Both the position numbers and the translations under genes were made by a program. Shown piece after piece: positions 1 to 40,291 of a stretch of 40,291 nucleotides of DNA. The notes under the pieces are model-generated. The model did not search any database. It was not told the DNA's origin and was given only the letters and a program-made list of their open reading frames with translations. Every line of letters starts with the position of its first letter. Within the stretch, counting starts at the first letter, position 1. This DNA is from Clostridia bacterium (lineage in GTDB: Bacteria; Bacillota; Clostridia; Lachnospirales; JAOARL01): contig JAOARL010000035.1 in the NCBI GenBank assembly GCA_025210555.1, positions 1 to 40,291 on the forward strand, given 5' to 3'.

Positions 1-2
1 AT

Positions 3-86
3 ATCAAAAATCTGGAAGAATTGATAGTTCTTGTAAAAGACTGGCTTAAGTTCTATAATACAACTAGATTAAATTTAATTGTATAA
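3..86 (+). pseudogene. C-terminal fragment of an IS3-family-like transposase (cut by window edge)
   Basis: Frame 3 from the left edge reads 27 codons and then TAA at 84-86. The peptide contains LEELIVLVKDWLKFYNTTR, which resembles the C-terminal YI-x-FYN-x-x-R segment of IS3-family OrfB (DDE) transposases. The usual following LxPxEYR motif is missing, because the frame stops six residues after the Arg. The same stop is present in the right-hand copy, so this is either a naturally short tail or a lesion shared by both copies. The catalytic part lies outside the window. Confidence 0.55.
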
Positions 87-116
87 AAAAGACACGAAAC
101 TTTTTTATTTCGTGTC
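85..116 (-). terminator. Intrinsic terminator inside the left IS end, serving the PBP gene
   Basis: Nine-base arms at 91-99 and 108-116 (GACACGAAA/TTTCGTGTC) pair perfectly around an 8-nt loop. Read on the minus strand the hairpin is followed by six T (complement of 85-90). It is therefore oriented to stop transcription entering the IS from the penicillin-binding protein gene. There is no T-run after the hairpin on the plus strand. Confidence 0.8.
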
Positions 117-162
117 TACTATACAGGTATCACTGCCTTAAATATCTGTTTTTTTTATTGGT

Positions 163-2802
163 TTAGTTAAATAGGAAATCAAAACTGTCATCAGTTGGCT
201 TCGTTACTTTTAACTCTTCATGCTTATCACAGTATTCAGTTGGAAGCTCATATTTTGCATCAAGTATGTGAATTTTTTTATGTTTTTCATTGGCTTCAAC
301 TATATTTCCTTCTTCATCAATTGTTTCAGTTGGTTCCATTACTGGGACAGATCTTTTTATAAATATTTTTTCAAAAACTTCATCGTCTGAGCAATATTCA
401 GTAGCAAGTTTTAAATCTTTCGTTACAGTTGCTTTTATATTGACATCATCATACTCAGTAGGTTCAGTACCTTTAATAAAGTATTCATTTCTTACAGCTG
501 GTTCTCTAAAATAGTAAGAATAGCCTGAGTCTTTATATTCAAGATATCTTGGGTTTTGATCCGAAACACCTTCAACTGCTAGTTTTCCAGATTCAATTGA
601 AATTCTTGCACTAACAACATCTTCAGGTTGTCTTTGCAGTGATTTTGGTTTTAAATCTTTATGGATCTCAGTAAATACTGCTTGCCATATTTTTTTATGA
701 GCGCTTCTTCCAGTTTTAGGAATTACTCCTTCAAATGGATGAAGATTTGCTTTGTCATGCCCAAGCCATATTGCTGATGCATAATATGGTGAATAACCGG
801 CAAAAACTAAATCTCTATTTTTACTACTTGTTCCTGTTTTACCTGCAAATTTCATTGATGAAATATTAGGTCTAGCAGTTGTACCAGTACCATAATACAT
901 AACATCAATTAAAGTGTCGTTAACAATAAAGGCAGCTTCTTCTGAAAGAACTCTTCTAGAACGTTGTTTTGCAGAATTATTGTTTAAAATAACATTTCCT
1001 TTTATATCAATTACTTTGGTATATAAAATTGGTTTTACGTAAACACCACTATTTGCGATTGTTCCATATGCTGAAGTAAGTTCAAGCATATTTACACCAT
1101 CAGTAAGTCCTCCAAGTGCAAGACTAGGTGTTCTATCAGTATAGATTTTACCATTTTTAGCTTCGCTATCTACTAAAGTAGTAAACCCAAAGTTTTTAAG
1201 ATAGTTAAAACTAGTGTCAATACCCACGTCCATTAATGATTTAACAGCAACAATATTCATAGAGTCCCTAGTACCTTGACGTATAGTTGACAATCCTCTG
1301 TAATATATGTTTGTTGCTGAATTATTATACCAGTTAAGTATTTCTTTATTATCATATGTTGGTCCAAGGTTGTATGGCACATCATCGTATATAGTAGCAG
1401 CAGTAGCTGTTTTTGTATCAATAGCTGGTGCAAATGCTCCTAAAACTTTGAATGTAGATCCTGGTTGTCTAAGACCATCAATAGCTCTATTTAAACCTCT
1501 ATTTACCTGCTTTTCACCTCTACCACCGATTATTGCTTTTATTTCACCAGTTCTATAATCAGTTATTACCATAGAAGCCTGTGGTTCAGGAATATAATAT
1601 TTCTTTTCTCCTAAGAAGATCATGTCTTCTGTTAAATATTTCTCTTTATATTGTTCTACAAATATATTACCTTCTTCAAGTGTTTTGAAATACTTTTCAA
1701 CGAATTTATTAGTAGATTTTGGTTTCTTTGGATCTTGGAAAGATAGAGTATACTCTAATTTCCAATATTTATCATATTTAGGGAATAAGCTATCATCTTT
1801 AAACTTTTCTTCTAAAGTTTGCTGTATATTAGCATCCATAGTTGTATAAATCTTTAATCCACCAGTAAATAGGGCAGTTCTTGCCATATCTCTTGTATAT
1901 CCTTTTTGCTCAACAAGATCATCTAGAACTTGTTCTGTTACAGCGTCTACAAAATAACTATGCATTACTTTTTGAGTTGTTTTTTGACCGTAGTGTTTAG
2001 CTTTTGAATAAACGTCTTCATCAAGAGCCTCTTCATAATCTTCATTAGTAATAAACCCTTGCTCTAACATTTTTCTAAGTACTAATTTTTGGCGTTCTCT
2101 ATTATTTTCTGGATTAGATACGGGACTGTACTTAGTTGGTGCCTTTGTTATTGATGCAATAACAGCAGACTCAGCTAGAGTAACTTCGCTAACATCTTTG
2201 TTAAAGTAGTTTTGTGATGCTGCTTGTACACCATTTATATTGTGACCAAGATGAATAGTATTTAAATACTTTTCAAGAATTTGGTCTTTGCTTAATATTT
2301 TTTCAAGTTCAACTGCTAAGTATTGTTCTCTGATTTTTCTTTCTAGTTTTTTCTCGCTCTTTAGTAGAGTGTTTTTAATTAGCTGTTGAGTTATTGTACT
2401 CGCACCTTCTCTAAAAGAGAATGATTTTACATTTGCAACCATTGCTCTTGCAATACCTCTTGTATCAATACCATTATGTTCTCTAAATCTTTCATCTTCA
2501 ATTGCTATAAATGCGTTTTGAAGATATTCTGGAATCTCTCTAAGCTCAACATAAATTCTATCTTCTTTTGCATGCAATCTATCAATTTCTTTGTTTTCAT
2601 CATCATATATAAGTGATGTATAGTTTGTTGGTGTTGTTAATGCTGGATCAAGTGGTGGAGTTGTTTTTATTATAGCTACAATCATTGCAGATACAATTCC
2701 AAGCCCTAATGCAGCAACTATAAACGTAACTATAAAAAGTGATAATATTACCTTAAGTATAGTATGTTGCTTTTTAGAAATTTTCTTTTTTTCTTTACTC
2801 AT
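163..2802 (-). CDS. ponA: Class A penicillin-binding protein 1A (bifunctional transglycosylase/transpeptidase)
   Basis: This enzyme polymerises lipid II into glycan strands and cross-links the stem peptides at the outer face of the cytoplasmic membrane. The 879-aa protein has a short basic cytoplasmic tail and one membrane anchor (about 15-45). A GT51 domain follows, with EDERF at 102-106 and GASTITQQ at 133-140. The transpeptidase domain carries all three penicillin-binding motifs: STFK at 449-452, SMN at 514-516 and KTGT at 655-658. A roughly 200-aa C-terminal extension is rich in Lys and Glu. The start is fixed by AGGAGG seven bases upstream of the ATG. Transcription is leftward, divergent from the PfkB-like gene, and ends about 20 bp from the IS, whose hairpin is the only visible terminator. 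All catalytic motifs are intact. The symbol is by family and the paralogue number is uncertain. Confidence 0.95.
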   Translation of the reverse strand: MSKEKKKISKKQHTILKVILSLFIVTFIVAALGLGIVSAMIVAIIKTTPPLDPALTTPTNYTSLIYDDENKEIDRLHAKEDRIYVELREIPEYLQNAFIAIEDERFREHNGIDTRGIARAMVANVKSFSFREGASTITQQLIKNTLLKSEKKLERKIREQYLAVELEKILSKDQILEKYLNTIHLGHNINGVQAASQNYFNKDVSEVTLAESAVIASITKAPTKYSPVSNPENNRERQKLVLRKMLEQGFITNEDYEEALDEDVYSKAKHYGQKTTQKVMHSYFVDAVTEQVLDDLVEQKGYTRDMARTALFTGGLKIYTTMDANIQQTLEEKFKDDSLFPKYDKYWKLEYTLSFQDPKKPKSTNKFVEKYFKTLEEGNIFVEQYKEKYLTEDMIFLGEKKYYIPEPQASMVITDYRTGEIKAIIGGRGEKQVNRGLNRAIDGLRQPGSTFKVLGAFAPAIDTKTATAATIYDDVPYNLGPTYDNKEILNWYNNSATNIYYRGLSTIRQGTRDSMNIVAVKSLMDVGIDTSFNYLKNFGFTTLVDSEAKNGKIYTDRTPSLALGGLTDGVNMLELTSAYGTIANSGVYVKPILYTKVIDIKGNVILNNNSAKQRSRRVLSEEAAFIVNDTLIDVMYYGTGTTARPNISSMKFAGKTGTSSKNRDLVFAGYSPYYASAIWLGHDKANLHPFEGVIPKTGRSAHKKIWQAVFTEIHKDLKPKSLQRQPEDVVSARISIESGKLAVEGVSDQNPRYLEYKDSGYSYYFREPAVRNEYFIKGTEPTEYDDVNIKATVTKDLKLATEYCSDDEVFEKIFIKRSVPVMEPTETIDEEGNIVEANEKHKKIHILDAKYELPTEYCDKHEELKVTKPTDDSFDFLFN

Positions 2803-2828
2803 AATTACCTCCTAAATTTCATTTCTAT

Positions 2829-2837
2829 ATTATAGCA
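2829..2837 (-). promoter_or_regulatory. Extended -10 promoter for the PBP gene
   Basis: On the minus strand the sequence reads TGCTATAAT, an extended -10 (TGnTATAAT), about 27 bp before the ATG. The expected -35 position is only T-rich, as is usual for extended -10 promoters. Confidence 0.55.
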
Positions 2838-2939
2838 TATAAAGGGGGAGAAAAAAATTAAAGAATGATGACAAAATGATGAAGAGATTGGAAAAAAAGA
2901 CATCCTATGATAAAATTATTGTAGGACGGTGATTTACAA

Positions 2940-3899
2940 ATGATAACAGTTACAGAGTTTAGTCCAGAGATTGATGAGATATATAAACTTAGATCTTTAA
3001 AAGCTGGAGAAGAGAACTCAGTTAAGGAATATAAAATTGAGGTAAGTGGTAAGGGGATAAAGATAGGGAAGAATCTTAAGGTGCTTAAAGCAGAACCTTA
3101 TATAGTGGGTTGCCTTGGAGGATATAGTGGGAAAATAATTAGAAGTGATCTTAATAAACTTAAAATTAAGTCAGATTTTGTTTGGCTTGATGGTGAAGTT
3201 AAGCTTAATAGCAAATTAATGCTTGGTAATGAAATTTTCACATTGGTTAAAGAAGAACCAGATATTGATGAAGCTAAGACAAGACAAGTAGTTAGAAAAA
3301 CACTCAATAAGATTAAAGATAGTTCGGTAATAGTTATGACAGAAACATTGCCAGCAACACTTCATTACCATATATATAAAAAGATTATTAAAGATGCAAG
3401 AAAATATAATGTAAAGAGTATTGTAGAATTAAGTAAAGATACATATAAATTAATTGATTCAAATCCATATTTAATATTTGCAAAAGAAGAGAATCTAAAT
3501 CTGTTAAATGTTAGAGAGGGTCACCTTATAGATGATTTGCTTTCATATATAAAAGATGGAATTCATTATATTGTAGTTAAAATGAAAGATAATAGTACAG
3601 TTGTGATATCAAAGAATCAAGTATTTAAAGCGGATATTGAAAACTTCGTGGCAGAATTTCCAAGTGCAGAGGGTGTAAAAGAAGCTTATATGGCAGGACT
3701 TGCATTTTCACTTGAGAAAAAGTATGAAATGGAAAAAATGATAAAGCTAGCAGCTGCTATGGAATATTCAGTACTTACAACAGGAGAAAAAGTTGTGAAT
3801 AATGCAGAAGTTAGAAAACTATATAAGAAGGTAAAAATCGATAAGATACATAATAAAGAAGAAGTTAAAGAATTGATAAGAGGATATTGCGATGTATAA
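2940..3899 (+). CDS. PfkB-family (1-phosphofructokinase-like) protein with altered active site
   Basis: The 319-aa protein looks like the ribokinase-like PfkB fold. GCLGGYSG at 57-64 and the following FVWLDGEVKLNSKL match the sugar-lid region of 1-phosphofructokinase and tagatose-6-phosphate kinase. The C-terminal anion-hole helix, normally GAGDSxxAG, reads GVKEAYMAG at 245-253. The catalytic-base Asp is thus Glu248 and the middle Gly is Lys247. Family members normally use that Asp to deprotonate the sugar hydroxyl, so classical kinase activity is doubtful. A regulatory or structural role, or a different substrate, is an inference. The gene overlaps the YigZ gene by 8 bp, suggesting translational coupling. 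No fru PTS or repressor genes are nearby. Confidence 0.6.
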   Translation: MITVTEFSPEIDEIYKLRSLKAGEENSVKEYKIEVSGKGIKIGKNLKVLKAEPYIVGCLGGYSGKIIRSDLNKLKIKSDFVWLDGEVKLNSKLMLGNEIFTLVKEEPDIDEAKTRQVVRKTLNKIKDSSVIVMTETLPATLHYHIYKKIIKDARKYNVKSIVELSKDTYKLIDSNPYLIFAKEENLNLLNVREGHLIDDLLSYIKDGIHYIVVKMKDNSTVVISKNQVFKADIENFVAEFPSAEGVKEAYMAGLAFSLEKKYEMEKMIKLAAAMEYSVLTTGEKVVNNAEVRKLYKKVKIDKIHNKEEVKELIRGYCDV

Positions 3900-4527
3900 A
3901 ACAGTTTTAAAAGAAACAGAAACAGAAATAATTGAAAAAAAGTCTAAATTTATTGCTAATGTTAAAAATGTTAAGACAGAGGAAGAAGCAATTGAATTTA
4001 TAAACGAAATAAAAAAGAAATACTATGATGCGAGACATAATGTTTTTACATATAGAATAAATAATGGAAATGAAAGATATACAGATGATGGGGAGCCTTC
4101 TGGAACAGCAGGACTTCCTATTATTGAAATGTTAAAAAAAGAAAACATGACCAATATAGTAGTTGTAGTTACTAGATATTTTGGGGGTGTTCTTTTAGGA
4201 ACTGGTGGTCTTGTGAGAGCATATACAAGATCTGCTAAAGAAGGAATATTAGAATCTGGAGTTGTTGAAAAGAAAAAGTATGTGCTTATTTCAATAACTG
4301 TAAACTATAATCTGTCTGGAAAAATTGAAAATTATATAGCTACAGAAAAATTTATAGTAGAAGATAAACTATATACTGAGGATGTGGAATATAAAATATA
4401 TATAGATCCAAGTATAGAAGGTAATTTAAGAAATAAACTTACGGATATGACTAGTAATAATTTTAAAATTACTGCTATAGAAGAAGTTTTTGGATATGAA
4501 GAAGATGGAAAGTTAAAGAAAAATTAA
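3892..4527 (+). CDS. yigZ: YigZ/IMPACT family protein
   Basis: The 211-aa protein has the N-terminal UPF0029/IMPACT domain: KKSKFIAN near residue 17, ARHNVFTYRI near 43, DDGEPSGTAG near 64 and the signature VVTRYFGGVLLGTGGLVRAY at roughly 88-107. A C-terminal DUF1949-type ferredoxin-like domain follows. Length and motif order match bacterial YigZ/YvyE proteins. Eukaryotic IMPACT modulates Gcn2, while the bacterial role is not settled. The start codon lies inside the end of the PfkB-like gene, and a ribosome binding site can be seen in the overlap (GAGGATATTGCG). Confidence 0.9.
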   Translation: MYKTVLKETETEIIEKKSKFIANVKNVKTEEEAIEFINEIKKKYYDARHNVFTYRINNGNERYTDDGEPSGTAGLPIIEMLKKENMTNIVVVVTRYFGGVLLGTGGLVRAYTRSAKEGILESGVVEKKKYVLISITVNYNLSGKIENYIATEKFIVEDKLYTEDVEYKIYIDPSIEGNLRNKLTDMTSNNFKITAIEEVFGYEEDGKLKKN

Positions 4528-4546
4528 TCGAGAGGAGATGATTACT

Positions 4547-4945
4547 ATGCCAGAAAGATATTTAGATAAGAAAGTGTGGGCAGTAGTAGGTGCAACTCAA
4601 GATGAAACAAAATTTGGTTATAAAATATATAAAAAAATAAAAGAATGTGGATATACAGTGTATCCTTTAAGTATTAAATATAATGATATAGATGGAGATA
4701 GAGCTTATAAAAATTTAGAAGAACTTCCAGAAAAACCCGATGTAGTGAATTTAGTAGTGAATCCTGAAGTAGGAATGAATACATTAAAATGTATGAAGAA
4801 ATTAAGCATAAAGAGAGTTTGGATGCAACCAGGAACAGATAGCGATGAGCTTTTAAAGTATGCAAAAGATAATGATATCGAAGTAATACAAGCTTGTGTT
4901 TTGGTAGCTATGTGTGTTTATAGGACGGATAAATGCTGTATTTAA
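4547..4945 (+). CDS. CoA-binding domain protein (YccU-like)
   Basis: A single Rossmann-type CoA_binding_2 domain of 132 aa. The N-terminal VWAVVGATQDETKFGYKIYK gives the dinucleotide-fold glycine turn, followed by the conserved YPLSIKY, LPEKPDVVNLVVNP and VWMQPGTDSDELLKYAKD segments. Members bind CoA but their reaction is generally unknown. The longer reading from ATG 4538 puts the start inside the AGAGGAG ribosome binding site (4531-4537). The ATG at 4547 has correct spacing and gives the family N-terminus MPERYL. The gene overlaps the next one by 13 bp. Confidence 0.85.
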   Translation: MPERYLDKKVWAVVGATQDETKFGYKIYKKIKECGYTVYPLSIKYNDIDGDRAYKNLEELPEKPDVVNLVVNPEVGMNTLKCMKKLSIKRVWMQPGTDSDELLKYAKDNDIEVIQACVLVAMCVYRTDKCCI

Positions 4946-5499
4946 TGATAGTAACAATAAATTTACTACTTTTTTATGGAATCTATAGAATAAGCCTAAA
5001 TAATTATATACGTAAGAATAAAAAGAATAATGTAATAGACATATTTAGAAATTCTAATGCGGAAGAACTTATAGAATATTCTTCTTTACTAATAGAATTT
5101 TTAAATTTAAAAAATGGAAGAAACTTTGATGAGGTAATAAGATTTTATTCTAATAAATTTAATAAGTTTAAATATGATAAATCTGAAGCGTTAAACAATA
5201 TAAATTATAGCTATCTTAATTTAATGTTAATATATGAATATTTAATGATTAACTTAATAGAACTTGGTGCAAATGAAGAGTTGTATGTGAGCTTTAGGAA
5301 TGAAGGAAAGTATGTATTTTTTAGAATGAAGGTCAAAATTGATAATATTAAATATAGAAAATTTGAAAAAGCTGTTATTAAAAACTCAGTATTTAGAAGA
5401 TATAAGGAAAATATGATGTTTGCTGAAAGAGCAAAAATAACAAATAAATATGGGGGCAAAGAATTTAGATTCATAGTTAAATTGCCATTAGAAGGGTAG
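4933..5499 (+). CDS. Membrane-anchored protein with a possible degenerate histidine-kinase ATPase domain
   Basis: Not confidently recognised. The 188-aa protein starts with one hydrophobic segment (about 2-18), then a basic juxtamembrane KNKK, then a soluble part. The soluble part contains LMINLIELGANEELYVSF (N-box-like) and ends with YGGKEFRFIVKLPL, which resembles the last strand of GHKL/HATPase_c domains. No D-x-G-x-G G1 box or G2 box is visible, so ATP binding is doubtful. A Spo0B-like phosphotransferase arrangement is one possibility; an unrelated small membrane protein is another. The start at 4933 is supported by AGGACGG upstream, though ATG 4945, which overlaps the previous stop codon, is an alternative. 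Confidence 0.45.
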   Translation: MLYLMIVTINLLLFYGIYRISLNNYIRKNKKNNVIDIFRNSNAEELIEYSSLLIEFLNLKNGRNFDEVIRFYSNKFNKFKYDKSEALNNINYSYLNLMLIYEYLMINLIELGANEELYVSFRNEGKYVFFRMKVKIDNIKYRKFEKAVIKNSVFRRYKENMMFAERAKITNKYGGKEFRFIVKLPLEG

Positions 5500-5505
5500 A
5501 GTTTT

Positions 5506-6201
5506 ATGAGTGATATAATGAAAGAGTTGAAAGATGAAATTTTTAAAAATATAAATATAGTAGAGAGCGATAACCCAAAAATTATAAGTTTTATATCAGG
5601 AATGAACACTAATAGGCCATATATAGCAACACACTTAAATAAAGTCTATTATAAAAATGCTATTAAAATTACTAATGATAAAATAAGGTATTTACTAACA
5701 AAAAATAAAATTCCGTATGGAGAAGAGTACAATGAACTTGTGTATAAGGTATCAAAAAGTTTATTAGAAGAGCTAGTTAATAAAAAAGCAGATATAATAA
5801 TTGATTCAAATTTTGCAAATAAGAATGAATATAAAGAGTGGTTTGAGAAAAAAGGGTATCAAGTTATACTTATAGGAATAAAAAGAAATGATATAGATGC
5901 AGAAAAAAAACTAAGAGATAATTTAAAAATAATTAGAAGTAAAGTAGATTTTGAGATTGATGAAATAACTACGAAATTTAGAGATGAATTAGGTGAATTT
6001 GAAAAATTAAGATTCTTAGAAGCTATTGATAATTTGAAAATGGATAGAAATAATTATTATGATACAGATATATATGCTGATGTATATAAGTGGGCTATGT
6101 CAGTTGAAGAGCCTGACATGAGTAAAGTAAATTTTATAATAGAGAGTTCTGATTTTGAAAAAGAAATAGATGAAAAAATGAGAGGTAAATATGAAAGATA
6201 A
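5506..6201 (+). CDS. P-loop kinase-like (AAA_33/zeta-toxin fold) protein without a Walker A
   Basis: The 231-aa protein follows the order seen in AAA_33-type small-molecule kinases. A first beta-strand ISFISG (27-32) leads to a loop, then a helix with DKIRYLLTKNKIPYGEEYNELVY, then ADIIIDSNFANKNEYK (95-110), which matches the Walker B-like vIlDatfankeeR segment, then a beta-strand VILIGIK. The nucleotide loop is lost: where GxxxxGK[ST] is expected it reads G32-MNTN-RPY. Phosphoryl transfer therefore seems unlikely in the classical form. The 3' end overlaps the MATE gene by 11 bp. A pseudo-kinase or binding protein is the simplest reading. Confidence 0.5.
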   Translation: MSDIMKELKDEIFKNINIVESDNPKIISFISGMNTNRPYIATHLNKVYYKNAIKITNDKIRYLLTKNKIPYGEEYNELVYKVSKSLLEELVNKKADIIIDSNFANKNEYKEWFEKKGYQVILIGIKRNDIDAEKKLRDNLKIIRSKVDFEIDEITTKFRDELGEFEKLRFLEAIDNLKMDRNNYYDTDIYADVYKWAMSVEEPDMSKVNFIIESSDFEKEIDEKMRGKYER

Positions 6202-7510
6202 TATAAAAAATGCAATTATTACTGTAGGAATACCTGTAATGCTACAAAACTTTTTTGAAACAACTTATAGCTTAGCGGATTCTATGATGCTTGCTAATTT
6301 AAGTGAAAAAACTTTTGCAGGAGTAAATCTAGTAAATCAAATTTTATTCATATTATTACTTATAATATATGGAATAAACACAGCACTTCTATCTAATATT
6401 GCAAATGCAAAAGAACATAAGTTAAATTATAAAAAGTATGTAGGTATAGGTATAACGTTTGCATTGATAGTAGCTACTATATTTTTAGGTGTACTTAAAA
6501 TATTTCAATATGAAATAATTACAATGTTTGTAAATACTAGCGAAAGTGAAGTTATTTATTCAGCGATAAGGTATATGAATATAGCAAGTATTGGTTACTT
6601 AATTAGTTGTGTATCTGTTGCTTATTTAATTTTATGCAGAGGGCTTAAAATAGCTAAATATGCTGCAGACGCTGTAGCCATATCACTATTAGTTAATATA
6701 GTGTTAAATTATTTGTTTATATTTAAATTAGGATATGGAATAGAGGGAGCTGCTGTTGCAACAGTTATAGCAAAAATTATAGAACTTGTTTTAGTTGTTA
6801 AATTAGTTAACAAAGCAGAAAAAGTAAAGATTAGAGAATTATTTACTTTTACGAGGGAAGAGTTTAATACACAGATAATAAATAATGCCATACCAAATTC
6901 TATAGCAGAAGGGCTTCATGTAATTATTGGACTTATAGTTACATATGTTGTTTCAAGACATGGTATAGAAAAGTTAATAGCATTCCAATTTGCTATAACT
7001 ATATATGGTTTTTTTAGGTTTATTTCAGCAGGGATAGCAAATAGTTCACAAGTAGTTATTGCATCAGCTGAAAAAGACAATATTATAAGACTTCTTAAGG
7101 AATTCAGCAAGATTGGATTAATAGGTGGTTTTATATGTTCAGGTTTAATGAATCTATTAGTATATCCGTATAGTTATATCTCAAATATATCAAATGAAAC
7201 ATTTGGGATGGTAATAAATTATATTTTAATTTTAACACCTATTATGATAATATATCCTATAGGCAGTGTTTTAGTAAGAGGTGGGCTTAGAGGAATAAAT
7301 CAGAGTAGATATATTCTAAAAACTAATGTTATTTCAAAATATATAATAGGACTTACACTAATGTTTTTATTGGAACTAACTGTCAAAAATGTAGTGTTAA
7401 CAGTATTTATGTATTATTTAGTGACAGAAATAGTACAAGGATATTTAGCTTATAGAAAGCTTGAAAAAGAAGTTAGAAACTTAAATAATGATTATATAAT
7501 GGAGGTATAA
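6191..7510 (+). CDS. MATE-family multidrug/cation antiporter
   Basis: A polytopic membrane protein of 439 aa with about 12 hydrophobic segments. It opens with the MatE pattern GIPVMLQNFFETTYSLADSM and has the repeat-half signature again around NAIPNSIAEGLHVIIGL. Length and internal two-fold repeat fit Na+- or H+-driven MATE exporters. The substrate cannot be told from sequence. It overlaps the preceding P-loop gene by 11 bp and ends 1 bp before yebC, so it is transcribed within the same string. Confidence 0.85.
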   Translation: MKDNIKNAIITVGIPVMLQNFFETTYSLADSMMLANLSEKTFAGVNLVNQILFILLLIIYGINTALLSNIANAKEHKLNYKKYVGIGITFALIVATIFLGVLKIFQYEIITMFVNTSESEVIYSAIRYMNIASIGYLISCVSVAYLILCRGLKIAKYAADAVAISLLVNIVLNYLFIFKLGYGIEGAAVATVIAKIIELVLVVKLVNKAEKVKIRELFTFTREEFNTQIINNAIPNSIAEGLHVIIGLIVTYVVSRHGIEKLIAFQFAITIYGFFRFISAGIANSSQVVIASAEKDNIIRLLKEFSKIGLIGGFICSGLMNLLVYPYSYISNISNETFGMVINYILILTPIMIIYPIGSVLVRGGLRGINQSRYILKTNVISKYIIGLTLMFLLELTVKNVVLTVFMYYLVTEIVQGYLAYRKLEKEVRNLNNDYIMEV

Positions 7511-7511
7511 A

Positions 7512-8237
7512 ATGGCAGGACATAGTAAATTCGCCAATATTAAACATAAAAAGGCGAAAAATGATGCTAAAAGAGGAAAAATATTTACAAAGTTAGGAAG
7601 AGAAATAGCAGTAGCTATTAAAGAAGGCGGAGCTAATCCCGAACTTAATAGAAAATTAGCTGATGTTATAGCAAAGGCTAAGTCAAATAATATGCCTAAT
7701 GATACAATTGATAAAGCAATAAAAAAAGCAGCAGGAGATAAAGATGGTGCTAGCTATGAGAATATAGTGTATGAAGGTTATGGACCATCAGGGGTAGCAA
7801 TTATAGTAGAGACGCTTACTGATAATAAAAATAGAACTGCTGGAAACGTGAGAAGTTATTTTACAAAAGGTAATGGAAACATGGGAACTAGTGGATGCGT
7901 TGGATTTATGTTTGATAAAAAAGGTCAAATAATGATAGAACGTTCAGATGATATAGATGAAGAAGAACTTTTAATGATAGCGCTTGAGGCTGGTGCAGAT
8001 GATATGAAGGTTCATGAAGAAGGTTTTGAAATACTCACAGTAGCTGAAGAATTCTCAGTAGTTAATAAATCATTAGAAGAAGCCGGAATAGAAATGGTTT
8101 CAGCAGAAATAAAAATGATACCACAAACTTTAACAGTTCTTGAAGCAGAAGAGGATATAAAATCAATGAATAAATTAATTGATCTTTTAGAAGATGATGA
8201 TGACGTTCAAAATATATGGCATAACTGGGATGAATAA
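7512..8237 (+). CDS. yebC: YebC/PmpR-family protein (TACO1-like)
   Basis: At 241 aa this is full length. The hallmark N-terminus AGHSKFANIKHKKAKNDAKRG is followed by KLGREIAVA, the PNDTIDKAIKKAAG helix, YEGYGPSGVA, the LTDNKNRTAGNVRSYF segment and the acidic C-terminal domain. The family was first described as transcriptional regulators; later work on the YebC/TACO1 family links it to translation of difficult sequences such as polyproline. The ribosome binding site GGAGG lies at the end of the MATE gene. A strong terminator follows immediately. Confidence 0.97.
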   Translation: MAGHSKFANIKHKKAKNDAKRGKIFTKLGREIAVAIKEGGANPELNRKLADVIAKAKSNNMPNDTIDKAIKKAAGDKDGASYENIVYEGYGPSGVAIIVETLTDNKNRTAGNVRSYFTKGNGNMGTSGCVGFMFDKKGQIMIERSDDIDEEELLMIALEAGADDMKVHEEGFEILTVAEEFSVVNKSLEEAGIEMVSAEIKMIPQTLTVLEAEEDIKSMNKLIDLLEDDDDVQNIWHNWDE

Positions 8238-8264
8238 TACTTCAAATTGAAGTATTATTTTTTT
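8236..8264 (+). terminator. Intrinsic terminator after yebC
   Basis: The arms AATACTTC (8236-8243) and GAAGTATT (8249-8256) enclose a 5-nt loop and are followed by a T-rich tail. The 5' arm overlaps the yebC stop codon. Confidence 0.85.
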
Positions 8265-8267
8265 GTA

Positions 8268-8276
8268 TGTTATAAT
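8268..8276 (+). promoter_or_regulatory. Extended -10 promoter
   Basis: TGTTATAAT sits 26 bp before the start codon of the next gene, directly after the yebC terminator. No good -35 is visible, and the equivalent place is the terminator stem. Confidence 0.5.
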
Positions 8277-8302
8277 ATAGATATATTTTGGAGGTGCATG
8301 TT

Positions 8303-9088
8303 ATGGATATAAAACAAATATTATTCGATGAAGATAAATATCAAGAAGCGTTCGATAAAGTTAAAAAAATGCAAAGTGTTAAAGAAGAACTTGCGCCTAA
8401 TCGCCTAGAAGATGGGCTGGAAACACAGTATTTAAGATTTGTTATTAATAAAAAGCTAATAAATCTTTTGTTTATTAGCGGAGTAACAGTAGAAGAGATT
8501 GTTAAGTCTAAGATGTTTTTTGAGGGAGTAAATGAGTGGGAAGAAGAAACCGTCAATATGCTAGAAAAATGTATAGAGTTATTTGATGGACTAGTAGATG
8601 AACATGAGGTTATTGCAAAAGTAGAACAAATAAATTTAGGAAATGAATATGGCTCAATACTTACTAAATATAAAAATAAAAATATAATGCTTTATGGTAG
8701 AGAAGTAGATATAAAATGCAAAGAAGATATATTAGAAGAATATATTAACATGGTTCTTTCTAATAATTTTAATACTGAAGATCAAATAATAAAATCAGGA
8801 TTGGATATAATATATACATATGATGGATCATGGTATGAAGAAGAGTATACGGACTTAAAGGAAGTTGTAATAAATGATTTAATGAATAAAGCTGGTGCAA
8901 AAGAAGTAGAGGGATTAACATCGGAGAAATTATTTGGTAAAAGATTTAATTTAGACTATGTAGAATTAGTTAATTTGTCAATAAGTGAAGATGGTTTAGA
9001 GAGAGTTGAAAGTATAAATAATTTAATTCTTGAAAGCAGAAAAAATAAGGAAATGTTGAAAGGTCTAGAACCAACACTTAAAATGTAG
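8303..9088 (+). CDS. Hypothetical protein, helical, soluble
   Basis: No family recognised. The 261-aa acidic protein lacks a signal peptide or membrane segment. Predicted content is mostly helical, with a central short strand region (KNIMLYGREVDIKC) and an aromatic acidic patch YTYDGSWYEEEYTD. The frame is open back to a TTG at 8288, but GGAGG (8290-8294) overlaps that codon, whereas ATG 8303 is correctly spaced. The gene has its own extended -10 promoter and is followed by a terminator, so it is a monocistronic unit between yebC and the 519-aa unknown gene. Confidence 0.7.
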   Translation: MDIKQILFDEDKYQEAFDKVKKMQSVKEELAPNRLEDGLETQYLRFVINKKLINLLFISGVTVEEIVKSKMFFEGVNEWEEETVNMLEKCIELFDGLVDEHEVIAKVEQINLGNEYGSILTKYKNKNIMLYGREVDIKCKEDILEEYINMVLSNNFNTEDQIIKSGLDIIYTYDGSWYEEEYTDLKEVVINDLMNKAGAKEVEGLTSEKLFGKRFNLDYVELVNLSISEDGLERVESINNLILESRKNKEMLKGLEPTLKM

Positions 9089-9147
9089 AATTTTCTGACA
9101 ATAACTTGCATAAAACATAAAAATAATATATAATTACATAAGTTGTT

Positions 9148-9175
9148 AAATAGCTGAGGTAACTTAGCTATTTTT
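9148..9175 (+). terminator. Intrinsic terminator
   Basis: The 11-bp arms at 9148-9158 and 9163-9173 (AAATAGCTGAG/CTTAGCTATTT, one G-U pair) close a GTAA tetraloop, followed by Ts. It ends the unit of the 261-aa gene. Confidence 0.8.
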
Positions 9176-9202
9176 AATTTTAGAAAAGTCTGGGGTGATA
9201 TA

Positions 9203-10762
9203 ATGCTAGAGCAATACAAAAATATATTTGAAAAAAACTGTGAATATTTTGCAAGTATAGAACATATAGATAATGTTAAAGAAAATCATTCATATGAAGA
9301 AGCAAGAGAAAATATGGAGTTTATGGTTTCATGTTTTGAACTTTTACTAGAAAAGGCAAAGAATAAAAAGACAATTAGACTTAGTAAAAACGATCTTAAA
9401 AGTATAGAAGAGTTCACTAGCAAATTGTTAACTAGTTCTGAGGTATATAGTATTTTTGATTCTATAGTAGATAAAAATATAAATATGGATGAGATGCAAA
9501 TACAAAATAATTTTCTGAAAACTAGAGAGAATATAAATAGTATAAAGGATTATAATCATGATTTTAAAAGAATAGATAAGATTGTAAAATCTTTAGGTAA
9601 ATCAGAAGAATTTAAGGATGAAGCAACTAGAAAATATTTAGTAAATGCAAATACAGAAGGAAGATTAAAAAGTGCTTTAAAGAAAATACTTAGAGATGAT
9701 TTTTCGCATTCGGTATTTAATGAAGAGCAATATGATGAAATTATAGATTATATTATATTTGAATCTGAGCAGCAAGAATCTTTTAGTGATATATATAAAA
9801 TTATAAAAGAAGAAGAAGTATTCTCTTATGTAGATTTAGAAGATGCTAGTAGAGTTATATCAGACAGGCTTAATTATGAAGGATATTATGATCTAAACAG
9901 AGATATGATATTAGATGCATTTGATACTAAAAGAAAACTAGACTATGTATATAAAAATTCAAAGTTTATTAGTAAGGTAGAAGTCGGGTCTTCAAAATTA
10001 AATAAATTGGAAGATATTATAAGCGGAGTGAATTATTATGGGCTAAGCAATTATTCAAATACTATGCTTAAGATAGATACTGAAATAGCAAGTGTTTTTC
10101 TAGAAGGTGGAGAAGTAAATCCGTTAGAAATTTTAAATCCAAATAGTGAAAACCAAATTAGGGAAGCTGATTTTGAATTATATAAAAAATTGTTAAACGA
10201 ATTGGATGGAATAGATGTAGGGGTTAACAAAGTTAGTAAAAATTTGATTATAGCTAAATGTTTAGTTTTTAATACCTATAAAAATATTGATTTAGATAAA
10301 GAAGATCCAGATACATTTTTATTAAGAAAGATTGGAAGAGCTGTTGAACTTGGTATGAATAATTTGGATGTGGATAAATTAAAAACTGTAGAAATGATAC
10401 TCGAATGTGCTAGAGTTCCAATGGAAATTCCTAAAGCAGAATTTCACTTAGGTATAGAGAAAGTTGGAGTATATTTATCAAATGATGAACTAACAGAGTA
10501 TAATGCTACAAAGAATGCAGAAGGTAGTATAGAAAAATTTGGTGAGTATACCATAGGTTCTAAATTTGAGGAATATAGTAGAGCTTTTATAGAAGATATT
10601 GCAATTAGAATCTGTATGGAAGATAATATTAGTGAAGTATCAAGGGATTTAATAAATAAATCACTATGTGATGGTTTAAAAAGAGAAGTTTTAGAAAAAG
10701 ATGAGGAACTTGATTTAAGTAATGAAAATAGTTTTTTAGTTTACAATACTACATTGAATTAA
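9203..10762 (+). CDS. Hypothetical protein, large, helical
   Basis: No family recognised. The 519-aa soluble acidic protein is rich in Lys, Glu, Asn and Ile and probably all-alpha, with no signal peptide or transmembrane segment. Repeated short helices with SxDLxxIEEF-like spacing and a segment SKNLIIAKCLVFNTYKNIDL can be seen, but no catalytic motif. A GGGGTGAT ribosome binding site precedes ATG 9203. It lies between two terminators, so it is transcribed alone. Its position next to yebC and typA gives no clear functional hint. Confidence 0.7.
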   Translation: MLEQYKNIFEKNCEYFASIEHIDNVKENHSYEEARENMEFMVSCFELLLEKAKNKKTIRLSKNDLKSIEEFTSKLLTSSEVYSIFDSIVDKNINMDEMQIQNNFLKTRENINSIKDYNHDFKRIDKIVKSLGKSEEFKDEATRKYLVNANTEGRLKSALKKILRDDFSHSVFNEEQYDEIIDYIIFESEQQESFSDIYKIIKEEEVFSYVDLEDASRVISDRLNYEGYYDLNRDMILDAFDTKRKLDYVYKNSKFISKVEVGSSKLNKLEDIISGVNYYGLSNYSNTMLKIDTEIASVFLEGGEVNPLEILNPNSENQIREADFELYKKLLNELDGIDVGVNKVSKNLIIAKCLVFNTYKNIDLDKEDPDTFLLRKIGRAVELGMNNLDVDKLKTVEMILECARVPMEIPKAEFHLGIEKVGVYLSNDELTEYNATKNAEGSIEKFGEYTIGSKFEEYSRAFIEDIAIRICMEDNISEVSRDLINKSLCDGLKREVLEKDEELDLSNENSFLVYNTTLN

Positions 10763-10790
10763 TTGGCTAATATATTTAGCCAATTATTTA
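10761..10790 (+). terminator. Intrinsic terminator
   Basis: The arms AATTGGCTAA (10761-10770) and TTAGCCAATT (10776-10785) are perfectly complementary. The tail is only moderately T-rich. Confidence 0.65.
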
Positions 10791-10850
10791 TTTGCCAAAG
10801 TGACAATAAAGTAGTAAGATATAATAATTGAGGAAAAGAAGGAGAATTAA

Positions 10851-12659
10851 ATGAAAAAGATAATTAACTTAGCTGTAATAGCCCATGTTGATGCTGGGAA
10901 ATCTACATTAGTAGATGCGTTCTTAGATCAAAGTGGAGTATTTAGAGCAAACGAAGACGTAGAAGACTGCGTAATGGATAGTAATGACCTTGAGAGAGAA
11001 AGAGGAATTACTATATATTCAAAGAACTGTTCTATTGAATATAAAGATGTAAAAATAAATATAGTAGATACGCCAGGACATGCTGATTTCTCATCAGAAG
11101 TAGAGCGTATAATGAAGACTGTAGATACAGTTATTCTTTTAGTAGATGCTAGTGAAGGGCCAATGCCACAAACTAGATTTGTACTTAAGAAAGCTTTAGA
11201 GCAAGGATTAAAACCAATATTATTTATTAATAAGATTGACAAAAAAGACCAAAGAGCTGAAGAAGTAGTAGATATGGTATTTGATTTATTCGTAGAGCTT
11301 GATGCTACAGACGAGCAAATTGAATTCCCAATTATATTTGGAATTGCAAAAGATGGTATTGCAAAAACTTCAATGGATCAAGAAAGTACAGATTTATCAC
11401 CATTATTTGAAACAGTACTTGAGCATGTTGCTCCATACCCAAATAGTGATGATGAAGATTTACAATTACAAATATCAGCACTTGGATATGACAACTTCAT
11501 AGGAAGACTTGGAATTGGTAGAGTTACAAAAGGAACTATTACAGATGGTCAAATTGTTTCTATATCAACTAGAGATGGATCAATTAAAAGAGGAAAAATT
11601 GCTAAGCTTTTTGTATACCAAGGACTTAATCAAGTTGCTGTATCAAAAGCGCATAGTGGAGATATAGTAGTTGTTGCTGGTATGCCAGAAATTTCTATAG
11701 GAGAAACAATCTGTCATGAAGGAAAAGTTCATCCAATGGAGCTTATTCAAATTGAAGAACCAACATTATCTATGAACTTCTTAGTTAATAACTCACCTTT
11801 CTGTGGAAAGAGTGGAAAGTTTGTTACGACTAGACATATTAAAGATAGATTAGATAAAGAGTTAGAGATTAATGTAGGACTTAGAGTTGAGCCTCTTGAA
11901 ACTACTGATGGATATAGAGTATCAGGAAGAGGAGAACTTCACTTATCTGTTTTAATTGAAAACATGAGAAGAGAAGGATTCGAACTTGGAGTATCTAAGC
12001 CAGAAGTATTAATGCATAGAGATGAAAATGATAAATTAGTAGAGCCAATTGAGAGAGTTATAGCTACAATGCCAGATGATTTTTCAGGTGGAGTTATATC
12101 AAACCTTAATGAGAGAAAAGGTCTTATGCAAGATATGATTGCAGAAGATGGATACACAAGAGTTGAGTACTTAGTACCAACAAGAGGACTTCTAGGATTT
12201 AGAAGTGAATTTATAAATAGTACTCGTGGAGAAGGAACTTTAGTTAGATCTTTTGAAATGTTTGATGAGTACAAAGGTGAAGTAAAAGGAAGGAATAATG
12301 GAGTATTAGTTTCTCAATACGGTGGAACTGCAATGGGATATGCATTATTTAACCTTCAAGATAGAGGAACTATCTTTATAGACCCTGCTACAGAGGTATA
12401 TGAAGGTATGATCATTGGTATGAACAGTAGATCAGATGATATGACTGTTAATCCATGTAAAAACAAGAAGATGACAAATACTAGATCTTCTGGTGCGGAT
12501 GATGCTATTAAGCTTATTCCACCAAGAACATTTACACTTGAAGAAGCATTAGAATTTATTTCTGATGATGAGTTAGTTGAAATAACTCCAGATTCAATAA
12601 GAATGAGAAAGAAACTTCTTAGTGAAAATGATAGAGTAAAAGCATCAAGAAAAAAATAA
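10851..12659 (+). CDS. typA: Translational GTPase TypA/BipA
   Basis: At 602 aa it is full length for this EF-G-like ribosome-associated GTPase, which assists ribosome assembly and stress or cold adaptation. The G motifs are AHVDAGKST (G1, about 9-17), RERGITI (G2), DTPGHADF (G3), NKIDK (G4) and the SALGYDNF region (G5). EF-G domains II, III and V follow, and the TypA-specific C-terminal domain includes MNSRSDDMTVNPCKNKKMTNTR. AAGGAG precedes the ATG. The gene ends at a hairpin that also contains the ribosome binding site of the next gene. Confidence 0.98.
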   Translation: MKKIINLAVIAHVDAGKSTLVDAFLDQSGVFRANEDVEDCVMDSNDLERERGITIYSKNCSIEYKDVKINIVDTPGHADFSSEVERIMKTVDTVILLVDASEGPMPQTRFVLKKALEQGLKPILFINKIDKKDQRAEEVVDMVFDLFVELDATDEQIEFPIIFGIAKDGIAKTSMDQESTDLSPLFETVLEHVAPYPNSDDEDLQLQISALGYDNFIGRLGIGRVTKGTITDGQIVSISTRDGSIKRGKIAKLFVYQGLNQVAVSKAHSGDIVVVAGMPEISIGETICHEGKVHPMELIQIEEPTLSMNFLVNNSPFCGKSGKFVTTRHIKDRLDKELEINVGLRVEPLETTDGYRVSGRGELHLSVLIENMRREGFELGVSKPEVLMHRDENDKLVEPIERVIATMPDDFSGGVISNLNERKGLMQDMIAEDGYTRVEYLVPTRGLLGFRSEFINSTRGEGTLVRSFEMFDEYKGEVKGRNNGVLVSQYGGTAMGYALFNLQDRGTIFIDPATEVYEGMIIGMNSRSDDMTVNPCKNKKMTNTRSSGADDAIKLIPPRTFTLEEALEFISDDELVEITPDSIRMRKKLLSENDRVKASRKK

Positions 12660-12667
12660 TTATTGAA

Positions 12668-12709
12668 CACCTCCCTAATAAAAGGTAAAATTAGGTGAGG
12701 TGATTTTTT
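12668..12709 (+). terminator. Terminator-like hairpin that sequesters the next gene's ribosome binding site
   Basis: The arms at 12668-12679 (CACCTCCCTAAT) and 12690-12702 (ATTAGGTGAGGTG) pair with a one-base bulge and are followed by six T (12704-12709). The ATG of the HD gene is at 12710. The only plausible ribosome binding site (GGTGAGGTGA) lies inside the 3' arm. Confidence 0.7.
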
Positions 12710-13345
12710 ATGCAAACATTAGTGAATGTTGAAGTTAAGATGGAAAGAATTAAAGAAATTATTGAAATTGAACTAACAGGGGAATTTAAAAGTTGTACTC
12801 TTGAAATAATAGAAGACTATTATGAAGATATGCTTACATGCATAGGAAGTGATGCACCAACAGATCATCACGGATATGTTGGTGGATGGATAACACATAC
12901 ATTAGGTGTTTTAGAAAATGCTGTTATGATATGTAATATGTATCCGTTTTTACATAGACAACTTATGGTTATGGGAGCTATACTTCATGACCTAGGAAAG
13001 TTAAAAGATTATACATTAGTAGGAAATACTTTCGAGCATAATTCATCTAGATACTTATTGGGACACTGCGCCGAAGGAGTTAGCATATTAAGCAAATATC
13101 TAGAAAAATATAATATTGAAAAACATCTTAAAGACGGAATCTTACATATTGTTGGATGTCATATGGGTAGTCAGCCATCAGCATCAATAATGCAACCAGT
13201 GATGCCAGAAGCAATATTTTTGAATTTTGCTGATCATATGGATGCACTAGCAGAGCCAGTAAGAGAAGCTAAAGAAAAAACTCAAATAGGTGACTGGACT
13301 GATTATGTGGTAGGTACAGCAGAAAGAAAATTATATATTGTATAA
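12710..13345 (+). CDS. HD-domain phosphohydrolase, YhaM-like
   Basis: A 211-aa protein with an HD metal-binding core: HTLGVLENA (H63), ILHDLGKLKDY (H93, D94, K97), the LLGHCAEGV segment, IVGCHMG and NFADHMDAL. This arrangement, with GYVGGWITHTL at the front, is typical of the HD domain of YhaM-type 3'-5' exoribonucleases. The N-terminal OB-fold nucleic-acid domain of full-length YhaM (about 310 aa) is absent, so an RNase function is an inference. The start codon directly abuts the T-run of the upstream hairpin. No terminator follows before the lysine riboswitch promoter. Confidence 0.75.
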   Translation: MQTLVNVEVKMERIKEIIEIELTGEFKSCTLEIIEDYYEDMLTCIGSDAPTDHHGYVGGWITHTLGVLENAVMICNMYPFLHRQLMVMGAILHDLGKLKDYTLVGNTFEHNSSRYLLGHCAEGVSILSKYLEKYNIEKHLKDGILHIVGCHMGSQPSASIMQPVMPEAIFLNFADHMDALAEPVREAKEKTQIGDWTDYVVGTAERKLYIV

Positions 13346-13350
13346 AGTAC

Positions 13351-13379
13351 TTTACAAATATAAATAAAGTATGTATAAT
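13351..13379 (+). promoter_or_regulatory. Sigma-A promoter of the lysA leader
   Basis: TTTACA (13351-13356), 17 bp, TATAAT (13374-13379). It lies just upstream of the lysine riboswitch. Confidence 0.75.
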
Positions 13380-13403
13380 GGGTAGAAAATTGAATAGCGA
13401 TAG

Positions 13404-13556
13404 CGGTATATAGAGGTGCGGTTTATTAATAGTATGCAGGAGCAGAAAGGAATGATCGCCGAAGTAAACTTAGTTTACTGGGGCTATGTCATAATAGGCA
13501 TAGAACTGTCAGTAGTTAGCAGCCCAGCTTTCTACATGAGGTGCTATATATATGCG
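13404..13556 (+). promoter_or_regulatory. Lysine riboswitch (L-box) controlling lysA
   Basis: The L-box core is recognisable in order: AGAGGTGCGG (13412-13421), AGTATGCAGGAGCAG, GGAATGATCGCCGAAG, CTGGGGCTATG, ATAGAACTGTCAGTAG and GAGGTGCTATATA. P1 can be drawn between 13407-13413 (TATATAG) and 13544-13550 (CTATATA). The P4 arms GTAAACTTAGTTTAC also pair. The aptamer is followed by a terminator and stands directly before diaminopimelate decarboxylase, as expected for lysine feedback by premature termination. The identification rests on conserved core strings and context. Confidence 0.93.
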
Positions 13557-13582
13557 GGCAAGAGGTTATACTTTGCTTTTAG

Positions 13583-13620
13583 CAGTATAAGGGCCTTTTG
13601 CTCTTATGCTGTTTTTATTT
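13583..13620 (+). terminator. Riboswitch-controlled terminator with alternative antiterminator
   Basis: The terminator arms 13583-13594 and 13600-13611 form a 12-bp stem (two G-U) with loop CTTTT and a T-rich tail. A competing fold pairs 13558-13565 (GCAAGAGG) with 13594-13601 (CCTTTTGC) around an inner hairpin of TTATAC (13567-13572) with GTATAA (13585-13590). The two folds share 13583-13601 and exclude each other. Confidence 0.85.
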
Positions 13621-13649
13621 TATAAAAAAATAAAGCGAGGTATAAAAAG

Positions 13650-14945
13650 ATGAAATTATTTGGAACAATGAAATTAAGAGAAACAGGATGCCTGGAAATT
13701 GGTGGATGCTGCGTAGAAGATGTTACTAGAGAATATGGAACACCTCTATATGTATATGATACGAAGTTGATAAGGGATAAGTGTAGTGAATTTAAAACAA
13801 ATTTTGTTAGTGACTATTTTGATACTGATGTAATATATGCATCAAAAGCATTTTTAACGAAAGCTATGTGTAATTTGTTAGCAGAGCAAGATATGTCAAT
13901 AGATGTAGTTTCAGGAGGAGAACTTTATACAGCAATAAGTTCTGGTTTCCCAGCGGAAAGAATATACATGCATGGGAATAATAAAACTAGAGAAGAGTTA
14001 GAGATGGCTATAGAGTATAATGTCGGAACTATAATTGTAGATAATGAAGATGAAGTTGAAGAATTAAATGAAATATGTGAAGCAATGAAAAGAAACGCAA
14101 AAGTTCTTTTAAGAGTTAATCCTGGGATAGATGCTCACACCCATGAATATATCCAAACAGCAAATCATGACTCTAAGTTTGGTGTGTCTATATATTGTGA
14201 TAATACTAAAGAGTTAATTAGAAAAATTGTAGAAAGTGAAAATTTAAATTTAAAAGGATATCACATTCATATAGGATCACAAATATTACTTGAGAGTTCA
14301 TATTATGCATCAATAAAAGTTATAGTAGATTTTATTAATAAAATTAAAGAAGAATTTGGATATGAAGCAGAGGAATTGAATCTAGGTGGAGGATTTGGAG
14401 TATACTATTCTGAAGAAGATACACCATTTCCATTAGGAGATTTCTTAAAGACATTAACTAATAAAATACATATTGAGATGGTGCAAAAAGGGTTAAGTAT
14501 AAATAAGGTTATGATAGAGCCAGGAAGATCTATTGTAGCAAATAGTGGAACTACATTATATAAAGTAGGAAATATGAAGGATACATATGGTGGGAAGAAA
14601 TATATTTTTGTTGATGGTGGCATGACAGATAATCCAAGAAAAGCATTATATGATTCTAAATATGAAGCTTGCATTGCAAATAGATTGTTTGACAATAATG
14701 AGGATGTATACACTATAGCAGGTAAGTGTTGTGAGTCTGGAGATATACTTATAAAAGATATAAATATAACAGTTCCAAAAAAAGGTGATGTGTTAGCTGT
14801 ATTTGGAACAGGAGCTTATAATTATTCTATGGCAAGTAATTATAATAGAATTCTTAAGCCAGGAGTTGTTTTTTTAGAGGATGGAAAAGCGATAGAAGTA
14901 GTGAAAAGAGAGAGTTATAGAGATTTGCTAAGAAACGATATTTGA
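13650..14945 (+). CDS. lysA: Diaminopimelate decarboxylase
   Basis: This PLP enzyme converts meso-diaminopimelate to L-lysine, the last step of the pathway. The 431-aa protein is a fold-III TIM barrel. The PLP Lys is in YASKAF (K66), followed by the HGNNKT segment, the HIHIGSQI loop, the phosphate-binding GGGFGVYY, EPGRSIV and the C-terminal CCESGD motif that supplies the partner-subunit Cys. All diagnostic residues are present and the length is standard. A GCGAGG ribosome binding site is 10 bp upstream. It is expressed from the riboswitch leader as a single gene; dapF is 1.3 kb downstream, but dapA, dapB and aspartokinase are not in the window. Confidence 0.98.
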   Translation: MKLFGTMKLRETGCLEIGGCCVEDVTREYGTPLYVYDTKLIRDKCSEFKTNFVSDYFDTDVIYASKAFLTKAMCNLLAEQDMSIDVVSGGELYTAISSGFPAERIYMHGNNKTREELEMAIEYNVGTIIVDNEDEVEELNEICEAMKRNAKVLLRVNPGIDAHTHEYIQTANHDSKFGVSIYCDNTKELIRKIVESENLNLKGYHIHIGSQILLESSYYASIKVIVDFINKIKEEFGYEAEELNLGGGFGVYYSEEDTPFPLGDFLKTLTNKIHIEMVQKGLSINKVMIEPGRSIVANSGTTLYKVGNMKDTYGGKKYIFVDGGMTDNPRKALYDSKYEACIANRLFDNNEDVYTIAGKCCESGDILIKDINITVPKKGDVLAVFGTGAYNYSMASNYNRILKPGVVFLEDGKAIEVVKRESYRDLLRNDI

Positions 14946-14970
14946 ATTATCAGAAAATTTAAAATAATAG

Positions 14971-14999
14971 TTGACTTTCATCACATATGGTAGTATAAT
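14971..14999 (+). promoter_or_regulatory. Near-consensus sigma-A promoter
   Basis: TTGACT (14971-14976), 17 bp, TATAAT (14994-14999), 45 bp before the start of the glycine-rich 144-aa gene. It is one of the best promoters in the window. Confidence 0.8.
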
Positions 15000-15044
15000 T
15001 GGTTTAACGATTGAAAAAAACAAAAAACTATTGGGGGCGATAGT

Positions 15045-15479
15045 ATGAAGAATAAATTTAATGTAAATAAATTTGCTAATAAAGTTGGACAAATGGCAGC
15101 TGGTATTGGAGTAATTCCAGGTATGGGAGTGACATTAACCGCAATGGGGGGAGCTTATTCGCATATACCATATATAAATGAAATAGCAAAAATGTCAGTA
15201 GATAATGGAACATTAGGATTTACTACAGCAGCTATTGCAGCAGTAGGAGCAATTGGGGGAGCAACAATTGGATATGGAGCAGGACAATTAATAGGAAGAG
15301 CAGCAGCAACTATGGATAGATTCAGTAAAGAAGATGAAAAAGATTTAGAGGTATGCTTTGATGAAAATGATTTGAATAATGCAAGAAATAAGACTAAATC
15401 AACCAAGTTCGAAAGAGAAGGAGCTGTTACTGTTGATTTCACAGTAGTACAAGAAAATAGTCTTGGATACAATAAATAA
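15045..15479 (+). CDS. Hypothetical protein with glycine-zipper hydrophobic core
   Basis: No family recognised. The 144-aa protein has an N-terminal basic stretch, then two Gly/Ala-rich hydrophobic segments. The first is at about 14-40 with GIGVIPGMGVTLTAMGGAYS. The second is at about 58-86 with small-residue spacing (AAIAAVGAIGGATIGYGAG) like glycine-zipper membrane helices. The C-terminal third is charged and soluble-looking. It is preceded by a strong promoter and a GGGGGCG ribosome binding site and ends in a strong terminator. It is thus a well-expressed single-gene unit, probably membrane-associated. Confidence 0.7.
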   Translation: MKNKFNVNKFANKVGQMAAGIGVIPGMGVTLTAMGGAYSHIPYINEIAKMSVDNGTLGFTTAAIAAVGAIGGATIGYGAGQLIGRAAATMDRFSKEDEKDLEVCFDENDLNNARNKTKSTKFEREGAVTVDFTVVQENSLGYNK

Positions 15480-15502
15480 GAGGATTAATATCCTCTTTTT
15501 TT
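15478..15502 (+). terminator. Intrinsic terminator
   Basis: AAGAGGAT (15478-15485) pairs with ATCCTCTT (15490-15497) around a 4-nt loop and continues into a T-run. It overlaps the stop codon of the glycine-rich gene. Confidence 0.9.
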
Positions 15503-15525
15503 ATGTAAACATATAATTAGAAATA

Positions 15526-15534
15526 TGGTATAAT
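15526..15534 (+). promoter_or_regulatory. Extended -10 promoter for trmB-dapF
   Basis: TGGTATAAT lies 29 bp before the trmB start codon. TAAACA at 15506-15511 is a weak -35 at 17-bp spacing. Confidence 0.55.
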
Positions 15535-15563
15535 ATATTGAATAAAAGTTGAAAGGGAACGAT

Positions 15564-16202
15564 ATGAGAGTAAGAAGAGTAAATAGAGAGTTAGAAAGAT
15601 TAGAAAATTTCAAAGGGCATTTATATATTGATAATATAGATGAGTTTAAAGAAAAAATAAAAGATAAAAAATGTATACATATAGAAGTAGGTACTGGTAA
15701 AGGACAATTTATAACAACTTTAGCAGAAAGAAATAAGGATATATTTTATGTAGGAATAGAACTTAAAAGTGCAATAGTAGCAAAAGCAGTTCAGAAGGCT
15801 ATAGATAAAGGTGTAGAGAATGTTGTGTTTCTAGATGTTAATGGAGAGCACTTACTTGAATGGCTTGAAGAAGGTAATGTAGATAGAGTATATTTAAACT
15901 TCTCTGATCCATGGCCTAAGCCAAGACATTATAAGAAGAGATTAACTTATAGAAGTTTCCAAGATGTATATAGTAAGTTATTAAAAGAAGGTGGAGAACT
16001 TCACTTTAAAACTGACAACAAAGGCTTATTTGAGTATTCTATAAATGAGATCATTGAATATGATAAATTTGATCTTAAAAAGGTATGGTTAGATTTACAT
16101 AGTAGTGATTTTGAAGGTAATGCTATGACAGAATATGAAGAAAAATTTTCTTCAGAAGGAATGCCAATATATAGATTAGAGGCAATAAGAAGGGATATTT
16201 AG
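15564..16202 (+). CDS. trmB: tRNA (guanine-N7-)-methyltransferase
   Basis: SAM-dependent methylation of G46 in the tRNA variable loop. The protein has a class I methyltransferase glycine motif EVGTGKGQF, then VGIELK, FLDVNGEHLLEW, the family signature NFSDPWPKPRHYKKRLT and FKTDN. All are in order and the length (212 aa) is normal. The reading can be extended to a TTG at 15549, but AAAGGG (15552-15557) is correctly placed only for ATG 15564. It is followed after one base by dapF, so the two are co-translated. Confidence 0.96.
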   Translation: MRVRRVNRELERLENFKGHLYIDNIDEFKEKIKDKKCIHIEVGTGKGQFITTLAERNKDIFYVGIELKSAIVAKAVQKAIDKGVENVVFLDVNGEHLLEWLEEGNVDRVYLNFSDPWPKPRHYKKRLTYRSFQDVYSKLLKEGGELHFKTDNKGLFEYSINEIIEYDKFDLKKVWLDLHSSDFEGNAMTEYEEKFSSEGMPIYRLEAIRRDI

Positions 16203-16203
16203 T

Positions 16204-16992
16204 ATGGAATTTCACAAATATACAGCGCTAGGTAATGATTATATTGTTATAGATCCAAATAAAGAATCTATTTTCTTAACCGAGGAACGTATTAAAAGAT
16301 TATGTGACAGAAACTTTGGAATAGGAGCAGACGGTATTCTTTATGGTCCTATATTTGAAGGAAACAAAGTTAGGCTAAAGATATATAATTCTGACGGTAC
16401 AGAAGCTGAGATGTGTGGAAATGGATTTAGAATGTTTGCAAGATACTTACATGATCAAAATTTAACATATGATGATAGTATAGAACTTATTACTAAAGGT
16501 GGAATTATAAAAATAGATAGGGTAAGTAGAGATAGATACTCAGTTAATTTAGGTAAATATAAGATAATTGATGAACATAAAGAATTTGTTATAGGTAATG
16601 AGAAACTGGTAGGTGTTAGCATAGAGTTAGGGAACCCACATTGTGTTTTAGTAATGGATAGAATAAGTAGAGATATGGCATTTAAATTTGGAAAATACAT
16701 AGAAAATTATCCAGATTTCAAGCATAAAACAAATGTTCAATTTGCTCAAATATTAGATGAAAACAATATAGCAATTGAAATTTGGGAAAGAGGTTCAGGA
16801 TACACATTGGCATCAGGTACTAGCTCAGCTGCAGCTGCGGCTGTATTATATGAGTTAAAGGCAACTAATAAAAATGTAACAGTGCATATGCCAGGCGGAA
16901 ATATAGTTACAGAAATAAAAGATGGTGAAATTATAATAGAAGGTGGTGTTAGTTTTTTATTTTCGGGTAAGTTTAACAAGGGCGAATTATAA
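16204..16992 (+). CDS. dapF: Diaminopimelate epimerase-like protein with one catalytic Cys replaced
   Basis: DapF interconverts LL- and meso-diaminopimelate using two cysteines as acid and base. The 262-aa protein has the N-terminal FHKYTALGNDYIVID, RNFGIGADGI, and the first catalytic motif NSDGTEAEMCGNG (Cys71). It also has GNPHCV and the second half-site ERGSGYTLASGTSS. There the normal ACGTG reads A-S-G-T, so the second catalytic Cys is Ser204 (codon 16813-16815). The rest of the two-domain fold looks intact. Known Cys-to-Ser mutants of this family are strongly impaired, so the true activity or substrate is open. Synteny (trmB upstream, lysA nearby) still favours a DAP role. Confidence 0.85.
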   Translation: MEFHKYTALGNDYIVIDPNKESIFLTEERIKRLCDRNFGIGADGILYGPIFEGNKVRLKIYNSDGTEAEMCGNGFRMFARYLHDQNLTYDDSIELITKGGIIKIDRVSRDRYSVNLGKYKIIDEHKEFVIGNEKLVGVSIELGNPHCVLVMDRISRDMAFKFGKYIENYPDFKHKTNVQFAQILDENNIAIEIWERGSGYTLASGTSSAAAAAVLYELKATNKNVTVHMPGGNIVTEIKDGEIIIEGGVSFLFSGKFNKGEL

Positions 16993-17010
16993 AATATAAG
17001 GAGTTAAGTT

Positions 17011-17367
17011 ATGCCAGTAAATGAGATAGCAAAAAAGTTTGCATGCAACTGGGGAGAAGACTTAAGGGCGCTAGAAGAAGAATATGAAAGACTAAGAGAA
17101 GAAGCTTTGACTGGAAAAGGAAAGTATGATTCAAATTTTATTTTAAATAGAGAAGAAAGAATAAAAGAAAATGTGTCACTTGGAACTATGATAATGAAAA
17201 AATTCAAAGTAGATTTATTTGAAAATGTAGATACAGAATTCGTAGTAGGAGCAATTGAAGATGACTGCATAAAACATTGCGAAACAAGTAAAGAGAGTTC
17301 ATCGTTTCATAATGTTGAAATTTTAAATAACATAATTGGATTAATAGATACAAATTTTGAAAAATAG
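17011..17367 (+). CDS. Hypothetical small acidic protein
   Basis: No family recognised. The 118-aa soluble protein has a helical N-terminal half (EDLRALEEEYERLREEAL) that may form a short coiled coil, a basic turn, and a C-terminal half containing DDCIKHCET. AAGGAG lies before ATG 17011 and the gene starts 18 bp after dapF, so it is probably the last gene of the trmB-dapF operon. A terminator follows the stop codon. Confidence 0.65.
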   Translation: MPVNEIAKKFACNWGEDLRALEEEYERLREEALTGKGKYDSNFILNREERIKENVSLGTMIMKKFKVDLFENVDTEFVVGAIEDDCIKHCETSKESSSFHNVEILNNIIGLIDTNFEK

Positions 17368-17390
17368 CTTAGATTTTAAGCTGTTTTTTT
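17362..17390 (+). terminator. Intrinsic terminator
   Basis: AGCTTA (17366-17371) pairs with TAAGCT (17377-17382), extended by A-U pairs, with seven T after the stem. TATAAT at 17392-17397 right behind it may be the -10 for the adenosine deaminase gene. Confidence 0.75.
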
Positions 17391-17421
17391 GTATAATAAA
17401 TATATATAAGGGGGATTTGTC

Positions 17422-18384
17422 ATGAATATAGAAAATATGCCTAAAATTGAACTTCATTGTCATTTAGATGGTAGTGTTAGAAAAGAAACTATAAAAGAAA
17501 TACTTGGATTTGAAGGAGATATAACGGATAAAGTAATAGCTAAGGAAAAATGCGAGTCACTTAAAGAGTATTTAACAATGTTTGATTTACCACTTAAGTG
17601 TATGCAGACAAAAGAAAATATTGTAAGAATTACTTTTGAGCTTTTTGAAGATATGGCAAATGAAAATGTTAAGTATGCAGAGGTTAGATTTGCACCAAGG
17701 CTTCATATGGAAGAAGGACTTGATTACCAAGATATCATTGAAAGTGTTATAGAAGGTATAAAAAAGGCTGAAAAAAAATATGATATAAAAGGTAATATTA
17801 TAATTATTGCGATGAGACATGAAGATGTTGAGAAAAGTATTGAAGTAGTAGAAAATAGCAAAATATACTTGGGAACAAAGGTTATAGCTTTTGATTTAGC
17901 TGGTAATGAGGCTGATTTCCCGCCATATATACATGAAAAAGCAATAAATTTAGCAAAAGGGTATGGGTACAGAATAACTCTTCATGCAGGGGAAGCAGGG
18001 GATAAGCATAATATATTGGATGCTATAGAATTAGGAGCAGAAAGAATCGGACATGGGATAGCTGCAAAGGATGATTATCATTTAAGGGACTTAATAAAGC
18101 ACCATAATATTAGTTTAGAAGTTTGCCCAACTAGTAATTATCAAACAAAAGCAGTAGATAAATATGAACATCACCCTATAAAAATGTTTTTAAATGAAGG
18201 TATTAGGGTTACGGTAAATACTGATAACAGAACTGTATCAGATATAAATTTAACAAGGGAATATAAAAAATTAGTAGAAAAATTAAGTATGACAGACGAT
18301 GAATTATATGAACTTTATTTAAATAGTGTAGAAGCTAGTTTTTGTGATGAAAAAACTAAAAAAGAACTATTAAGGAAGTGGTAA
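17422..18384 (+). CDS. add: Adenosine deaminase
   Basis: Zinc TIM-barrel hydrolase converting adenosine and deoxyadenosine to (deoxy)inosine for purine salvage. The 320-aa protein has the metal motif ELHCHLDGS (H12, H14), FAPRLH, the catalytic HAGEAGD (H at about 188), RIGHGI, VCPTSNYQT and VNTDNRTVS. In the last motif the zinc Asp is kept and the next residue is Asn instead of the second Asp of the animal enzyme, a variant familiar in bacterial sequences. GGGGGA precedes the ATG. The patatin gene follows after one base, so the two share a transcript. Confidence 0.94.
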   Translation: MNIENMPKIELHCHLDGSVRKETIKEILGFEGDITDKVIAKEKCESLKEYLTMFDLPLKCMQTKENIVRITFELFEDMANENVKYAEVRFAPRLHMEEGLDYQDIIESVIEGIKKAEKKYDIKGNIIIIAMRHEDVEKSIEVVENSKIYLGTKVIAFDLAGNEADFPPYIHEKAINLAKGYGYRITLHAGEAGDKHNILDAIELGAERIGHGIAAKDDYHLRDLIKHHNISLEVCPTSNYQTKAVDKYEHHPIKMFLNEGIRVTVNTDNRTVSDINLTREYKKLVEKLSMTDDELYELYLNSVEASFCDEKTKKELLRKW

Positions 18385-18385
18385 T

Positions 18386-19576
18386 ATGTATGGTTTAGTA
18401 TTAGGCGGAGGAGGCTCAAGAGGAGCATATGGTGCAGGAGCATATGAAGCTCTAAGGGACTTAGAGATAACTATTAGTGCAGTTACAGGAACTTCAATAG
18501 GTGCTATTAATGGTGCAATGATAGCGCAGGGTGAATTTGAAAAGATGAAGGAAATGTGGCATACAACAGATACATCAGCATTTATAGATGTTGAAAAAGA
18601 TTATCTTAAGCAAGTAGAAGATGGCGATATAACATTAGAAAATATTAGCTATTTTATTAATAAAGGGATAGAAATAGTTAAAAATAAAGGTGTTAGTACA
18701 GCTAAAATGATGAAGCTTTTAGATGATATGATTGATGAGGATAAACTTAGAAATAGTAAGATTAATTATGGTGTAGTAACAGTTGCAGTTGATAAGTTAG
18801 ATCCAGTTGAAATTTCAATTGATAGGATGCCTAAAGGAACAGTGAAAAAATATATAATGGCAAGTGCATCTTTGCCAGGATTTAAGTCTCCAGCTATAAA
18901 TGGAGTAAAACATGTAGATGGTGGAGTGTATGATAATTTACCAATAAATTTAATGCGGAACATGGGATATAATAAAGTTATAGCAGTTAACTTAGGACCA
19001 ATGTATAGGAAAAGAAGTATGAAAGGTGTAATACTTATTAGTCCAAGAGAAGATCTAGGTGGTATACTAGATTTTAATCCTAAAAGAAGCGCATACAGAT
19101 ATGAATTAGGTTATTATGATACATTAAGAGTATTTAAAAATTTAAAAGGTCAAGAATATTATATAAAGAGTAATTTAGATAAAAAGTACTATAGAAGATT
19201 ACTGCTTGATATATCAGATAGTTCACTTAAGAAAATCTGTAAAATTCATAATGTTAAAGATATACCTTGCGAAAGAGCACTATATGAAGTACTTATACCT
19301 AGAACTATTGAAATTTTAAATTTAGATAGAGATTCTTCATATGAAACAGTAATACTTGCTATATATGAAGAAATAGCAAAATATTTGAAAATAGACAAGT
19401 TTAAAGTATATGATGCATTAGAGTTTATGGAATTAGTAAAAGAAAAGTATGCAAAGGTTAAGAAAACAAGAAAAGAAAGTATATTTGATTTTATGAAGAG
19501 AAAAGGTTTTATAATGAAACATTTTAAAGATGAAATTTTACAAGAAATTATGGATATTTTGATTGAAGATAAATAA
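18386..19576 (+). CDS. Patatin-like phospholipase
   Basis: Cytoplasmic serine lipase fold, RssA-like. The oxyanion loop GGGGSRGAYGAG is at 7-18, the nucleophile elbow GTSIG has Ser37, and the second dyad residue is in DGGVYDNLP (Asp178). These give the full Ser-Asp catalytic dyad. About 200 further residues form a helical, basic C-terminal region without recognised motif, so at 396 aa it is longer than minimal patatins (about 300). No signal peptide is visible. The substrate is unknown; acyl hydrolysis of membrane lipids is the family expectation. It is coupled to add by a 1-bp gap. Confidence 0.92.
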   Translation: MYGLVLGGGGSRGAYGAGAYEALRDLEITISAVTGTSIGAINGAMIAQGEFEKMKEMWHTTDTSAFIDVEKDYLKQVEDGDITLENISYFINKGIEIVKNKGVSTAKMMKLLDDMIDEDKLRNSKINYGVVTVAVDKLDPVEISIDRMPKGTVKKYIMASASLPGFKSPAINGVKHVDGGVYDNLPINLMRNMGYNKVIAVNLGPMYRKRSMKGVILISPREDLGGILDFNPKRSAYRYELGYYDTLRVFKNLKGQEYYIKSNLDKKYYRRLLLDISDSSLKKICKIHNVKDIPCERALYEVLIPRTIEILNLDRDSSYETVILAIYEEIAKYLKIDKFKVYDALEFMELVKEKYAKVKKTRKESIFDFMKRKGFIMKHFKDEILQEIMDILIEDK

Positions 19577-19620
19577 AAATAGGAGTACAATTAATATATA
19601 AAAGACTAGGGGCTGGTAAT

Positions 19621-19899
19621 ATGTTTTTGTTACTTGATTATGAGGTTAGCATAAAAGGAAGAACAGCAAATGTTAAAAGTTTGACTGAAAATTATACATT
19701 TGCAACAAAAGAAGAAATACATAGACCGATAGTAAAGGTTAGGGGTACAGAAAGTATTATGGAAGATAAAAGTGAGGGTGTAAAAAATATTTTCTTTAGG
19801 CCTATCAACGATACTTTTGGTATGCAGGAACCTTACGCCACTAATGTTTTAAAGGGGAATATTGGAATGAGTTTAGATTTAAGTATACTAGAATTATAA
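19621..19899 (+). CDS. Hypothetical small protein
   Basis: No family recognised. The 92-aa protein looks mainly beta, with no membrane segment apart from a mildly hydrophobic start (MFLLLDYEV). A strong GGGGCTGG-type ribosome binding site precedes ATG 19621. It is followed by another small unknown gene with 18 bp between them, so the two form a pair after the patatin gene. Confidence 0.55.
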   Translation: MFLLLDYEVSIKGRTANVKSLTENYTFATKEEIHRPIVKVRGTESIMEDKSEGVKNIFFRPINDTFGMQEPYATNVLKGNIGMSLDLSILEL

Positions 19900-19917
19900 A
19901 AAGTAGGAGTGGATAAT

Positions 19918-20385
19918 ATGTTAAAAAGGTTACAACCTGTATGTCAGAAAGCAAATAATCTATTTGGATTAAGAGGAAGCGATGATTTACCTAGAAGCGT
20001 AGAGTGTAATAAAGAGAAGTGTGATGAAGGAAGAGTTTGCTTTGAAGAATTTCAAAGAATTGGATATATGGAGCAAAATAATTCATTAAGTATAGGTCTT
20101 AAATATATGACAAACTTTGAAGAAGGTACACCTATAAGTGAATATGTAGAAAAAGCAGAAGCTATATCAGCTGATAACTATAGTTGTTTAGCAGAAGAAA
20201 ATCCTAATATGTTGCCAGTTCTTTTAGAAGTTGGGTTTGCAGTTGAAAATTCAGTGGAAAATGGACTCAAACCAGAAGAAGCTGCTATTGGAAAAATATT
20301 ATCACTTGTTAGTAATTATGAAGCTGATAATATACATACTCCAGAATTTGGAAAAGCTCTAGTAGAAAGTTATATGAACTTGTAA
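19918..20385 (+). CDS. Hypothetical Cys-containing protein
   Basis: No family recognised. The 155-aa acidic protein has a cysteine cluster near the N-terminus (C9, then ECNKEKCDEGRVCF with C-x4-C-x5-C) that could bind metal or an Fe-S centre. A helical C-terminal half follows. A GTG at 19909 is in frame but lies in the AGGAG ribosome binding site (19905-19909); ATG 19918 has correct spacing. It ends before a strong terminator and is probably co-transcribed with the 92-aa gene. Confidence 0.6.
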   Translation: MLKRLQPVCQKANNLFGLRGSDDLPRSVECNKEKCDEGRVCFEEFQRIGYMEQNNSLSIGLKYMTNFEEGTPISEYVEKAEAISADNYSCLAEENPNMLPVLLEVGFAVENSVENGLKPEEAAIGKILSLVSNYEADNIHTPEFGKALVESYMNL

Positions 20386-20420
20386 AAATAAGCAAAAGCA
20401 TATATAATATCATAAGAAAT

Positions 20421-20445
20421 AAAAGAACCGAGAGGTTCTTTTTTA
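20421..20445 (+). terminator. Intrinsic terminator
   Basis: AAAAGAACC (20421-20429) pairs with GGTTCTTTT (20434-20442) around a GAGA tetraloop and is followed by T. It sits 14 bp before the rlmCD start codon, just ahead of its GGAGG site. Confidence 0.85.
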
Positions 20446-20458
20446 ATGGAGGATAGTA

Positions 20459-21805
20459 ATGAAAAAAGGACAAGAAATAGAACTTAAAATTGAAGGTGTA
20501 GATTTTCCAAATAAAGGTTATGGATTTATTGAAGAAGAAAGAGTTGTTATAAAGCATACTATACCTGGTCAAGTAGTTAAGGGAGTTATTAATAAAAAAA
20601 GAAAAAATAAATTAGAGGCAAGACATTTAGGAGTAATTGAAAAAGCTCCAAATGAAGTAGAATATAAATGTAAGTATTTTACTATGTGCGGTGGATGTAA
20701 TTACCAAAACTTAGAATATAAAGAGCAGTTAGAACTCAAAATGAGTCAAGTGAAGAAACTTGTTGATACTGCAGGAATTAATTATGGTAGTTTTGATCAA
20801 ATAGAAAGCTCGCCAATAGAAAATGAATATAGAAATAAGATGGAGTTTTCATTTGGAGATGCATTTAAAGATGGACCACTAGAGCTTGGAATGCATAAAA
20901 GAGGAAGTTTTCATGATATTGTAAATATAGTAGGGTGTAATATTGTTTCTAATGAGTTTTCGATTATACTTGATGAAACGCTTAATTACTGTAAAGAGAA
21001 TGAATTAGAATACTATAAGAAAAGAACGCATGAAGGATATTTAAGACATTTAGTTGTAAGAAAGTCATTTAGAGATAATAACTATCTTGTAAGTATAGTT
21101 ACTTCTTCTCAAACCAATCATGACTTTACAAAACTTGCAAATATATTAAAGGATAAAATAAATGTAGCTGGATTTATACATATAATAAATGATGGGTTAG
21201 CAGATGTTGTTAAAGCTGATGAGATGAATGTTATATATGGTCAGGATCATATAATGGAAAGACTTTTTGATTTAGATTTTAAGATTTCACAATTTTCTTT
21301 TTTCCAAACTAATACTAAGGGTGCAGAAAAACTTTATTCAGTAGTTAGAGAGTTCGCAGGAGAGCATGCAGATAGAACTATATTTGATCTTTACTGTGGT
21401 ACTGGAACAATTGCTCAAGTTTTATCACATAATGCTAAAAAAGTTTATGGAATAGAGTTAGTAGCAGAAGCTGTAGAAGCAGCAAAAGAAAATGCTAAAC
21501 TTAACAATATAAATAACTGTGAATTTATAGCAGGAGATGTTTATGAAAAGGTGCATGAGTTATCAGAAGAACCAGATTTAATAATACTTGATCCACCTAG
21601 AGATGGTATACATCCTAAAGCAATAGGAAAGATTATAGATTTTAATGCAAAAGAAATGGTGTATGTATCATGTAAACCATCATCTCTTGCTAGAGATCTT
21701 AAGATATTTGAAGAAGCAGGATATACAGTAGAAAAAATTAAATGTGTTGATATGTTTCCACAAACGGTGCATGTGGAAACTGTAGCAAAATTAATTAAAA
21801 AATAA
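20459..21805 (+). CDS. rlmCD: 23S rRNA (uracil-5-)-methyltransferase, RlmCD/RumA type
   Basis: SAM-dependent m5U methylation of 23S rRNA. The 448-aa protein starts with a TRAM RNA-binding domain (KGQEIELKIEGVDFPNKGYGF). The 4Fe-4S cluster cysteines follow in YKCKYFTMCGGCNYQ with a fourth in VGCN. The methyltransferase domain has FFQTN, DLYCGTGTIAQ, LDPPRDG and the catalytic Cys in VSCKPSSLARD. All motifs and the length are canonical for the TrmA/RumA family. In Firmicutes one such protein often modifies both U747 and U1939. The exact rRNA site is inferred from the family. Confidence 0.93.
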   Translation: MKKGQEIELKIEGVDFPNKGYGFIEEERVVIKHTIPGQVVKGVINKKRKNKLEARHLGVIEKAPNEVEYKCKYFTMCGGCNYQNLEYKEQLELKMSQVKKLVDTAGINYGSFDQIESSPIENEYRNKMEFSFGDAFKDGPLELGMHKRGSFHDIVNIVGCNIVSNEFSIILDETLNYCKENELEYYKKRTHEGYLRHLVVRKSFRDNNYLVSIVTSSQTNHDFTKLANILKDKINVAGFIHIINDGLADVVKADEMNVIYGQDHIMERLFDLDFKISQFSFFQTNTKGAEKLYSVVREFAGEHADRTIFDLYCGTGTIAQVLSHNAKKVYGIELVAEAVEAAKENAKLNNINNCEFIAGDVYEKVHELSEEPDLIILDPPRDGIHPKAIGKIIDFNAKEMVYVSCKPSSLARDLKIFEEAGYTVEKIKCVDMFPQTVHVETVAKLIKK

Positions 21806-21809
21806 ATAT

Positions 21810-21846
21810 AAGCTAAGTCCAATAAATATAAGGACTTAGCTTTTGG
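21810..21846 (+). terminator. Intrinsic terminator after rlmCD
   Basis: AAGCTAAGTCC (21810-21820) pairs perfectly with GGACTTAGCTT (21832-21842). The T-run is short (four T). Confidence 0.75.
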
Positions 21847-21879
21847 AGTGTGAAAATATAAAATAAAAATATAGATATT

Positions 21880-21921
21880 TTGACAGCGGATTGACAGCCT
21901 AAATTTATAATATGTTATGAT
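21880..21921 (+). promoter_or_regulatory. Possible promoter with duplicated TTGACAGC in the 21.85-22.3 kb intergenic region
   Basis: TTGACAGC occurs twice 11 bp apart (21880 and 21891), with TATAAT at 21906-21911 and TATGAT at 21916-21921. The second -35 and TATGAT are 19 bp apart. The 512-bp gap between rlmCD and the nucleotidase otherwise holds only the rlmCD terminator and one 25-codon ORF. Confidence 0.35.
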
Positions 21922-22069
21922 GCTGAGTAATAAGAAATAAGATTAACTGATAAGTATGCACCAGATTTTTCACACTATTTTTTGAAATATATTTTGGGAT
22001 AATTAGAAATATGATAATATAGATTTAACTAGAATAAGGACATAGCTAATAACTTTAGGAGGTAATATT

Positions 22070-22147
22070 TTGAATAAAGTTAAATTTATTTGGAGTAACA
22101 GAACATCTGTATATTTAAATTTGACATTATTTTATGTTTTAAAGTAA
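22070..22147 (+). CDS. Possible 25-aa leader peptide or gene remnant
   Basis: AGGAGG (22057-22062) stands 7 bp before a TTG that opens 25 codons, beginning MNKVKFIWSN and ending LTLFYVLK with TAA at 22145-22147. The perfect ribosome binding site is the main support. The peptide is hydrophobic at its end, as if the start of a longer membrane protein had been truncated. It could be a small membrane peptide, a leader or a relic; nothing identifies it. Confidence 0.3.
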   Translation: MNKVKFIWSNRTSVYLNLTLFYVLK

Positions 22148-22317
22148 ACAAACAAGAATAAAGTTTAAGGGTTAATTCATAGATGATATAAAACTGTTAA
22201 GTTAAATGGATTTCAAAAAAATACTATAGCTTTAACATTAAATATTAAGACTAATATGAGAATTTTTTAATTGTTGGATATACTTTCAAATTAATAGCTA
22301 AAAAAATAGGTGAGAAT

Positions 22318-22899
22318 ATGAGAATAGGAATAGATATTGATAATACTATAACAGATACATATAAAACATTTTTAGAGTATTGTTATATATATGATAATAC
22401 TTTAAGAGGTAATGGGATTATAAATGATCATCAACATAATGTTCAATACAAATTTGATTGGACTAATGATGAAATGAAAAATTTCAATGATAAATGCGTG
22501 GATGAAATTAATATAAATGCTAAAATTTTTAGAGATGCTAAAGAAGTTATAAACAGATTATATGATGAGGGGCATGAAATTTATTTTATTACCGCTAGAA
22601 ATAAAAAAATTTCTCCAAAAGCCGAAAAGATAACTTTTAACTGGTTGAAAGAAAATAATATTAAATTTCATAATCTCATTATAAATGCGGAAGTTAAGTT
22701 AAGAGAATGTATAGATAATGATATTGATATTATGATAGACGATTCTTATAAAATATATAAGAAGTTAAATGATAATAATATAAGGTGCATATTGCTAGAG
22801 AATGCATTGAATAGAGATATATTAAATAGAGAAAAGGATTTGTTTTTTGAAGATTGGAATGGAATTTATAAATATATAAATATAGTAGAATGTAAATAA
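22318..22899 (+). CDS. 5'(3')-deoxyribonucleotidase-like HAD phosphatase (copy 1)
   Basis: The 193-aa HAD protein resembles the NT5C/YqfW type of nucleotidases. Motif I DIDNTIT (D6, D8, T10), motif II in IYFITARN, a motif III Lys in AEVKLRECI and motif IV IMIDDSYK are all present. The family dephosphorylates (deoxy)nucleoside monophosphates. It is a paralogue of the gene at 37738, sharing MRIGIDID, GHEIYxITAR and the IDDS motif. AGGTGAG precedes the ATG. The stop codon touches the start of a truncated uracil-DNA glycosylase reading. Confidence 0.8.
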   Translation: MRIGIDIDNTITDTYKTFLEYCYIYDNTLRGNGIINDHQHNVQYKFDWTNDEMKNFNDKCVDEININAKIFRDAKEVINRLYDEGHEIYFITARNKKISPKAEKITFNWLKENNIKFHNLIINAEVKLRECIDNDIDIMIDDSYKIYKKLNDNNIRCILLENALNRDILNREKDLFFEDWNGIYKYINIVECK

Positions 22900-23198
22900 A
22901 ATGTAGGATGCCTCATAATGCAGATCCAAAACCAGATAATATTAAAGCTTGTATTAATTATTTATATGAGCAGATAAATATAGTTAATCCCAAAATTATA
23001 ATACCAGTAGGTTTAGTTGCAACAAAGATAATTTTAGATGAAAAGAAAATAAAATTAATAGATGTAGCAGGAAAACAATTTAAGTGGGATGGAAGAATTA
23101 TTATACCATCATATCATCCATCAGCTGCAAGATATAATAAAAATGCAATACAAAGTATTATAGATGCATTTAAGTTAGCTAAAGATATAGTAGAATAA
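22899..23198 (+). pseudogene. 5'-truncated family-4 uracil-DNA glycosylase
   Basis: The 96-aa open reading from ATG 22908 matches only the C-terminal half of type-4 (Fe-S) uracil-DNA glycosylases: NADPKPDNIKAC, YLYEQINIVNPKIIIPVG and the HPSAA motif in IPSYHPSAARYN. Homology continues upstream of the ATG as KCR (22899-22907), giving the family KCRxPxNxxP motif, and then stops. The N-terminal half with the GEAPG active-site motif is absent. No ribosome binding site precedes the ATG, and the joint coincides with the stop codon of the nucleotidase gene. A non-functional deletion remnant is most likely. Confidence 0.75.
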
Positions 23199-23260
23199 TA
23201 TTTTTATAGTTAAAGGATATATATTGGTAAATAGTAAATAAAGTATATGGAGATGTTATT

Positions 23261-23791
23261 ATGGAATATTTAGATGCATTAAATGAGAATGGCGAAAAGA
23301 CAGGTATAGTTATTGAAAAAGACCAGGCTCATAGGGGTGAAGGTGTTTGGCATAGAACGGTACATGTTTTGATAATAAATAGAAAAAATGAAGTTCTATT
23401 GCAAAAAAGAGCTATGTGTAAGACTCTAGATCCCGGATTATGGCATTTGTCAGTTACAGGGTATGTTAATGCAGGTGAAAGTAGTAAAGAAGGAATGATA
23501 AGAGAGATAAAAGAAGAAATAGGGATAGATTTTAATGAAAATGAACTTGAGTTTTTGTTTGATTTAAAAGATGTTGGAACTGCTGCTAAGGATATTGTTA
23601 ACAAAGAATTTGCAAGTGTTTATATTGCGTATAAAGATATAGATATAAAAAACATAACACTTCAAAAAAAAGAGGTTGAAAATGTGAAATGGATACCATT
23701 GCAAAAGTTTAAAATTATTGTTAAAAATAGAAGTAAGGAGCTTGTAAATTGGTATGGTGTTTATGAGATGATAATTGAAAGATTAGCATAA
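23261..23791 (+). CDS. NUDIX hydrolase (IDI/YfcD-like)
   Basis: The 176-aa protein has an intact Nudix box at 67-89 (GYVNAGE ... REIKEEIGI, pattern Gx5Ex7REUxEExGU). The N-terminus MEYLDALNENGEKTG and HRTVHVLIIN place it in the isopentenyl-diphosphate-isomerase-like/YfcD subgroup. True IDI-1 enzymes need additional catalytic Cys and Glu residues that I do not see placed correctly, so a nucleoside-diphosphate pyrophosphohydrolase is more likely. A GGAGATG site precedes the ATG. It stands alone between decayed sequences. Confidence 0.87.
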   Translation: MEYLDALNENGEKTGIVIEKDQAHRGEGVWHRTVHVLIINRKNEVLLQKRAMCKTLDPGLWHLSVTGYVNAGESSKEGMIREIKEEIGIDFNENELEFLFDLKDVGTAAKDIVNKEFASVYIAYKDIDIKNITLQKKEVENVKWIPLQKFKIIVKNRSKELVNWYGVYEMIIERLA

Positions 23792-23849
23792 AAAAGTTAT
23801 TAGATAATTTAATGCATATTTTGTTTAACTTAGATTTAATGATTTTTAT

Positions 23850-23996
23850 TAATTATCAATAGGTGTTGTGCCAATATTACTCCCAACGGTTATATTAAAG
23901 TTTGGAATGATAGATTTAGAAGAAGATTAAATTACAAAAACATTAGATAATATGATTACAAATGCACTACTAAATTTAAAATATAAATAATAATAA
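23850..23996 (+). other. Intergenic stretch with a possible ORF relic
   Basis: In the gap between the NUDIX gene and the ABC exporter, the frame from about 23859 reads GVVPILLPTVILKFGMIDL and stops at 23928-23930. A second reading gives about 20 codons to 23990. There is no start codon or ribosome binding site. The peptide has the look of a membrane-protein fragment but cannot be assigned. Otherwise the gap holds only the terminator at 23997-24046 and the promoter area of the ABC gene. Confidence 0.25.
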
Positions 23997-24046
23997 AAAC
24001 TAAGTCAAGTTGGTATGGACCAGCTAAGAAGACTTAGTTTTTTATT
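23997..24046 (+). terminator. Branched terminator-like hairpin
   Basis: Outer arms AAAACTAAGTC (23997-24007) and GACTTAGTTTT (24031-24041) are perfect and followed by T. Inside them AGTTGGT (24008-24014) pairs with ACCAGCT (24019-24025, one G-U). The whole forms one long two-step hairpin. The outer stem has the same CTAAGTC core as the rlmCD terminator at 21810. Confidence 0.7.
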
Positions 24047-24129
24047 GAAAAGAATATTAAAATATGTGTTTTTTTTGGTGAAACTTATGATAAAATTTAT
24101 ATGATAATAATTAAGTAGTGGAGGAATAT

Positions 24130-25878
24130 ATGAAAAATAGAAATAAAAAGGGATTTATAAGTTTTTTGATTTCACTCTATAGGCCATTTTGGGTATGGAC
24201 AAGCATAATGATACTGGCAATGATATCATATAGATTTATTCAAGTATTTATGAATTCTATATTTAAAGACATAGTTGATTTGATTTCAAATGGAGGATTT
24301 AATGTAAATAGTGTTGAAAGACAAATAATTTTCTTATGTTTAATTATGGTTATGTCAAACCTATTAGAACAGCTTTCACATTATGCAAGGATGGTAAAAT
24401 TATTGAAGAATCAGCAATCATATATTATTGGAAAATTATTCAATGATTTGAGGATGAAATCATATAACTTTTTTACTAATAATCAAAGTGGAAAAATATC
24501 AGCATCAATAACACAGGTAAGCTCTATAGTTGTTGATTTAAATCAACAGTTGGCTAAAAGATTTGTTATAAGTATGTCAGCTCTAGTGAGTGTTAATTTT
24601 TTTATGTACACAATAAATAAAAAAATATTTATGATTGTATTTTTTTATTCCGTTATAAGTGTTTTAGTAAGGATATTGTATTTTAATAAATACTGGATAG
24701 GACATATAAAAAATGCAGAGATAATGCAGCGTACACACATAGGTATTTTGAATGATGCAGTTACAAATATAGTGCCATTAAAGATATATAATGCTATTAA
24801 AAAATATTCAAGAAAAGTTAAAACAAGTAAAGATGGTTCTTTGAGTGAGGAAGGAAAAGCAAATAAAATTGAACTTCAGTACTATGTTTATATAGAAACA
24901 ATATCTAATGCGATATTTATATTTTTCACTATGAAATATGCTCTTAATTTATATTCAATAGCAGATATGACAATGGGAGAATTGGTATTTATATTTACAA
25001 CAATTATAACAGTTGGAAGTGCTATTGGACAATTGTGTTGGGGATATATATTAATTGCAGAGTGCTTAGTGAAATTAAAAAGTTCATATGATTTATTATA
25101 TGAAGATGTTGAAATTTTTGAAGAAAATAGCCAAGAGCTAAAAGTTAATGATGGAGTTATCGAATTTAATGATATTACGTTTAAATATGAAAAAGAGAAG
25201 ATTTTAAATGGATTTAATCTAAAGATATCTAAAGGTGAAAGTTTAGGTATTATTGGAGAAAGTGGTAGTGGTAAAACTACTCTTAATAATCTTCTGTTTA
25301 GATTTTATGATCCGGACAAAGGGCAAATTAAAATTGATGGACAAGATATTAAGGAGTATTCAAGGGAATCACTATATAAAAATGCAACATATGTACCTCA
25401 AGAAACTATACTCTTACATACTACAATATATGAAAATATAAAAATAGCAAAGTCAGATGCTACAGATGAAGAGATTTATATGGCTGCTAAAAAAGCAGAG
25501 ATACATGAATTTATTTTAGATCTACCAAATGGATATGATACTGTAGTTGGAGAAAGAGGAATAAAACTATCAGGTGGACAAAGACAAAGAATAGCATTAA
25601 CTAGAATCTTTTTAAGAGATTCTAAAATAATAGTGTTTGATGAAGCAACTAGTGCACTAGATAATAAGACTGAGTTTAAAGTTCAAGATAGTATTGATAA
25701 ATATTTTAAAGATAAAACAATAATATGTATAGCACATAGACTTTCAAGTTTAGAAAATATGGATAGAATAATAGTTCTTGATAAAGGAAAAATTGTAGAT
25801 GAAGATAAGCCTAGTATTATAATAGAAAAACATAGTAAAAGTGAGTTTGCAAAAATAAAAGATATGGAAAAAGTATAA
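24130..25878 (+). CDS. ABC exporter half-transporter (fused permease and ATPase)
   Basis: The 582-aa protein has an N-terminal type-IV ABC exporter membrane domain with about six transmembrane helices (residues 10-320). A nucleotide-binding domain follows, with Walker A GESGSGKTT (about 376-384), Q-loop YVPQE, signature LSGGQRQRIALTR (about 480), Walker B IIVFDEATSALD and the H-loop AHR. All catalytic motifs are present. One gene without an adjacent partner suggests a homodimer, of the lipid A/multidrug type; the substrate is unknown. The frame opens at GTG 24118, but GTGGAGG is the ribosome binding site for ATG 24130. Confidence 0.92.
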   Translation: MKNRNKKGFISFLISLYRPFWVWTSIMILAMISYRFIQVFMNSIFKDIVDLISNGGFNVNSVERQIIFLCLIMVMSNLLEQLSHYARMVKLLKNQQSYIIGKLFNDLRMKSYNFFTNNQSGKISASITQVSSIVVDLNQQLAKRFVISMSALVSVNFFMYTINKKIFMIVFFYSVISVLVRILYFNKYWIGHIKNAEIMQRTHIGILNDAVTNIVPLKIYNAIKKYSRKVKTSKDGSLSEEGKANKIELQYYVYIETISNAIFIFFTMKYALNLYSIADMTMGELVFIFTTIITVGSAIGQLCWGYILIAECLVKLKSSYDLLYEDVEIFEENSQELKVNDGVIEFNDITFKYEKEKILNGFNLKISKGESLGIIGESGSGKTTLNNLLFRFYDPDKGQIKIDGQDIKEYSRESLYKNATYVPQETILLHTTIYENIKIAKSDATDEEIYMAAKKAEIHEFILDLPNGYDTVVGERGIKLSGGQRQRIALTRIFLRDSKIIVFDEATSALDNKTEFKVQDSIDKYFKDKTIICIAHRLSSLENMDRIIVLDKGKIVDEDKPSIIIEKHSKSEFAKIKDMEKV

Positions 25879-25907
25879 ATATAAATTAAGATATATTGGA
25901 GGCAAAA

Positions 25908-26381
25908 ATGAATGAAATTATGGTAATAACAACAGGTGGAACTTTAGATTCGCATTATGATGTTCATAAATGTACAACAGTTCCTTATGAAAAGAGTGAA
26001 GTTCCGAAATATTTAGGCTCTTTTAATTATGATTTTAATTACAAACAGGTATGTGCTAAAAATAGCGAAGATATAGATGATAATGATATAAATGAAATAG
26101 TAAAACTAATTGAAAGTAGTTTTCAAAAAAACTTTATTATTGTTCATGGAACAGTAGCTTTAAAAACCACAGCTAATATTTTAAAAAGTAAAATTAAAAG
26201 AACAGGTGTAACAGTTGTTTTAGTAGGTAGTTATTATCCATTAGAATATAATTGTTATGAGTCTGATGCATTATTTAATTTGGGAGTAAGTGTTTCAAGT
26301 TCAATATTATTAGGTGAAGGTGTTTATTTTACTATAAAAGGAAGAACCTATGAATATAATGATAATATTAAAATACACTAA
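25908..26381 (+). CDS. Short asparaginase-like protein
   Basis: The 157-aa protein corresponds only to the N-terminal alpha/beta domain of type I/II L-asparaginases (full length 320-350 aa). TTGGTLDS at 8-15 carries the nucleophile Thr. The second motif, normally HGTDTM, reads HGTVALKTTA (H80-A89), so the Asp of the catalytic triad is Val83. The Lys of the third motif and the C-terminal domain are missing, although single-domain members of this superfamily exist. Asparagine hydrolysis is therefore doubtful. The open frame begins at TTG 25896, but TGGAGG fits ATG 25908. It lies 29 bp after the ABC exporter gene and is probably co-transcribed. Confidence 0.65.
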   Translation: MNEIMVITTGGTLDSHYDVHKCTTVPYEKSEVPKYLGSFNYDFNYKQVCAKNSEDIDDNDINEIVKLIESSFQKNFIIVHGTVALKTTANILKSKIKRTGVTVVLVGSYYPLEYNCYESDALFNLGVSVSSSILLGEGVYFTIKGRTYEYNDNIKIH

Positions 26382-26384
26382 AAA

Positions 26385-26393
26385 TGTTATAAT
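26385..26393 (+). promoter_or_regulatory. Extended -10 promoter for exonuclease III gene
   Basis: TGTTATAAT 31 bp before the ATG of the exonuclease gene, with no clear -35. Confidence 0.5.
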
Positions 26394-26424
26394 ATAATTA
26401 TAAAAATTATTAAGGGGGAATAAT

Positions 26425-27252
26425 ATGAAATTAATTTCATGGAATATAGATTCATTAAATGCAGCATTAACAAGTGATTCAAATAGAGCAGTATTAACAA
26501 GAAATGCAATAGTGGAAGTTCTAAAAAAAGATCCAGATGTAATAGCTATTCAAGAAACAAAGTTACCAGAAAAAGGACCAAGCAAAAAACACATAGAATG
26601 TTTAAGTGAGATGTTTAAAGGATATTCATATGTATGGAGAAGTTCAGAAGAACCAGCTAGAAAAGGATATGCAGGAACTATGTTTTTATATAAAGATAAG
26701 TATGAGCCAGTTGTTTCATATCCTAAAATTGAAGCTCCAGATACGATGGACCTAGAAGGTAGAATTATAACATTGGATTTTGGAGAAATTTATATAACAC
26801 AGGTATATACACCAAATGCTGGAGATGGATTAAAGCGTTTAGAAGAAAGACAGGTTTGGGATATAAAATATGCAGAATATCTTGAGAAGTTAGACAAAGA
26901 AAAGCCAGTATTAGCTGCAGGGGATTATAATGTAGCACACAAAGAGATTGACTTAGCAAATCCAAAAGGTAATCATAGATCAGCAGGTTTTACGGATGAA
27001 GAAAGAGATGGATTTACTAATCTTTTATCTAAAGGATTTACAGATACATTTAGACATATAAATGGAGATGTAGAGGAAGTTTACTCATGGTGGGCACAAA
27101 GAGTAAAGACAAGCAAGATAAATAACTCAGGATGGAGAATTGATTATTGGTTAGCAAGTGATAGGATAGTAAACAAGGTAACTAAGTCAGAGATGGTAGA
27201 TTCTTTTGAAAGACAAGACCATACACCAATTATGTTAGAGATTAATATTTAA
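26425..27252 (+). CDS. xthA: Exodeoxyribonuclease III / AP endonuclease
   Basis: Endonuclease/exonuclease/phosphatase fold acting at abasic sites in base-excision repair. The 275-aa protein shows ISWNIDSLNA, the metal Glu in AIQETKLP, GRIITLDFGEIYITQVYTPN, the catalytic GDYNVAH, WRIDYWLAS and QDHTPIMLE, where His is the catalytic base. These match ExoA/XthA throughout. GGGGGA precedes the ATG. A MazG-like pyrophosphohydrolase gene follows 31 bp downstream, and together they make a DNA/nucleotide maintenance pair. Confidence 0.95.
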   Translation: MKLISWNIDSLNAALTSDSNRAVLTRNAIVEVLKKDPDVIAIQETKLPEKGPSKKHIECLSEMFKGYSYVWRSSEEPARKGYAGTMFLYKDKYEPVVSYPKIEAPDTMDLEGRIITLDFGEIYITQVYTPNAGDGLKRLEERQVWDIKYAEYLEKLDKEKPVLAAGDYNVAHKEIDLANPKGNHRSAGFTDEERDGFTNLLSKGFTDTFRHINGDVEEVYSWWAQRVKTSKINNSGWRIDYWLASDRIVNKVTKSEMVDSFERQDHTPIMLEINI

Positions 27253-27283
27253 ATATAAAATTTGTTAAAGGTGGAGATTTGAA

Positions 27284-27622
27284 TTGGGAAAATATGATAA
27301 ACCAGTAATAGTATACAATAAGCTAGTTAGAGATAATATACCCGGAATAATAGAAGAAAACAATTCAGAATATGATATTCATATAGCATCTGATAAAGAA
27401 TATGTTGAAAAATTATTTGATAAGGCATTAGAAGAAATAGAAGAGTTTAAAGAAGAACCAATAACTAAGGAAATGGCTGATATAATGGAAGTTCTAATAG
27501 CGCTTTGTAACTTTTATGGATTAAGCTTAGAGGAAGTTGAATCGGTTAGAAAAGAAAGAGCTAAAAAAAGAGGCGCTTTTGAACAAAGAATAATATTGGA
27601 AGAAGTTCGCAAAAAGAATTAA
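27284..27622 (+). CDS. MazG-like / phosphoribosyl-ATP pyrophosphohydrolase-like protein
   Basis: The 112-aa single-domain protein starts with the typical YNKLVRDNIPGII. It has the all-alpha NTP-PPase metal pattern ALEEIEEFKEE (ExxE) and MADIMEVLIAL (ExxD-like). Such stand-alone proteins are thought to be house-cleaning nucleotide pyrophosphatases. The start is a TTG at 27284 supported by GGTGGAG 7 bp upstream; no ATG is suitably placed before the conserved segment. It ends at a strong terminator shared with the exonuclease gene. Confidence 0.85.
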   Translation: MGKYDKPVIVYNKLVRDNIPGIIEENNSEYDIHIASDKEYVEKLFDKALEEIEEFKEEPITKEMADIMEVLIALCNFYGLSLEEVESVRKERAKKRGAFEQRIILEEVRKKN

Positions 27623-27634
27623 TGTAACAAATAC

Positions 27635-27665
27635 AAAAACAAGTCATTATTTGACTTGTTTTTTA
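27635..27665 (+). terminator. Intrinsic terminator
   Basis: AAAAACAAGTCA (27635-27646) pairs with TGACTTGTTTTT (27652-27663) around a 5-nt loop and continues in T. Confidence 0.9.
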
Positions 27666-27748
27666 TTAAATAATATTTTAGAAATATAGTTTTTATGAAA
27701 GTGCTATGTTAAAATCAGTTATATGAACTATTACTTAGAGGAGATATT

Positions 27749-28345
27749 ATGATGAATAAAGCTGAAACGCTTAAGTTAGCAGAAAAAGTTATAGAAACAA
27801 TGTTTGATAATTCAACATGCAAGGAGGAAAAGTATTCAACAGACAGAATACATTCGATCCATACAAGGAAATGGGTACTAAGGTTAAAACCAAATGCAAG
27901 TATTGAACTGCAGATTGCAGCACTAGGACACGATATTGATAGAACTAATGATTTAAGAAGGATCAGAAGTGAAAACTATGAGGATTATGAAGAATACAAA
28001 AAAGAACATGCTTTATTAAGTGCAGAAATATTAGGTGATGAGTTAATAAAACATGGAATTGATCTAGAATTAGTAGATAAAGTTAAACGTATTGTTGAAA
28101 AGCATGAAGTAGGTGGGGATGAAGAAAGTGATATACTTAAAGTAGCTGATAGTTTATCATTTTTTGAAGATAATATCGAATTATATTATAGAACAAGAGG
28201 TAGAGATAGAACAAAATTTAAAATTAAATTTATGTATGAGAGATTGCCAGACTATGCAAAAGATATTATTAGGGAAATCAAGTTCGAAAGTAAGGAAATT
28301 GTGGAAATTGAAGAAGAAGTTTTTTCAAGTATGCAATTAGTTTAA
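27749..28345 (+). CDS. HD-domain phosphohydrolase (DUF4202-like)
   Basis: The 198-aa protein has HSIHTRKWVLRL (35-46), AALGHDIDR (H61, D62), IVEKHEVGGDEE and the distal metal Asp in LKVADSL. These satisfy the H...HD...D pattern of metal-dependent phosphohydrolases. The EYKKEHALLSAEIL segment and the FFEDNIELYYRTRGRDRTKFKI tail resemble DUF4202 proteins. The substrate is unknown. GAGGAG precedes two adjacent ATGs (27749, 27752). The MFS-like gene starts 20 bp downstream. Confidence 0.75.
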   Translation: MMNKAETLKLAEKVIETMFDNSTCKEEKYSTDRIHSIHTRKWVLRLKPNASIELQIAALGHDIDRTNDLRRIRSENYEDYEEYKKEHALLSAEILGDELIKHGIDLELVDKVKRIVEKHEVGGDEESDILKVADSLSFFEDNIELYYRTRGRDRTKFKIKFMYERLPDYAKDIIREIKFESKEIVEIEEEVFSSMQLV

Positions 28346-28365
28346 AAATAGAAATGGGGATTTAG

Positions 28366-29556
28366 ATGAATAAGATATTAAACAAGAATCATATGTGTAT
28401 ATTTTTATCAGGAATGATAGGAATGTTTGCAAATTCTATAATAAATGTTTTTTCAGCAGTGTTTTTATATAAGCAAGGATTACCAATACACTTAATATTG
28501 CTAGTGTATTTTTTTCAATTTTTCATAGTAGGATTTTTTGCTCTTTTTGCGCCAGAAATTGTTAAAAAGATAGGACTAGGTAACTCTGTATTGGTATCTA
28601 GGATGACTAAATTTATTAGTATACTTGTTTTAGTTGGTTTAAAAGATCTTGGAATTATACATATTACAATAATAATTTTATCCCTTGGAATATCAGGAGC
28701 AATAAATAATCCTATTTGGCAAGCAATATTATCACATTATATTAACGATAATGTGAGGGGTGAAGTAAATAGTATAAATTCAATATTAAAATCAATTACA
28801 AGTATTATTGTAGTTGTATTAACTGGTATCGTTATTAGTGCTGGAAGTGAAAATTTATTAGTAATAATTGCTTTAATAACATCAATAATTGCAGTTATTC
28901 CTATATATATATTAGATGATAAAAGTATAGTTATTAAAACAGTAGATTTAAAACATTTATATGCAAATTTAAAAAGTAATGAATTTAAAAAGAATATAAT
29001 ACCAGTAAGCTTACATAGCCTTATAATGATAGAAAGTTTTTTAATAGGATTATATATATTTATAACAGTAGGAAAGATAACTACAGTAGCAAATATAATG
29101 GCAATAGCTATGGGGGTTGAATTTATAGTTATTTCTGTATTTGGTATAGAAATTGATAGAGAAGGGCTTGAATCACTTAAATATTCAGCTGGAATAAAGT
29201 CTATAACTTCAATTTTATTTTTAATAAGTAGTAGCATAGGGAGTTTATATATATTTAAAACTATGAATGGAATAGCAAGAAAAATGCATACGACTAGTTT
29301 TGCTACTTTAGTTCAAAAAAGAGCAAAATCAAGTGGAGATGAAATTATGTTTTCAGCATTAAAAGAAATGATTCTATGTGTAGTAGAGGCTTTTGTATTT
29401 TTAATATTAGCGATAATAAGCTACTTTATAGGTGAAAAGATATTTAATGTAATCTTTATTTCAACTGCAGTTGCAGTTGCTCTGACATATGTTTCATGGA
29501 AAAAAACAGAAAATGCTCAAAATGAAAGTAAGTTAGTTGAGAGAGTGGAGTTTTAA
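28366..29556 (+). CDS. MFS-type transporter
   Basis: Polytopic protein of 396 aa with about 11-12 hydrophobic helices in two halves separated by a hydrophilic loop (near 185-215, DDKSIVIKTVDLKHLYANLKS). The first half has the loop 2-3 region EIVKKIGLGNSVLVSRMTK and GAINNPIWQAILSHYIND, typical of major-facilitator proteins. The MFS signature is weak, so the assignment rests on topology and general resemblance. GGGGAT precedes the ATG. It sits between two HD-domain genes on the same strand and probably in one operon. Confidence 0.65.
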   Translation: MNKILNKNHMCIFLSGMIGMFANSIINVFSAVFLYKQGLPIHLILLVYFFQFFIVGFFALFAPEIVKKIGLGNSVLVSRMTKFISILVLVGLKDLGIIHITIIILSLGISGAINNPIWQAILSHYINDNVRGEVNSINSILKSITSIIVVVLTGIVISAGSENLLVIIALITSIIAVIPIYILDDKSIVIKTVDLKHLYANLKSNEFKKNIIPVSLHSLIMIESFLIGLYIFITVGKITTVANIMAIAMGVEFIVISVFGIEIDREGLESLKYSAGIKSITSILFLISSSIGSLYIFKTMNGIARKMHTTSFATLVQKRAKSSGDEIMFSALKEMILCVVEAFVFLILAIISYFIGEKIFNVIFISTAVAVALTYVSWKKTENAQNESKLVERVEF

Positions 29557-29581
29557 TATTTGAAGGGAGTACAATACGTTA

Positions 29582-30394
29582 GTGGTGTTAATAAAAGATA
29601 TGGTAAAGACAAAATTTGTAGGAACATTTAATGAAGTTCTAGAAAGTGTTAAAGATTTTGAAATTGAAATTGCAGATATGCATAGAGTGCATGTAATAGA
29701 AAGTTTAAAAGATATAAAAAGAACAGGAAAAAAGATTAGATTCGAAAAGTTTAATAATCCAGATATAAAAGTAAGAAGTATATATGATCATATACATTCA
29801 TTAGCAAAAATGGCAGAGATATTTTTAAAAGAAGATGTATTTATTTGCAATGAACATGACCTAGCTTGTCATATTGTGTATCATGATTTATGTGAGTTTC
29901 TTATAAGTGATTTTCCTACACATACAGATACACATGAAATAAGTAGTACTCCAATACAAAATGTTAAGAATGTAGATAAAGAGATTAGAGAAAGATATGC
30001 TACTAAGTTTTTATGGTTGTACGGTGACAGTTATCAAAAAGAATGTTTTGAAGTATTAGACAATAGTGATGAAACGGCTCAAATATTTGAAATACTGGAT
30101 AAAATCGATCCTATCATAAATATATGGAGATATATGTATAATTACAAAGAATATGTTTCTGATAATGCAGAACTTTTTATAAAAACATTAGAGGATTTCT
30201 TTACATACCTTAGAATAAAAACAATAGCGGAAGAAAATAGGTATCCTATAATATCAGAAATTGTAGCATTTTTAAGAAATCAGGAAAATGCAATGATATA
30301 TGCAAAAGAACAAAAAATAGATAGTGATAAAATATCTAAGAAGGCATATACAATTATTAAAGTGCTTATTGAAGAAACAAAATTATTTTATTAA
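29582..30394 (+). CDS. HD-domain protein, YfbR-like nucleotidase
   Basis: The 270-aa protein has IYDHIHSLAKM (H70), the metal motif HIVYHDLCEFLISDFPTHT (H101, D102, E105) and a distal Asp in ILDKIDPIIN. The HD followed by E and GD/SDxP is the pattern of YfbR-type 5'-deoxynucleotidases. An N-terminal 60-residue and a C-terminal 80-residue helical extension go beyond the about 200-aa YfbR core. The start is uncertain: GTG 29582 is 13 bp from GAAGGGAG, and ATG 29600 lacks a site. Confidence 0.7.
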   Translation: MVLIKDMVKTKFVGTFNEVLESVKDFEIEIADMHRVHVIESLKDIKRTGKKIRFEKFNNPDIKVRSIYDHIHSLAKMAEIFLKEDVFICNEHDLACHIVYHDLCEFLISDFPTHTDTHEISSTPIQNVKNVDKEIRERYATKFLWLYGDSYQKECFEVLDNSDETAQIFEILDKIDPIINIWRYMYNYKEYVSDNAELFIKTLEDFFTYLRIKTIAEENRYPIISEIVAFLRNQENAMIYAKEQKIDSDKISKKAYTIIKVLIEETKLFY

Positions 30395-30451
30395 AAATGA
30401 AGAAAAGATTGATAAAACAAAAATTATATAATCTATAAGAGGGGAGTAAAT

Positions 30452-30802
30452 ATGAGTGCTGAAGTAAAAGAAATAATAGATTTTAGCGATTTAGGTAAAA
30501 TTGATATAAGAGTAGGTACAATAGAAGAAGTAGAAAGTGTTAAAGATTCAAAAAAGTTAGTCAAACTAATTGTTGATTTTGGGAGTTTCAAGCGTCAAAT
30601 TTTAGTTGGAATGCAAGGTGAAAGAGATGATCCTAAAGAAATATTAGGGAAGCAAGCATTATTTGTTGTTAATCTTGCACCCAAAAAGATGGCAGGAGAA
30701 ATGTCAGAGGGGATGCTTTTTGATATAGGATATGAAGATGGGATAACTCCAGTATTAGCACAACCAGAAAAACCAGTTCCAGCAGGAACAAGAGCAGGAT
30801 AA
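30452..30802 (+). CDS. tRNA-binding-domain (OB-fold) protein, CsaA/MetG-C-terminal type
   Basis: A stand-alone EMAP-II/CsaA-like OB fold of 116 aa. FSDLGKIDIRVGTIEEVE opens the fold, followed by SKKLVKLIVDFG, RQILVGM and VVNLAPKKMAGEMSEGML, which is the diagnostic tRNA_bind segment. It resembles YgjH-type proteins and the C-terminal dimerisation domain of methionyl-tRNA synthetase. A role in tRNA binding or protein secretion (CsaA) is by family only. It has a strong AGAGGGGAG site and ends at a bidirectional terminator. Confidence 0.85.
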   Translation: MSAEVKEIIDFSDLGKIDIRVGTIEEVESVKDSKKLVKLIVDFGSFKRQILVGMQGERDDPKEILGKQALFVVNLAPKKMAGEMSEGMLFDIGYEDGITPVLAQPEKPVPAGTRAG

Positions 30803-30811
30803 TAAAATATT

Positions 30812-30856
30812 AATAGAGAGAATCACAGTTTAATATGTGATTCTCTCTATTTTAAT
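30812..30856. terminator. Bidirectional intrinsic terminator between convergent genes
   Basis: Sixteen-base perfect arms at 30812-30827 and 30836-30851 with an 8-nt loop. There are T after the stem on the plus strand and A before it. It serves the tRNA-binding-domain gene from the left and the FlaR-like kinase gene from the right. Confidence 0.9.
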
Positions 30857-30862
30857 TTGTTA

Positions 30863-31372
30863 CTATATTTTATAATCTTGTAAAAATGAATCAAGCTCTT
30901 TCTGATTATTAATTACTACGATTTTATCTTTGTAAGAGTTAATAATCTTCTTAAATTGATCTCTTTTTTTCTTCTTTCTACCACTGTGAAGTAACCACCA
31001 AAAGAATTTAAAGTCAATTTTTTCTTCGCAACCATCAGAGATACTATCACGTACTTTGTTTTTATAAGTAAACATTCTTTTATAAGCTCTAAAAAGACAA
31101 CTTAAACGATTGAAGTTTAAAAAGATAATTTTGTCAGCCTCATCAAGTCTTTCTTTTTGTCTAAACCTAGAATAATTACCATCTATAACCCAAGAGTCAT
31201 TTTCAAGAAATTCATCAAGAATCTTTATGCGTTCTTCATCACTTCTAACTATCCAATTAGGTAAAAACTTAACTGTATCAAGATAAAGATGTGGAACTTT
31301 ATAGTATGTTGATAAATGTTTGCATAATGTTGATTTACCACTTCCAGAATAACCAAGTATTGCAATTTTCAT
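30863..31372 (-). CDS. P-loop kinase-like protein (FlaR / topology modulation type)
   Basis: The 169-aa protein has an intact Walker A, GYSGSGKST (7-15), then the LYLDTVKFLPNW substrate region, WVIDGNYSR, and RLDEADKIIFLNFNR (Walker B-like). It ends in an adenylate-kinase-like lid with RDSISDGC. This is the pattern of the proteins named DNA topology modulation/FlaR, which are probably small-molecule kinases. GGAGGC precedes the ATG. It is the only minus-strand gene in the right-hand part of the window and stands as a single-gene unit. Confidence 0.85.
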   Translation of the reverse strand: MKIAILGYSGSGKSTLCKHLSTYYKVPHLYLDTVKFLPNWIVRSDEERIKILDEFLENDSWVIDGNYSRFRQKERLDEADKIIFLNFNRLSCLFRAYKRMFTYKNKVRDSISDGCEEKIDFKFFWWLLHSGRKKKKRDQFKKIINSYKDKIVVINNQKELDSFLQDYKI

Positions 31373-31433
31373 AAATATTGCCTCCTTTAATTATATAGTA
31401 TTTACAAGTTAATGATTCAAATTTGTCTTAGTT

Positions 31434-31442
31434 ATTATAACA
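31434..31442 (-). promoter_or_regulatory. Extended -10 promoter of the FlaR-like gene
   Basis: TGTTATAAT on the minus strand 61 bp before the ATG, with TTTTAC at 17-bp spacing. It is the third identical nonamer in the window. Confidence 0.5.
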
Positions 31443-31553
31443 TAGTAACTAATGTAGTAAAATCAAGTAATTTAAATGTTATAAAATACTAGAAAAAATA
31501 AAAAGTAAGAACTATAATTAGTGTAGTTGAATATAAGTAGGGGGAAGATAAGA

Positions 31554-32765
31554 TTGAAAAGGTTATTTAGAATTAGTTTTGATATATTAGCAACATCCAT
31601 AATACCAATTTTAACTTGGTTTTTTCTAAGTAAAATTGTGAAAAATGAAGTAATTGAGATATTTACACTTACATATCCAATGCAATTTATTGTGGGGATT
31701 ATAGTTTCTCTTTTTGCAACATCTGCTAATATTAGTAGGGAAAAAGATGGAATAGAAGGATCTGTAATGAGTTCTATTATAGTTGGAATAGTAATAGGAG
31801 GGTTAATAACACTTGCAATAGTAATAAACATAGAAGATTATTTGGATTTTATGAATACTAGGGGGTATATATATACTATTTTCACAAGGTATGCAGTAAT
31901 CCAGATGTTCCTACAATGTATATTAAGTTTAGTGTTAACAAAGCTTTATTATGAGGGGAGAGAAGATAGGGCTAATGTTTATACGGTTATTTTTAATATT
32001 ATGTCATTTGTTTCTATTATAGGTTTAAATTTAATATTAAAAGATTATGTTAGTGCAATAATAGCTTCACTTATTATAGTTGGATTATATACATTTATAA
32101 TATTGATAAAAGAAAGTGAAAAGTTCAAAATTGAACTATCAGTTGAAAGTCTATTTAAATATGATTCAGTTAAGTTATGTAGTCAGATTTTCTTTGTTGT
32201 CATATATATTTTTGGAATAGAGAATATAGTTTCATTTGATAGAGAGTATATAATTGCTATGACATACGTAGCCTTAGTTACTGATGTGGCATGGGATGCT
32301 ATATCATCAATAGGTGTTGTTGCTAAAATAGATATAAGTAAAAATAAGTTTAATATAAAGCATCATTTTAAAAATGCATATATATTAAATTTTATATTAA
32401 TAGCGCTATCAGCGGTAATGTTAATTAGTTTATATTATACGTATAAATTTAATATAAAGTTAGTTATGATATATTACTTTGCTGAAATATTAATCCTTAT
32501 AATATATCCAATATATTGTATAAAAATAATATACTTGCAGTTAGAATATTCGGCGACAAAGATGACAACAAATAGATTTATAACAAATACGATAAGAACG
32601 GCAGCATCGTTTTTAGCAACACCATTTTGTACTATTATAGGTATGGTAGTATCAGACTTTTATCAGTTCTTTACCGTTAATTATATATTTAATAAAAACT
32701 ACTATGTTGATGATATTGGAGAGGTTAAGAAAAAAGAAAAAGGTATATTAACTGAAGCCTTATAG
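31554..32765 (+). CDS. MATE-like polytopic membrane protein (paralogue 1)
   Basis: The 403-aa protein has about 10-12 hydrophobic helices and resembles MOP/MATE exporters in general layout, though the match is weak. Conserved with the gene at 38324 are YPMQFIV, ATSANIS-x2-KDG, GSVMS, QMFLQ, KLYYEG, VVAKIDIS-x-NKF and the TPFCT region. The open frame begins at TTG 31527, but AGGGGGAA (31539-31546) is 7 bp before TTG 31554. That start gives MKRLF, which aligns with MKRLI of the paralogue. The conserved cytoplasmic KDG loop and the late KIDIS segment could be functional sites. Substrate unknown. Confidence 0.6.
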   Translation: MKRLFRISFDILATSIIPILTWFFLSKIVKNEVIEIFTLTYPMQFIVGIIVSLFATSANISREKDGIEGSVMSSIIVGIVIGGLITLAIVINIEDYLDFMNTRGYIYTIFTRYAVIQMFLQCILSLVLTKLYYEGREDRANVYTVIFNIMSFVSIIGLNLILKDYVSAIIASLIIVGLYTFIILIKESEKFKIELSVESLFKYDSVKLCSQIFFVVIYIFGIENIVSFDREYIIAMTYVALVTDVAWDAISSIGVVAKIDISKNKFNIKHHFKNAYILNFILIALSAVMLISLYYTYKFNIKLVMIYYFAEILILIIYPIYCIKIIYLQLEYSATKMTTNRFITNTIRTAASFLATPFCTIIGMVVSDFYQFFTVNYIFNKNYYVDDIGEVKKKEKGILTEAL

Positions 32766-32835
32766 ATAATAAAGCAAAAATAATCAATACCTTGACTGAA
32801 GTTGATGATAATATTCTATTATGAGGAGGCGCAAA

Positions 32836-34146
32836 ATGGATAAATATAATGATATTAATAAAGCAATTAGCTATATTGAAAAAAATATAAAAGAAGGTTT
32901 AACACTTTTAGATATATCAAATAGTGTTAACATATCACCATTTTACTTTCATCGATTATTTTCAAATTTAGTTGGAGAAACTGTTATGAGTTATGTTAAT
33001 AGGAGAAAAGTAACTAACTCACTAGAAGATTTAAGAATTACTAATAGAACAGTGGCTCAAATTGCATATGATTATGGATATGAATCGCAATCAGTTTATC
33101 AAAGAGTTTTCAAAAGATATTTTGGAGTTACACCTGGTAAGTATAGATCAGGAACAAATATATTGGAAAATCAGGAGAGACAATTATTTTGCAAAGCCCA
33201 ACTCAGAAAAAATGTTGAGGGAGATTATTTTATGAATAGAATACTCATTATAGAAGTAGGGTCTACAACGACTAAAACATATGTAGCATATGAAGATATG
33301 AGAGTTGATACATTACCGCTTAAGTATATACCATTTAAAGAAAATTATATATTAGGAAATGGGTTAAGAAATAAAGATATAGAAGAATTAGAACAGTATA
33401 TATTGGAACTTAAGACAAAATACAATGTAGATATTAAAATATGTGGAACTAGTATTTTTAGAAATTTATTAGAAGAGGAAAAAGCTAGCTTTTTTAATAG
33501 ACTAAAAAGAAATACAGGATTAGAATTTGAAATAATTAGCCAAGAAGATGAAGCTAAATATACAGCCAAAGGAGCAGCAGGTAATATATTAGGTAATATA
33601 AGCGTATTAGTAACTGGTGGAGGATCTATGGAGTTAGTTAGATGCCAAGATGGTGAAATACTAGACATTAATTATATGAAATTTGGGGTTGCTGACATTA
33701 TGAAAGAGTTTCCAGCACTTGCTGAAAATAAGACAGATGTAAGCCTTGAAAAATTGGTAGAGTATATAGAATTTAATTATAAAGTTCCAAAAGCAGAAGA
33801 TGAAATCTTGATTTTAGCTGGTGGACAACACTTAATGTTTGCTGATATTGCAAATTATGATCTTACTAAGAATACATTTTATAAAGATATAAATCAGAGA
33901 TATATTATTGATAAAAAAACAGCATATAAAAATGATGAAAGATTTTTTAATGAAGAATCACTCAGTAAATATAAAAAGTTAACACCAGATAATGAAAATT
34001 GGTGGAATGGGACAAGAGCTGCAAGGGGATGTGTTGAAGCTATTGTTAAAGATATGGGAGTTGAATATATAGTACCAACTGATATTAGTATGATTTATGG
34101 AATTGTAAGAGATGTTTATTCTTGTGCTCAAAAAGGTGATAAATAA
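32836..34146 (+). CDS. Fusion of AraC-type DNA-binding domain and Ppx/GppA-like phosphatase-fold domain
   Basis: The 436-aa protein has two parts. Residues 1-104 form a complete AraC-type double helix-turn-helix: TLLDISNSVNISPFYFHRLF and RTVAQIAYDYGYESQSVYQR, ending FKRYFGVTPGKYR. After a 25-residue linker, residues 133-436 resemble exopolyphosphatase/GppA of the ASKHA ATPase fold. The first phosphate loop is IIEVGSTTTKTYV. GTSIFRN corresponds to the GTxAxRxA motif, then comes the GLEFEIISQEDEAKYTAKGA region, and VLVTGGGSMELV corresponds to DxGGGSxE with Thr in place of the Asp. The start is ATG 32836, spaced 7 bp from AGGAGG, not ATG 32821. It is coupled to the methyltransferase gene by TAATG. 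Confidence 0.8.
   Translation: MDKYNDINKAISYIEKNIKEGLTLLDISNSVNISPFYFHRLFSNLVGETVMSYVNRRKVTNSLEDLRITNRTVAQIAYDYGYESQSVYQRVFKRYFGVTPGKYRSGTNILENQERQLFCKAQLRKNVEGDYFMNRILIIEVGSTTTKTYVAYEDMRVDTLPLKYIPFKENYILGNGLRNKDIEELEQYILELKTKYNVDIKICGTSIFRNLLEEEKASFFNRLKRNTGLEFEIISQEDEAKYTAKGAAGNILGNISVLVTGGGSMELVRCQDGEILDINYMKFGVADIMKEFPALAENKTDVSLEKLVEYIEFNYKVPKAEDEILILAGGQHLMFADIANYDLTKNTFYKDINQRYIIDKKTAYKNDERFFNEESLSKYKKLTPDNENWWNGTRAARGCVEAIVKDMGVEYIVPTDISMIYGIVRDVYSCAQKGDK
33217..33234 (+). promoter_or_regulatory. Internal ribosome binding site and ATG between the AraC and Ppx-like domains
   Basis: GAGGGAG (33217-33223) lies 8 bp before an in-frame ATG (33232, residue 133 of the fusion). That ATG begins exactly at the first strand of the Ppx/GppA-like domain. 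It could give a separate 304-aa product, or mark a former intergenic start codon. Confidence 0.5.
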
Positions 34147-34841
34147 TGGAATATACTAAAATGGCACAATATTATGATGAGCTTTATGATTATAAAGAGT
34201 ATGATAAGGAAGTTGCCTTTTTAAATAGTATTTTAAAAGGCAAGTCTAATGTGTTAGATGTAGGATGTGGAACAGGCAATCACATAAAAGAACTTGAAAG
34301 ATTTGGATATAAATGTGACGGTATAGATAAGAGTAAAGAGATGGTTGAAATAACTAAATCAAAAATATCAGGACAAGTATACTTAGGAGATATGTTAAAT
34401 TTTAAGATAAGAAAAAAGTATGATGCAATTATATCTATGTTTGCTGTTATTAATCATTTAAATAGTATTAACGAATTAGAGATGGTATTACTTAATATGA
34501 AAAATCATTTAAGAGAAAATGGAATTATTATATTAGATTTATATAATCCAAGTAAATCTGGTAATAAGACAGATCAAAAAGGAAATATAAAAAGAATTAT
34601 GAATTGGGAAATAGATTTAAATAATAAAACAGAAAAAACAAATATTAAATATATAATAAATGAAGAAGATGTTGTAGAAACTAATCATTGTTTTAAGATA
34701 TTTGATATAGATGAAATTTCTATAGTAGCTAAAAATATAGGACTGGATATAATTAGTATATACAGTAACTATAAGACTGAAGAAGAAAATTTAAACGAAA
34801 AGAGAATACAACTTTTAATAAGTAGAGATAATCATAATTAA
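34146..34841 (+). CDS. Class I SAM-dependent methyltransferase
   Basis: The 231-aa protein has the SAM-binding motif I VLDVGCGTGNH (36-46), motif II YKCDGIDKSKEM, an acidic GDMLNF motif and the post-I helix. The YDELYDYKEYDKEV N-terminus is common in small-molecule methyltransferases of the UbiE/TehB-like group. The substrate cannot be inferred. Its ATG overlaps the stop codon of the AraC-Ppx fusion gene (TAATG), indicating strong translational coupling and a likely shared pathway. A weak terminator follows. Confidence 0.88.
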   Translation: MEYTKMAQYYDELYDYKEYDKEVAFLNSILKGKSNVLDVGCGTGNHIKELERFGYKCDGIDKSKEMVEITKSKISGQVYLGDMLNFKIRKKYDAIISMFAVINHLNSINELEMVLLNMKNHLRENGIIILDLYNPSKSGNKTDQKGNIKRIMNWEIDLNNKTEKTNIKYIINEEDVVETNHCFKIFDIDEISIVAKNIGLDIISIYSNYKTEEENLNEKRIQLLISRDNHN

Positions 34842-34860
34842 GATTTTCTCTATTTTTATT
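34823..34860 (+). terminator. Weak intrinsic terminator
   Basis: TAGAGA (34823-34828) can pair with TCTCTA (34847-34852) across an 18-nt loop, followed by TTTTTATTTT. Confidence 0.45.
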
Positions 34861-34871
34861 TTATATAAAAA

Positions 34872-34880
34872 TGATATAAT
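34872..34880 (+). promoter_or_regulatory. Extended -10 promoter for the second NUDIX gene
   Basis: TGATATAAT lies 68 bp before the NUDIX start codon, downstream of the weak terminator. Confidence 0.45.
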
Positions 34881-34948
34881 TATTTATGATAACTTATAAG
34901 TTGTTTATAGAGTTATAGAAGATGTATTAAAGAAAGGATTTGATATTA

Positions 34949-35686
34949 ATGAATATTAGAAATATGTCATATATAATATTTTATGATAATAATGAAGTTT
35001 ATATGTTAGATTATGGTGAAGATGCTAGATATAGATATGGATTACCAGGTGGAAAGATAGATGAAGGTGAAACGAGTTTTGAAGCATTGAATCGTGAACT
35101 AGGTGAAGAAATGAATTATAGTGTTAATGAAAGAGGTTTAATTCGTTTAGATAATATAAATATTAAATATAAATATTTTGATAAAGAATGTAAAAGTAAT
35201 ATTAATTTATACATTAAAGAGCATAGTCAAGGATTTAGAGATCTAAATGAAGGGCTTGAGATAGTTAAATTAGATGTTAGTAAAGCTTTGAAATTAAGTA
35301 TGACAGAACCTATAAAAGAAAGCTTGGAAATGTATATTACTTATAAGATACAAAAAGAGATAGAGAAGATTTTTTTAAAGAATTCATTTATGGTTGAAAG
35401 AGAAAATGAAGAATATACTTTACTAAAATATATGGAAGAAAAAGAGTATGGAGCAGTGTCAGTGTATGTATATAAAAATAGAAAAGAAATTTTATTGAAT
35501 TATGGTGAAATTACTCATGAACACTTAGATGAATATGATTTTGAAAGTGGAAGATATTTAGAAGAAATAGAAAATTATTTAGAGAAATTATTAAATGATG
35601 AAATATATTTTAGTTCTAACAAAATAAGAGATAAATATCCAGATTTTCCAAGAGATTATTATGTGTTTAGCGGTAAATTAAGATAG
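34949..35686 (+). CDS. NUDIX hydrolase with C-terminal extension
   Basis: The 245-aa protein opens with a Nudix domain. The box at 35-57 (G-KIDEG-E ... RELGEEMNY) keeps all Glu ligands and has Asn in place of the last Gly. Residues from about 125 form an additional domain of some 120 aa, helical and acidic (for example KYMEEKEYGAVSVYVYKN and EIENYLEKLL), that I do not recognise. The frame opens at TTG 34940, but AAAGGA fits ATG 34949. It is followed 9 bp later by a HAD phosphatase gene. The substrate is probably a nucleotide derivative. Confidence 0.82.
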   Translation: MNIRNMSYIIFYDNNEVYMLDYGEDARYRYGLPGGKIDEGETSFEALNRELGEEMNYSVNERGLIRLDNINIKYKYFDKECKSNINLYIKEHSQGFRDLNEGLEIVKLDVSKALKLSMTEPIKESLEMYITYKIQKEIEKIFLKNSFMVERENEEYTLLKYMEEKEYGAVSVYVYKNRKEILLNYGEITHEHLDEYDFESGRYLEEIENYLEKLLNDEIYFSSNKIRDKYPDFPRDYYVFSGKLR

Positions 35687-35695
35687 GAGAATAAT

Positions 35696-36433
35696 ATGAA
35701 AATGATAATATTTGATTTGGATGGAACTCTTCTAAATAGTGAAGAGCAAATACCAAATTCAACAATAGAATATATAAATAAAATAAAAGAACAAGAAGTA
35801 GTAATAATGGCAGCTACTGGAAGAACATTATTAGAAACAGTAGAAGTGGAAAGCATAAAAGACATATGTGATTATATTTTATCAAGTGATGGAGCTAGTC
35901 TATTAGATGTAAAAGAAGATAATTTTATATACAATAGAGAAATAAGTAAAGAAGGTATTGAAAAGCTATATAGTATAGTTAATCATGAACATATAGATAC
36001 AATATTTTATAGTTTAAATGGTGAAAAAGATAAAATGGATGAAGATGATAGAGTGAATAAAGTTAAACTTTTTTTTGATGATAATGACAAAATCAATTAT
36101 TATTGCAAAAAAATTAATGATAACTATTCAAACGAATATACAGCAACAGCTATGAAGCATTCTTCAAGAGAAGAATATTGGTTAGCTATTAACAATAGCG
36201 ATACAGATAAAAGTACAGGGTTAAAATATCTTAAGAATAAATTATCAATTGATAAGAAAGAGATTATATCTTTTGGAGATAGAGCTAATGATATACCAAA
36301 TTTTAAAGAGTCAGGGATTGCTGTAGCAATGGAAAATGCAGCAGATGAAGTTAAGAGTGCATCAACACATATAACTAGATCAAATGATGAACTAGGAGTT
36401 GAACTAGTACTAAGAAAGATATTTGATATATAA
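35696..36433 (+). CDS. HAD-IIB (Cof-type) phosphatase
   Basis: The 245-aa protein has motif I IIFDLDGTLLNS (D7, D9), motif II AATGR, a cap region with NGEKD and YYCKK segments, and motifs III/IV K-STGLKYL and SFGDRANDIPNF. This is the full Cof/YidA set. Family members dephosphorylate sugar phosphates or phosphorylated coenzymes. The cap, which sets substrate choice, is short (about 100 aa). TAGGAG precedes the ATG. It continues the NUDIX operon and is followed 15 bp later by a membrane protein gene. Confidence 0.9.
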   Translation: MKMIIFDLDGTLLNSEEQIPNSTIEYINKIKEQEVVIMAATGRTLLETVEVESIKDICDYILSSDGASLLDVKEDNFIYNREISKEGIEKLYSIVNHEHIDTIFYSLNGEKDKMDEDDRVNKVKLFFDDNDKINYYCKKINDNYSNEYTATAMKHSSREEYWLAINNSDTDKSTGLKYLKNKLSIDKKEIISFGDRANDIPNFKESGIAVAMENAADEVKSASTHITRSNDELGVELVLRKIFDI

Positions 36434-36448
36434 GGAGTATAGATAAGA

Positions 36449-36994
36449 ATGGTAAATATTTTGATAAGTATTCCAATAATAGCATTTTTAAGTCAATTGT
36501 TATTTTCAGCATATGAAAATAATACTAAGGCATTTATAAAGAATTATACAATCTCTATACTAGATTTTATATTTATACCTTTCAATGTTTATGCATATAA
36601 TGCAATATATTGGGGAAATTATAGATTAACCATAGGATTACTAATTTTATCAAGCTTAGGATCTCTATATACACATTATAATTGGAGTAAAGAACCAGAT
36701 AGGCATAAACATATAGTTAAAAGCTATAAAAGACTTCATATTTCAGGATATATTCATGCTATATTTTGTATAGTAGAAATGCTAATCATAGGAATGCTAG
36801 TATTAAGTTATAGAGTTGATAGAATTTTAGAATATAAGATAGCAGGAGTAATATTAATAATATATTTCCTGTTTTCTATAGTTTCAAGCTACTACGTGCA
36901 TAATAGAAAAATTTATATGGAAGATCTACTAAGAGGAGTTTTAGGTGGAATAATAATAGGGTTAACGCTTATTATTAGAGGAATTGTATTTTAG
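36449..36994 (+). CDS. Predicted integral membrane protein
   Basis: No family recognised. The 181-aa protein has about five hydrophobic helices (near 2-20, 30-50, 60-77, 105-125, 130-150 and a last one near 160-180). A hydrophilic loop between the third and fourth is rich in His and basic residues (HYNWSKEPDRHKHIVKSYKR). No catalytic motif can be seen. AAGGAG is 11 bp before the ATG. The ATPase gene begins only 8 bp downstream, so a membrane protein-ATPase pair is possible. Confidence 0.7.
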   Translation: MVNILISIPIIAFLSQLLFSAYENNTKAFIKNYTISILDFIFIPFNVYAYNAIYWGNYRLTIGLLILSSLGSLYTHYNWSKEPDRHKHIVKSYKRLHISGYIHAIFCIVEMLIIGMLVLSYRVDRILEYKIAGVILIIYFLFSIVSSYYVHNRKIYMEDLLRGVLGGIIIGLTLIIRGIVF

Positions 36995-37002
36995 GGGGAT
37001 TT

Positions 37003-37713
37003 ATGAATAATAATTTTGTGAAAAAGTTAAGAATAGATTGGGAGAATATAAATAGTGATAGCTATTTGCATGATATAAAATCAATTAGGACAAATGAGGG
37101 AATTGATTTTAATAAAAAAATAACATTCTTTGTTGGAGAAAATGGTTCGGGCAAATCTACACTACTTGAAGCGATAGCTGTAAATTATGGATTTAATCCT
37201 GAAGGTGGTAGCATAAATTATAATTTTGAAACAGAAAACACTCATTCAATACTATCTGATAACATGATACTTGAAAAAGGTTATAGAGCTGAAGATGGAT
37301 TCTTTTTAAGAGCAGAAAGCTTTTATAATCTTGCAAGTTATGTAGATAGTGTATCTCTTGATTTAAGTGAATATGGCGACAAATCATTACACAAACAATC
37401 CCATGGAGAAAGTTTTTTATCGCTTATATGTAATAGATTTAGGGGAAATGGATTATATATATTAGATGAGCCAGAAGCTGCATTATCGCCACAAAGACAA
37501 TTAACTTTAATATCTAAAATAAAGGAACTAGCAAGAGAAGGCTCTCAGTTTATAATAGTTACGCACTCTCCAATAATACTAGGAATTGACGAAAGTGAAA
37601 TATACTCATTTGATAATGATGAAATTTCAAAAATAGATTATGAAGATACAGAAGCATATAAAATAACTAAACTTTTTTTACATGACAGAGATAGAATGAT
37701 TAAATATTTATAA
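37003..37713 (+). CDS. Small AAA/ABC-type ATPase (AAA_21-like)
   Basis: The 236-aa cytoplasmic ATPase has Walker A GENGSGKST (45-53), an ABC-like signature in QSHGESFLSL, Walker B LYILDEPEAALSP, a D-loop and the H-loop THSP. The short insert between Walker A and the signature contains FFLRAESFYNLASYVD. This is the compact RecF/SMC-related ABC ATPase seen in stand-alone bacterial proteins. No transmembrane part or coiled coil is present. AGGGGG precedes the ATG. The direct neighbours are an unknown membrane protein and a deoxyribonucleotidase. Confidence 0.87.
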   Translation: MNNNFVKKLRIDWENINSDSYLHDIKSIRTNEGIDFNKKITFFVGENGSGKSTLLEAIAVNYGFNPEGGSINYNFETENTHSILSDNMILEKGYRAEDGFFLRAESFYNLASYVDSVSLDLSEYGDKSLHKQSHGESFLSLICNRFRGNGLYILDEPEAALSPQRQLTLISKIKELAREGSQFIIVTHSPIILGIDESEIYSFDNDEISKIDYEDTEAYKITKLFLHDRDRMIKYL

Positions 37714-37737
37714 ATATAGAATAAGAGAGGTTTTGCA

Positions 37738-38340
37738 ATGAGAATAGGAATAGATATAGATGACACATTAACAAATTTATATGAATATACTATAGCATAT
37801 GGTCAGATGTATGATTATGAAGAGTTAGAAAAGGATAGTATGATAAATCCATATGGTTATGATACACCTTTTATATTTGAATGGTCAGATGAAGAAGATA
37901 AAAGCTTTTGGGAAAAGTATATTGAAGAAATAGTAACCAAAGTTAATCCAAGACCGTTTGCAGTGAGTGTGATAGAGAGATTAAGAAGAGAAGGTCATGA
38001 AATATACATAATAACAGCTAGATCAAATTTATGGTATAAAAATCCATATAAAATATCAGAAGAATGGCTTCTTAAAAATAAAATAGAATATGATAAATTA
38101 GTTGTTAGTGCTAGAGATAAGGTTAAAGCTTGTAAAGAAAATGATATAGATATACATATAGATGATAGCAATAAACACTTAAAAGAACTAACCGAAGCTG
38201 GGATACCAGTTCTTTTATATGATAATGTATTTAATAAAAAAAGTGATACTAAATTATCTATTAGAGTTTATTCTTGGCCACAAATATATAATGAAATACA
38301 AAAATTAACTAAGAGGGAAAAAAATGAAAAGACTAATTAA
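37738..38340 (+). CDS. 5'(3')-deoxyribonucleotidase-like HAD phosphatase (copy 2)
   Basis: The 200-aa paralogue of the gene at 22318. Motif I is DIDDTLT (D6, D8, T10), motif II IYIITARS, a Lys in RDKVKACK and motif IV IHIDDSNK. The cap insert (EWSDEEDKSFWEKYIEE) is longer than in copy 1 and the C-terminus adds VYSWPQIYNEIQKL. All catalytic residues are present. The 3' end overlaps the next membrane protein gene by 17 bp, pointing to translational coupling with the transporter. Confidence 0.85.
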   Translation: MRIGIDIDDTLTNLYEYTIAYGQMYDYEELEKDSMINPYGYDTPFIFEWSDEEDKSFWEKYIEEIVTKVNPRPFAVSVIERLRREGHEIYIITARSNLWYKNPYKISEEWLLKNKIEYDKLVVSARDKVKACKENDIDIHIDDSNKHLKELTEAGIPVLLYDNVFNKKSDTKLSIRVYSWPQIYNEIQKLTKREKNEKTN

Positions 38341-39538
38341 GGTTGGATTAGATATATTATTATTTTCAATAGTTCCAGTTATAACATGGTTTGTACTTGG
38401 AATAATTATTGGCGGCAATATAATTAGTATATTTATTGTAAGTTATCCTATTCAGTTCATAGTGGAGATGCTGAAGTCTATTTTTGCAACAGGTGCAAAT
38501 ATTAGTCAATCAAAGGATGGGTTAAAGGGCTCAGTTATGTCAGGAGCAGTTATTGGAATTGTTGTAGGAACAATTATGTGGGCATTAATGCTTATGAATG
38601 TAGACAATTATATGCATTTTATGAATGTTAGTGGAGCTACATATAAATTATTTTTAACATATGCAATAGCTCAGATGTTTTTACAATATGTTTTAAGAAT
38701 TGTGCTCATGAAATTATATTATGAAGGAGACAATATAAGAGCAAATAATTATACAGTTAAGTTTAATGCCTTGAATTTTTTTATTTTAATTAGCTCTATA
38801 CTTTTAACAAATAATTATATTACTGCAGTAATAATAACTCTTGTGGCTATGAGTATATATACATTGTTTGTATGTGTAAAAGTGTTTGAAAAATTCAAGT
38901 TTAACTTTAATTTAACTAATGCACTTAAGTATGATTCACTTGATTTGTTTAGTAATTTTTCTATGTTTGTTATATATATGGTTGGGGTAAATAACATAAT
39001 GCAATATGGAAAAGAATATGTTGTAGCTATAACATTTGTAACTCTTATAACAGATACTCAGTGGGATATTTCTGATGCGGTGACAGTTGTTGCAAAAATA
39101 GATATAAGCCAAAACAAGTTTATACTAAAAAAACATATAAAAAATGCATATAAGCTTTTATCAATTCTTTTAATGAGTACAATTATTATGCTATTAGTAT
39201 TATTTAGATATTATGATTTGAATCTAACGATTGTTTTAATTAGTTTGTCGGTAGATGTACTTGGATTTGTATTATATCCCATATATATTGTTAAAACTTG
39301 TTATCTTCAGATTGAGTATTCACCGATGAAAACTACATCTAATAAAGTAATATCTAATGCATTAAGAACAGGAGCATCTTTTTTAAGAACTCCTTATTGT
39401 ACAGGAATAGGACAACTTATATCTTGTATATATCAAACTATAACAATAAATGCTATTTTTAAAAAGAATTATGAAATAGATAAGGAAACGGGTATAATTA
39501 TCAAAAAAAGAAAAATTATTGGAGAAGAAATTGGTTGA
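38324..39538 (+). CDS. MATE-like polytopic membrane protein (paralogue 2)
   Basis: A 404-aa protein with about 10-12 membrane helices, clearly homologous to the gene at 31554 along its whole length. Shared segments include YPIQFIV, ATGANIS-x2-KDG, KGSVMSG, QMFLQY, KLYYEGD, VVAKIDIS-x-NKF and RTPYCT. Hydropathy and length are close to MATE exporters, but the family match is weak. AGAGGG precedes the ATG, which lies inside the end of the deoxyribonucleotidase gene. The tail is basic (IIKKRKIIGEE). Substrate unknown. Confidence 0.6.
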   Translation: MKRLIKVGLDILLFSIVPVITWFVLGIIIGGNIISIFIVSYPIQFIVEMLKSIFATGANISQSKDGLKGSVMSGAVIGIVVGTIMWALMLMNVDNYMHFMNVSGATYKLFLTYAIAQMFLQYVLRIVLMKLYYEGDNIRANNYTVKFNALNFFILISSILLTNNYITAVIITLVAMSIYTLFVCVKVFEKFKFNFNLTNALKYDSLDLFSNFSMFVIYMVGVNNIMQYGKEYVVAITFVTLITDTQWDISDAVTVVAKIDISQNKFILKKHIKNAYKLLSILLMSTIIMLLVLFRYYDLNLTIVLISLSVDVLGFVLYPIYIVKTCYLQIEYSPMKTTSNKVISNALRTGASFLRTPYCTGIGQLISCIYQTITINAIFKKNYEIDKETGIIIKKRKIIGEEIG

Positions 39539-39566
39539 AATATATAATTAAAAGGAGATGATATAT

Positions 39567-40136
39567 ATGTCATATGTGCCAAATTATGATGAAGCATTAG
39601 AAATATTAAAAAAATATAATAAGGAAGAGTTTCATATACAGCATGGTCAAGTTGTAGGAGGGGTTATGAGATATTTTGCAGAGCAATTTGATCCAGAAAA
39701 TATAGATTTTTGGGAAATTGTAGGTCTGTTACATGATTTAGATTTTGGGATGTACCCAGAAGAGCATTGTGTTAAGCAGGTTGAAATTATGAGAGAATTA
39801 GGATTATCTGAGGATATCATACGTTCTACAGTAAGTCATGGATATGGAATGACGGGAACTGAAGTTAAACCTGAGCATAAGATGGAAAAAATACTTTTTA
39901 CTATTGATGAAATGACTGGAATTATTGGAGCTGCTGCTTTGATGAGACCATCAAAAAGTGTAGCAGATATGGAGCTTAAATCGGTTAAGAAAAAATTCAA
40001 AGACAAGAAATTTGCGGCAGGTTGTTCAAGAGAAGTAATACAGGAAGGTGCAGAAAATTTAGGTTGGGAAATGAATTATGTAATGGAAGAAACACTAAAT
40101 GGAATGAAAACATTAGTAGAAAAGTTAGGAATATAA
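39567..40136 (+). CDS. HD-domain hydrolase
   Basis: The 189-aa protein has HIQHGQVVGGVMRYFA (H26), VGLLHDLDFGMYPEEHC (H56, D57), a conserved VSHGYGMTG loop and the distal Asp in FTIDEMTG. These form the H...HD...D metal site of small HD hydrolases of the type often annotated as metal-dependent phosphohydrolases. The LMRPSKSVADMELKSVKKKFKDKKFAAG tail is a familiar feature of this subgroup. The frame opens at ATG 39558, but AAAGGAG fits ATG 39567. It ends 15 bp before the right IS repeat, whose hairpin acts as its terminator. Confidence 0.85.
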   Translation: MSYVPNYDEALEILKKYNKEEFHIQHGQVVGGVMRYFAEQFDPENIDFWEIVGLLHDLDFGMYPEEHCVKQVEIMRELGLSEDIIRSTVSHGYGMTGTEVKPEHKMEKILFTIDEMTGIIGAAALMRPSKSVADMELKSVKKKFKDKKFAAGCSREVIQEGAENLGWEMNYVMEETLNGMKTLVEKLGI

Positions 40137-40176
40137 TAAAAAACCTAGAAATTAAGGCAGTGATACCTGTATAGTA

Positions 40177-40208
40177 GACACGAAATAAAAAAGTTTCGTG
40201 TCTTTTTT
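40177..40208 (+). terminator. Intrinsic terminator inside the right IS end
   Basis: The arms 40177-40185 and 40194-40202 pair perfectly and are followed by six T (40203-40208). It is the mirror copy of the left hairpin and terminates plus-strand transcription from the HD gene. Confidence 0.8.
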
Positions 40209-40290
40209 ATACAATTAAATTTAATCTAGTTGTATTATAGAACTTAAGCCAGTCTTTTACAAGAACTATCAATTCTTCCAGATTTTTGAT
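40207..40290 (-). pseudogene. C-terminal fragment of IS3-family-like transposase, right copy
   Basis: Mirror image of the left fragment: 27 codons and stop on the minus strand, identical in sequence. The rest of the element lies beyond the window edge. Confidence 0.55.
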
Positions 40291-40291
40291 A

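Follow-up and report, generated by a model that had tools for sequence, protein, structure and literature searches.

The 436-residue protein encoded at 32836-34146 (+) of the window, the whole 40,291-nucleotide stretch analysed here (positions 1 to 40,291 of the Clostridia contig JAOARL010000035.1), joins an N-terminal AraC-type double HTH to a C-terminal Ppx/GppA-like ASKHA domain. The same architecture recurs in a genome of another family, and sequence comparison places the ASKHA domain in a coherent family apart from the canonical exopolyphosphatases. We propose, at about an even chance of being right, that the protein is a one-component regulator resembling Rob, in which the ASKHA domain serves as the sensor and binds a nucleotide phosphate.

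The fused gene and its counterpart in UBA12072

The gene is a single unbroken open reading frame that runs from the ATG at 32836 to the stop codon at 34146 and comprises the following elements.

32824..32829 (+), Shine-Dalgarno sequence AGGAGG, 6 nt 5' of ATG 32836, assigned by sequence reading
32836..33150 (+), AraC-type double HTH, residues 1-105 (Pfam HTH_AraC 7.4e-22, HTH_18 1.2e-19)
33151..33231 (+), interdomain linker, residues 106-132 (27 residues), with N-V-E-G-D-Y-F before Met133
33220..33223 (+), Shine-Dalgarno-like GGAG, 8 nt 5' of the internal ATG 33232 (Met133)
33232..34143 (+), Ppx/GppA-like ASKHA domain, residues 133-436 (304 residues; Pfam PF02541)

Translation more probably begins at 32836 than at an alternative in-frame ATG upstream, at 32821, which is overlapped by the AGGAGG site. 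The two domains are each complete and lie in a common reading frame. The double HTH scored 77.4 bits against HTH_AraC (cut-off 26.6) and 70.8 bits against HTH_18 (cut-off 33.6), and the ASKHA domain 48.5 bits against Pfam Ppx-GppA (1e-12; cut-off 27), with a PDB profile match to Aquifex Ppx/GppA at 1.4e-18. A sequence-only reading of this DNA had described an AraC HTH joined to a Ppx/GppA-like ASKHA domain; the single frame and the Pfam matches to both parts bear this out, and HTH_18 and Ppx-GppA, the models it had named for the two halves, both scored above cut-off. The four motifs that it had picked out, VGSTTTKTYV, GTS-x-x-R-N (here GTSIFRN), SQEDEAKY and GGGSMEL, were all found in the protein.

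Whole-genome search of relatives revealed a full-length homologue in the metagenome-assembled genome Clostridiales bacterium UBA12072, which belongs to the same order and to another family. Its 445-residue open reading frame has an identical domain architecture, and identity between the two proteins is 49.5% over the HTH, falls to 37% across the linker and is 49.8% for the ASKHA domain. As the fusion recurs with ~50% identity in both halves, these have been kept together across families. The earlier reading had allowed that a sequencing error might have joined two genes, and Met133 of the fusion indeed aligns with the start methionine of stand-alone ASKHA proteins; however, UBA12072 is an independent genome that carries the same in-frame fusion with linker residues partly in common, which excludes a sequencing or assembly error and leaves an artefact with negligible probability.

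These two are the only known fusion genes. No further fusion was found among 392 genomes of the order or 398 of the phylum, nor in two other genomes of the family of UBA12072, which was also the sole match in pattern scans of genome contigs, scans that reach close relatives only. In the window genome, no other Ppx-GppA match was found, and a whole-protein search with the HTH included returned the fusion gene as its sole match. In the open-access papers searched, the combination of an AraC regulator and a Ppx/GppA-type domain did not appear. A viral or plasmid origin was considered and rejected: no relatives were found in viral contigs or phages, and Azospirillum plasmids gave weak matches only, at the level of ordinary Ppx. 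Assignment to a defence system was likewise rejected, the fusion having no PADLOC match.

Further analysis of the HTH revealed that several of its near homologues are AraC-GyrI regulators; L005, L007, L008, L013 and L028 contain the GyrI-like effector domain (PF06445/PF14526) that a Pfam search did not find in the fusion protein. Alignment with L005, L007 and L008 gave an AraC-GyrI linker pattern S-V-E-G-G-Y-x-M, to which the fusion linker is similar; L005 and L007 have E-G-G-Y-x-M at the linker end, where the fusion has E-G-D-Y-F-M. Rob/AraC-GyrI proteins and the fusion thus share an N-terminal AraC double HTH, a short linker with an E-G-G-Y-x-M-like end and a C-terminal domain in the effector position, which has a GyrI-like fold in the former and is the 304-residue ASKHA domain in the latter. 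On one reading, based on the short linker resemblance, the ASKHA domain would have replaced a GyrI-type effector domain; alternatively, a neighbouring ASKHA gene may have been joined at its own start (Met133, with GGAG 8 nt upstream). The best HTH match overall is not an AraC-GyrI protein; it is a protein (L003:538-1839, -) with a similar N-terminal join of HTH and enzyme, in which the AraC HTH is fused to a polymerase-beta-type nucleotidyltransferase (PF18765, 2.6e-8).

The ASKHA family and its active site

When the whole class was searched with both fused ASKHA domains as queries, two stand-alone relatives (G1011, 1.6e-59; G974, 6.5e-36) proved much nearer to them than canonical Ppx is. Within the order to which these two belong, a different one from that of the fusions, 69 of the 290 genomes searched carry the family, and nearly all of its examined loci are separate genes of about 290-300 codons. 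It is common in this order of small-genome bacteria, yet this Ppx-like family is apparently new to description. Each of the 36 members in the alignment gave matches to both PF02541 and TIGR03706 (E <= 0.01); for TIGR03706 (exopolyphosphatase), the window protein scored 54.1 bits and did not reach the curated cut-off of 307. In a maximum-likelihood tree, the ASKHA family is split from canonical Ppx/GppA with support of 100/100, and the two fusions form one clade (100/97) nested within the stand-alone family (99/98), for which a single fusion event would be the simplest account. Stand-alone members (L077, L078 and L110-L147) share with the fusion the clade, the invariant residues and nearby NUDIX genes; by contrast, they have no HTH, and a few are fused to GNAT or DUF218 domains. 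One such ASKHA domain (L114:5861-6970, -) has an N-terminal GNAT acetyltransferase (Pfam 1.1e-16), a second (L119:5780-6919, -) has an N-terminal extension similar to that GNAT, and at a third locus (L147:6277-7827, -) a Ppx-like domain is followed by a DUF218 domain.

In the exopolyphosphatase DrPPX, D7 contacts magnesium, while E114, D136 and E143 contact a water; E114 is in turn contacted by R86, and mutation of D136 reduces activity (PMC11234463). Residues R86, E114 and E143 correspond to R209, E239 and E266 of the fusion, which are kept in 36/36 family members. The loop Asp (D136 in DrPPX) is Val259 in the fusion and Ile, Asn or Val in all 36 members, with Asp in 0/36, compared to 39/40 canonical Ppx/GppA proteins from the same searches. 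The earlier reading had rightly noticed that the Asp before GGGS is lost but had placed Thr in its stead; the canonical form of the loop is D-x-G-G-G-S, where Thr260 occupies the x position and the Asp column aligns with Val259. The Asp of the IDxGS motif (D7 in DrPPX) is conservatively replaced by Glu140, the family having Glu in 30 members and Asp in 6. The REG motif, mostly R/K-E-G in canonical proteins, reads IYG in the fusion and mostly xYG in the family, in which K147, K168, N346 and P414 are invariant.

Compared to Ppx/GppA (PF02541; Aquifex 1t6c; TIGR03706), the fusion has the GS loop, the catalytic Arg/Glu/Glu and a GGGS-type loop in common. Its family differs in that the loop Asp is always absent, the IDxGS Asp is mostly Glu and REG is lost, and it adds the invariant K168, N346 and P414, to which the fusion adds the HTH. 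The label Ppx/GppA-like given earlier is supported, although the domain falls in a clade apart from ordinary Ppx/GppA. As the Arg/Glu/Glu set is kept and the loop Asp is absent, the ASKHA cleft probably still binds phosphate, with hydrolysis altered or lost. AlphaFold models built from two-sequence alignments were of low confidence (pLDDT 48 and 55, with 55 for the ASKHA domain). Foldseek with the pLDDT-55 model returned Ppx/GppA structures for all of the top 35 PDB matches at a TM of about 0.5, the best being 1t6d (1.2e-13), with NTPDase among the next fold matches; coming from a low-confidence model, the Ppx/GppA matches are supportive only.

Gene surroundings

The fusion gene lies within a co-directional run (31527-40136) that includes the following genes.

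31527..32765 (+), polytopic membrane protein directly upstream, with no Pfam or NCBIfam family
34146..34841 (+), SAM-dependent methyltransferase (Pfam Methyltransf_23, 9.7e-16)
34940..35686 (+), NUDIX-domain protein downstream (Pfam NUDIX, 2.5e-7)
37738..38340 (+), NT5C-type 5'-nucleotidase (Pfam NT5C, 2.9e-9)

A HAD gene also lies downstream in the run, an HD_3 gene lies upstream of the fusion gene, and the membrane protein gene is a putative operon member. The start of the methyltransferase gene overlaps the stop codon of the fusion by 1 nt, which makes the translational coupling suggested earlier plausible, but no methyltransferase gene stands beside the second fusion. Predicted proteins of the run at 31527-32765, 36449-36994, 38324-39538 and 39558-40136 have no significant Pfam match. 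A small AAA ATPase encoded at 37003-37713 matches the PADLOC ATPase models mad3, AriA, PtuA and GajA; no match to a partner defence system was established for it in PADLOC. A promoter scan gave sites no more numerous than in shuffled sequences.

The UBA12072 fusion has different neighbours, none of them nucleotide-related, and an apparent resolvase gene, recognised by sequence reading, lies about 2.6 kb upstream of it. For the stand-alone family, genes up to two positions away were scanned with Pfam, with other regions of the same genomes as controls. NUDIX genes made up 17/123 of these neighbours versus at most 1/123 control genes (Fisher p = 4e-5 with the control taken as 1, an optimistic value because the loci come from related genomes and are non-independent). 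Ham1 (5) and GNAT (6) neighbours were also commoner than in controls, not significantly so.

Candidate function and ligand

We propose that the fusion is built in the manner of Rob/AraC-GyrI regulators, with an N-terminal AraC double HTH, a short linker and a C-terminal effector domain, and that the ASKHA domain stands in for the usual GyrI-type effector. The cleft would bind a nucleotide-like phosphorylated ligand, perhaps with slow turnover, and its closing would alter the binding of the HTH to DNA. The putative target is the protein's own co-directional run, namely the membrane protein, methyltransferase, NUDIX, HAD and NT5C genes; sequence-specific DNA binding and transcriptional control by the fusion are likewise predicted.

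The ligand itself can be narrowed to some extent. The sequence-only reading had suggested a transcription factor that senses polyphosphate or (p)ppGpp; sensing of a phosphate compound stays plausible, and homology to Ppx/GppA speaks for the two compounds named. No recognisable PPK1 or PPK2 was found in either fusion genome, which disfavours polyphosphate, whereas (p)ppGpp is possible, as each has one RelA/SpoT gene, though this signal is not singled out by any of the observations. With the ASKHA clade separate and its active site altered, we regard a sensor of either compound as improbable. The nucleotide-related neighbourhood weakly favours a nucleotide-type ligand. A bolder reading takes the fusion as a new class of regulator. 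Its ASKHA domain, altered in the catalytic loop, would detect a nucleotide-type phosphate inside the cell, such as a non-canonical or damaged nucleotide, and the protein would govern genes for nucleotide clean-up. This seems rather doubtful on present evidence; if it were true, the stand-alone proteins would form a new family of enzymes or sensors in that pathway. Discovery of the ligand would give the ASKHA family a function and could expose a transcription factor that senses a nucleotide-phosphate signal directly.

Ada unites an AraC HTH and a methyltransferase domain in one chain, and its catalytic domain acts as the sensor. It is a precedent for combining an HTH with a catalytic sensor, although its catalytic domain and chemistry are unrelated to those of the fusion. 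Since the three catalytic residues are invariant, the ASKHA domain could be an active enzyme instead of a sensor, a phosphohydrolase or phosphotransferase whose substrate would be a nucleotide or another phosphorylated metabolite, with the AraC part linking operon expression to that substrate. The conservation of R209, E239 and E266 in 36 members points in this direction, as do the enzyme-like association of stand-alone relatives with NUDIX and Ham1 genes, the fusions to GNAT (L114, and L119 by similar sequence) or DUF218 (L147), and the NTPDase among the fold matches after Ppx/GppA. However, the water-holding loop Asp is missing from every member, and DrPPX becomes less active when its equivalent residue, D136, is mutated (PMC11234463); such a bifunctional enzyme-regulator is somewhat unlikely.

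A possible internal start at Met133 raises a further possibility, that the gene yields two products, the complete regulator and the ASKHA domain on its own. In its favour, the GGAG lies 8 nt 5' of an ATG that aligns with the starts of the stand-alone proteins. The equivalent stretch of UBA12072 has a weaker site, though, and the site may be there by chance, since AraC-GyrI linkers have the E-G-D/G-Y-x-M motif as well; two products would be quite improbable, and would be compatible with the Rob-like sensor rather than exclusive of it.
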